Positions 1 through 35,611 of a stretch of DNA of 35,611 nt are shown here, one piece after another (the stretch's first letter is position 1; each line of letters opens with the position of its first letter). Source of the DNA: a virus; IMG/VR virus record IMGVR_UViG_3300044638_005334, positions 1-35,611 of that record; one strand, 5' to 3'. The notes under the pieces are model-generated. The model made no database searches. It had not been told where the DNA came from and saw only the letters and a program-made list of their open reading frames with translations. A program made the position numbers and the translations under genes.

Positions 1-2
1 GC

Positions 3-785
3 GGAAATGGTTCGTTTAATTTAGATATCACCAAAACTCAAATTTTCTTTACAGATTTTCAATGGTTGGGTGTTGGTCGCGTGCGTTGTGGATTTGTGCA
101 TGATGGACAGTTAGTTGTTGCTCATGAGTTTTACAATAGCAATGTTTTACCTACTGTTTATATGAGCAATCCAAACTTACCTGTTCGATGCGAAATATTT
201 AATACAGGCGCAACGACTGGTGGGTTTTTTGATCAAATTTGCTCGACTGTAATTTCCGAGGGTGGATATGTCGAAGCAGGTCAAGACTGGCATGTTGCAA
301 CAGGCAATACGAAGATTACAATAACTGGAGTGGGTAATACTCGACCGATTATGGCTATTCGATTGAAGAACTCATTCCGTGGGTATCAAAATCGCGCAAC
401 TGTTCGTGTGGGCGATATTAATCTTTACGCAGAACAAAATCCTGGTGTTTGGGAATTGAGAAAACTGGATAGTGTTGCAGATCTTACATTAGCAAATTCT
501 ACTTGGAATTCAGTTCATGCTAATTCAGCAGTAGAGTATAACATTACTGGGACTGCAATAGTTGGTGGTGAAGCCATTTTTGGTGGGTTTGTGGGTACGA
601 GTTCTCCTGGAGGCAGCTCGAAGGGAATCGGTTTGTCCAGTACAACGGAGCCAACTTCAGCAAAAAAGAATTTTATCGCTCAAAATTACGATTCCTCAAA
701 TAGCGAAATATTCGTAGTTGTAGCACAAGCAATTGCAAGCCCAGTAGATGTTTGGTGCACTGTAACTTGGCGCGAGGTGTATTAA
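3..785 (+). CDS. Phage structural protein, C-terminal part (5' end outside window)
   Basis: The reading frame is open from base 3 through the TAA at 783-785, so the window cuts the 5' end; the internal TTG at 66 is not a credible start because the frame continues upstream with ordinary codons. About 260 residues are visible. They are rich in G, T, N, S and V, with alternating beta-strand-like stretches, no cysteine-pair motif, no signal peptide and no membrane segment. Such composition fits a virion or tail-associated protein, and its position just before a large adhesin supports that. No specific family is recognised from sequence alone; the structural call is inference from composition and neighbourhood. 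Confidence 0.6.
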   Translation, partial: GNGSFNLDITKTQIFFTDFQWLGVGRVRCGFVHDGQLVVAHEFYNSNVLPTVYMSNPNLPVRCEIFNTGATTGGFFDQICSTVISEGGYVEAGQDWHVATGNTKITITGVGNTRPIMAIRLKNSFRGYQNRATVRVGDINLYAEQNPGVWELRKLDSVADLTLANSTWNSVHANSAVEYNITGTAIVGGEAIFGGFVGTSSPGGSSKGIGLSSTTEPTSAKKNFIAQNYDSSNSEIFVVVAQAIASPVDVWCTVTWREVY

Positions 786-792
786 CTAAAAA

Positions 793-802
793 ACGCTAAA
801 TA
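793..802 (+). promoter_or_regulatory. Late-type promoter motif (CTAAATAA)
   Basis: CTAAATAACA lies about 100 bp before the adhesin gene and right after the stop of the previous gene. The same core occurs at 3539 and 19132 and, on the minus strand, near 30668. It resembles the T4 and cyanophage late -10 box (TATAAATA type). The function is inferred from recurrence in intergenic positions. Confidence 0.4.
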
Positions 803-899
803 ACAAGTAACTCATCACTATGTCACTATGATTGGCGCTGAAGAAAGTTTGACAGCATTAAAAGTTGGACAAATTTACTCATAAAGGTTTTAAAAACAA

Positions 900-3533
900 A
901 TGGCAATATTCAAAATTCCTGGCTCCGCTATTCAACCAAATACGATTACGACAACTCAGTTGTCGTCAGCAATCACAACTCAAATTTCTGCTGGTGGTGG
1001 ACCAAGAGTTTCTTCTCTGATTTATCCTGGCAACGACACAGCAGGTAACACCGTTGGCGGTCAAACAGTTTTTATTAATGGTTCTGGTTTCGAAACTAAT
1101 AATGCCATTTATATCAACGGCAATTCTGTACCTTCGAAATCATTTATCAGTGCAAGTAATCTATCATTTACAACTCCTGCATTATCAGCAGGAATCTATC
1201 CTGTTTATGTGATCAATACAGATTCAGGGTCAACCGCAATCTTTATTCCTGGTTATATTTCTTCTGCTGAGCCAGCATGGGTGACATCTGCAGGAAGTTT
1301 AGCTGCCTCTCAAGATGAAGCAACTGCATGGAGTTATTCGCTTTCTGCAACTGGTGATGCGCCGATTACATATGCTCTTGCTGTTGACAGTTCATTGCCT
1401 AGCGGAATCTCTTTGGCAGCAAATGGTTTGATATCAGGAACATTGTCTTCACCACCAGGAACAGATACAACTTATACATTCTCTGTTGTAGCAACAGATG
1501 CTCAAAATCAAGATTCTACAAGGCAATTTACTGTAACAACGAACAGTGGCGAAGGTGTATTATTTGCGAATAATGTTCTTCTCATTCATGCTGATGGAAC
1601 GAATAATAAGAACAATCATACCTTTCTAGATTCTTCAAATAATAACTTTACGATTACAAGAAATGGTAATGCAACTCAGGGATCGTTTAGTCCATTCAGT
1701 CAGACTGGATGGAGTAACTTTTTTGATGGGACTGGGGATTATTTGACAGTTCCAGATAATTTAAATTTAAGAATGGGGTCAGGCAATTTTACTATTGAAT
1801 TTTGGTGGTATCCTGTTAATCTTGCAGGCTTTCAATCTGCGTTTGATAAGGGATATACTGCCGCTGATGGATTACTATTTCAAACAGGAAACGGCGATGG
1901 AAGAACTGTAATATATGCTGGCGGCTCTTCAATACTAACATCTAACACAGCAGTAACCACTAATACTTGGACTCATGTTGCTTTAGTTAGAAATGCATCT
2001 ACAATGACATTATATCAAAATGGTATATCTGTTGGTTCTGGATCAAATTCAACCAATTTTAGCAATACCAGTATCATGGGTGTAGGAGCCAATGCAACTG
2101 GCGGTGGCGGTAATGTTTATGCAATCAATGGTTATTTGTCAAATTTTCGAGTTGTTAAAGACACTGCTGTTTATACCGCCAACTTTACTCCGTCTGCCGC
2201 ACCTCTCACTGCCGTTTCAAACACTTCTTTATTGACTTGCCAAAGTAATCGCTTCCGCGACGCCAGCAATAATAACTTCACAATAACTCGCAATGGTGAT
2301 ACTTCTATTCAACCATTCTCTCCATTTGCACCAACTGCTAAATACTCAACAGCAAATGTTGGTGGAAGTGGATATTTTGATGGTACTGGTGATAGGATAT
2401 CTGTTGGCGGAAATGCTGCGTTTGATATTTCTAGTGGTAACTTTACGGTTGAAGGTTGGATCTACCCAACAAGCAGCAGCGGAGTGCAAGGTTTGTTTGT
2501 CTTATTTACCGCAACAAACTCTGACTATGCTGGAATGACGCTTTATGTTTCGCGCCAAAGCAGTTCTGTAATAACAGTAGAAGGCGCAAGCCCGTCAATT
2601 GGTAGCGGCGGTTCTGCGATTGCAATTACCACTACCAATACCGCTCCTGTCAACACATGGACTCACATTGCTATAACAAGAAACAGCAATACTTTTACTG
2701 TTTGGGTTAACGGGGTTTCTAGCGGCACAGCAACCTTTTCTGGAACGCTATATTGGTCACCGCCAAATCTTTACATTGGCGCTGGAAACGACACTACACC
2801 GAATCAGTTTGCTGGATATATCAGCGATGTTCGTATTGTCAAAGGCACTGCTGTATACACATCTGCATTTACACCCCCAACAGCACCACTCACAAACATC
2901 GCTAATACATCTCTACTCTGCAACTTCACCAACGCTGGCATCTTTGATCAAACAGCCAAAACTGCACTCGAAACTCTTGGTGATGCTAAAGTCAGCACTG
3001 CACAGTACAAATATGGTACTGGTTCTATTGCGTTTGATGGGACGGGGGATTATTTAAAAACTCCAAACAATGCAATATTAACTTTTGGTACTGGCGATCT
3101 TACGCTAGAATGTTGGATTTATCAAACTGCAACTTCTACTAGCACTTATAGAGTGATTTTTGGAGACAATGTATACGGTAGCACAGGTGGATATACTCTT
3201 TATAGTTATAACAATGCGCTAAATTTATGGAAAGGCAGCGGAGGCGGTGGTGCCGAAGTGATCGCACCTGCAGGAACAATCACTCTTAACACTTGGACCC
3301 ATGTTGCATGGACAAGATCTGGATCATCAAATAGACTGTTTATTAATGGCACTCAAGTAGGCTCTACAACAACAGACGCTACCAATTACACTAGTACGGC
3401 GTCATTTATTGGTGCAAGTCAATCAGGAACATTACCTTTTGCTGGCTATATCGACGACCTTCGCATCACCAAAGGTTATGCGCGCTATACATCTAACTTC
3501 ACTCCACCATCCTCTGCATTCAAAGATAGGTAA
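900..3533 (+). CDS. Tail fibre or adhesin with TIG, Ig-like and three LamG-like domains
   Basis: 877 residues. The N-terminus (MAIFKIPGSAIQPNTIT) is a short attachment-like region. Residues about 38-118 look like an IPT/TIG fold and 125-215 like a putative Ig (He_PIG type) domain. Three concanavalin A/LamG-like modules follow at about 225-445, 447-670 and 675-877. Each carries FDGTGD (near residues 274, 491 and 712), a WTHVA or WTHIA strand, and a closing segment ending in NFTP or AFTP. LamG-like repeats in phage tail proteins usually bind surface glycans, so this is a strong candidate for host recognition. The weak SD (AAAGG) and ATG at 900 give the only sensible start. Binding specificity cannot be read from the sequence. 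Confidence 0.8.
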   Translation: MAIFKIPGSAIQPNTITTTQLSSAITTQISAGGGPRVSSLIYPGNDTAGNTVGGQTVFINGSGFETNNAIYINGNSVPSKSFISASNLSFTTPALSAGIYPVYVINTDSGSTAIFIPGYISSAEPAWVTSAGSLAASQDEATAWSYSLSATGDAPITYALAVDSSLPSGISLAANGLISGTLSSPPGTDTTYTFSVVATDAQNQDSTRQFTVTTNSGEGVLFANNVLLIHADGTNNKNNHTFLDSSNNNFTITRNGNATQGSFSPFSQTGWSNFFDGTGDYLTVPDNLNLRMGSGNFTIEFWWYPVNLAGFQSAFDKGYTAADGLLFQTGNGDGRTVIYAGGSSILTSNTAVTTNTWTHVALVRNASTMTLYQNGISVGSGSNSTNFSNTSIMGVGANATGGGGNVYAINGYLSNFRVVKDTAVYTANFTPSAAPLTAVSNTSLLTCQSNRFRDASNNNFTITRNGDTSIQPFSPFAPTAKYSTANVGGSGYFDGTGDRISVGGNAAFDISSGNFTVEGWIYPTSSSGVQGLFVLFTATNSDYAGMTLYVSRQSSSVITVEGASPSIGSGGSAIAITTTNTAPVNTWTHIAITRNSNTFTVWVNGVSSGTATFSGTLYWSPPNLYIGAGNDTTPNQFAGYISDVRIVKGTAVYTSAFTPPTAPLTNIANTSLLCNFTNAGIFDQTAKTALETLGDAKVSTAQYKYGTGSIAFDGTGDYLKTPNNAILTFGTGDLTLECWIYQTATSTSTYRVIFGDNVYGSTGGYTLYSYNNALNLWKGSGGGGAEVIAPAGTITLNTWTHVAWTRSGSSNRLFINGTQVGSTTTDATNYTSTASFIGASQSGTLPFAGYIDDLRITKGYARYTSNFTPPSSAFKDR

Positions 3534-3538
3534 TTTAC

Positions 3539-3548
3539 TAAATAACAG
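3539..3548 (+). promoter_or_regulatory. Late-type promoter motif (CTAAATAA)
   Basis: The sequence TTTACTAAATAACA follows the adhesin stop and precedes the gene at 3636 by about 90 bp. The same core is found after two other stops in the window. A separate TATAAT at 3601-3606 has no good -35 partner 17 bp upstream, so which of the two drives the 3636 gene is open. Confidence 0.4.
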
Positions 3549-3635
3549 TGACTAATCACCTTTAGTATTGCACCCTATATCATATACTCGCTGATTGTTT
3601 TATAATGGTAACATTCAGAGCATTCAGAGGGTACA

Positions 3636-4688
3636 ATGAAAAAATTACTAGCAGTTCTCGCTCTCCTAGCATCTGGAGCAGCATTCGGTCAAACAACGAC
3701 CACAAATGTCGTTACAGATAATACTACAACGACAACCAATACCACAAACTCAACAAATACGAATGTTAACACAAATAATAACATTCAAAGTGGTACGGTA
3801 ACGAATAATAATAACAATGTGAATACATCAACCAATGTAAACACAAACAACAATATTCAAAGTGGAACGGCGACTAATATTAATCAAAATACTAGCACCG
3901 CAACATCAACGAATACTAACAACAATAACAGTGTAAGCACTTCAACGAATACTAATAATAACAACAATGTCAACACATCAACTTCGGTCAATACGAATAA
4001 CAACAACAATGTGAGTGTTTCAACAAACACTAACAATAATAACAATGTGAGTGTTTCGACAAATACAAACAACAATAACAATGTCTCTACATCCACAAAT
4101 ACAAATAACAATAACAATGTAAGCACTTCAACGAATACTAATAACAATAATAGTAACTCGACCTCAGACAATAAAAATCTTAATATTAACAAGTCAGAAA
4201 GCACAAGCGAAAGTAAAGTTAAGACTGAGAATACTAACACAAATATCAACCGCAACGAAAACATCACAAAGGTTGAACAAGAGATTAAATCACCACCTGC
4301 TAGTGCTATCGCTCCAATGATTTCAGCATATAGCCAGGATGTTTGTGTATCTGGTATTTCTGGTGCTGTTCAAACTCAGGTGATTGGTTTGTCTGCTGGT
4401 AAGGCAGTTCGCGATATGAATTGCGAAAGATTAAAACTATCAAAGACGCTATACGATATGGGTATGAAGGTTGCTGCTGTATCAATGATGTGCCAAGACG
4501 AGAGAGTCTTCAAGGCAATGGAAATGGCTGGAACACCTTGCCCTTACATGGGTAAGATTGGTAAAGATGCAACCGAGCAGTGGGCTGGTAATAAGGAAGA
4601 ACGCCCAGACTTTAAGAAGAAGTGGTGGGAAGTTTGGAAAAAGGCTACGACTGAAGATCTTTCAGCAGCAACACCAGCTGGTGAATAA
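3636..4688 (+). CDS. Exported Asn/Thr-repeat protein with conserved C-terminal domain
   Basis: 350 residues. Residues 1-18 are a clear Sec signal peptide (MKK, hydrophobic core, AFG before Q19). About residues 20-190 are low complexity: a roughly 12-residue unit of the form VSTSTNTNNNNN repeated with drift. The last 130 residues are normal globular sequence with several cysteines (near DVCVSG, DMNCER, MMCQDE, TPCPYM), which in an exported protein could form disulfides. The start has an SD (GAGGG) before ATG 3636. The stop overlaps the next start (TAATG), so the two exported proteins are translationally coupled. The function is unknown. The repeat could be a flexible spacer or fibrous stalk displayed outside the cytoplasm; this is inference. 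Confidence 0.75.
   Translation: MKKLLAVLALLASGAAFGQTTTTNVVTDNTTTTTNTTNSTNTNVNTNNNIQSGTVTNNNNNVNTSTNVNTNNNIQSGTATNINQNTSTATSTNTNNNNSVSTSTNTNNNNNVNTSTSVNTNNNNNVSVSTNTNNNNNVSVSTNTNNNNNVSTSTNTNNNNNVSTSTNTNNNNSNSTSDNKNLNINKSESTSESKVKTENTNTNINRNENITKVEQEIKSPPASAIAPMISAYSQDVCVSGISGAVQTQVIGLSAGKAVRDMNCERLKLSKTLYDMGMKVAAVSMMCQDERVFKAMEMAGTPCPYMGKIGKDATEQWAGNKEERPDFKKKWWEVWKKATTEDLSAATPAGE
3900..4160 (+). repeat. Tandem coding repeat, about 36 bp units (Asn/Thr-rich)
   Basis: Within the 3636 gene, units built from AAYACWAAYAAYAAYAAYAAY plus a Ser/Thr/Val tract recur in phase. Units differ at third positions, showing drift under protein-level constraint and not recent perfect expansion. Confidence 0.75.
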
Positions 4689-6775
4689 TGAAGCGATTTC
4701 TCGCTCTATTACTCTTGTTCTGTGGCGCAGCACAAGCGCAGCAGATAGACTACACATATACGCAAACATATGTGGGTGCACCTGCTCCATTTCAGCAATT
4801 AAATGTAAATCAAGGGACTCCACTAAATCTAGCGGATGACCAAGTATCAAATCCAATCAATCTTGGATTTAATTTTAAATTCTATGGACAGGATTTTAAT
4901 AGTGCATTCATTAGTAGTAATGGTGTATTAGGTTTTCAAGGTCCTATTAATGGGTGCTGTAGTGGGTATAATCTTGCTAATCCTGGCAATAGATATGGAA
5001 TATTTGCACTCCAAACTGATCTGATAAACCTTCAAACAACTAATCCGTGGTACAGAACACAAGGCGAACAAGGTGACCGAACATTTACTGTTGGCTGGTA
5101 TAATATGCCAATATACTATGATCAAAATTTTCGCAGTTCATTTGAGATTACTTTGTTTGAAAATAATAACAATATACTTCTTAACTATGGTGACCTTAAT
5201 ACTAATGGTAGATTTTTTACTGCTGGGATAAAAGGTAACGACGGCGAATATGAGTTGATATACTCTGGAACAAATGATGCATTTTTAGAAAATTCCAGTT
5301 ACATGTTCTCGTTTATTCCACCACCGCCACCAATCCCAGAATTTTTATATTGGATTAATCTAGCAACCGAAAACGGTGTGTTTACACTAACGACTGCAGG
5401 TGTTGTCCGCTATGGTGCAAGTGGCGTTTATACCTATGCAGAATTACAGCAAGGAACTTACTCTTGCTCAAATGGATCTTTTGGAGACCCAATTCCTGGT
5501 GTGTATAAGAGTTGTGAGTTTGGCAGTAACATTCCCCCAGTTGTAGAAGTTGATTGCTCTGTAACACCAGGAGATATTAGTTGTTTAATTGAAGATGGAA
5601 TCATTGATTACACTGACCCAGAAGAACTATTAGCATCATTAGAAGATGATGATTTTACAAATACTGGAGATGACGGCATCGATAACGGCAGTGACGATGG
5701 TAGTGATAGCGGCAGCGATGATGGAAGCGAAATTGATAGCACAGAAGATACAACTGATAGTTTTGAAGAAGATTTTGGATCAGTAGATGAAGAGGTAATA
5801 TCGGAAGAAGAAGAATCAGAAGATATTACCGAATCTGATGCGATGGAAGAATTGATCGCTGAGCAAGAATTAGAAGAACTATTATCTATAGAAGAGATGC
5901 AAGATTCTATTGAAGAAGGTGATGATGAGAAAGAAGAAAATGAAGAAAAACTTGCCGACTCCATTGATCCATCTATTTTAAGTCTAGTGTTGAGTATTGT
6001 AGAGTCTACAAGCATTGTTGACAATTCAGGTGCAACAGCAGGTGCTGCATCATCAACAACAGCTGCAGCTGCTATAGGTGCTAGTGGTGCTTTAAATAAT
6101 AATGCAACAGTTACCAATTCAAGCAGAACTGAAACCGCAAGTAATTTTTCTATTGATGCGACAAATGAATCGCTTAACGAAGCCACACAATTTGCGGCTA
6201 CTGAGTCTCAAACTACTACTAATATCAACGCAGAAACAAATGCTGCTTTGGGTCTTGTTACCGATTCCTTGAGAGATGCAGAAAATCTAGTGGCTTCTTC
6301 TGCTATCACGGAAGAAACAGTTGCTACAAATAAAACTAATGAATCGGCATTTGATGATAACACAGAAACTGATTTGCCTGTTATGACATTAGATCCTAAT
6401 AATCCATTATCTCAGTTTTTTAATAGCATGCCTTCCCTTGCAAACCTAGAAGCGGCTGGAGCATTAAATAATAAACAAGATAAATCTGATGCTGAAGTTC
6501 GCGCTGAACAAGTCGTAGCAGCAAATCAAGAAGAACAAGAGGCAATTAATGCAAATTATATGGAAGCAGACCAAGCAGGCATTGTCGCCGCTATTGGTGC
6601 AGATGTAGATGTGAGTTCTTATAGAACTGCAATGTTAAATGACAATAATATTTGGTATAAACCAGAGGATATATATAAAGGCGTAATCATCAAAGATAAC
6701 GTCCGTGGTTCATACTTCCTTGAGAAAGGAAACACAGACACTTATAAAAAGATGGTAGAGGAACAATACAAATGA
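4688..6775 (+). CDS. Large exported protein with acidic low-complexity centre
   Basis: 695 residues. The signal peptide at 1-18 (MKRFLALLLLFCGAAQA, then Q) is clear. Residues about 20-210 form a globular beta-rich domain with NLGFNFKFYGQ and SSNGVLGF, reminiscent of nidogen-like or PEP-CTERM-associated extracellular domains. A proline-rich hinge (PPPPPIPE, near 213) and a cysteine-containing strand region follow. Residues about 300-430 are extremely D/E/S-rich, then come Ala/Ser/Thr/Asn-rich helices and a short terminal domain. It is coupled to the upstream exported gene by TAATG and to the next gene by ATGA. The two exported proteins probably act together at the host envelope or on the virion; the activity is unknown. 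Confidence 0.7.
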   Translation: MKRFLALLLLFCGAAQAQQIDYTYTQTYVGAPAPFQQLNVNQGTPLNLADDQVSNPINLGFNFKFYGQDFNSAFISSNGVLGFQGPINGCCSGYNLANPGNRYGIFALQTDLINLQTTNPWYRTQGEQGDRTFTVGWYNMPIYYDQNFRSSFEITLFENNNNILLNYGDLNTNGRFFTAGIKGNDGEYELIYSGTNDAFLENSSYMFSFIPPPPPIPEFLYWINLATENGVFTLTTAGVVRYGASGVYTYAELQQGTYSCSNGSFGDPIPGVYKSCEFGSNIPPVVEVDCSVTPGDISCLIEDGIIDYTDPEELLASLEDDDFTNTGDDGIDNGSDDGSDSGSDDGSEIDSTEDTTDSFEEDFGSVDEEVISEEEESEDITESDAMEELIAEQELEELLSIEEMQDSIEEGDDEKEENEEKLADSIDPSILSLVLSIVESTSIVDNSGATAGAASSTTAAAAIGASGALNNNATVTNSSRTETASNFSIDATNESLNEATQFAATESQTTTNINAETNAALGLVTDSLRDAENLVASSAITEETVATNKTNESAFDDNTETDLPVMTLDPNNPLSQFFNSMPSLANLEAAGALNNKQDKSDAEVRAEQVVAANQEEQEAINANYMEADQAGIVAAIGADVDVSSYRTAMLNDNNIWYKPEDIYKGVIIKDNVRGSYFLEKGNTDTYKKMVEEQYK

Positions 6776-7314
6776 GTAAAGACTTAGACGCAACAGTAGA
6801 TAAACTAGAAGCTGCAACTGACCCTAATACAGTAGTCAGCGTCGGTGGGTTCAACTTCACACCAGCCAAACTTATGATTGCAGGCACAATCGTATCTACC
6901 ATTCTCGGTGGTCTTTACGGTGCATTTGAAGTCTATAAAGACTACATGTCAATGAAGGAAGCCATTCAGACTTATGTGACACCAGACCTTTCAGGTATTC
7001 AAGAACGCATCACCAAAATGGAAGAGCGCGTTGATGGTGCAGTCGTTATGGTCGACGAGAGCGGTGATATTATCCGTGATGTTCGTACAGACCTAAAAGG
7101 TGACATTGATTCCCTTCAAGCGGACATTGACGCTGCAGAGCGTAGAAACCGCGAGCTGGATAAAGAGGTCCGTGGATTTGTTGGCGTAACAGACCGCGAC
7201 ATGAACGCTAGATTAAGAGCGATCGAGCGCGAAACGGACGCTAAATTGAAGGAATTGGAAAAGAAAGTTGACGAGAAGATCCAGAAAGCATGGGAAAATC
7301 CGTTGGCTAAATAA
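6772..7314 (+). CDS. Membrane-anchored coiled-coil protein
   Basis: 180 residues. Residues about 33-55 (LMIAGTIVSTILGGLYGAFEV) form a single membrane segment. From about 75 to the end there is a long charged heptad-like coiled coil (repeated E/R/K/D with I/V/L spacing, ending KKVDEKIQKAW). It overlaps the stop of the previous gene by ATGA. The layout, a short N-terminus, one TM and a long coiled coil, suits a scaffold or tether spanning from the membrane. No enzymatic motif is present. The family is not recognised. Confidence 0.7.
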   Translation: MSKDLDATVDKLEAATDPNTVVSVGGFNFTPAKLMIAGTIVSTILGGLYGAFEVYKDYMSMKEAIQTYVTPDLSGIQERITKMEERVDGAVVMVDESGDIIRDVRTDLKGDIDSLQADIDAAERRNRELDKEVRGFVGVTDRDMNARLRAIERETDAKLKELEKKVDEKIQKAWENPLAK

Positions 7315-7320
7315 GAAACT

Positions 7321-7464
7321 ATGCTAGAAACATTATGTCTCCGCAATGAAGAAAAGCGATATATTGTGAGTTTTCGCAATAAGATCCTATTCGTAACGCA
7401 CAATTATTTGTTTGCGAAACGAATGGAAAGGGGTGTCGCTTACATTGTACGGAGATTAAAATGA
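7321..7464 (+). CDS. Small basic protein (47 aa)
   Basis: An uninterrupted frame starts at ATG 7321, 6 nt after the previous stop, and ends with TGA 7462-7464, which overlaps the ATG of the next gene at 7461 (ATGA). The product (MLETLCLRNEEKRYIVSFRN at its start) is rich in R and K with scattered hydrophobics. The tight packing and stop/start overlap match the local gene style and argue that it is real. It fills what would otherwise be a 146-bp gap. No strong SD is seen. The function is unknown. Confidence 0.5.
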   Translation: MLETLCLRNEEKRYIVSFRNKILFVTHNYLFAKRMERGVAYIVRRLK

Positions 7465-7685
7465 ATCTATTAGAAAATTTAAAATCAATGCTTTCAGATG
7501 GAGTTAACGGATCTGTTTCATCAAAGCGTGTGATTACATTTTTAGCGACTTTTTTGGTCGCATTGGCGTTCGTGCTTAATTTGTTCTGGAGTTTTACAGT
7601 GGAACAATTTATGTATGATTCTATGATGATGATTGTTGTGGCTGGACTTGGTACTACTGTTGCGGAGAAATTCGCTAAAAAATAA
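7461..7685 (+). CDS. Small two-TM membrane protein (holin-like)
   Basis: 74 residues, with SD GGAG 8 nt before the ATG. Two hydrophobic helices (about 25-45 and 50-68) flank a short loop, with a charged N-terminus and a KK tail. The size, topology and place just upstream of the nuclease and spanin genes are compatible with a class II holin, but similar small two-TM proteins occur for other purposes in phages. No diagnostic motif exists, so the holin assignment is context-based. Confidence 0.5.
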   Translation: MNLLENLKSMLSDGVNGSVSSKRVITFLATFLVALAFVLNLFWSFTVEQFMYDSMMMIVVAGLGTTVAEKFAKK

Positions 7686-7698
7686 TTAGGAGATGATC

Positions 7699-7938
7699 AT
7701 GAGTACATTAGTTGTTGTATTATTAGTTGCGTTTATCGTTTTTGCTCTTTGGAATGCTTGGAAGTTGTTAAACAAACCAGACGCCAATGACGATGGTAAA
7801 GTAGATGCAAACGATGTTCTTTTTACTGCAAAGGAAGTTGTTGCTGAAGTGAAAGAAGAAACAGTAAAGGTTGCAGAAAAGGTCACCGAGAAGGTTACAG
7901 AAAAAGTTAAGAAGCCACGCGCAAAGAAGGCAAAGTAA
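7699..7938 (+). CDS. One-TM protein with dockerin/EF-hand-like calcium motif
   Basis: The start was chosen at ATG 7699 because the SD (AGGAG, 7688-7692) touches an in-frame ATG at 7693 but sits 6 nt before 7699. It encodes 79 residues. Residues 1-18 are a membrane helix, followed by DANDDGKVDANDVL, which matches the Ca-binding loop pattern of dockerin/EF-hand motifs (D-x-N-D-D-G-x-V-D). The C-terminal half is a K/E/V-rich amphipathic tail. It overlaps the nuclease gene by one base (TAATG). Ca binding is predicted from the motif only. Confidence 0.6.
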   Translation: MSTLVVVLLVAFIVFALWNAWKLLNKPDANDDGKVDANDVLFTAKEVVAEVKEETVKVAEKVTEKVTEKVKKPRAKKAK

Positions 7939-8357
7939 TGAAAAACTTACTTATCCTTTCTTTACTTGCGTTTTCAAGCGCAACAATGGCAAATCCATAT
8001 GACTTCAAGATATTAAAAGTCAGTGATGGTGATACAGTGGTGTTTGAAGCACCATTTTTGCCAGCGCCATTGAAGCCGCAATTAAGTTTGCGTGTTCTTG
8101 GTGTTGATACGCCAGAGAAAGGTGGTCGCGCTGGTTGCCCAGCTGAGGCAGCTGCGGCAGAAAAAGCCAGCGCGTTTACTAAAAATCTTGTCGCTAATGG
8201 TAAGAAGATTCAGATTGAATTAAAAGAGCATGACAAGTTTGGTGGTCGTGTGCTTGGTGATCTGATTGTCGATGGTCAGAAACTTTCTGAACTATTGATT
8301 AAGAACGGTCACGCTCGTGCATACTTTGGTGAAAAGAAACAATCTTGGTGTGAATAA
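7938..8357 (+). CDS. Secreted thermonuclease (staphylococcal nuclease family)
   Basis: 139 residues. The signal peptide is at 1-18 (ends ATMA before NPYD). The SNase fold is recognisable from KVSDGDTVVFE, RVLGVDTPE, the conserved GGRVLGDL strand carrying an active-site-type arginine, and a C-terminal LLIKNGHARAY helix. The family makes Ca-dependent, sugar-nonspecific DNA/RNA cleavage. With a signal peptide it would act in the periplasm or outside the cell. Neighbours are a protein with a putative Ca-binding motif upstream and the spanins downstream. Possible roles are clearing extracellular or host DNA at lysis, or blocking competing phage DNA in the periplasm; both are inference. Confidence 0.88.
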   Translation: MKNLLILSLLAFSSATMANPYDFKILKVSDGDTVVFEAPFLPAPLKPQLSLRVLGVDTPEKGGRAGCPAEAAAAEKASAFTKNLVANGKKIQIELKEHDKFGGRVLGDLIVDGQKLSELLIKNGHARAYFGEKKQSWCE

Positions 8358-8366
8358 AGGTGACAC

Positions 8367-8921
8367 ATGCTTATACCGTTACCATATAAAATCCTTGCAG
8401 TTGTTCTTATAGTTGGTGGCGCATTTGCTGCTGGCTATAAGAAAGGCACTGATGCTGGTGAAGTTCTAATTCAAAAGGCTGCAAACGAAGCAGAGTTGTT
8501 GAAGATTGAACTTGAGAATGAACAAAAGAATATCAAGGAACGAGTTGTAACTGAGTATGTTGACAAGATTAAAGTTGTCACTCAACGAGAAACAATTTAT
8601 CGTGATGCTGCTGAACAGCAAGTTCCTGGCAAATTCAATCTAACCAATGGTTGGGTTTATTTGCATGATACAAGTGTGAAGGGCGAGGAACTAAATCCTG
8701 AAATGACAACTGATGATACTGATTCAGTCGTCAAAGACAATCAGGCACTTGGTACGGTATTGGCAAACTATTCTGTTTGTTTACAAAACGCTCAGCAACT
8801 AGTAAGTTTGCAATCATGGATTCTTGAAACAAAAGCATCCGTTGACAAACAAAACAAAGATCGTGGGCTGGATATTAAACTGCCAGAAATGCCATGGAAG
8901 AAAGGGGAGTCTGCGAAATGA
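8367..8921 (+). CDS. Inner-membrane spanin (Rz-like)
   Basis: 184 residues. One N-terminal membrane anchor (about 8-25, ILAVVLIVGGAFAAGY) is followed by a periplasmic, helix-rich domain with E/K-rich heptads. This is the topology of an i-spanin. The stop (TGA 8919-8921) overlaps the start of a small lipoprotein gene, the classic Rz/Rz1-type arrangement. Together the pair would bridge the inner and outer membranes and fuse them at the last step of Gram-negative lysis. The assignment rests on architecture and pairing, as spanins share little sequence. Confidence 0.75.
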   Translation: MLIPLPYKILAVVLIVGGAFAAGYKKGTDAGEVLIQKAANEAELLKIELENEQKNIKERVVTEYVDKIKVVTQRETIYRDAAEQQVPGKFNLTNGWVYLHDTSVKGEELNPEMTTDDTDSVVKDNQALGTVLANYSVCLQNAQQLVSLQSWILETKASVDKQNKDRGLDIKLPEMPWKKGESAK

Positions 8922-9112
8922 AATATCTTGTAGCACTTTCCCTTTTGTTTCTTGCTGGTTGCGCAACTCCATTGACTCGTTTGATGCCAAAGATAGAAAT
9001 GCCTGAACCACCAAAAGAATTGATGGCTCCACCAAAGCCACTCAAGACAATAATTCCAGTTGCACCACCGCAATCAGAATTAGTTCGTGATGTCCCACCT
9101 GCAGGACAATAA
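8918..9112 (+). CDS. Outer-membrane spanin lipoprotein (Rz1-like)
   Basis: 64 residues from ATG 8918, chosen over the in-frame ATG at 8894 because it gives a canonical lipoprotein signal (MKYLVALSLLFLAGC, lipobox LAGC with Cys15) and an ATGA overlap with the i-spanin stop; SD-like GGGGAG lies just upstream. The mature part is proline-rich (PEPPKELMAPPKPLK), as in Rz1. It is expected in the outer membrane facing the periplasm, interacting with the C-terminus of the upstream spanin. Confidence 0.8.
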   Translation: MKYLVALSLLFLAGCATPLTRLMPKIEMPEPPKELMAPPKPLKTIIPVAPPQSELVRDVPPAGQ

Positions 9113-9113
9113 T

Positions 9114-9290
9114 ATGTCCTACATAAAGCATCTACTCCGATCTTGGAAGTGGGCATTTATTTTGCTAGTACATGGCTTGTTCCCATTTATCTGGGAAACG
9201 AGAGTGAGTGATGAGATCTGTAAAAACAAAAATAACAAAACCAGACAATACTTGCTCAAGCACATGTATGGGGTAGAAGAAAATGGTTGA
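9114..9290 (+). CDS. Small membrane protein, DUF6356-like
   Basis: 58 residues from ATG 9114, one base after the spanin stop. It has a single hydrophobic segment with the pattern LLVHGLFPFIWET, which resembles the DUF6356 family signature (LVHA-LFPFLF), followed by a charged tail with YLLKHM. The family is of unknown function and is often found in bacteria and phages as a short membrane protein. It overlaps the next gene by 8 nt. The family link is from memory of the motif. Confidence 0.5.
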   Translation: MSYIKHLLRSWKWAFILLVHGLFPFIWETRVSDEICKNKNNKTRQYLLKHMYGVEENG

Positions 9291-9627
9291 CTTTGAGAAC
9301 AAACTCAGTAAAATAGAGACTGAGGTCGCTGCAATGCGAGAGAAGATTTCTTTCTTCTCAGTCATCTACGAAAAGTTTGATCGTACTCTTGATAAACTTG
9401 AGAAACAGCATAACGACGAACTCCGTGAAGTTCATAACAAGATCGAAGAGATTGAGTCATCTATTATGGATGAGATCAAAGCACTTCGGCAAGAAATGAA
9501 ACTGCACCACGAAGTTGAAAAACAAAAGATCGAAGATCTGAACAAATGGCGTTGGTTAGTAATGGGTGGCGCTGTTGTTATTGGTTGGATTTTATCCAAG
9601 TTAGGGTTGCCTTTTACCGTAAAATAG
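9283..9627 (+). CDS. Coiled-coil protein with C-terminal membrane anchor
   Basis: 114 residues. The first 85 residues are a charged coiled coil (KLSKIETEVAAMREKI and further heptads); residues about 90-108 are a membrane helix (WLVMGGAVVIGWILSKLG). This is tail-anchored topology, the inverse of the protein at 6772. It is the last gene of the lysis/envelope cluster and lies just before a promoter for the primase. No family is recognised. Confidence 0.65.
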   Translation: MVDFENKLSKIETEVAAMREKISFFSVIYEKFDRTLDKLEKQHNDELREVHNKIEEIESSIMDEIKALRQEMKLHHEVEKQKIEDLNKWRWLVMGGAVVIGWILSKLGLPFTVK

Positions 9628-9635
9628 TATATAAT
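9607..9635 (+). promoter_or_regulatory. Sigma70-type promoter before primase
   Basis: TTGCCT (9607-9612), a 17-bp spacer and TATAAT (9630-9635), overlapping the end of the upstream gene. Predicted transcription begins near 9642 and leaves a leader of about 24 nt before the primase ATG. Confidence 0.6.
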
Positions 9636-9665
9636 GTTTGATCCGTTGGTGAATTTTAGTGATGT

Positions 9666-10745
9666 ATGTCTGTTTATATCGATCGTAAGTTTTTATCATT
9701 TATATCTTCGAAGTTAGAACAGTTTAAGCAAAAGCAAACTGATCTCTATAACTTTCGTTGTCCTTACTGCGGCGATTCGAAGAAGAACAAACTAAAGGCG
9801 AGAGGCTATGTTTATCGCAAGTCCAACGACTACTTCTTCATCTGCCACAACTGCGGCAAGTCGACGACTTTTTCGAAGTTTTTGGAGTACACAGATGGTA
9901 CAACCTATAAGCAATACATCCTGGAACGATACTCAGCTGGTGAAACAGGATACGGCACTAACGCCAAAAAGCCTGATTTCGAACAACTCAAGGGAAACGC
10001 CCACGCCAGGTTCCAGTCTTCTCTCAACAACACCAGAAGAGATCCAGAGCCAGTTGAAAGCCTGGAGAGAACTTGGCGAGCGTTTGAAGATTATAGTATA
10101 GTAAATCTTCCCGAAGAGCACTATGCTCGCGACTATATAAAAAATAGGAAGATTCCTGAGAAGTATTGGAGCGAGATTCTATTCGTCCCGAAATTTCTTG
10201 ATTTCCTAGATAAAGAATTCCCCAATCATGGTAAAGACGAGGTCCCAAACGACGATCGTATAGTTCTCCTTTACACTAACGAAAAGGGTGAGATTACAAA
10301 TGTCGCGGGGAGAGCATTGTCTGACACCAAGATACGGTATGTCACTGTAAAGGTGTCAGATGAGAAGAAAGTGTTTGGATTGCACCGTGTACGAAAAGAA
10401 GATAGAATCTATGTCGTTGAAGGACAGTTTGATTCTTATTTCTTGCCGAATTGTGTTGCCTCTGGTGATAGCAATTTGGGTGGCGTGGCAGCAATTTTTC
10501 CAGAACTAGATGTTGTTTTAGTTTACGATAACGAAAGAAGAAATAAAGATATTGTAAAGCAAATTGAGAAATCAATTGACGCTGGTCATTCTGTTTGTTT
10601 GTTTCCAGAGAATGTTCCTGGGAAAGATATAAATGAAATGATACAAAATAACTTGACATCAGACGAGATAAAAGATATTATAGATAGAAATACGCACAAA
10701 GGTTTATCTGCAAAATTAACCTTTACAAGTTGGAAAAGGTGTTAA
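9666..10745 (+). CDS. DNA primase, T4 gp61 type
   Basis: 359 residues, close to T4 gp61. An N-terminal zinc-binding site has C32-P-Y-C35 and C60-H-N-C63. A central TOPRIM-like catalytic domain shows IYVVEGQFDSYF (catalytic Glu) and VVLVYDNERRN (acidic pair). A helical C-terminus ends the protein. It synthesises RNA primers for lagging-strand replication in partnership with the replicative helicase (gp41 in T4), which is not in this window. It has its own promoter at 9607 and begins the replication/nucleotide block. The SD is weak. Confidence 0.85.
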   Translation: MSVYIDRKFLSFISSKLEQFKQKQTDLYNFRCPYCGDSKKNKLKARGYVYRKSNDYFFICHNCGKSTTFSKFLEYTDGTTYKQYILERYSAGETGYGTNAKKPDFEQLKGNAHARFQSSLNNTRRDPEPVESLERTWRAFEDYSIVNLPEEHYARDYIKNRKIPEKYWSEILFVPKFLDFLDKEFPNHGKDEVPNDDRIVLLYTNEKGEITNVAGRALSDTKIRYVTVKVSDEKKVFGLHRVRKEDRIYVVEGQFDSYFLPNCVASGDSNLGGVAAIFPELDVVLVYDNERRNKDIVKQIEKSIDAGHSVCLFPENVPGKDINEMIQNNLTSDEIKDIIDRNTHKGLSAKLTFTSWKRC

Positions 10746-10746
10746 C

Positions 10747-11010
10747 ATGAGTAATCTATCAGACCTCGGTTTAGAAATTGTAAAAAATCCTATCACTCAA
10801 GTAAGACTGCAGTTTCATGCTGGACATTGGTATGTTGAATATCGTCGCGAGCCAAAATTTTATTTTGATAAATGGTGGTGGTTTGACGATAGCAAATTTA
10901 CTGAGTATTCCGATGCAATAGTTCGCGCTCAAACTCTAGCAGCAGAGGGCGGCACAAAAGAGATTAAGCATCTACAAACACAAATTTTTAATGTAAATAA
11001 TGGAGAATAA
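10747..11010 (+). CDS. Hypothetical protein (87 aa)
   Basis: 87 residues, starting one base after the primase stop. It has an aromatic central stretch (GHWYVEYRREPKFYFDKWWW) and a helical C-terminus. There is no cysteine motif, membrane helix or known signature. It is co-transcribed with primase and peroxiredoxin by spacing. The function is unknown. Confidence 0.65.
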   Translation: MSNLSDLGLEIVKNPITQVRLQFHAGHWYVEYRREPKFYFDKWWWFDDSKFTEYSDAIVRAQTLAAEGGTKEIKHLQTQIFNVNNGE

Positions 11011-11012
11011 TT

Positions 11013-11549
11013 ATGAATATGGAAGGAAAGAGAGTTCCTAATGTAGTTTTCAAGACTCGCGTGCGTGATGAGTCTGTTGGCGGGAATAACCCATATCGTT
11101 GGGAAGATGTAAAGAGCAAGGACTTGTTCAAGCGCAAGCGTGTTGTTCTATTCTCATTGCCAGGTGCATTTACACCAACCTGTTCAACATATCAGTTGCC
11201 AGACTTCGAAAAGATGTTTGCTGATTTTCAGACATGTGGCATCAAGGAAATCTATTGCGTATCAGTCAACGACGCTTTCGTTATGAACGCATGGGCGAAG
11301 TCGCAAAATCTTGTTAATGTCAAGGTCATTCCTGACGGCAGTGGCGCGTTTACAAAGAAGATGAAGATGCTAGTCAAGAAAGATAATCTTGGCTTCGGTG
11401 TTCGTTCATGGCGCTATGCTGCAGTTGTAAAGAATGGCGTGATTGAAAAGATGTTTGTTGAGCCTGGTTTTGAAGACAACTGCACCACAGACCCTTACGG
11501 TGAAACAGCACCAAAAAATGTTTTGGACTGGCTCAAAAAGAATTCGTGA
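11013..11549 (+). CDS. Peroxiredoxin, Prx5 type
   Basis: 178 residues. FSLPGAFTPTCSTYQLP carries the T-x-x-C active site with peroxidatic Cys57 and Thr54. Downstream SVNDAFVMNAW and VIPDGSGAFTKKM match the Prx5/AhpC-TSA family. It reduces peroxides using a thiol donor. SD GGAG lies 7 nt before ATG 11013; an alternative in-frame ATG at 11019 is less well spaced. No fused glutaredoxin domain is present. Its position before ThyX and RNR suggests a role in redox support of nucleotide synthesis or protection from oxidative stress during infection (inference). Confidence 0.85.
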   Translation: MNMEGKRVPNVVFKTRVRDESVGGNNPYRWEDVKSKDLFKRKRVVLFSLPGAFTPTCSTYQLPDFEKMFADFQTCGIKEIYCVSVNDAFVMNAWAKSQNLVNVKVIPDGSGAFTKKMKMLVKKDNLGFGVRSWRYAAVVKNGVIEKMFVEPGFEDNCTTDPYGETAPKNVLDWLKKNS

Positions 11550-11550
11550 T

Positions 11551-12210
11551 ATGAAAGTACAATTAGTATCATACAGTAAACCAGTTTTAGAGGGATTGGA
11601 GACACCAACGGACCTTGTTGCTTATTGCGCAAGAGTCTCCAATCCCTCTAATCAATTAAACAGTGAAACTGCTGAAAAATTGATCAAGTATCTGGTGAAG
11701 CATCAGCACTGGTCACCGCTAGAAATGGCAACAATGTGTCTAGAAATTGAAACAACTAGAGACATTGCTCGTCAGATTCTTCGCCATCGCAGTTTTTCTT
11801 TCCAGGAATTTTCGCAGCGTTACGCAGACCCAACAAAGGATCTGGAATTTGTTACTCGAGAAGCAAGACTCCAAGACCCAACTAACCGCCAAAATTCTAT
11901 TTCTGGCGCAGAAGTAATGGTGCAATATGAGTGGGATGTGCGCCAAAGAGAATTGTTAGATCATGTAAAACAAGTCTACAGATGGGCAATCGATAACAAT
12001 ATTGCTAAAGAACAGGCTCGTGCTGTTCTTCCAGAGGGATTAACTATGTCCCGTATGTATATGAGCGGTACATTAAGATCTTGGATTCACTATATACAAC
12101 TCCGAAGCGGTAACGGCACTCAAAAAGAACATATGGATATCGCGAAAGAGTGCGCCAAGGTTATTGCTGAAGTATTCCCTCTATCAACGCAATTCATCGC
12201 ACAAGAATAA
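11551..12210 (+). CDS. thyX: Flavin-dependent thymidylate synthase ThyX
   Basis: 219 residues from ATG 11551, directly after the upstream stop; the longer open frame starting at 11443 overlaps the peroxiredoxin and is rejected. The signature RHRSFSFQEFSQRY at residues 78-91 matches RHRxxSxxxxSxRY. It converts dUMP to dTMP using methylenetetrahydrofolate, NAD(P)H and FAD. With the downstream ribonucleotide reductase it supplies dNTPs for phage replication. Length matches the family (about 220-250). Confidence 0.93.
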   Translation: MKVQLVSYSKPVLEGLETPTDLVAYCARVSNPSNQLNSETAEKLIKYLVKHQHWSPLEMATMCLEIETTRDIARQILRHRSFSFQEFSQRYADPTKDLEFVTREARLQDPTNRQNSISGAEVMVQYEWDVRQRELLDHVKQVYRWAIDNNIAKEQARAVLPEGLTMSRMYMSGTLRSWIHYIQLRSGNGTQKEHMDIAKECAKVIAEVFPLSTQFIAQE

Positions 12211-12222
12211 TAAGGAGCAATC

Positions 12223-14109
12223 ATGGCTACGAGACTTCCTAGCATTTATCAAGATTTCATTCACATTTCCAGATATGCACGATTCAACGATGATCTAGGT
12301 CGTCGAGAAACATGGGATGAAACTGTTGACAGATACATCAGTTATTTTAAGAGCAAAACAGACAACAATAAGAAAGTTCCTTGGGATGAATTGCGCACTG
12401 CTATTCTAAATCTAGAAGTCATGCCATCAATGCGTTGCTTGATGACCGCAGGACCTGCTTTGGAAAAGGATCAAGTCGCTGGTTATAATTGCTCGTATGT
12501 TGCCATTGATAATACAAAAGCATTTGATGAAATCATGTATGTTCTAATGTGCGGAACAGGTGTTGGTTTCTCTGTTGAATCAAAGTACACTAACAAACTT
12601 CCAGAAGTTCCAGAAGAACTACACGAAACAGACACAACCGTTGTCGTTGCTGATTCTAAGATTGGCTGGGCTTCTGCTTATCGTGAAATCGTTTCGCTTC
12701 TGTATTCTGGTAAGATCGCGAAGTGGGATGTATCAAAGGTTCGCCCAGCAGGTGAGCGTCTAAAGGTATTTGGTGGTCGCGCATCTGGTCCAGAACCATT
12801 GGTCGATCTATTCAAATTCACTCTCAATATCTTTACAAAGGCAAGAGGCAGGAAACTGTCTACCTTGGAGTGCCATGACATTGTATGCAAGATTGCTGAT
12901 ATTGTTGTTTGCGGTGGTGTTCGCCGTTCTGCTCTCATTTCTCTAACTGACCTCAACGATGACCAGTTGCGTCATGCAAAGTCAGGTGACTGGTGGACGC
13001 ACAATGGGCAAAGAGCACTTGCAAATATTTCGGCAGTGTATGACAAACGAGTAGACATGGATACATTCATGAATGAATGGCATGCTCTTTATATGTCAAA
13101 GTCTGGTGAGCGTGGTATCTTCTCTCGTGCTGCTTCACAGGCTGTTGCTGCTAAGAATGGTCGCCGCGATCCAAAGCATGAGTTCGGCACAAATCCTTGC
13201 AGTGAAATCATTCTTCGTCCATTTGAGTTCTGTAATCTTTCTGAGATCGTTGTTCGCGCAAATGATGATGTTGAATCATTGAAGCGTAAGGCTCGTTTGG
13301 CTACAATCATTGGTACACTTCAGTCAACGCTAACAGACTTCCGCTACATCAATAAGAAATGGAAGAATAATTGCGATGAAGAAAGACTACTTGGCGTTTC
13401 CTTTACTGGTATTTGTGATAACAAGTTGCTTAATAAGCCATCACAGAAACTTGCTGATGCATTGGATGCTATCAGACTTCATTGCGTTGAAACAAATAAG
13501 GAATTCGCACATGCTCTTGGTGTTCCACAGTCGGCTGCAATTACTTGCGTCAAACCTTCAGGTACTGTATCACAGTTGGTTGATTCCGCTTCAGGCATTC
13601 ACCCACGCTATGCCCAATATTATATTCGTAGAGTTAGGGCTGATATGAAGGATCCTCTTGCTCAGTTTATGATTAACAAGGGATACTTTGCTGAGGAAGA
13701 TTTCTACAGCAAGTCAAATTGGGTGTTCTCATTCCCAATGAAGGCACCAAAGAACTCTGTTACACGCAACGACATGACTGCGATTGAACAGTTGGAACTT
13801 TGGAAGATCTATCAAGACCACTGGTGTGAACACAAGCCATCTATCACTGTATATGTTGGTGATGATGAGTGGATGGAAGTTGGTGCATGGGTTTACAAGA
13901 ACATCTCGATTCTTTCAGGTGTTTCTTTCCTCCCACGCGACAACGGTTCATATCGTCAAGCACCTTACGAAGAAATTGATGAATCGTTGTATAACGAACT
14001 TCTTGCTCGCCAAAATGTGGATATCAATTGGGTAGAGTTTATGGAAGAAACAGATACAACAACTTCAGCAAAAGAATTGGCTTGCTCGGCAGGAGTCTGC
14101 GAACTGTGA
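12223..14109 (+). CDS. nrdJ: Adenosylcobalamin-dependent ribonucleotide reductase (class II)
   Basis: 628 residues, with SD AAGGAG 8 nt before ATG. Expected features: N-terminal Cys90 in the GYNCSY region, CGTGVGFSVES, NPCSEI at 324-329 (catalytic Asn, Cys326 radical, Glu328), KPSGTVSQL, and a C-terminal reducing pair C621/C626 in CSAGVCEL. It reduces ribonucleotides with a B12-derived radical, needs no NrdB partner and works with or without oxygen. No nrdB or nrdG is nearby, supporting class II. Dependence on host cobalamin is implied. The TGA overlaps the GTG start of the next gene. Confidence 0.88.
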   Translation: MATRLPSIYQDFIHISRYARFNDDLGRRETWDETVDRYISYFKSKTDNNKKVPWDELRTAILNLEVMPSMRCLMTAGPALEKDQVAGYNCSYVAIDNTKAFDEIMYVLMCGTGVGFSVESKYTNKLPEVPEELHETDTTVVVADSKIGWASAYREIVSLLYSGKIAKWDVSKVRPAGERLKVFGGRASGPEPLVDLFKFTLNIFTKARGRKLSTLECHDIVCKIADIVVCGGVRRSALISLTDLNDDQLRHAKSGDWWTHNGQRALANISAVYDKRVDMDTFMNEWHALYMSKSGERGIFSRAASQAVAAKNGRRDPKHEFGTNPCSEIILRPFEFCNLSEIVVRANDDVESLKRKARLATIIGTLQSTLTDFRYINKKWKNNCDEERLLGVSFTGICDNKLLNKPSQKLADALDAIRLHCVETNKEFAHALGVPQSAAITCVKPSGTVSQLVDSASGIHPRYAQYYIRRVRADMKDPLAQFMINKGYFAEEDFYSKSNWVFSFPMKAPKNSVTRNDMTAIEQLELWKIYQDHWCEHKPSITVYVGDDEWMEVGAWVYKNISILSGVSFLPRDNGSYRQAPYEEIDESLYNELLARQNVDINWVEFMEETDTTTSAKELACSAGVCEL

Positions 14110-15368
14110 AATTTAGCATTATAACACCCACTCACCTGAAGAACTCGTTTCTGGGTGACTTGTATGAGAGTCTTGTTGCTCAAACTTATGAGAACTGGGA
14201 GTGGGTGATTTATTTGAATGGTGTGGAAGGTGGTTTGGATGCTCTAGTAAATTACCCAGTGCTAGTTGCGATTAAGTCTGATGAGCGCATTAAAATTGTT
14301 GTGAGTGATGAGATCAATTCTAAAATCGGCTTCAATAAGAACAAAGCCTTTCATCTAGGAACAGGTGATGTTCTTGTTGAGGTCGATCATGATGATATGC
14401 TCACACCAGATTGCTTAGAAGAATTATACAAAGCATTTCAAGATCCTACTGTTGGATTTGTATACAGTGATAGTATCACCTATCATGTAAACAATGAATT
14501 TACACCATACGATGCTCATTATGGGTGGACTTATAAAAAAGTCATGTGGCGTGGCAAAGAACATTACTCAATGAATTCTTTTGCACCAACAAGCCACAGC
14601 ATGGCGTATATCTGGTATGCGCCTGACCATGTTCGAGCGTGGCGCAAAAGTGTTTATGTGTCCATTGGTGGTCATAATGTAAATCTAGATGTATGCGATG
14701 ATCATGAATTGGTTATCCGCACATACTTGAACACCAAGATGCATCATATCAATAAGCCTCTGTATGTCTACAGGATTACTGGTAACAATACTTGGTTAGA
14801 AAGAAATCAAGCAATTCAAGATACAACTAGAGAGTTGTTTAAGCAGTATGCGTGGGATCTTGCGTGTAAAGATGCGAAAGACAGAGGGTTGGATATTGTA
14901 GAATTAGGCGGCGGCATTAATCCTCGGGCTGGATGCAATATCAATATTGATTTAGAAGATGGTAATGTTACCGCTGATCTTAATAATGGCATTCCGCTTC
15001 CAGATAACAGCGTTGGTGTAATCAACGCTTCGCATATTATAGAGCATCTTAACGATAAACACAAGATTATGGCAGAGATCTACCGTGTTCTTGCTGATGA
15101 TGGTTGGGTATTCATTCAGGTGCCCTCAACAGATGGTCGCGGTGCATTTCAAGACCCAACGCACGTGAGTTACTGGAATGAAAACTGCTTCTGGTACTAC
15201 ACCAGAAAAGATAAGGCAATGTTTATTCGCAACGACAAGATTCGGTTTCAGGAATTTAAACTTGATACCTTTTGGTGGGAACCACGAAGCGATAATATTG
15301 CAATCACAGATGCTTGGTTAGTTGCCATTAAGTCTGATAAGCGTAGACCACACCCAGTAAAAATATGA
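14106..15368 (+). CDS. GT2 glycosyltransferase fused to SAM methyltransferase
   Basis: The start was set at GTG 14106, which overlaps the RNR stop (GTGA) and has SD AGGAG 10 nt upstream; the open frame extends to 14028 but that is inside RNR. 420 residues. Residues 1-230 are a GT-A family 2 domain: KFSIITPTHLKN, QTYENWEW, and the metal-site VDHDD. Residues about 265-400 are a methyltransferase: ELGGGINPRAGCNINID, an ADLNNGIPLPDNSV strand, and ASHIIEHL as in class I MTases. The fusion would attach a sugar and methylate the same product. The target is unknown (host glycan, virion or modified base). Confidence 0.8.
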   Translation: MKFSIITPTHLKNSFLGDLYESLVAQTYENWEWVIYLNGVEGGLDALVNYPVLVAIKSDERIKIVVSDEINSKIGFNKNKAFHLGTGDVLVEVDHDDMLTPDCLEELYKAFQDPTVGFVYSDSITYHVNNEFTPYDAHYGWTYKKVMWRGKEHYSMNSFAPTSHSMAYIWYAPDHVRAWRKSVYVSIGGHNVNLDVCDDHELVIRTYLNTKMHHINKPLYVYRITGNNTWLERNQAIQDTTRELFKQYAWDLACKDAKDRGLDIVELGGGINPRAGCNINIDLEDGNVTADLNNGIPLPDNSVGVINASHIIEHLNDKHKIMAEIYRVLADDGWVFIQVPSTDGRGAFQDPTHVSYWNENCFWYYTRKDKAMFIRNDKIRFQEFKLDTFWWEPRSDNIAITDAWLVAIKSDKRRPHPVKI

Positions 15369-17083
15369 ACAAGAAAACTAAAATTGTAATGATCTCGATG
15401 TTCAAGAATGAAGCGCAGAACATCGGGAAGATGCTAGAATCTGTTGCTCCGTATATCGATTACTGGATTCTACAGGATAATGGTTCTACGGATGGAACAC
15501 CAGAAGTTGTAAAGGCATGGCAGGAAAAGTACAATATCCCAGGATTTGTTTACCAAGTTGAAGAAGGCTGGGTAAACTTTGGTTGGAATCGTGACCATCT
15601 CTTACAGAAGTGCCGCCAAACAGAACATGGCTGCGACTGGATTATGAAGATGGATTGTGACGAGACATTAATCGTCGATAGTGACTTTGATTGGTCACCG
15701 TTTGACAATCATTCTACTCAAGCATTTCATGTAACATCTATTGCTGACCCTCTAATCTATTTCAGAGCATGGATCTGGAACGCCAAGTTACCGTGGCGCT
15801 TCAATCACGACCCAGCGCACGAGACCATCTATCTAGACATAGAAGGTGTTGGTGAAAACTTTGAACGCAAAAATCTAGGATATAAGTTTAGATTAATTGG
15901 CGGTGTGATGCAGGGAGAAAGTTACACCGTTCCAACGAAATATGTTAGCGATGCGTTAAAGTTAGAAGAGCGATTGATTCGCGAAGGAACAATGTTGACT
16001 GACCTGTATCATTTTTGGTATATTGGTAAGTCGTATGAAGATTGCTATCGTGGTAACTTTTTCCCACTAAAAGACATTCACCAGAAGGAATATGCTCGCC
16101 GCTGCATATTTTATTTTCAACAAATCTTAGACTATACGCACGATTATAGCAATACGAAGAAAGCAAAAAATATTGATGAAATGGCTTACTTTGCCATGAA
16201 CAGTATTGGTAATGCATATAGGTTTCTAGACGAGCATTACAAGGCAATTGAATTCTACAAAGAATCAGAACAGTTTGCCCCACCAAGAAACGACCACCTT
16301 GTTAATCTCGCCGAAACATATTGGGAGTTGATGGATTATCGAAGGATGGTTCAATGCACAGAAAAACTGATGCAACCAGAACGGAAGAATCCTTTCCCAG
16401 AGTTTTTCTTTCTCATTAATCAAAACCTTTATCATGACACTGGTACACACCCGCAATACTTGCATAAAATTGCAAGTGAGTTGACTGCGCAGTATACAAC
16501 GCTTCATCTTGGAACTGTATTTGCTGTAAAGAAAGAAAACACGAAGCGAATGTTTATTGTTGATGACTTTTATGATGACCCAGAACTGGTTAGAAACTTT
16601 GCCTTGCAATTAGAATACACTGAGGATCTGCGATACTACAAGGGTAAAAGAACTCAGTCGTACAAAACGCCACAGATGCGTCAGAGGTTTGAAGAGATTA
16701 TAGGTAAAAAGATTACTGTGTGGGATGAGCATGGAATGAATGGCGTGTTCCAGTATTGCACACCAGAAGATGCGTTAGTGTATCACTGGGACAATCAAAC
16801 TTGGGCTGGAATGATTTACTTAACTCCTGGCGCACCATACCAAAGCGGCACATCATTATTCGCACACAAAGCAACTGGTGCCAGATGTGAAACTGATCCA
16901 GGATCGGAACTTGCCTTTAATGGCGGATACTACGATCGATCTAAATTTGAACTTGTAGATACGGCTGGTAATGTATTTAATCGTTTGGTTCTTTTTGATG
17001 CAAAGTGTATACATGCTGCTAATGAATATTTTGGTCAATCGATAATAAATTCTAGATTGTTCCATCTTTTCTTCTTTGATTGA
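15365..17083 (+). CDS. GT2 glycosyltransferase with TPR and oxygenase-like (DUF6445) domain
   Basis: 572 residues, ATGA overlap with the previous gene. Residues 1-250 are GT2: IVMISMFKNEAQNI, LQDNGSTDGTPE and the DxD-type MKMDCDETL. Residues about 270-370 have helical TPR-like pairs. The C-terminal 190 residues begin KRMFIVDDFYDDPELV and match the DUF6445 / 2OG-Fe(II) oxygenase-like pattern, with H474-x-D476 in YHWDN, a distal His near 550 (CIHAANEY) and Arg near 564. This suggests hydroxylation alongside glycosyl transfer. Substrate unknown; co-translation with the upstream fusion suggests a shared pathway. Confidence 0.8.
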   Translation: MNKKTKIVMISMFKNEAQNIGKMLESVAPYIDYWILQDNGSTDGTPEVVKAWQEKYNIPGFVYQVEEGWVNFGWNRDHLLQKCRQTEHGCDWIMKMDCDETLIVDSDFDWSPFDNHSTQAFHVTSIADPLIYFRAWIWNAKLPWRFNHDPAHETIYLDIEGVGENFERKNLGYKFRLIGGVMQGESYTVPTKYVSDALKLEERLIREGTMLTDLYHFWYIGKSYEDCYRGNFFPLKDIHQKEYARRCIFYFQQILDYTHDYSNTKKAKNIDEMAYFAMNSIGNAYRFLDEHYKAIEFYKESEQFAPPRNDHLVNLAETYWELMDYRRMVQCTEKLMQPERKNPFPEFFFLINQNLYHDTGTHPQYLHKIASELTAQYTTLHLGTVFAVKKENTKRMFIVDDFYDDPELVRNFALQLEYTEDLRYYKGKRTQSYKTPQMRQRFEEIIGKKITVWDEHGMNGVFQYCTPEDALVYHWDNQTWAGMIYLTPGAPYQSGTSLFAHKATGARCETDPGSELAFNGGYYDRSKFELVDTAGNVFNRLVLFDAKCIHAANEYFGQSIINSRLFHLFFFD

Positions 17084-17097
17084 GGATATATACTATC

Positions 17098-17745
17098 ATG
17101 GCATACATAAACGCTAATATCCCGCCCATTGAATGTTATGTGCGGACTAACTTTCTTCAGAACAGAACAGAGTTCGATGAAGCGAAAGACTCATATCTTC
17201 CCGTCCTTATATTCGGTGTGGCGTCGATACCGCATCGTGCCCCACTTTTTCATTTCATCATGGAAGACGAAGGGCTTTGGTTTCGCATGCCGATACACGC
17301 TTTCTGTCATAAGACTCCTGCGCCGCAAGCGTCGCTATATAATCTAGTTCTGTGGGATTCTTTCAGTTCATACATTGGAGTTACGCAGTTCGATTTCTTG
17401 ATCAATAAGCGTATGAAGTATATTGATAGAAACAAGAAATGGAATGAAGGGACTTATATGTTTACGCTAGACTGGGCGCATGAAGACAAGAACATTGCAG
17501 ATCTTGGGTTTAGCGAAGTCCCAGGGCAACATAAATGTGGTCATGTGATTAAACTTGATGATGGTAATTTTGCAATTCAGCCAAACAATCGCTGCCGTGC
17601 ATTTGAGCCATCCTTTGTTACGAAGCCTGGACAAAATCTTATTGAACGAAAACTTGGAACGCAAATGTGGTCTGTAGAAAATACAGCCAAGTGGGTTCTC
17701 TCTGATGACGATAGATACGATTACGAGGTTAAAAACAATGCCTGA
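17098..17745 (+). CDS. Conserved-looking phage protein of unknown function (215 aa)
   Basis: The start was set at ATG 17098 (MAYINANIPPIEC), since the in-frame TTG at 17080 lies inside the preceding gene and GAGG precedes the ATG by 12 nt. Globular mixed sequence with several aromatic strands (GLWFRMPIHAF, TYMFTLDWAHED) and only scattered cysteines. No signal peptide or TM. It overlaps the next gene by 8 nt. No family is recognised. Confidence 0.65.
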   Translation: MAYINANIPPIECYVRTNFLQNRTEFDEAKDSYLPVLIFGVASIPHRAPLFHFIMEDEGLWFRMPIHAFCHKTPAPQASLYNLVLWDSFSSYIGVTQFDFLINKRMKYIDRNKKWNEGTYMFTLDWAHEDKNIADLGFSEVPGQHKCGHVIKLDDGNFAIQPNNRCRAFEPSFVTKPGQNLIERKLGTQMWSVENTAKWVLSDDDRYDYEVKNNA

Positions 17746-17962
17746 TCTAAAACTAACATGCGATAATTGTGGATCTTCATTTGCTTTATCATATGACGAT
17801 GATGAAGTGAGTTATTCACCAAGTCATTGCCCATTCTGTGGCGATTTCTATGATAATGAAAGCGAAGAGCTTAATTTTAATGAATCCGATGATGAGGGAT
17901 TTGATTCTCTAGAAGATGATCTAGGGACAGAAGAAGATGACTACAGTAACAGTAGGCATTGA
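17738..17962 (+). CDS. Small zinc-ribbon, acidic-tail protein
   Basis: 74 residues from ATG 17738. CDNC and CPFC, spaced 25 residues apart, form a probable four-Cys zinc ribbon; the remaining half is D/E/S-rich. It overlaps its neighbours on both sides. An acidic tail with a zinc knuckle suggests protein- or nucleic-acid-binding, possibly a transcription accessory factor; no family is identified. Confidence 0.65.
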   Translation: MPDLKLTCDNCGSSFALSYDDDEVSYSPSHCPFCGDFYDNESEELNFNESDDEGFDSLEDDLGTEEDDYSNSRH

Positions 17963-18503
17963 TTATAGTCTAACTTCTCCATGTGTATGCGTTTCACGCG
18001 ATAAGACATTTTCAAATTCATTTTTCTATTTCCTAAACGATCGCAAAACAGTACAAGGAAAGTTTCATAATATTCTTGGTGAACAACACGAGGAATATAT
18101 GACAGACCAGGAGCGATATGAGAATATCGCCTCTTGGGTTCTAACTATCTTGGCTGGATTTGAAAAAGAAAAAGTCACAATTCTAATTGAAGATTATTCT
18201 TTTGGTTCCAAGGGTAGAGTGTTCAATCTTGCCGAAAACTGTGGCATTCTAAAGTACATGTTGTACAAGCAAGAATATAAGTTCTTTACAGTTGCACCAA
18301 CTGTGATAAAGAAATATGCAACTGGTAAAGGTAATGCTACGAAAGAAAAGATGTATGAAGCATTTGTAAAGGATACTTTTGTAGAATTACATAGTATAAT
18401 AAGTCCTACGACGAAACTTGGTTCACCTACTACTGATATTGTTGATGCTTGGTATATTGCAAGATATATGATTGATAAGCAAACTCAACACGAAAAAATA
18501 TGA
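17937..18503 (+). CDS. RuvC-like Holliday junction resolvase family nuclease
   Basis: 188 residues, about the size of RuvC. The RNase H fold has acidic residues in the right places: D9 in TVGIDYSLT, E85 in ILIEDYSFG, and D167/D170 in TTDIVDAWYIA. A YxxxxPTxIKKYATGKGNATKEKM segment is typical of RuvC-like phage resolvases. It probably resolves branched DNA made during replication and recombination before packaging. It overlaps the previous gene by 26 nt. Confidence 0.8.
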   Translation: MTTVTVGIDYSLTSPCVCVSRDKTFSNSFFYFLNDRKTVQGKFHNILGEQHEEYMTDQERYENIASWVLTILAGFEKEKVTILIEDYSFGSKGRVFNLAENCGILKYMLYKQEYKFFTVAPTVIKKYATGKGNATKEKMYEAFVKDTFVELHSIISPTTKLGSPTTDIVDAWYIARYMIDKQTQHEKI

Positions 18504-18513
18504 GGCAACTAAA

Positions 18514-18876
18514 ATGGCAGTAGAATTCGACTCTTGTGACGGTGCATTGTGGCATGTCACACAAGAAAATAATTTTGCTAATGTTGACTCCACAATATTT
18601 TCCTATCAAGACAAACACACAGAACCAGATGAATTGGGTTACAAGTATCATGTCCTAACTTATAAAGAAAACGATTATAACTCTGCTGAAATTTTGTGTG
18701 CGTATATTGGTGATGTGCAGTATTTCATTAACAATCACGCGAAAGCAGGGTATAATGGTATGATGGTCAAGGATAAATCAGTACCTAAAAAGACAATTAA
18801 AAGTATGTTTAAAGCAATCCTTGTAAATTGGCAATTTCCTAATAATACAATTAAACAATTGGTGAAACAAGTATGA
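18514..18876 (+). CDS. Hypothetical protein (120 aa)
   Basis: The start was set at ATG 18514 with a weak GAGG upstream; the longer open frame overlaps the RuvC gene. Mixed alpha/beta sequence with no motif recognised; the C-terminus is basic (KKTIKSMFKAIL). The stop overlaps the next start (ATGA). Function unknown. Confidence 0.65.
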   Translation: MAVEFDSCDGALWHVTQENNFANVDSTIFSYQDKHTEPDELGYKYHVLTYKENDYNSAEILCAYIGDVQYFINNHAKAGYNGMMVKDKSVPKKTIKSMFKAILVNWQFPNNTIKQLVKQV

Positions 18877-19127
18877 TTTTTGACAAAGAAAATTTAAACG
18901 AGTTATTGAGAAATAATGTTGTTACTGTGACCTTTACAAAGGTCAACGGTGAAGAGCGCATCATGAAGTGCACATTGTTGAGCGAGCATATTCCTAATGC
19001 ACCAAAGAATAATGGAACAGTCGTTGCTCGTCAATCTAGTAATGATAATGTGTCTGTGTGGGATCTAGACGCAAATGGATGGCGCTCGTTTAAAGTTAAC
19101 AATGTCAAGTCAGTTTCAATGGGATAA
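18873..19127 (+). CDS. DUF2693 family protein
   Basis: 84 residues. VTVTFTKVNGEERIMKCTLL and VWDLDANGWRSFKVNNVKSV are the family signature strands of DUF2693, a small beta-barrel protein common in T4-like phages. No biochemical role is known. It ends the operon before a structured intergenic region. Confidence 0.78.
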   Translation: MIFDKENLNELLRNNVVTVTFTKVNGEERIMKCTLLSEHIPNAPKNNGTVVARQSSNDNVSVWDLDANGWRSFKVNNVKSVSMG

Positions 19128-19316
19128 TTTACTAAATAACAACACTCGCCTCAACCTTTCGGTGTAGAGGTCATGCGCACGGCGCTGAGTTTTATAGGAT
19201 CCCGCTAGAAAAGTACAATCTAGCACCCATTGCGCAGTGGGGGGAAGATGAACCGAATTTTAATCTAATCGTAATATTTTTGCGCTATATACTGACTCCA
19301 GTTCTGGGAGTCTCCA
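19128..19316 (+). other. Structured intergenic region with late-type motif
   Basis: 189 bp with no gene. It contains the late-type motif TTTACTAAATAACA (19128-19141), then possible stem-loops: CCTC/GAGG with inner ACC/GGT around TTTC, a perfect GCTAGA/TCTAGC hairpin, and CCCA/TGGG around TTGCGCAG. The latter part is AT-rich with CTATATACT near 19283-19291. It could be a leader, a small RNA or a terminator-promoter unit. Confidence 0.4.
19132..19141 (+). promoter_or_regulatory. Late-type promoter motif (CTAAATAA)
   Basis: TACTAAATAACA follows the DUF2693 stop, 180 bp before the phosphoesterase gene. It is nearly identical to the copy at 3539, including the preceding TTTA. Confidence 0.4.
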
Positions 19317-20060
19317 ATGCAATTCAAATCAATCTTTATTTCCGATGTCCATCTAGGATCTCGGGGATGTAAAGCCGATTTGCTATGCGATTTTTTGAAA
19401 AATAACTCAAGCGAAAATCTATATCTCGTCGGTGATATTATTGATGGATGGCGATTGAAAAGAAAATTCTATTGGCTGCAATCACACACTGATGTGATTC
19501 GTAAAATTCTCAAAGCCGCAAAGAACAATACCAAAGTCACCTATGTTGTCGGCAATCACGACGATGCATTTCGCGATCTATTGCCATTCGATATTCATTT
19601 TGGCAACATCGATCTTGTGAATCAATGTCGCCATGAGGGTATCAACGGCAAAACCTATATGGTGATTCACGGCGATCTATTCGATGGTGTATTAAGAACC
19701 AAACTTCAGTGGCTATACCATCTAGGTGACATGCTGTATAATGTTTTGTTGAAATTAAATGTCCTTGTAAGTAAAGTTCGTAACTGGTTTAACATGCCAC
19801 ATTGGAGTTTAAGCCAGTATCTTAAGAACAAAACGAAAGAAGCAGTTTCGTATGTAAACAACTTCGAAGATCTAATTACAGATTATTGCAAAAAGCAAAA
19901 AGCCGATGGCGTAATCTGCGGTCATGTTCATAGAGCAGAGATTAAAACAATCAACGGCATTGAATACATGAACGATGGAGACTGGGTAGAATCCTGCACA
20001 GCATTAGTTGAACATTATGACGGAACATGGGAGATTATAGAATGGCTCGGACGAAAATAG
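19317..20060 (+). CDS. LpxH-like metallophosphoesterase
   Basis: 247 residues. Calcineurin-like motifs in order: D10-V-H12 in ISDVHLG, GD40IIDGW, GNHDD at 79-83, HGDLFDG near 119, and GHVHRA near 200. These are the di-metal ligands of UDP-2,3-diacylglucosamine hydrolase (LpxH) relatives. It overlaps the downstream GT4 gene by 19 nt. LpxH-like plus glycosyltransferase pairs also occur in bacterial genomes, so the two may be a captured envelope-lipid module. The true substrate is not determined; the protein could hydrolyse a lipid-linked or nucleotide-diphosphate intermediate. Confidence 0.8.
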   Translation: MQFKSIFISDVHLGSRGCKADLLCDFLKNNSSENLYLVGDIIDGWRLKRKFYWLQSHTDVIRKILKAAKNNTKVTYVVGNHDDAFRDLLPFDIHFGNIDLVNQCRHEGINGKTYMVIHGDLFDGVLRTKLQWLYHLGDMLYNVLLKLNVLVSKVRNWFNMPHWSLSQYLKNKTKEAVSYVNNFEDLITDYCKKQKADGVICGHVHRAEIKTINGIEYMNDGDWVESCTALVEHYDGTWEIIEWLGRK

Positions 20061-21076
20061 TTCTCATTACAGATGCTTGGGAACCGCAAGTAAATGGTGT
20101 TGTGACCACCTATAAGAACATTATTGCAAATCTGCCTCCTGAAATAACAGTTGATGTTATTCATCCAGGATTATTCAGCAATATCAAAGTGCCATTCTAT
20201 AAAGAAGTGCCGCTTCCATTTTGCAGTTACAAGAAGATGTTTAAAATAATTGAAACGCGAGATGAGCATTGGCATATGCTAGGATATGACACAAAGTACC
20301 ACATTGCCACGGAAGGCATTCTCGGTTTTCAAGCCAAACGAGTTCTTGAGAAACTTGGAATACAGTATACGACTTCTTACCATACGAAGTTCCCAGAGTT
20401 CTTTAATGAGATGTTCGGTGTTCCAGTTTCGTGGACTAAATGGTACTTCAACTGGTTTCATAAGAACGCAAAGTATGTGATGTGTTCCTCTGAATCTAAC
20501 GCGAAAGAAAATTCAAATTGGAACTCAGTTGTTCTTGATAAGGGATATGACTTTCATTTTCGATTCAATGACAAATACAAGGACAACAAAGTTGTTCTAT
20601 TATACGCTGGGCGTGTGAGTAAAGAAAAGAATCTAGATGCATTTTGTGAATTAGATGTTTCTAGTTGCGTTGCGCCATCGGTAGAAGTTATTAAAGTTAT
20701 CGTCGGTGATGGACCATATAGAAAGAAATTGCAAAAGAAATATCCACACATTCGATTTCTTGGATATAAATTCGGTGAAGAGTTGGCAAGATGTTATCAA
20801 CTCGCAGATGTGTTTGTATTTCCAAGTAGAGTAGACACTTATGGAATCGTGATTCTTGAAGCGATGGCATGCGGAACACCAGTAGCTGCTTATCCAGTAA
20901 CAGGACCAATTGATCAAATTCAAAATGGTGTGAATGGGTTCGTTGATGTAGATTTGTCTACTGCTGTTTGTTTCGCCCTCGAAGTTGATCGCGGCTCAAC
21001 TCATCTGAGCGTAAGAGATAAGAACTGGAAAAAGTCGGCGAGCCAATTTGTAGAATATATCTATAAAAATCAATAG
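20042..21076 (+). CDS. GT4 family glycosyltransferase
   Basis: 344 residues from ATG 20042. The N-terminal Rossmann part has LITDAWEPQVNGVVTT, typical of retaining GT4 enzymes. The C-terminal nucleotide-sugar domain has LLYAGRVSKEKNLD, VGDGPYRKKL and the EAMACGTPV loop after FVFPSRVDTYGIVILE (E-x7-E motif). It likely transfers a sugar, possibly mannose-type, to a lipid or glycan. Pairing with the LpxH-like enzyme suggests a membrane-lipid or LPS target and, speculatively, superinfection exclusion by receptor change. Confidence 0.85.
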   Translation: MARTKIVLITDAWEPQVNGVVTTYKNIIANLPPEITVDVIHPGLFSNIKVPFYKEVPLPFCSYKKMFKIIETRDEHWHMLGYDTKYHIATEGILGFQAKRVLEKLGIQYTTSYHTKFPEFFNEMFGVPVSWTKWYFNWFHKNAKYVMCSSESNAKENSNWNSVVLDKGYDFHFRFNDKYKDNKVVLLYAGRVSKEKNLDAFCELDVSSCVAPSVEVIKVIVGDGPYRKKLQKKYPHIRFLGYKFGEELARCYQLADVFVFPSRVDTYGIVILEAMACGTPVAAYPVTGPIDQIQNGVNGFVDVDLSTAVCFALEVDRGSTHLSVRDKNWKKSASQFVEYIYKNQ

Positions 21077-21083
21077 GTTGCAC

Positions 21084-21110
21084 AAGTCATTGATTTTATT
21101 AGAGTTTTTT
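21084..21110 (+). promoter_or_regulatory. Conserved upstream promoter box (copy 1)
   Basis: AAGTCATTGATTTTATTAG followed by AGTTTTTT sits directly upstream of the -35 of the next promoter. Near-identical boxes occur at 21435, 25481, 29209, 34726, 34772 and 34800. It is AT-rich, so an UP-element-like or activator-binding role is possible. Confidence 0.7.
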
Positions 21111-21113
21111 GTG

Positions 21114-21142
21114 TTTACAAATTATAGGTTTTGTAATATAAT
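21114..21142 (+). promoter_or_regulatory. Early-type promoter, leaderless configuration
   Basis: TTTACA (21114-21119), 17-bp spacer, TATAAT (21137-21142). The gene's ATG at 21151 begins 8 nt after the -10, so transcription is expected to start at or next to the ATG. Confidence 0.75.
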
Positions 21143-21150
21143 GGTTGAGT

Positions 21151-21357
21151 ATGAAAACTTATTATGAAGTATACGAAAACGCCATAGTCAACCACCCAAT
21201 TACAGGAGCGCGAGTCAGAGGGAATAAGCAAATTCTCACGACGAAGAACCGCGAGAAGGCACTAGACCTATACCGCAAGAGCGAAAAGACACGCTGGGTC
21301 GAGGAGATCACGACCGATAGCGACGGCTGCGAGACGACCGACATCATCACGGAGTAA
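21151..21357 (+). CDS. Hypothetical early protein (68 aa)
   Basis: 68 residues from ATG 21151; the in-frame TTG at 21145 is likely upstream of the transcription start. A helical, charged protein (REKALDLYRKSEKTRWVEE) with no known motif. It is a single-gene unit: a promoter immediately before it and a strong terminator 6 nt after its stop. There is no SD; the mRNA is predicted to be leaderless. Confidence 0.65.
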   Translation: MKTYYEVYENAIVNHPITGARVRGNKQILTTKNREKALDLYRKSEKTRWVEEITTDSDGCETTDIITE

Positions 21358-21363
21358 TTACCT

Positions 21364-21390
21364 GGGGGACCTTCGGGTCCCCCTTTTTTT
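21364..21390 (+). terminator. Rho-independent terminator with UUCG tetraloop
   Basis: GGGGGACC and GGTCCCCC form an 8-bp perfect stem closed by a TTCG tetraloop and followed by seven T. It is textbook and very stable. Confidence 0.93.
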
Positions 21391-21420
21391 AGACCGCTGC
21401 AATAGGATTGCAGGAGGTCT
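21391..21420 (+). repeat. GCTGCAAT/ATTGCAG hairpin repeat (copy 1)
   Basis: AGACC with GGTCT and CTGCAAT with ATTGCAG form a hairpin just upstream of the promoter box. The related copy at 25439 shares GACCGCTGCAA and TTGCAGGAGGT. A shortened TGCAGGAG version occurs near 34711. Confidence 0.65.
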
Positions 21421-21434
21421 GGAAGGACTTGCGT

Positions 21435-21493
21435 AAGTTATTGATTTTATTAGAATTATTCTTATTTACTTTTTAGCAAGAATAACCGATAAT
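21435..21493 (+). promoter_or_regulatory. Early-type promoter with conserved box, before AAA ATPase
   Basis: Box AAGTTATTGATTTTATTAG from 21435, TTTACT at 21465-21470, 17-bp spacer and GATAAT at 21488-21493. Transcription is expected at about 21500, exactly at the ATG of a mini-ORF. Confidence 0.75.
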
Positions 21494-21499
21494 AGTCTT

Positions 21500-21526
21500 A
21501 TGATGAATAACAAGGTGAATATCTGA
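21500..21526 (+). CDS. Possible leaderless leader peptide (8 aa) before the ATPase
   Basis: ATG at 21500 lies 7 nt after the -10 and opens an 8-codon frame (MMNNKVNI) whose TGA shares its A with the ATG of the ATPase (TGATG). AAGGTG inside the frame could serve as an SD for the ATPase. It may be a coupling or regulatory leader peptide, or simply a chance frame in a short leader. Confidence 0.35.
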   Translation: MMNNKVNI

Positions 21527-22395
21527 TGCCTCGTGGCGTTCCCAAGTCTGGTTTCCGTATGACGCGCAAGCGTCAGGCTGTCAATTTCGCGACTCAGGCT
21601 GTAAAGCCTGTTCGTGTTGAGACCGTCGCCGAGATTGAATCCAAACTCGCCGACCGTTTCGAGGCTCTCGCAATTATGTCAGAGGCGACAGGCAAGGGCA
21701 TCAATCGCTCGCTCATCGTTTCTGGTCCTGCTGGTCTCGGCAAGTCCTTCACGGTCGAAGCCAAGTTGACGGAACTCGAGCAGAAGGGTCATAGCGTGAC
21801 CTATATCAAGGGTTATGTGCGTCCTCTTGCGCTGTACAAGTTGCTGTACGAAACGCGCCATCCGAATTCTGTTCTCGTGTTCGACGACTCGGACTCGGTT
21901 TTCTACGATGATGTCAGCATGAATCTTCTGAAGGGTGCATGTGACTCGACCGAGCGTCGCGTTCTTCACTGGCTGTCAAAGTCCATCGAGAAGGAAGAAG
22001 ATGAGGAAGGCGAGAGCATCCCCGAGAAGTTTGAATTCCAGGGTAGCATCATCTTCATCACCAACTACGATTTCGATGCGATGATTGAGTCGGGCAACAA
22101 GTTGGCTCCGCACTTCCAGGCTCTCGTTTCTCGGTCGCACTATCTTGATCTTGCGATGAAGACGAAGATGGATTATATCGTTCGCATTCGACAGGTTGTC
22201 CGTGGTGGCATGCTGCGTGACCGTGGCTTCAACGCTGCTGAGCAGACGATGATTCTTGAGTTTATCGAGAACAACATGGAGCGGCTGCGTGAGTTGTCGC
22301 TGCGTATGGTTGTCAAGATCTCTGGTCTGTATAAGATGGACAAGAGTAACTGGCAGAAACTCGCGAAGCAGACTTGCTTCCGCAACGCTGCCTAA
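21526..22395 (+). CDS. AAA+ family ATPase
   Basis: 289 residues. Walker A GPAGLGKS at 67-74, Walker B VLVFDDSD at about 116-123, and a sensor-like SIIFITNYD strand. The N-terminus is basic. A helical C-terminal lid follows. Similar phage-encoded single-domain AAA ATPases occur in many T4-like marine and freshwater phages with unknown partners. The codon use looks richer in G/C third positions than that of the structural genes. It probably remodels a protein or nucleic-acid complex early in infection. Confidence 0.82.
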   Translation: MPRGVPKSGFRMTRKRQAVNFATQAVKPVRVETVAEIESKLADRFEALAIMSEATGKGINRSLIVSGPAGLGKSFTVEAKLTELEQKGHSVTYIKGYVRPLALYKLLYETRHPNSVLVFDDSDSVFYDDVSMNLLKGACDSTERRVLHWLSKSIEKEEDEEGESIPEKFEFQGSIIFITNYDFDAMIESGNKLAPHFQALVSRSHYLDLAMKTKMDYIVRIRQVVRGGMLRDRGFNAAEQTMILEFIENNMERLRELSLRMVVKISGLYKMDKSNWQKLAKQTCFRNAA

Positions 22396-22413
22396 TTTTA
22401 GAGGAGAAGAGTG

Positions 22414-22782
22414 ATGAAGAGCAAGAATGTGAAGACCAAGACTTCTAAACCGAAGAAGGTTCAAAAGTTCTTCCAAGGCGACTTGGTGATGATTTCGAAT
22501 CTCCCTTCGTGGATGAGTCATTTTTCTAGTGGTCTGGCGATTGTCATTGGCTCAGCGGCTGATGCGCACTGGCCAAGTCGCGCTGCCCACAAAGAGTATA
22601 CTCTTCATATTATCGAAAAGAAGAACGATTCTTCTTGGTATCCTGAGGAGTGTCTTGAACTCGTCGAGATTGACCGTCTTGACTTGCTGCCTGAGAATCA
22701 CAGAATCTCCAAGTCTCTCCGAGCCAAGAAAGAGCGCGATGAGAATTTGAAGAAGTCGAAGGCGACGGAGGTGAAGCCGTGA
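22414..22782 (+). CDS. Hypothetical protein, possible SH3-like fold (122 aa)
   Basis: The start was set at ATG 22414, 7 nt after a strong GAGGAG; the in-frame GTG at 22411 is too close. After a lysine-rich N-terminus comes FQGDLVMISNLP, GLAIVIGSAAD and YTLHIIE, a beta pattern like small SH3-type barrels. The C-terminus ends EVKP with the next gene's SD and GTG embedded in those codons. Function unknown. Confidence 0.65.
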   Translation: MKSKNVKTKTSKPKKVQKFFQGDLVMISNLPSWMSHFSSGLAIVIGSAADAHWPSRAAHKEYTLHIIEKKNDSSWYPEECLELVEIDRLDLLPENHRISKSLRAKKERDENLKKSKATEVKP

Positions 22783-23153
22783 GCAAACAACCCGAAGCCC
22801 TGCGGTTGGCAGGCGTGTTGGAGGCGTTGAATGACTCCAAGAAGTTGCTCCCGTGCGTCGGCGGTCAAACACTCGGTACTGAAGTCTACCAAATCAGGCT
22901 GTCTGGGGCTGATGCAGGGGAGTTGCTTGAAGCCGCCGACGAACTGCGCCGCCTTCATGCGGTAAACGCAGAACTGTTGGAGGCGTTGAAGTTCGCTTTA
23001 GAAAATGGCTGCCAAACTGTTTATGCCCATGAATCTGATGAGATTGGGAATAGAGGTTGCTGTGACGAACTTTCTTATCGTCCTCATTCCCCCGATTGTT
23101 GGACCGTAAAAGCCCGCGCCGCCATCGCAAAGGCAAAGGAGGTCAAGCCATGA
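22779..23153 (+). CDS. Cassette protein, betaproteobacterial-phage style (124 aa)
   Basis: GTG start 22779 with a perfect GGAGGTGA SD overlapping the upstream gene's C-terminal codons. The centre has ELRRLHAVNAELLEALKFAL and the end ARAAIAKAKEVKP, a pattern familiar from small accessory proteins of Burkholderiales phages and prophages. High G/C at third positions relative to the structural genes suggests acquisition by transfer. Four cysteines (CQTVY, GCCDEL, DCWT) may bind metal. Function unknown. Confidence 0.7.
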   Translation: MSKQPEALRLAGVLEALNDSKKLLPCVGGQTLGTEVYQIRLSGADAGELLEAADELRRLHAVNAELLEALKFALENGCQTVYAHESDEIGNRGCCDELSYRPHSPDCWTVKARAAIAKAKEVKP

Positions 23154-23425
23154 GCGCGAAACTCGACGAAATGTGGGCGGCGCTGGAGGCGTATCAACCC
23201 ACAGCCAACGCTGACGGACACGGTGAATCGTGGCGCGTGATGTGCCGAGAGCGCACAACTGAAGCGACGCGCTGGGCTTACTATGTAGCCGATTACTATG
23301 TAGCCGAAGGGTCGGCGGCAGATGCGGCATGGTATGCGTATTCAGCGTTATTTGTGGCGAGGCATAGGTCGACTGACTACCACGCCCAACGCGCCATCGA
23401 CGCGATCAAGGAGGTGAAGCCGTGA
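23150..23425 (+). CDS. Cassette protein (91 aa)
   Basis: ATG 23150 overlaps the previous stop (ATGA) and has an SD (AAGGAGGT) embedded in the upstream gene's C-terminal codons. The centre is rich in Ala, Tyr and Trp (YYVADYYVAEGSAADAAWYA). It ends AIDAIKEVKP, again coding the next SD and GTG. Same cassette style as its neighbours; function unknown. Confidence 0.65.
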   Translation: MSAKLDEMWAALEAYQPTANADGHGESWRVMCRERTTEATRWAYYVADYYVAEGSAADAAWYAYSALFVARHRSTDYHAQRAIDAIKEVKP

Positions 23426-23487
23426 GCGTACTTGAACGGGTGTTGGCTTGGGTCTGGCGCAGGTTTATGGCGTGGGCATCGAAGTAG
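23422..23487 (+). CDS. Very short cassette ORF or remnant (21 aa)
   Basis: GTG 23422 overlaps the previous TGA and opens a 21-codon frame (MSVLERVLAWVWRRFMAWAS start) ending TAG 23485. Right after it a further AGGTCAAGCCGTGAGC repeats the cassette junction but gives only five codons (MSKQF). This looks like a decayed or truncated cassette end, although an amphipathic W/R-rich peptide could be functional. Confidence 0.35.
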   Translation: MSVLERVLAWVWRRFMAWASK

Positions 23488-23522
23488 GTCAAGCCGTGAG
23501 CAAGCAATTCTAATTATTGCTG

Positions 23523-23551
23523 TTGACAAATTAAATTTGTAAAGGTATAAT
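23523..23551 (+). promoter_or_regulatory. Perfect-consensus sigma70 promoter, leaderless
   Basis: TTGACA (23523-23528), exactly 17 bp, TATAAT (23546-23551). The ATG at 23559 begins 7 nt after the -10. It lacks the conserved upstream box found at the other early promoters. Confidence 0.88.
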
Positions 23552-23558
23552 AGTTTAT

Positions 23559-24659
23559 ATGGCAAAGTACATACCAAAGGTTGTTCCCGAACCCACCTGG
23601 GAAAAGAGCACTAAAACTTGCAGTCAGTTTGATTTGATTCATGCATTTCAGTGGTACAATCACAATAGAGAATCTCGTGATGCTCGCAAGTATCTGATTG
23701 AGTATCTTGTCAAGAGTAATGAGATTACTCCGCTGCAAAAGCAAGCAGCAGATTATCTGAACAATTCTTGGAATATTGTCGATGGCTGGGTGGCGCGATG
23801 CCTTTCTAGGGGCGCGTGTATTGACAGCCGTACACTTGAATCCTTTAAGGAGCGCATGGATGTCTTTCGAGATCGCCTGGACAAGATCGTCGCAGAAAAA
23901 AATCTTGATGTCCCAGTTGTCAACACCAGCAATGTCGTCTCAATCCAAGAGCGAGTCCAATCCAAAGTCGACTTCTTCGTCATGGAACTCGAAGCCAAGT
24001 TCGACGAAGTCTGGCACAGACAATCTGGGGTGGGATTTGTTCCCTACACATGGATGATTGAGAACGAAGTCAAGCCAATGCATGCTTCGAAGATTGCAGA
24101 ATACTTCAAGAAGCGTACTGCTGACTGGATTGAGATTATTGAGTCCAAGGATGAGTATGTAAAAGAATCGTATCCTCGTCCTCGCAAAGAGATGATCGAG
24201 GGCGCGAAGTTCTTTGGTGCGATTGCGACCGATGCTGAGAAGTTGGCATCTAACAAGAGTGCTGCTCGGAAGCCACGCAAGAAGAAGCCAATCTCCTTTG
24301 AGAAGAAGATTAAAAATCTCAAGTTTAAGAAGGACGATATCGACAACAAGTTGGTCTCAATCGATCCTGTAAAGATTGTCGGAGCCGAGAAGTTGTGGAT
24401 TTATAATACCAAAACTCGCAAAATTGGCGTCTATGTAGCCACCGATGCAGCGGGTCTGGATGTAAAGGGTTCAGCCATTCAGAACTATAAATATGGTGAG
24501 TCGGTGAGCAAAACTCTCCGCAAGCCGAAGGATGTTCTGTCCCGAGTCTTGGATGGTGGTAAGATTGTATTGCGTAAGGTGATGAGCGAGATTAATTCCA
24601 AGCCTGTGGAACTGAACGGCAGGATTAACAAAGACACAGTTCTACTTCGAGTGGAGTAA
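23559..24659 (+). CDS. Hypothetical protein (366 aa)
   Basis: 366 residues, predicted leaderless from the consensus promoter. Helical N-terminal two thirds, a basic linker near 235-255 (KSAARKPRKKKPISFEKKIK), and a C-terminal beta region (GAEKLWIYNTKTRKIGVYVA). No catalytic signature is recognised. The basic linker suggests nucleic-acid contact. It is followed immediately by the HExxH gene, likely one operon. Confidence 0.7.
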   Translation: MAKYIPKVVPEPTWEKSTKTCSQFDLIHAFQWYNHNRESRDARKYLIEYLVKSNEITPLQKQAADYLNNSWNIVDGWVARCLSRGACIDSRTLESFKERMDVFRDRLDKIVAEKNLDVPVVNTSNVVSIQERVQSKVDFFVMELEAKFDEVWHRQSGVGFVPYTWMIENEVKPMHASKIAEYFKKRTADWIEIIESKDEYVKESYPRPRKEMIEGAKFFGAIATDAEKLASNKSAARKPRKKKPISFEKKIKNLKFKKDDIDNKLVSIDPVKIVGAEKLWIYNTKTRKIGVYVATDAAGLDVKGSAIQNYKYGESVSKTLRKPKDVLSRVLDGGKIVLRKVMSEINSKPVELNGRINKDTVLLRVE

Positions 24660-24660
24660 A

Positions 24661-25194
24661 ATGGTTGTAGTCACTAGCAATTATCTCAAGAAGTCCGATT
24701 CTGCCATGATTCGGAAGTATTCTAGATTTGTTCTGAATCGATTGGTTCGCCCAGCAATTCAGAAAAGATCTAAAATCACCATCAAGGTTCTTGGTGAGGA
24801 TGAGATGAAAAATGAAGCCGATGCTTTAGATCTAAAGGCATACAAGGCATGGGTCACACATGATGGTCTGGACGAAGAAGGCAACAAGAAGTTTACTGTT
24901 GTCTTGAATCACACACGCATTAATAAATTGGGCAAGAAGCCACAAACAAGATTGAAGAATCTTCTCATTGATCTTGGGCATGAACTGGTGCATGTCAAGC
25001 AATATCTCAACAATGAGTTGTTTGACTATAAGAGCGGTGATGTCCGATTCAAGGGATTGTTCTTTGATGCCTCACATTACATGGACGAAGAAAAGTATTT
25101 TGATTGTCCATGGGAAATCGAAGCCTATGGGCGCGAGTGGGGTTTGTATAGAATCTTTTGTGCGAAATTGAAAGAGGAGCGTTTGAGTAAGTAA
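24661..25194 (+). CDS. HExxH zinc metallopeptidase-like protein
   Basis: 177 residues. GHELVHVKQY contains H107-E108-x-x-H111, with a downstream acidic EIEAYGREW that can give the third ligand. The pattern resembles SprT-like and related phage proteins. It is predicted to bind zinc and may cleave a host or phage protein. There is no signal peptide, so cytoplasmic action is expected. Adjacent to the 366-aa gene by one base. Confidence 0.65.
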   Translation: MVVVTSNYLKKSDSAMIRKYSRFVLNRLVRPAIQKRSKITIKVLGEDEMKNEADALDLKAYKAWVTHDGLDEEGNKKFTVVLNHTRINKLGKKPQTRLKNLLIDLGHELVHVKQYLNNELFDYKSGDVRFKGLFFDASHYMDEEKYFDCPWEIEAYGREWGLYRIFCAKLKEERLSK

Positions 25195-25195
25195 T

Positions 25196-25381
25196 ATGTC
25201 TAGCAAGAAGAAGTATGAGTATCGTGAGAACAAGAACTACAATCGCGATACTGAAGGTCTAAAGCAGCGTCGTCTTAAGGATGAGTCCCGTTGGCGGTTC
25301 AACCCCAACAAAGTGCAAGATGATGCAGAAATGGAAGACGAAGAAGACCTGTTCGATGAGTTTGACAACGACCCCCGATAA
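25196..25381 (+). CDS. Small charged protein (61 aa)
   Basis: 61 residues, starting one base after the previous stop. The N-terminal half is K/R/Y-rich (MSSKKKYEYRENKNYNR), the C-terminal half D/E-rich (DEEDLFDEFDND). It is probably disordered; function unknown. The last gene before a hairpin and promoter module. Confidence 0.6.
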   Translation: MSSKKKYEYRENKNYNRDTEGLKQRRLKDESRWRFNPNKVQDDAEMEDEEDLFDEFDNDPR

Positions 25382-25438
25382 CGGACTCATTGCAGCCGTT
25401 TCCAGGCTGACCCCAACCCAACCTATCCACCTGTAGAG

Positions 25439-25468
25439 GACCGCTGCAAACCGATTGCAGGAGGTTTC
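25439..25468 (+). repeat. GCTGCAA/TTGCAG hairpin repeat (copy 2)
   Basis: GACCGCTGCAA and TTGCAGGAGGTTTC form a hairpin related to the one at 21391, in the same position before a promoter box. The 165-bp gap 25382-25545 holds only this hairpin, a less structured C-rich stretch and the promoter. Confidence 0.6.
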
Positions 25469-25480
25469 AGGGGCACACGC

Positions 25481-25539
25481 AAGTTATTGATTCCATTAGA
25501 GTTTTTTCTCTTTACCTTTTTATCGGTTTATACGATAAT
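25481..25539 (+). promoter_or_regulatory. Early-type promoter with conserved box, leaderless
   Basis: Box AAGTTATTGATTCCATTAG from 25481, TTTACC at 25511-25516, 17-bp spacer, GATAAT at 25534-25539. ATG at 25546 starts 6 nt after the -10. Confidence 0.75.
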
Positions 25540-25545
25540 AGTTGT

Positions 25546-25917
25546 ATGGAAAAGCAATACACATTCGACCAAGATATCGTCTCGGACATCTACAAGGATG
25601 CATACAATATGCGCCCAGGAGATTCCTTTTGGCATCAGTGGGAGAATGCTACCGACGATGGCAAGCAAGTTATCTGGGATAATCTACTCGAGTGGGCGCG
25701 ACTGAGTGCTCTTCAAGAGCGTCACATGCAGATTGATGCTGAGGCTCGGCTCGAGAAGGAAATCGCGACCATGTGCTCAAAGTACCGTATCCGCCGTGAG
25801 GATGCAATTCGGCATCTCCATGCCAAGCACGACACCAATGGCGATGTCGAGTATCTCGAGTATCATCTCGGTGTGCGGTATGGTTATCTCTCTGGTTCAC
25901 TCAAGGTGGGTTATTAA
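25546..25917 (+). CDS. Hypothetical early protein (123 aa)
   Basis: 123 residues, leaderless by promoter position. Helical and charged (ARLEKEIATMCSKYRIRREDAIRHLH), with no known motif. It heads an operon of tightly packed small genes to about 28.0 kb. Confidence 0.65.
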   Translation: MEKQYTFDQDIVSDIYKDAYNMRPGDSFWHQWENATDDGKQVIWDNLLEWARLSALQERHMQIDAEARLEKEIATMCSKYRIRREDAIRHLHAKHDTNGDVEYLEYHLGVRYGYLSGSLKVGY

Positions 25918-25918
25918 T

Positions 25919-26272
25919 ATGATGCCTGAACATGATTTGGATATTGCGCTCACGATGTACGCTGATCATTTGATCAAAGATTACAATCGTTGGAACAAGG
26001 ATCTTGTGAGCAGCGCCACTGCGGGACAGTTTGGTGCCATCGATGGTAAGTATGATGTGTGGTTTGAGCGTGGTCGCAAGTTTATGAAGGTTGTGATGTC
26101 TTCATGGGGTTCGCGTTCGGTCCACAGTTTCATCTGCATTCAGCCGCATGGCAAGTTTCAGTTTGGTGACATTCTGAAGGCTGCTTCTTGGGCTGCTCCC
26201 GCGAAGAACTTTGCGCGTGGTAATGTGCTTGAAGTGAGTTCTTATAACAATCATCGATGGACAGGTGCTTAA
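25919..26272 (+). CDS. Hypothetical protein (117 aa)
   Basis: The start was set at ATG 25919 with AAGGTGG 9 nt upstream; the frame open further left overlaps the previous gene. Mixed alpha/beta, with RGRKFMKVVMSSWGSRSVHSF and GDILKAASWAAPAKNFARGN. Similar small proteins with this second pattern are common in phages with no assigned function. Confidence 0.65.
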   Translation: MMPEHDLDIALTMYADHLIKDYNRWNKDLVSSATAGQFGAIDGKYDVWFERGRKFMKVVMSSWGSRSVHSFICIQPHGKFQFGDILKAASWAAPAKNFARGNVLEVSSYNNHRWTGA

Positions 26273-26273
26273 T

Positions 26274-26672
26274 ATGCCAGTTGCAGTTCCTAATGTCGGT
26301 TCGCGTGTTCGTGTAACGACAATGTATCCGAATACTTATGCTTATCGTGGTGAGTATGACAATTATGTGACATACACTCGCGAGGGTCTTGTTGTAAAGT
26401 CCATCTTCAACGATCCGTTCATGTTCGCTGTTGAGACTGGTGCGCCTGACCATCCTGTGAGTGAGTATAATGCAAAGTCACAGCATGTTGTCAAGATTGA
26501 GTATATCGTCGGTGGCGCAAGTCAGGTTTCTACCGAGACAAAAGCATGGAAGGTGAAGTCGAAGGAAAAGGTATATCTTGTGACTCGAGTCAATGGCAAA
26601 TTCAATTGCTCGTGTAAGGGTTTCGAGTTTCGCCGTGACTGTAAGCATGTGGGCGCGGTGAGTAAGAAGTGA
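26274..26672 (+). CDS. SWIM-type zinc-finger protein
   Basis: 132 residues from ATG 26274. The N-terminal two thirds are beta-rich; the C-terminus carries CSCKGFEFRRDCKHV, matching the SWIM pattern C-x-C-x(n)-C-x-H. SWIM domains bind DNA or proteins. The GTG of the next gene overlaps the stop (GTGA). Confidence 0.72.
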   Translation: MPVAVPNVGSRVRVTTMYPNTYAYRGEYDNYVTYTREGLVVKSIFNDPFMFAVETGAPDHPVSEYNAKSQHVVKIEYIVGGASQVSTETKAWKVKSKEKVYLVTRVNGKFNCSCKGFEFRRDCKHVGAVSKK

Positions 26673-26845
26673 CTGAAGAAACATACAACCCAGAGTCTGT
26701 AAAGGACAATCTTGCAAGATTGGTTGCAGATAAAGCAATAGAACTGTTTGGTGATGAAATTGCTAATCCAAGTCAAGAACCGATTCGGTTTGCATATCAG
26801 ATAAAGGTTGTAGAGTTTATACTTGACCGAGATAATAGAAAATGA
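26669..26845 (+). CDS. Small hypothetical protein (58 aa)
   Basis: GTG start overlapping the upstream TGA and TGA stop overlapping the downstream ATG (ATGA). The product (MTEETYNPESVKDNLARLVA start) is helical and acidic. The double overlap strongly supports a real gene. No family recognised. Confidence 0.6.
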   Translation: MTEETYNPESVKDNLARLVADKAIELFGDEIANPSQEPIRFAYQIKVVEFILDRDNRK

Positions 26846-26997
26846 GTTATAACGAAGAATATGCTGAGTACAGTCAGTGGCTTTCTGTAGAAAAGACACC
26901 TGACTACTGCGAAAGTTGTGGTGGCTTTGGCGACCACGGACTAGATGAAGAAGATAAGATTTATATTTGTTATGCTTGTGGTGGAACTGGAAAGTAA
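26842..26997 (+). CDS. Small zinc-ribbon protein (51 aa)
   Basis: ATG 26842, TAA 26995-26997. CESCGGFG and CYACGGTG are two CxxCGG knuckles like those of the DnaJ central zinc domain. It probably binds one zinc ion. The function may be protein interaction; no specific family. Confidence 0.62.
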   Translation: MSYNEEYAEYSQWLSVEKTPDYCESCGGFGDHGLDEEDKIYICYACGGTGK

Positions 26998-27000
26998 GTT

Positions 27001-27252
27001 ATGAATTTGAAAGAGTTTGATGATATGTTGCGGAAGTTTGACTGGTACTATCAGATGTCTGATGACAACCGAGTCTGGCGAGCAGGTGAATCTGCCAACG
27101 CTAGAATTAGAGAAGTTGCCAAGACTTCTGCTGAACATAATGAGTTGTATGAAGTTTGGTCGAAGCATTACTTCAGTGGTGCGTCATGGGGCAATGAGAA
27201 ATTCACTCGAGAGATGCTTGATGCTGAGAGGAAGCGACTTGGTGTTCTCTGA
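27001..27252 (+). CDS. Hypothetical protein (83 aa)
   Basis: 83 residues, three bases after the previous stop. Helical, charged and aromatic (MLRKFDWYYQMSDDNRVW). No motif. It overlaps the next start by one base (TGATG). Confidence 0.6.
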   Translation: MNLKEFDDMLRKFDWYYQMSDDNRVWRAGESANARIREVAKTSAEHNELYEVWSKHYFSGASWGNEKFTREMLDAERKRLGVL

Positions 27253-27395
27253 TGCGAGTTTCTAAAGAGACAATCTGGCATTTCGTTTGCGACTCTTGCC
27301 GTAATTGGTGGAGCATCGCAAGCAGTGATGATTGGAAGCCCAAGAAATTATATTGTCCGCATTGTGGGCTGAAACAAAATTTTGGAGTTGAGTGA
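27252..27395 (+). CDS. Small zinc-ribbon protein (47 aa)
   Basis: ATG 27252 shares its A with the previous stop; TGA at 27393-27395. CDSC and CPHC, 22 residues apart, form a rubredoxin-like zinc ribbon. Tight packing on both sides supports a true gene. Confidence 0.6.
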   Translation: MRVSKETIWHFVCDSCRNWWSIASSDDWKPKKLYCPHCGLKQNFGVE

Positions 27396-27396
27396 C

Positions 27397-27993
27397 ATGC
27401 GTAAAGAACTAGACGAAGCACTGTGTAAGAAGTATCCAAAGATCTTTCGCGATCGTCATGGCAACATGCGCGACACAGCCATGTGTTGGGGATTTGAATG
27501 TGACGATGGTTGGTATAACATTCTTGATAAGGCATGTTCTCTTATTCAAGGGCATATCGATTACACCCGAGCGCAAAGAGCAAGAGCATTGCGCTACAAT
27601 CGTGCTTTGCGTCGTGCAGTAAGAGGCGATGTTCGTCCTCTGCAAAAGCACTTTACATTTGACAAATATGCAACAGAGCCAAGTGAGTATGGCATTCAAC
27701 AGGCTGCAAAGGTTCTTGAAGATATTGAACCGCAGTGTAAAAGAGTTCCCGAAGCATGTGATCAAGTCATCGCCACTCAGATCAAAGAGAAGTTTGGAAC
27801 ACTGCGTTTTTACTATTGTGGCGGTGATGATTATTGTCATGGTGTAGAAAGCATGGCAGAATCGATGAGTGCTGTGACCTGTGAAGTCTGTGGCTCGTCT
27901 GGTAAAATTCGAAACGGTAAATGGATTCGCACTCTTTGCGATGAACATGCCAAAGAGACTCGATATGAAGATTTTGGGCTCACACACGGCTAA
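27397..27993 (+). CDS. Conserved phage protein with C-terminal Cys cluster (198 aa)
   Basis: The start was set at ATG 27397 (MRKELDEALCKKY) with GGAG 9 nt upstream. The C-terminal part IKEKFGTLRFYYCGGDD, TCEVCGSSG and WIRTLCDEH follows a pattern seen in a family of uncharacterised phage and bacterial proteins and is likely zinc-binding. Function unknown. Confidence 0.68.
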   Translation: MRKELDEALCKKYPKIFRDRHGNMRDTAMCWGFECDDGWYNILDKACSLIQGHIDYTRAQRARALRYNRALRRAVRGDVRPLQKHFTFDKYATEPSEYGIQQAAKVLEDIEPQCKRVPEACDQVIATQIKEKFGTLRFYYCGGDDYCHGVESMAESMSAVTCEVCGSSGKIRNGKWIRTLCDEHAKETRYEDFGLTHG

Positions 27994-28014
27994 CATTGAT
28001 GCCAAGAATAACCC

Positions 28015-28043
28015 TTGACCTCTAACTCTTGCTATAGTATAAT
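28015..28043 (+). promoter_or_regulatory. Sigma70-type promoter, leaderless
   Basis: TTGACC (28015-28020), 17 bp, TATAAT (28038-28043). ATG at 28050 starts 6 nt after the -10. It lies in the 56-bp gap after the previous gene and lacks the conserved upstream box. Confidence 0.8.
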
Positions 28044-28049
28044 AGAAGT

Positions 28050-28289
28050 ATGAAAAACGAACACGGCTATTGCCCAAACTGTAACGCAGATCTTGATGAT
28101 GGTTCTATTTGGGAACACTTCTTTCAGGAAACGGGAAGCGAAGAAGAAGCAGATCGTATTGCTAAGATGTATGGTGCGAATCGTGAGAGAGGAAAGTTTG
28201 GTCGTGCGATTGCACTCTATGACCGCGACAAAGATTGCACCGTTGGTTGGAAGTGCCCTGATTGTGGACATGCATGGGAGAGAACATGA
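28050..28289 (+). CDS. Zinc-ribbon protein (79 aa)
   Basis: CPNC near the N-terminus and CPDCGHAW near the C-terminus form a split zinc ribbon around a helical insert. Predicted leaderless. It overlaps the next gene (ATGA). Function unknown. Confidence 0.65.
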   Translation: MKNEHGYCPNCNADLDDGSIWEHFFQETGSEEEADRIAKMYGANRERGKFGRAIALYDRDKDCTVGWKCPDCGHAWERT

Positions 28290-28477
28290 AAGCAAAAGAG
28301 TATAATCTAATTGCACAGTGTGTTGAGACTGGTGTGATGCTGGGTTGGAATCGTGCGCATAAGCATGATGCAACTCCAGAAGATGAAGCAATTCGCAATG
28401 CTATTGAACAGGCTGTGTTAAATGAAATTTGTGAGTGGTTTGATTTTGAAGAGGTGAAGACAAATGACAACAATTGA
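28286..28477 (+). CDS. Hypothetical protein (63 aa)
   Basis: ATG 28286 overlaps the previous stop. Helical (LIAQCVETGVMLGWNRAHKH), with acidic C-terminus. It overlaps the following gene by 14 nt. No family recognised. Confidence 0.58.
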   Translation: MKAKEYNLIAQCVETGVMLGWNRAHKHDATPEDEAIRNAIEQAVLNEICEWFDFEEVKTNDNN

Positions 28478-28721
28478 TATACCTGAAAAGTTTGCAGTTC
28501 CTTTCAATCGGTTTGATTTCGAGCAGCAGATTATGTCTTGCTGGAATGTCACGACGGATCTAAAGGATCTTGCAGAAGGTGCCCTTGAGAATGATATGTC
28601 TCACGACCAGATTGCCAATGCACTGATTGGTATGCGTGAACTCTATGAACTGCGATTTGATAAACTGTTTCGACAATTTGAACAGATGGTGCGCGAACAT
28701 GCAAAAAATCTCGATCAGTAA
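28464..28721 (+). CDS. Hypothetical protein (85 aa)
   Basis: 85 residues, helical (DLKDLAEGALENDMSHDQIA, RELYELRFDKLFRQFEQM), overlapped on both sides. Possibly an oligomeric helical bundle. Function unknown. Confidence 0.6.
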   Translation: MTTIDIPEKFAVPFNRFDFEQQIMSCWNVTTDLKDLAEGALENDMSHDQIANALIGMRELYELRFDKLFRQFEQMVREHAKNLDQ

Positions 28722-28902
28722 ACCGCAATGCTTCACTAATTTCCAGTGGAAGATCTATCAACAAGAACTGCAAGAAGTCAAGAACAGCAAAACGCTCGAC
28801 ATCTGCTTCGATTGTACGGTAGAATATCAAAGGCAGATGCGCAATGAAAGCAAGTGTGCTTTCCCCATGAAGCGTCTGGACAAGGTCACGGAGTATGTGT
28901 GA
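28699..28902 (+). CDS. Small Cys-containing protein (67 aa)
   Basis: The start was set at ATG 28699, inside the end of the previous gene (23-nt overlap). CFDC in the middle plus scattered cysteines may bind metal. The stop shares a base with the next ATG (TGATG). Confidence 0.55.
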   Translation: MQKISISKPQCFTNFQWKIYQQELQEVKNSKTLDICFDCTVEYQRQMRNESKCAFPMKRLDKVTEYV

Positions 28903-29051
28903 TGGCAATTCCTATAGTTGATTTGTTGTTTCTTATTGGAACTTCAGTTGCTGCTTTCCTCAATCGTGGAACATTGATCGGTTGGATGTGCACACTCTTG
29001 GTGCTTTGGCAAGTTTGGAATTTGATTCGATTTAATAAAGAAAATCATTGA
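28902..29051 (+). CDS. Small two-TM membrane protein (49 aa)
   Basis: ATG 28902, TGA at 29049-29051. Two hydrophobic helices (IPIVDLLFLIGTSVAAFL and GWMCTLLVLWQVWNLI) with basic ends. The last gene of the operon before the tRNA array leader. Function unknown. Confidence 0.6.
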   Translation: MAIPIVDLLFLIGTSVAAFLNRGTLIGWMCTLLVLWQVWNLIRFNKENH

Positions 29052-29208
29052 TTTTGTTTGAATTATACTATATACTACACTATAAGTACAGCAATTTCTA
29101 GCGTGATTCGCGACGCCCTCATCTTCTTGAGGTAGGACTTGAGTCCCAAGGTGCCTATGAATTTTCCCTCCCGCACCGAAAACAGCGATCTTTTGTGAGG
29201 GACTTCGT
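29052..29208 (+). other. Gene-free leader: hairpins before the tRNA promoter
   Basis: No gene is seen. CCTCA/TGAGG (29119-29134) and TCCCTC/GAGGGA with AAAA/TTTT inside (about 29164-29201) are clear inverted repeats, the latter probably a transcription stop for the upstream operon. Confidence 0.5.
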
Positions 29209-29268
29209 AATTTATTGATTTTATTAAAGTTTTTTATGTTTTACTTTCGACTCTTGTAACGGTATAAT
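29209..29268 (+). promoter_or_regulatory. Early-type promoter with conserved box, for the tRNA array
   Basis: Box AATTTATTGATTTTATTAA from 29209, TTTACT (29240-29245), 17-bp spacer, TATAAT (29263-29268), discriminator GGCTGTATT as at the other copies. It directs transcription rightward into the tRNA genes. Confidence 0.75.
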
Positions 29269-29275
29269 GGCTGTA

Positions 29276-29413
29276 TTGAGTTGATAGATAGAGCGTCCAC
29301 CGCGATTGCTCTTGCTGTTTTAAAAATTAGATTTCTGGGTAAGGTTTCGAAGCGCATATTCTTGCGTGGGAAGCCACCGATATCTGCGGGAGTTGGGGCA
29401 GATGTCAAGATTC
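29276..29413 (+). ncRNA. Structured 5' leader RNA of the tRNA array
   Basis: Three successive hairpins: GAGC/GCTC (29291-29311), GGTTTC/GAAGCC enclosing CGCA/TGCG (29343-29375), and GATATCTGC/GCAGATGTC, 9 bp with one G-U (29379-29406). No ORF of note. It may be a processed spacer or a small RNA; no known family is recognised. Confidence 0.4.
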
Positions 29414-29488
29414 GCCTTCAAAGCATAAATGGTGATGCACGGGTTTTGTAAGCCTGAGAACTCAGTTCGATTCCGAGTGAAGGCACCA
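29414..29488 (+). tRNA. tRNA-Thr (TGT)
   Basis: Acceptor GCCTTCA/TGAAGGC, D-arm GCAT/ATGC, anticodon loop TTTGTAA, T-loop TTCGATT, discriminator A, encoded CCA. One A-C mismatch in the T-stem. Confidence 0.85.
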
Positions 29489-29569
29489 TATTGAAGCATA
29501 CTCTAACTAATAATAAGGGTACGCCTCGGGTTGGCTTGCAACCAGCGCCTTGAGTGTGTTTCAATATGG
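29486..29569 (+). ncRNA. Long-stem hairpin RNA between tRNA-Thr and tRNA-Glu
   Basis: 29486-29503 pairs with 29552-29569 over 18 bp (two G-U pairs). Inside are AAGG/CCTT and GGTTG/CAACC with loop GCTTG. The 5' strand shares the CCA of tRNA-Thr, so base pairing and tRNA maturation exclude each other. No coding content. Could be a processing signal or an independent small RNA. Confidence 0.6.
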
Positions 29570-29576
29570 TTTTTAT

Positions 29577-29651
29577 GTTCCCTTCATCTAGCGGTCAGGA
29601 TGTCACCCTTTCACGGTGAGTACACGAGTTCGAATCTCGTAGGGAACGCCA
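29577..29651 (+). tRNA. tRNA-Glu (TTC)
   Basis: Acceptor GTTCCCT/AGGGAAC, anticodon loop CTTTCAC, T-loop TTCGAAT, discriminator G, encoded CCA. Canonical. Confidence 0.93.
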
Positions 29652-29666
29652 ATTTATTTTATTATG

Positions 29667-29772
29667 GAGTTGGATGTGCGTAATGGAGCAATGGCTAGCC
29701 CATCTTTCTAAACAGTGTGGCCACACTATGAAAGTTGCACTTGTGTTGGTTCGAATCCAATCCAGCTCCCCA
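29667..29772 (+). tRNA. tRNA-like gene with oversized centre, anticodon unclear
   Basis: Acceptor GAGTTGG/CCAGCTC, discriminator C, CCA, and a canonical T-arm (GTTGG, TTCGAAT, CCAAT) are clear. A 3-bp D-arm TGC/GCA around GTAATGGA fits. The centre is about 15-30 nt too long: TGGCT/GGCCA can pair around a 22-nt loop, or AGTGTGG/CCACACT forms its own hairpin. The anticodon cannot be assigned. It may carry an insertion or be a pseudo-tRNA. Confidence 0.5.
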
Positions 29773-29784
29773 ATTTTTTATTAT

Positions 29785-29860
29785 GGGTCTATCGTATAAT
29801 GGCAATTATATCTGGCTCTTACCCAGTTTGATACAGGTTCGAATCCTGTTAGACCCACCA
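29785..29860 (+). tRNA. tRNA-Lys (CTT)
   Basis: Acceptor GGGTCTA/TAGACCC, D-arm GTAT/TTAT-type, anticodon loop CTCTTAC, T-arm ACAGG/CCTGT with TTCGAAT, A, CCA. Confidence 0.82.
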
Positions 29861-29863
29861 TTT

Positions 29864-30601
29864 TTATTTGTTATGTAATCGGGTGTGTAACTCAGAGGCA
29901 GAGTAACGGGCTTTTAACCTGTAAGTCGAGATTTCGAAATTCTCCACACCCACCATTTTGTGATTGTTTCCCGCTAGTGTAGTGGTAGCATACGAGTCTC
30001 CAAAACTCTTGGTCGCAGTTCGATTCTGTGGCGGGATGCCATTTTGTCGTTTCTTACCATTTTGGGGCACAAATTTTGGAACCCATTTGGCAAATTGTTG
30101 AACCAGGTTTTGCTGCGAGTGCGGATAATTTGTAATTTTTACAAATTGATCAAACCCATATTCGCAATATATCTGGTGCCATTGAGTAAGCCTTAATTGA
30201 GTTGACTGTTTTCTGGCTTCATGTTTTTGTGATAATTTTCTTTTCTTGAATTCTTTTGTGGTTATCCATCCTTCAGGAATTGATTCTCTAGCAAACTTTT
30301 TGCGGTTCGAACAATCAGTTGCGTTTTCAATAACACACCAAACTGTTCCAAATTGCGAATTGCCAGAACCTTTCTGCTTCAGTGAATTAGTCTTACTTAT
30401 TGTTTGATATATGATTTCAGTTCGATCGATCATTTTGGCTAGACCTTTCCATGCGACTTCGTCTTGCCAGTGACCGTATTGTTCGAACAACTTTCGATGC
30501 GCTTCGGCGTGTTCTTCGACTGTAAGTTTAATGAGATTAGATGGATCGTCGGTTCCACCCATATGTTTTGGGATGATATGATGCTTGTGATATATAGACA
30601 T
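29864..30601 (-). CDS. HNH homing-type endonuclease running antisense into two tRNAs
   Basis: 245 codons, start at 30601 with SD AAGGAG 7 nt upstream. The N-terminus YHKHHIIPKHMGGTDDPSNL with VEEHAEAH is the phage HNH signature. Then come NSQFGTVWCV, IPEGWITTKEFKKRK and a terminal region ending PQNGKKRQNG at residue about 188. Residue 187 onward is the exact antisense of tRNA-Trp and tRNA-Lys(TTT), so the natural C-terminus was probably near 187 and the stop is lost or lies downstream by chance. A self-propagating mobile endonuclease inserted between tRNA-Trp and tRNA-Asn is likely. The encoded tail may or may not impair activity. Confidence 0.8.
   Translation of the reverse strand: MSIYHKHHIIPKHMGGTDDPSNLIKLTVEEHAEAHRKLFEQYGHWQDEVAWKGLAKMIDRTEIIYQTISKTNSLKQKGSGNSQFGTVWCVIENATDCSNRKKFARESIPEGWITTKEFKKRKLSQKHEARKQSTQLRLTQWHQIYCEYGFDQFVKITNYPHSQQNLVQQFAKWVPKFVPQNGKKRQNGIPPQNRTATKSFGDSYATTTLAGNNHKMVGVENFEISTYRLKARYSASELHTRLHNK
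29881..29955 (+). tRNA. tRNA-Lys (TTT)
   Basis: Acceptor GGGTGTG/CACACCC, D-arm ACTC/GAGT, anticodon arm ACGGG/CCTGT with CTTTTAA, T-loop TTCGAAA, A, CCA. One T-T mismatch in the T-stem. Overlapped antisense by the HNH ORF tail. Confidence 0.88.
29968..30041 (+). tRNA. tRNA-Trp (CCA)
   Basis: Anticodon loop CTCCAAA, T-loop TTCGATT, discriminator G, CCA. Acceptor TTCCCGC/GCGGGAT pairs except at 1-72 (T-T). The HNH insertion begins directly after its CCA. Confidence 0.82.
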
Positions 30602-30658
30602 GCTGGCACTCCTTGTTAGTGTTAGAGTCGGTGGATATTACAGTATCGCGACCGACAC

Positions 30659-30672
30659 CTTTATTTAGTATT
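30659..30672 (-). promoter_or_regulatory. Late-type motif on the minus strand before HNH
   Basis: Reads AATACTAAATAAAG on the minus strand, about 60 bp before the HNH start, matching the TACTAAATAA motif at 3539 and 19132. It suggests late expression of the mobile endonuclease, or a T-rich end of its transcript on the other strand. Confidence 0.4.
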
Positions 30673-30680
30673 TTTTCAAT

Positions 30681-30755
30681 TCCTCGGTGGCTGACTAGTA
30701 AAGCAACGAGCTGTTAACTCGTCATATGTTGGAGCGTAACCAACCCGAGGAGCCA
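30681..30755 (+). tRNA. tRNA-Asn (GTT) with non-canonical elbow
   Basis: Acceptor TCCTCGG/CCGAGGA, G, CCA; perfect anticodon arm ACGAG/CTCGT with loop CTGTTAA; T-stem GTTGG/CCAAC. But the T-loop is AGCGTAA (no T54/T55) and the D-loop GACTAGTAA lacks the GG pair. The fold is otherwise complete. Confidence 0.75.
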
Positions 30756-30917
30756 TCTTGGTGACTTGCAGGTGCACTCTGCGAGTTCATCCTATCAGTG
30801 TTGAGGCTTTTCCGTTTCGGGAGCACTGATTGACTTATGAGGCAGAACGGAATGCATTCTATGTTGCGTGGGGGCATAGATAAGAACGAACCTTAAATGG
30901 TAGCCCACGCCATTTTT
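30756..30917 (+). ncRNA. Structured spacer RNA, no gene
   Basis: Stem-loops: a 9-bp stem GACTTGCAG/CTGCGAGTT around GTGCACT (30772-30796), ATCAGTG/CACTGAT (about 30804-30831), and GCGTGGG/CCCACGC (about 30867-30910), the last followed by CCATTTTT as after tRNAs. Contains TTGCGTGGG, also present in the leader at 29362. No tRNA or ORF can be supported. Confidence 0.4.
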
Positions 30918-30992
30918 GGGCTGTTAGTATACTGGGTATTATGCTGCGTTTGCATCGCAGAGAAGGGAGTTCGATTCTCCCACGGTCCACCA
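30918..30992 (+). tRNA. tRNA-Ala (TGC)
   Basis: Acceptor GGGCTGT/ACGGTCC with two G-U pairs, anticodon arm CTGCG/CGCAG with TTTGCAT, T-arm GGGAG/CTCCC with TTCGATT, A, CCA. The usual alanine G3-U70 pair is present. Confidence 0.86.
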
Positions 30993-30997
30993 TTTTT

Positions 30998-31073
30998 GCT
31001 CGGTTAACTCAGTTGGTAGAGTGTCTGGTTTACATCCAGAATGTCGGCGGTTCGAACCCGTCACCGAGTACCA
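30998..31073 (+). tRNA. tRNA-Val (TAC)
   Basis: Acceptor GCTCGGT/ACCGAGT, D-arm ACTC/GAGT, anticodon arm TCTGG/CCAGA with TTTACAT, T-loop TTCGAAC, A, CCA. Confidence 0.93.
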
Positions 31074-31076
31074 ATT

Positions 31077-31182
31077 TTGTTGCTTGTAAGCCCAGAGGCT
31101 AGATCGAGCGTTATGTAACTATCACAATACACTGTAATCAATTGTAAAGCAGTTGAGTGATAGCATAGAGTGCAAGCAGCAA
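31077..31182 (+). ncRNA. Multi-stem RNA between tRNA-Val and tRNA-Gln
   Basis: Outer stem TTGTTGCTTG/CAAGCAGCAA (10 bp, one G-U), hairpin AGCC/GGCT with loop CAGA, inner stem CTATCAC/GTGATAG (31119-31125 with 31157-31163) extended by ACTG/CAGT, then ATC and six T. Not a cloverleaf and no CCA. A candidate stand-alone small RNA. Confidence 0.55.
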
Positions 31183-31190
31183 ATCTTTTT

Positions 31191-31264
31191 TGAGAGATCG
31201 TCTAATGGTAGGACGACGGACTTTGAATCCGTCTATCGGGGTTCGAGTCCCTGTCTCTCAGCCA
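31191..31264 (+). tRNA. tRNA-Gln (TTG)
   Basis: Acceptor TGAGAGA/TCTCTCA, D-arm GTCT/GGAC, anticodon arm ACGGA/TCCGT with CTTTGAA, T-loop TTCGAGT, G, CCA. Confidence 0.93.
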
Positions 31265-31271
31265 TTTTAAC

Positions 31272-31358
31272 GGACAGGTGGGAGAGTGGTTAAATCCAAT
31301 TGACTGTAAATCAATCACCCAATGGGTTACGCTAGTTCGAATCTAGCCCTGTTCACCA
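31272..31358 (+). tRNA. tRNA-Tyr (GTA)
   Basis: Class II with long variable arm (CACCCAATGGGTTAC). Acceptor GGACAGG/CCTGTTC, anticodon arm ATTGA/TCAAT with CTGTAAA, T-arm GCTAG/CTAGC, A, CCA. Confidence 0.9.
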
Positions 31359-31363
31359 ATTAT

Positions 31364-31438
31364 GTGATGGTTGACTAATGGTAAGTCCCCAGGTTGTGAT
31401 CCTGGTATATGCAAGTTCAAATCTCGCCCATCACCCCA
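31364..31438 (+). tRNA. tRNA-His (GTG), encoded -1 base is T
   Basis: Acceptor GTGATGG/CCATCAC, discriminator C, CCA; anticodon loop TTGTGAT; T-loop TTCAAAT. The base before G1 is T, not the G-1 normally encoded for bacterial tRNA-His. Confidence 0.87.
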
Positions 31439-31444
31439 CAATAT

Positions 31445-31520
31445 AGAAACATAGCATAGCGGCTAATGCGCCACCTTCATACGGTGTTTATCGTGAGTTC
31501 GAGTCTCACTGTTTCTACCA
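31445..31520 (+). tRNA. tRNA-Met or tRNA-Ile2 (CAT)
   Basis: Acceptor AGAAACA/TGTTTCT, D-arm GCAT/ATGC, anticodon loop TTCATAC, T-arm GTGAG/CTCAC, A, CCA. CAT could be elongator Met or, if lysidine-modified, Ile for AUA. Confidence 0.85.
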
Positions 31521-31545
31521 TTTTACCATTTTAATGGAGATGCTT

Positions 31546-31827
31546 ATGCCAATAATTGATTTGCCTCCGTACGGAGATGTTGCGTTATTTTACAATCGCG
31601 ACGCAGAGACTCATGTAGTTCATACATGGGATCCATGCCCCACGAACATACACTCAGATAAATTTATTTACTGGGTTTCTAAAGACAATAAAGTTGTGGA
31701 AAAGGGTTGTTGGATTCCTGGTAAAAAAATAGATGAGTTAGTATTAATTTTAATTGAAACGGATACTAATGAACCTGCGCCTGATCTTTTTCCTGTAAAA
31801 GTTCTCAATCCTCCTATTGAAACTTGA
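31546..31827 (+). CDS. Hypothetical protein within tRNA array (93 aa)
   Basis: The start was set at ATG 31546 because GGAG (31536-31539) sits 6 nt upstream; in-frame ATGs at 31534 and 31540 overlap or precede it. The protein (MPIIDLPPYGDVALFYNRDA) has alternating beta-like hydrophobic strands and one Cys pair of unknown role (DPCPTN, KGCWIP). No family recognised. Confidence 0.62.
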   Translation: MPIIDLPPYGDVALFYNRDAETHVVHTWDPCPTNIHSDKFIYWVSKDNKVVEKGCWIPGKKIDELVLILIETDTNEPAPDLFPVKVLNPPIET

Positions 31828-31841
31828 GTTTACTATTATTT

Positions 31842-31916
31842 GTGACGGTGGCTGAAAGGTCAGGCAGAAGTCTGCAAAACTTCTTCATGCTGGTTCGAGT
31901 CCAGTCCGTCACTCCA
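31842..31916 (+). tRNA. tRNA-Cys (GCA)
   Basis: Acceptor GTGACGG/CCGTCAC, anticodon arm GAAGT/ACTTC with CTGCAAA, T-loop TTCGAGT, discriminator T as usual for Cys, CCA. Confidence 0.92.
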
Positions 31917-31920
31917 TTTC

Positions 31921-31997
31921 GGGACAATGGCACAGTTGGTTAGCGCACAGTCCTGATAAGACTGAGGTCGATGGTTCGAGTCCATCTTGTCCCACCA
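31921..31997 (+). tRNA. tRNA-Ile (GAT)
   Basis: Acceptor GGGACAA/TTGTCCC, anticodon arm CAGTC/GACTG with CTGATAA, T-arm GATGG/CCATC with TTCGAGT, A, CCA. Confidence 0.93.
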
Positions 31998-32001
31998 TTT
32001 T

Positions 32002-32077
32002 GCGCTCGTAGTTCAGGGGATAGAACACAAACCTTCTAAGTTTGGGGTCGCAGGTTCGAATCCTGCCGAGCGTGCCA
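32002..32077 (+). tRNA. tRNA-Arg (TCT)
   Basis: Acceptor GCGCTCG/CGAGCGT, anticodon arm CAAAC/GTTTG with CTTCTAA, T-loop TTCGAAT, G, CCA. Reads AGA/AGG. Confidence 0.92.
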
Positions 32078-32094
32078 TTTTTATTGAACAATAT

Positions 32095-32185
32095 CCTTGT
32101 CAGCACAGGGTGCAGGAGAGATTTATAAACTCTTTAGCGGCAGATTACCGTTCACGGCTGGGATCGTTACCCAGGACAAGGACCA
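32095..32185 (+). tRNA. tRNA-like gene with atypical D- and T-loops (anticodon possibly TAT)
   Basis: Acceptor CCTTGTC/GACAAGG, A, CCA; T-stem CTGGG/CCCAG abuts it as in real tRNAs, but the T-loop is ATCGTTA. D-arm GCAC/GTGC has only a 3-nt loop. Anticodon arm AGAG/CTCT with loop TTTATAA (anticodon TAT) or a 9-nt loop. A 24-nt variable region contains CGG/CCG. An unusual class II-like tRNA or a decayed one. Confidence 0.5.
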
Positions 32186-32189
32186 TTTT

Positions 32190-32266
32190 GGGACTATAGC
32201 ATAATTGGTTAATGCAGCAAACTCATAATTTGTTGATTCTTGGTTCAAGTCCAAGTGGTCCCACCA
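32190..32266 (+). tRNA. tRNA-Met or tRNA-Ile2 (CAT)
   Basis: Acceptor GGGACTA/TGGTCCC, anticodon arm GCAAA/TTTGT with CTCATAA, T-loop TTCAAGT, A, CCA. Second of three CAT tRNAs; the Met/Ile2 identity needs modification data. Confidence 0.85.
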
Positions 32267-32274
32267 AATTTAAC

Positions 32275-32303
32275 TTTACTTTTGCAAATTACTATAGTAT
32301 AAT
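32275..32303 (+). promoter_or_regulatory. Promoter inside the tRNA array
   Basis: TTTACT (32275-32280), 17 bp, TATAAT (32298-32303), 12 nt before tRNA-Pro. It allows separate transcription of tRNA-Pro and the protein genes that follow. Confidence 0.75.
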
Positions 32304-32314
32304 ATATAAACAAT

Positions 32315-32390
32315 CAGGATGTAACTCAATTGGTAGAGTGCGACGTTTGGGGCGTCGATGTTGTAGGTTCAAGTCCTATCATCCTGACCA
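32315..32390 (+). tRNA. tRNA-Pro (TGG)
   Basis: Acceptor CAGGATG/CATCCTG, anticodon arm CGACG/CGTCG with TTTGGGG, T-loop TTCAAGT, A, CCA. Confidence 0.93.
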
Positions 32391-32408
32391 TTTTATTGAG
32401 GATATATT

Positions 32409-32987
32409 ATGGCAAATCATGTAAACACTCATGTTCGTTTTGAGAAACTCAACGATGCTGGCAAAGCAAAGTTGCAAGAACTATACTCGCGCGTTCGAAC
32501 TGGATCTGACAAAGCAGTCATTTATGAGTGGTTCAGTGACATCTTCGGTCTTGATCCAGAAATTACAGATAAGTATGACTGGAATTTAGAAAACATTGGA
32601 CCGAAGTGGTGTTACTTCGAAGATCGTGGCGAAGATTATTTCAATACAGTTTCTGCTTGGAGTTTTCCGCAAGCAGGATTAGAGTGGCTCTTTGAGCAGA
32701 TTGTTTCTGTTGACCCCGACTTCATCGCGTCCGTCATGTATGAAGACGAAATGCCAAACTTCTTTGGTGTTTATGTTTACAACAAAGATGGAATGATTGA
32801 TGGATGTGAGTGGGGTGAAGACGGCGAAATCACAGAGATGATGGAGCAGATGGTTCCGTCGCTCAAGGAACTTGATCAAGAAGAACAGAGTGAAGTTTAT
32901 AATGAACTTTGGTCTGAGAATATTTGGGAACTTGTACATGACAAGCAAGATCAAGTATACAATGACATTATGGAGTCGTTGAAGTAA
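32409..32987 (+). CDS. Acidic phage protein, possibly Api92-like ferredoxin-fold family
   Basis: 192 residues. The N-terminal MANHVNTHVRFEKLNDAGKAK resembles Api92-like phage proteins (ferredoxin-like fold, unknown function). The remainder is very acidic and aromatic (WGEDGEITEMMEQM). Start with GAGG 10 nt upstream. The family is a tentative recollection. Confidence 0.55.
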   Translation: MANHVNTHVRFEKLNDAGKAKLQELYSRVRTGSDKAVIYEWFSDIFGLDPEITDKYDWNLENIGPKWCYFEDRGEDYFNTVSAWSFPQAGLEWLFEQIVSVDPDFIASVMYEDEMPNFFGVYVYNKDGMIDGCEWGEDGEITEMMEQMVPSLKELDQEEQSEVYNELWSENIWELVHDKQDQVYNDIMESLK

Positions 32988-32992
32988 TTTTT

Positions 32993-33077
32993 GCGACTGT
33001 GGTGGAATCGGTATACACAACAGACTTAAAATCTGTCGGCGTCAGCCTTGTCGGTTCGAGTCCGACCAGTCGCACCA
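32993..33077 (+). tRNA. tRNA-Leu (TAA)
   Basis: Class II. Acceptor GCGACTG/CAGTCGC, anticodon arm ACAGA/TCTGT with CTTAAAA, variable arm CGGCGTCAGCCTTG, T-loop TTCGAGT, A, CCA. Confidence 0.93.
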
Positions 33078-33081
33078 GAAT

Positions 33082-33155
33082 GCGGGATTAGTTTAATGGT
33101 AAAACTAGAGTTTTCCAAACTCTTGTCATCGGTTCGATTCCGTTATCCCGCTCCA
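33082..33155 (+). tRNA. tRNA-Gly (TCC)
   Basis: Acceptor GCGGGAT/ATCCCGC, anticodon arm AGAGT/ACTCT with TTTCCAA, T-loop TTCGATT, T, CCA. Confidence 0.92.
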
Positions 33156-33170
33156 ATTTAGAGAAGTGTT

Positions 33171-33353
33171 ATGTTTGACAATTTAAGAACAACACCAGAG
33201 ATTCAACAGGAACGAATGAATATCTGCGCAACCTGCGAACACAACAAACTCAGTGTTTGCAGAAAGTGTGGCTGTATTCTTAAACTTAAAACACAATGGG
33301 CAAATACAAAGTGCCCTGTTGGAAAGTGGGGTCCAGTTAAATCTGAAGTATGA
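33171..33353 (+). CDS. Small zinc-binding protein, DUF6171-like
   Basis: 60 residues. CATC, CRKCGC and a later CPVGKW form a four- to five-Cys zinc site in the pattern of DUF6171 phage proteins. The SD is AGAAG. It overlaps the next gene (ATGA). Function unknown. Confidence 0.68.
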   Translation: MFDNLRTTPEIQQERMNICATCEHNKLSVCRKCGCILKLKTQWANTKCPVGKWGPVKSEV

Positions 33354-33673
33354 GCGATGCTCCGAAAAAATTTAAATTCGAAGATCTTCAACCACATGTA
33401 GATATGCTATGTGATGCGTTGGAAAACAAAGGTGCATCAGCATCTGGCTTCCCATACAACTCACAAGTATATCCACAGGCAAAAGCATACAGAAATCTAT
33501 TAGTAAAAATTAGAGCAAAAGAAATCTCAGGATACGATCTTGAGATGATGCTGCATGCTTTAAAAGCAGAAACTCTAGAATCAACTGGTGGTAATCAAAT
33601 ATATAGAGTTAGAAAGATTGTAGATGCACTTGACTCGTTCGTCAGGAAAGAATATAATAAACTAAACAATTAG
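33350..33673 (+). CDS. Hypothetical protein (107 aa)
   Basis: 107 residues, mostly helical (DMLCDALENKG, YRNLLVKIRAKEISGYDLEM). The TAG stop shares its last G with base 1 of tRNA-Ser, the densest packing in the array. Function unknown. Confidence 0.62.
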   Translation: MSDAPKKFKFEDLQPHVDMLCDALENKGASASGFPYNSQVYPQAKAYRNLLVKIRAKEISGYDLEMMLHALKAETLESTGGNQIYRVRKIVDALDSFVRKEYNKLNN

Positions 33674-33760
33674 GAAGTGTGGGAGAGCGGTTTAATCCGT
33701 CAGTCTTGAAAACTGAAGAGTCGCAAGGCTCCGTGAGTTCGAATCTCACCGCTTCCGCCA
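33673..33760 (+). tRNA. tRNA-Ser (TGA)
   Basis: Class II. Acceptor GGAAGTG/CGCTTCC, anticodon arm TCAGT/ACTGA with CTTGAAA, long variable arm, T-arm GTGAG/CTCAC, G, CCA. Confidence 0.93.
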
Positions 33761-33767
33761 AATTTAT

Positions 33768-33851
33768 GCCCAGATGGTGGAATGGTATACACGGTGGTCT
33801 TAGAAGCCACTGCCGAAAGGCATGGAGGTTCGAGTCCTCTTCTGGGCACCA
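33768..33851 (+). tRNA. tRNA-Leu (TAG)
   Basis: Class II. Acceptor GCCCAGA/TCTGGGC, anticodon arm GTGGT/GCCAC with CTTAGAA, variable arm GCCGAAAGGC, T-loop TTCGAGT, A, CCA. Confidence 0.93.
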
Positions 33852-33871
33852 TATATAATGTAGAGGAGAAT

Positions 33872-34444
33872 ATGTCGTTAGTGTTAGTTGTAGACAAAGG
33901 TGGTATGCCTAAAGACTGGGTAAACTTCGAAACGGCAACATGTTATTATGCTCGTAAGAAGGTTATCTGGCAATTAGGCGAGAAGATGAAAACCATGCTC
34001 GGTGGACACAATGAGCATGGTGAACAGTCACGCGTTGACATCTCTTGCATCATTGGTGTGAGTGGTCCATTGCTTGGTGATAAATTCTACAACACACAAA
34101 CAGTGTTCGCCGATCGCATGACATTGTATGCTCGAGACCAGCATCTATGTGCATATTGTGGAAATGAATTCAGCACGAGTCAATTGACGATTGACCATGT
34201 TCATCCGAAGTCGCGTGGTGGTAGCAACCACTGGACTAATTGCGTAACAGCATGCCGTACATGTAATCACCGTAAGGGATGGAAGACTCCAGAAGAAGCC
34301 AAGATGCATCTTCTCTATGTTCCATATGCGCCGACTGTTCATGAACGGATATTATTAAAGAATCGCAGAGTGCTTGCTGATCAAATGGAATATCTAAAGG
34401 CAAGCATTCCAAAGAACAGTCGTGTTTGGAGAAATGTATCATGA
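33872..34444 (+). CDS. HNH endonuclease (HNH_5-type)
   Basis: 190 residues from ATG 33872 with GAGGAG upstream; the frame open from 33782 runs through tRNA-Leu and is rejected. CAYC and CRTC with TIDHVHPKSRGG and N-W-T-N give a zinc-HNH fold (HNH motif with paired CxxC). Similar HNH proteins occur in bacteria and phages. Unlike the 29864 element it is sense, has a normal stop and is coupled to the next gene (ATGA). Confidence 0.82.
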   Translation: MSLVLVVDKGGMPKDWVNFETATCYYARKKVIWQLGEKMKTMLGGHNEHGEQSRVDISCIIGVSGPLLGDKFYNTQTVFADRMTLYARDQHLCAYCGNEFSTSQLTIDHVHPKSRGGSNHWTNCVTACRTCNHRKGWKTPEEAKMHLLYVPYAPTVHERILLKNRRVLADQMEYLKASIPKNSRVWRNVS

Positions 34445-34563
34445 GTACTGGTGGCAAAGGAAGCAAGCCTAGACCATTGAGTGTTCCACGCAAACAGTTT
34501 GATGATAGCTGGGAGCGCATCTTCGGAAAGAAGAAAGAGAAGAAACAACCTGCTGCGGGATAG
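34441..34563 (+). CDS. Small conserved phage protein (40 aa)
   Basis: ATG 34441 overlaps the HNH stop; TAG 34561-34563. The form GSKPRPLSVPRKQFDDSWER followed by IFGKKKEKK is a short basic protein found in many phages, of unknown function. Its 3' end overlaps the next tRNA by 10 nt. Confidence 0.7.
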   Translation: MSTGGKGSKPRPLSVPRKQFDDSWERIFGKKKEKKQPAAG

Positions 34564-34627
34564 TGAAACAGCATCACAGCGGACTCATAATCCGCAGTTC
34601 CAGGTGCAACTCCTGGTCCCGCTACCA
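34554..34627 (+). tRNA. tRNA-Met (CAT), initiator-like, non-canonical elbow
   Basis: Acceptor TGCGGGA/TCCCGCT with a T-T mismatch at 1-72 (initiator tRNAs are unpaired there), D-arm GTGA/TCAC with loop AACAGCA lacking GG, anticodon arm GCGGA/TCCGC with CTCATAA, T-arm CCAGG/CCTGG with loop TGCAACT (G55), A, CCA. The cloverleaf is otherwise complete. Confidence 0.72.
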
Positions 34628-34653
34628 GACTCCCTATTGGCGTCTCCCGTTCT

Positions 34654-34689
34654 GGGGGCGACCCTAATATCCCCCTTTTAAGTCGCCCC
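34654..34689 (+). terminator. Terminator with alternative long stem
   Basis: GGGGG/CCCCC followed by TTTT (34654-34678) can form a terminator; alternatively GGGGCGAC (34655-34662) pairs perfectly with GTCGCCCC (34682-34689). The two are mutually exclusive. It ends the tRNA array. Confidence 0.65.
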
Positions 34690-34725
34690 TCCAAGGACTC
34701 CACAGGAGCCTGCAGGAGCACACGC

Positions 34726-34825
34726 AAGTCATTGATTTCATTACAGTTTCCCGTTTGGGCTACTATTGTGTAAGTCATTGATTTTATTAGACTTCGGGTA
34801 AGTCATTGATTTCATTAGAGTTTTA
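34726..34825 (+). repeat. Triplicated promoter box
   Basis: Three direct copies of the AAGTCATTGATTTYATTA box start at 34726, 34772 and 34800. Only the third is followed by a good -35/-10; the first two have decayed or truncated promoters. Confidence 0.8.
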
Positions 34826-34829
34826 CTGG

Positions 34830-34858
34830 TTTACAATTCTTGGGTGCAATAGTATAAT
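34830..34858 (+). promoter_or_regulatory. Early-type promoter before the basic proteins
   Basis: TTTACA (34830-34835), 17 bp, TATAAT (34853-34858), then GGTTGTATAGGG. Unlike several sister promoters it has a leader, whose first bases form a 9-bp hairpin. Confidence 0.82.
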
Positions 34859-34867
34859 GGTTGTATA

Positions 34868-34889
34868 GGGTGAGAAATGGTTCTCGCCC
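34868..34889 (+). promoter_or_regulatory. 5'-leader hairpin with ATGG loop
   Basis: GGGTGAGAA pairs with TTCTCGCCC (one G-U) around ATGG, only a few bases from the expected transcript start. A 5' hairpin like this often protects phage mRNAs from decay. Confidence 0.55.
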
Positions 34890-34909
34890 CGAAATAGGAA
34901 GAAAGATAT

Positions 34910-35269
34910 ATGTTGACTCTAAACGAAATGAAGGCGAAACTGGTGCGCGAGCGCGAGATCGTGAAGGATATGCGCGAGGGGATCAAGGAATCCCTGCGAA
35001 TCCAGAAGCGGCTGCGTGCCGATATCCGTAGCGAGACGCAGATTAATCGCGTCGTGAAGGAAGATGCTCGTGCGGCGACGAAGGCTGCTCGTGACGCGAA
35101 GCGTGCGGAGCGTGTGGCTGCCCGAATCGCGAAGGCTGAGGCTCGGCTCGAGGCTCTGAAGCAGCGTGAGTTTGCTCGCGCTCAGAAGGCAGCGAAGAAG
35201 TCGACGAAGGGTGTCATATGGACGGCTGGGCAGGTTGCTGCGATGAACGCTGAGCGAGGTCTCGCCTAA
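34910..35269 (+). CDS. Basic coiled-coil early protein (119 aa)
   Basis: SD AGGAAG 8 nt before ATG 34910. Extremely R/K/A/E-rich helical protein (REREIVKDMREGIKESLRIQ, AARDAKRAERVAARIAKAEA). Such early phage proteins often bind host proteins or nucleic acid, but no family is recognised. It overlaps the next start by one base (TAATG). Confidence 0.7.
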   Translation: MLTLNEMKAKLVREREIVKDMREGIKESLRIQKRLRADIRSETQINRVVKEDARAATKAARDAKRAERVAARIAKAEARLEALKQREFARAQKAAKKSTKGVIWTAGQVAAMNAERGLA

Positions 35270-35478
35270 TGACTACCACGAATCCTCTTGCGTTGGCGAG
35301 TGTCAGCGATATCAAGACTCTGGTCTCCACTGGTGTAGTCAAGCATGCTGATGCGATCGTTCGTGTGGATTTGGTTCTGGCTCGCAAGAGTTTGACCGAT
35401 GGCAAGAAAGCACGATGGACTCGTCTCCGCGAGTGGCTCGTGCGAGAGCAAGCCCAGACTGAGGCTGTGGTTGCGTAA
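35269..35478 (+). CDS. Hypothetical early protein (69 aa)
   Basis: 69 residues; overlaps the previous stop. Helical with basic C-terminal half (KKARWTRLREWLVREQAQTE). Function unknown. Confidence 0.62.
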   Translation: MTTTNPLALASVSDIKTLVSTGVVKHADAIVRVDLVLARKSLTDGKKARWTRLREWLVREQAQTEAVVA

Positions 35479-35488
35479 TTCTTGCTGG

Positions 35489-35517
35489 TTTACTTTTGCG
35501 ATTGTTCGTAGTATAAT
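35489..35517 (+). promoter_or_regulatory. Promoter before the last gene
   Basis: TTTACT (35489-35494), 17 bp, TATAAT (35512-35517). No conserved upstream box; the spacer ends TCGTAG, similar to the array promoter's CTATAG. Confidence 0.75.
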
Positions 35518-35555
35518 GTTTCTTGTCCGTTGTTAATTTGTTATGGAGTATTGTT

Positions 35556-35611
35556 ATGAAGAAGGTTGAAGTTCTGTTCACGATGATGAAAGATGGCAAG
35601 CCTGTGCCTGT
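35556..35611 (+). CDS. Start of a small gene, cut by the window end
   Basis: ATG 35556 with GGAG 10 nt upstream; the frame (MKKVEVLFTMMKDGKPVP) is open to the window edge. Too little for a functional call. Confidence 0.6.
   Translation, partial: MKKVEVLFTMMKDGKPVP

Follow-up and report, generated by a model that had tools for sequence, protein, structure and literature searches.

The window, the whole 35,611-nucleotide stretch of viral DNA analysed here, contains a tRNA array that has HNH/homing endonuclease genes inside it (Table 1). Twenty of the 22 Rfam-level tRNAs in the array have canonical GG/TTC elbows. The other two, a decoder of Asn and an initiator-like tRNA-Met, carry an exchanged elbow, and a class-II tRNA-like RNA (the 32095 RNA) lies between them. 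The coordinates and T-loop letters that the original prediction gave for these three RNAs were correct. The RNR of the window phage is closest to roseophages (60%) and its baseplate is closest to a gammaproteobacterial phage (42%).

Table 1. Features of the window, with positions in the whole stretch.
Feature	Position	Strand	Basis or detail
tRNA array	29414..34627	+	22 Rfam-level tRNAs
tRNA-Asn(GTT), exchanged elbow	30681..30755	+	Rfam RF00005, 48.2 bits
A18-G19 of tRNA-Asn (canonical GG)	30697..30698	+	positions 8-9 of the 15-nt D arm GCTGACTAGTAAAGC
T loop AGCGTAA of tRNA-Asn	30733..30739	+	A54 G55 C56 G57 U58 A59 A60
Class-II tRNA-like RNA (32095 RNA)	32095..32185	+	fold and conserved homologues
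T loop ATCGTTA of 32095 RNA	32163..32169	+	A54-U58 exchange; U55-C56 kept
tRNA-Met(CAT), initiator-like, exchanged elbow	34554..34627	+	Rfam, 56.2 bits
A18-G19 of tRNA-Met	34570..34571	+	positions 8-9 of the 15-nt D arm GTGAAACAGCATCAC
T loop TGCAACT of tRNA-Met	34605..34611	+	U54 G55 C56 A57 A58 (U-G-N-R-A)

Every stem of tRNA-Asn is paired according to an elbow-blind finder (acceptor 7 bp, D 3 bp, anticodon 5 bp and T 5 bp), and the 3′ terminus is GCCA. Its D loop, GACTAGTAA, has A18-G19 in place of G18-G19, at the site where the canonical Asn of relatives has GG. The same replacement is found in the D loop of tRNA-Met, AACAGCA. In both tRNAs the 18-55 pair is A-G rather than G-U, and G19-C56 is retained. 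The tRNA-Met has the 1-72 mismatch of an initiator (U1·U72) together with a CAU anticodon (loop CTCATAA). Its anticodon stem, GCGGA/TCCGC, contributes two G-C pairs and one A-U pair where an initiator has three G-C pairs (29-31/39-41), and it is therefore labelled initiator-like; copies 91.9% identical are present in L009, L020 and L021. When scored with the Rfam RF00005 covariance model, tRNA-Asn (48.2 bits) and tRNA-Met (56.2 bits) both exceed the 29-bit gathering score and belong to the family, but the 32095 RNA has no RF00005 match at E values up to 5 and is called by neither ARAGORN nor Rfam. ARAGORN also misses tRNA-Asn and, in L010 and L015, the Lys copies; since standard finders overlook such genes, phage tRNA counts are too low.

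The 32095 RNA has a 7-bp acceptor (CCTTGTC/GACAAGG), a long variable arm, an ACCA end and a 9-nt anticodon-like loop, ATTTATAAA. Its 4-bp D stem (GCAC/GTGC) encloses a 3-nt mini-loop, AGG; GG is therefore present, and the mini-loop is compatible with G19-C56. The proposal that all three D loops lack GG thus holds for tRNA-Asn and tRNA-Met and fails for this RNA, in which GG and U55 are unchanged and only 54-58 is altered. L013 carries an identical copy, and homologues in L048, L068, L087, L095 and L132 (85% over 59 nt) have the D mini-loop AAG and the T loop AGCGTTA, which is an exchange of G18/U55 for A18/G55. The pattern A-x-C-G-T-x-A, noted earlier as common to two of the RNAs, corresponds to the A54-U58 exchange, which occurs in 53 viral tRNAs; A54-A58 occurs in 20.

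The relation between the two loops was analysed in 1156 unique viral tRNAs, 426 of which have an unambiguous 15-nt D arm; the patterns used to collect the loci contained no D-loop letter. Among the 426, position 18-55 is G-U in 279, A-G in 141 and G-G in one, and A18 never meets U55. The D/T combinations are GG/TC (268), AG/GC (141), GA/TT (7) and ten others, a coupling far beyond chance. Apparent GG exceptions with GGAG loops were rejected as an artefact of matching GG anywhere in the loop; a fixed index gives AG. Position 19-56 also occurs as A-U, C-G and U-A, and 54-58 is limited to five combinations. On a tree from which the loop columns were left out, at least 42 changes are required, and 13 supported independent pairs give a mean of 12.3 in the same direction and none in the opposite (p ~0.0005), so that phylogenetically independent pairs support the coupling. 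The two forms also occur on one backbone: AAAGGTC/TTCGAGT (window) versus AAAAGTT/TGCGAGT (relatives) for Cys, GTCTGGTCG/TTCAAAT (phi92) versus GTCTAGTCG/TGCGAAT (metagenomic phages) for the initiator, and AGG/ATCGTTA versus AAG/AGCGTTA for the 32095 RNA.

These data show that A-G has taken the place of G-U at 18-55, that 19-56 remains Watson-Crick, that 54-58 is drawn from a few allowed pairs and that the loops interlock. The D and T changes are thus coordinated, as had been proposed, but the accompanying view that elbow contacts are lost is rejected by the covariation, in which one pair is exchanged for another and 19-56 is kept or swapped for a Watson-Crick equivalent. Likewise, the suggestion that 55 and 56 are left without their GG partners is right for 18-55 and wrong for G19 and C56, which remain in tRNA-Asn and tRNA-Met.

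The intact or compensated stems agree with the earlier view that the changes are not simple decay. Decaying pseudogenes could be invoked for tRNA-Asn, whose Rfam score is the lowest within the array, but the stems are perfect, the CCA ends are present, stem changes are compensatory and the loops are conserved across distant phages. Decay is therefore extremely improbable, and the reading was rejected on the compensated stems of the homologues. The AGCGTAA loop recurs on compensated stems in L048, L050, L064, L096, L149 and others.

G55 is found in 16 of 157 tRNAs of protein-anchored relatives. The variant extends to nearly all isotypes, and initiator-like tRNAs are over-represented within the G55 set. 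The extreme case is L189, a phage contig that also encodes terminase, portal and major head protein; there 34 of 37 tRNAs carry A18-G55 and most amino acids are covered. G55 is rare among the cultured phages sampled. BLAST against cultured phages gave few matches for tRNA-Asn and the 32095 RNA, and canonical elbows are found in the related initiator tRNAs of phi92, Bas62 and Vibrio, Klebsiella, Mycobacterium and Pseudomonas phages. An A18/G55 tRNA-Met does occur in the Brevundimonas phages Kikimora and Gurke (ON529857, 154048-154124), and the tRNA-Phe of phi92 carries the T loop ATCGTTA. An initial exact pattern for tRNA-Asn that specified no stem letters gave mostly chance matches, which were filtered by stem pairing. 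The strict tRNA-Asn form occurs in none of 84,980 prokaryote species, the sole match, in Staphylococcus canis, having been rejected as not a tRNA; a host-derived variant was rejected on this ground. In 300 Bacillota genomes an isotype-blind G55 pattern gave two matches, of which one has a D loop with normal GG and the other is truncated where its contig ends; the canonical pattern gave ~10 matches per genome. The A18-G55 switch is essentially absent from the sampled cellular tRNAs.

This distribution bears on two further explanations. Under weaker constraint, an isosteric A18-G55 pair could be reached by double mutation in nearly neutral compensatory drift, and the scattered occurrence and the presence of both forms within one isotype in close relatives, such as the window and L013, would fit. 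However, intermediates are near absent (one G18-G55 in 426), and some phages have the switch often, L189 almost throughout, and the sampled cellular tRNAs essentially lack it, so that drift seems rather unlikely. A role outside translation has a precedent in Staphylococcus, where specialised tRNA-Gly isoacceptors serve the cell wall; these likewise have G55 and lack GG, their D and T loops departing jointly from GG/TψC. Such a role is very unlikely for the phage variants, which conserve A18-G19 and C56 and extend to nearly all isotypes, with 34 in one phage.

The variants are probably functional phage tRNAs in which the elbow has been rewired, with full compensation, and folds independently of host enzymes. 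A18 would slide into the T loop (U-G-C-R-A) in the manner of the adenine of the U-G-N-R-A T-loop motif. The T loops of the FMN riboswitch, UGAAA, have an A intercalated between nucleotides 4 and 5 (PMC3764141), and U-G-C-R-A loops with an intercalated A would fit the T-loop motif of such RNAs. Of tRNA-Asn and tRNA-Met, the letters of this motif together with the intercalating A are present only in tRNA-Met (TGCAA with A18); tRNA-Asn has AGCGU, in which 54-58 is exchanged.

The RNAs known for the U-G-N-R-A motif do not receive the tRNA T-loop modifications. Each common variant among the viral tRNAs alters U54, U55, C56, A58 or G18. TruB needs U55, TrmA needs U54 and TrmH needs G18; because these are missing from the respective variants, the variants are expected to escape the enzymes. 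From enzyme chemistry, the exchanged elbow would get no pseudouridine 55 and no 2′-O-methyl-G18, and the A54/U58 form no m5U54 and no m1A58. Host enzymes that recognise U54, U55 or G18 would thus neither be needed for the folding of the elbow nor act on it. Least certainly, tRNAs made in a burst might fold and start translating without awaiting these enzymes, and might escape holding or handling by proteins that read U54, U55 or G18. Most tRNAs of the same arrays are canonical, and host modification is therefore clearly tolerated for those.

Modification independence and evasion of an elbow-reading nuclease give an identical sequence signature. Nuclease evasion, in which a host defence, a competitor toxin or a phage host-shutoff RNase reads U54-U55-C56 and G18-G19 and the tRNA changes the letters and keeps the shape, is possible though we judge it unlikely. 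The diverse changes at 18-55, 19-56 and 54-58 all drop canonical letters and keep pairing, which would be in line with it. A further, rather unlikely reading is that an L189-type pool is insulated at the elbow. During a loss of host tRNAs, such a pool would be out of reach of some RNase, of host or viral origin, that reads the elbow, or of a step that depends on modification; if so, the elbow would be a self/non-self mark during phage infection. For anticodon and variable loops, antiphage systems that target tRNAs and phage tRNAs that resist them are established (PMC10264068, PMC11555353, PMC13096335), and the switch of 34 of 37 tRNAs in L189 and the enrichment of initiators in the G55 set also speak for evasion. 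Against it, the tRNAs of the arrays mostly stay canonical, and Cas12a3 touches only the T-arm backbone. Beside the L189 array, a search for a phage-encoded RNase turned up only HNH, PhoH and structural genes. We know of no elbow-specific antiphage nuclease, and no elbow-gripping defence nuclease was found in the sequence or the searched literature. The only T-loop-cutting tRNase in that literature is a contact-dependent-inhibition (CDI) toxin, whose cleavage of the T loop next to pseudouridine is a point in favour (PMC9086364).

Selection might also act on the DNA, with the variants removing the conserved GGTTCGANTCC gene sequence targeted by integrases or homing endonucleases. tRNA genes are frequent integration sites and the array holds HNH/homing endonuclease genes, but such selection does not require the paired D-loop change and the motif is kept in most neighbouring tRNA genes, which leaves it very improbable.

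In tRNA, pseudouridine 55 is regarded as universal, and so is its partner G18 (PMC4810234). Here a large natural set of tRNAs replaces the 18-55 pair with near-perfect covariation in nearly every isotype. The set makes it testable what the universal elbow letters and modifications do beyond holding the fold, supplies orthogonal tRNA scaffolds and indicates that phage tRNAs, and initiators in particular, are under some pressure.

The phage variants share with canonical bacterial tRNA (RF00005) the cloverleaf, acceptor and T stems, CCA, anticodon loop, interlocking D and T loops and the 19-56 pair, but have A-G instead of G-ψ at 18-55 and often an exchanged 54-58. Like the staphylococcal cell-wall tRNA-Gly they leave GG and TψC jointly; the latter is one non-translational isotype, whereas the phage variants keep G19-C56 and span most isotypes. 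The U-G-N-R-A pentaloop is shared with the T-loop motif of the FMN and TPP riboswitches (UGAAA, UGAGA), where it joins riboswitch loops; in the phage variants it belongs to a translating-type tRNA and lies at the elbow. In nuclease-evading phage tRNAs, letters read by host proteins are also altered, but in the anticodon loop, with D and T loops unmentioned (PMC10264068), whereas here the elbow is changed. The eukaryotic initiator tRNA resembles the variants in A54, and its A54-A58 pair (PMC7912444) is the one also seen in the 20 viral tRNAs, but it lacks the A18-G55 exchange. tRNA-Pyl and type II mitochondrial tRNAs are likewise without GG and TψC (PMC7609411); they restructure or lose the D/T contact, whereas the phage variants keep it through an exchanged pair.

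The window is a 35.6-kb piece of a tailed-phage genome (IMG/VR) with genes for a baseplate wedge, a primase and a ribonucleotide reductase, and its stretch from 29.4 to 34.6 kb holds 22 tRNA genes that score at Rfam level. ARAGORN reported 21 tRNAs, missing solely tRNA-Asn. Twenty of the 22 have an ordinary elbow, the D loop carrying GG and the T loop TTC. Structure-based numbering assigns A18, G19, G55 and C56 to both tRNA-Asn and tRNA-Met; compared with normal tRNA, G18 is replaced by A and U55 by G, while G19 and C56 are kept. tRNA-Asn additionally has A54 and U58 in place of U54 and A58. tRNA-Met is initiator-like, with CTCATAA and a U1·U72 mismatch, and its positions 29–31/39–41 form just two G-C pairs and one A-U pair.

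Features of the window and of other viral loci (L012, L048, L189)
Feature	Position	Strand	Details
tRNA-like closing stem	29489-29569		spacer; TATTGAA/TTCAATA
tRNA-like RNA	29664-29773		canonical T arm (TTCGAAT), possible 8-bp acceptor, long insert
Homing/HNH endonuclease gene	29864-30601	-	inside tRNA array
tRNA-Asn	30681		D loop GACTAGTAA, T loop AGCGTAA
Spacer, tRNA-Asn to tRNA-Ala	30756-30917		162 nt; compensated helices ATCAGTG/CACTGAT, GCGTGGG/CCCACGC
tRNA-like closing stem	31079-31184		spacer; GTTGCTTG/CAAGCAGC
Class-II tRNA-like RNA	32095-32185		4-bp D stem, 3-nt loop AGG
Homing/HNH endonuclease gene	33782-34444	+	inside tRNA array
tRNA-Met	34554		D loop AACAGCA, T loop TGCAACT
Class-II tRNA	L012:6300-6394		95 nt, Ile anticodon TAT, long variable arm, normal 7-nt anticodon loop
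Relative of the class-II tRNA-like RNA	L048:7457-7515
tRNA array	L189:1-8100		37 tRNAs within 8 kb

The class-II tRNA-like RNA shows the 54–58 exchange only and retains both GG and U55-C56. The original prediction gave the T-loop letters of all three RNAs correctly, and its view that every D loop lacks GG fails for this third one. Relatives of this RNA occur in five viral loci (L048, L068, L087, L095 and L132), where the 9-nt loop ATTTATAAA and the variable arm are conserved and the stems covary. The conserved loops suggest a role beyond decoding, and the nine-base loop makes the anticodon uncertain.

A search anchored on proteins yielded 33 loci selected without regard to any tRNA property. 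Among these relatives, a given isotype may carry the normal elbow in one locus and the exchanged elbow in another; tRNA-Cys combines AAAGGTC with TTCGAGT in the window, and AAAAGTT with TGCGAGT or ATAAGAT with AGCATTA in relatives. G55 was present in 16 of 157 unique tRNAs in this set, including seven of nine tRNA-Cys, five tRNA-Met, and a single tRNA each for Phe, Ile, Lys and Asn. For a wider set, tRNAs on metagenomic contigs were called by a purpose-written finder that scores stem pairing, spacing and U33, adds slight bonuses for CCA, U8 and A14, and ignores the elbow letters; in the window it returned exactly the 22 tRNAs. Loci were added through T-loop patterns (Asn, Cys, Lys, then any isotype), a design that enriches all frequencies taken beyond the protein-anchored set. 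Since the patterns contain no D-loop letter, they raise the frequency of G55 and cannot by themselves link it to position 18.

The pooled set comprised 1156 unique tRNAs, 426 of which have the 15-nt D arm that fixes 18 and 19 by position, these being ambiguous at other lengths. In these 426, the 18–55 pair was G-U in 279, A-G in 141, G-C in 3, U-G in 2 and G-G in 1, with no case of A18-U55; 19–56 was G-C in 414, A-U in 7 and another combination in 5. Less common tRNAs, some of them with D loops of another length, include forms reading as C19-G56 and U19-A56. The 54–58 pair is limited to five combinations in the pooled set (U-A 1047, A-U 53, A-A 20, G-G 20 and C-A 16). On a FastTree phylogeny built with the D-loop and T-loop columns left out, position 55 changed at least 42 times. 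Of the independent pairs, 13 were supported; GG loss accompanied G55 in 12.3 of them on average and the opposite occurred in none (median p 0.0005). The elbow covariation is a mark of tertiary contacts under selection, and the stems of the exchanged-elbow tRNAs are intact.

Some arrays consist almost entirely of such tRNAs. L189 (IMGVR_UViG_3300045391_005805), whose phage contig also encodes a terminase, a portal, a protease and a major head protein, has G55 in 34 of its 37 tRNAs, class-II tRNA-Leu among them, with AG in nearly all of their D loops; the three canonical ones are two tRNA-Met and one Val(AAC). That both tRNA-Met are canonical is the opposite of the window pattern. In another viral locus, L252, G55 is found in 14 of 15 tRNAs. 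In the pooled, G55-enriched sample, 56 of 62 tRNA-Met with a 1–72 mismatch have G55, compared with 21 of 77 with a paired 1–72; the initiator class is therefore strongly represented.

As far as tested, the exchanged elbow is not a host feature. The strict Asn variant, searched in one genome from each of 84,980 prokaryote species, gave a single match, which is no tRNA. An isotype-blind G55 pattern, applied in cells to Bacillota, gave two matches in 300 genomes. A contig end truncates one of them, and the other has an ordinary GG D loop; the canonical pattern is present roughly 10 times per genome (158 in 16). Sampled cultured phages of Shigella, Vibrio, Pseudomonas, Caulobacter, Streptomyces, Mycobacterium, E. 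coli and Klebsiella are nearly all canonical. An A18/G55 initiator-type tRNA is present in Kikimora and Gurke, both phages of Brevundimonas. In phi92, a phage of E. coli, the initiator has a closely similar backbone and is canonical, and the tRNA-Phe has the loop ATCGTTA.

The endonucleases inside the array are a likely driver of the tRNA gene swapping observed between the window and the related locus L013. The spacer following tRNA-Asn is 65–94% identical across about 20 related loci, has a possible, nearly invariant pseudoknot (TCCGTT/AACGGA) and matched nothing in Rfam; it probably represents a structured RNA, not described before, that belongs to these arrays. The tRNA-like RNA with the long insert scored weakly against RF01852 (tRNA-Sec; 22.5 bits, below threshold). 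The spacer closed by GTTGCTTG/CAAGCAGC is 98% conserved, in L013 only.

G55 cannot become pseudouridine and A18 cannot become Gm18; likewise, A54 cannot take m5U, nor U58 m1A. Because the letters at these positions cannot take these modifications, we favour an elbow that would fold without the host T- and D-loop enzymes and escape handling by them. Selection against a nuclease that reads the elbow would leave the same mark. Antiphage systems targeting the anticodon and variable loops of tRNA are on record (PMC10264068, PMC11555353, PMC13096335), as is T-loop cleavage by a CDI toxin (PMC9086364), but the literature searched contained no elbow-specific antiphage nuclease. The phage RNAs would keep the elbow geometry and the L shape and would serve in translation.

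The exchange in phage tRNAs was not reported in the open-access full texts searched, and is absent from reviews on T-loop conservation and on non-canonical tRNAs. Suppressor-tRNA selections with altered D/T contacts exist, and related combinations may be among them. The phage RNAs remain tRNAs, but the literature searched holds no description of their natural elbow pair. In the normal elbow, G18 is intercalated between bases 57 and 58 and touches pseudouridine 55, and 19–56 is the outer flat pair (PMC4810234). In other RNAs the T-loop fold consists of U-G-N-R-A and an intercalated adenine, as in the FMN riboswitch (UGAAA, with A90 and A38 intercalating) (PMC3764141). U-G-C-R-A with A18, the form most often seen in the phages, matches this T-loop recipe.
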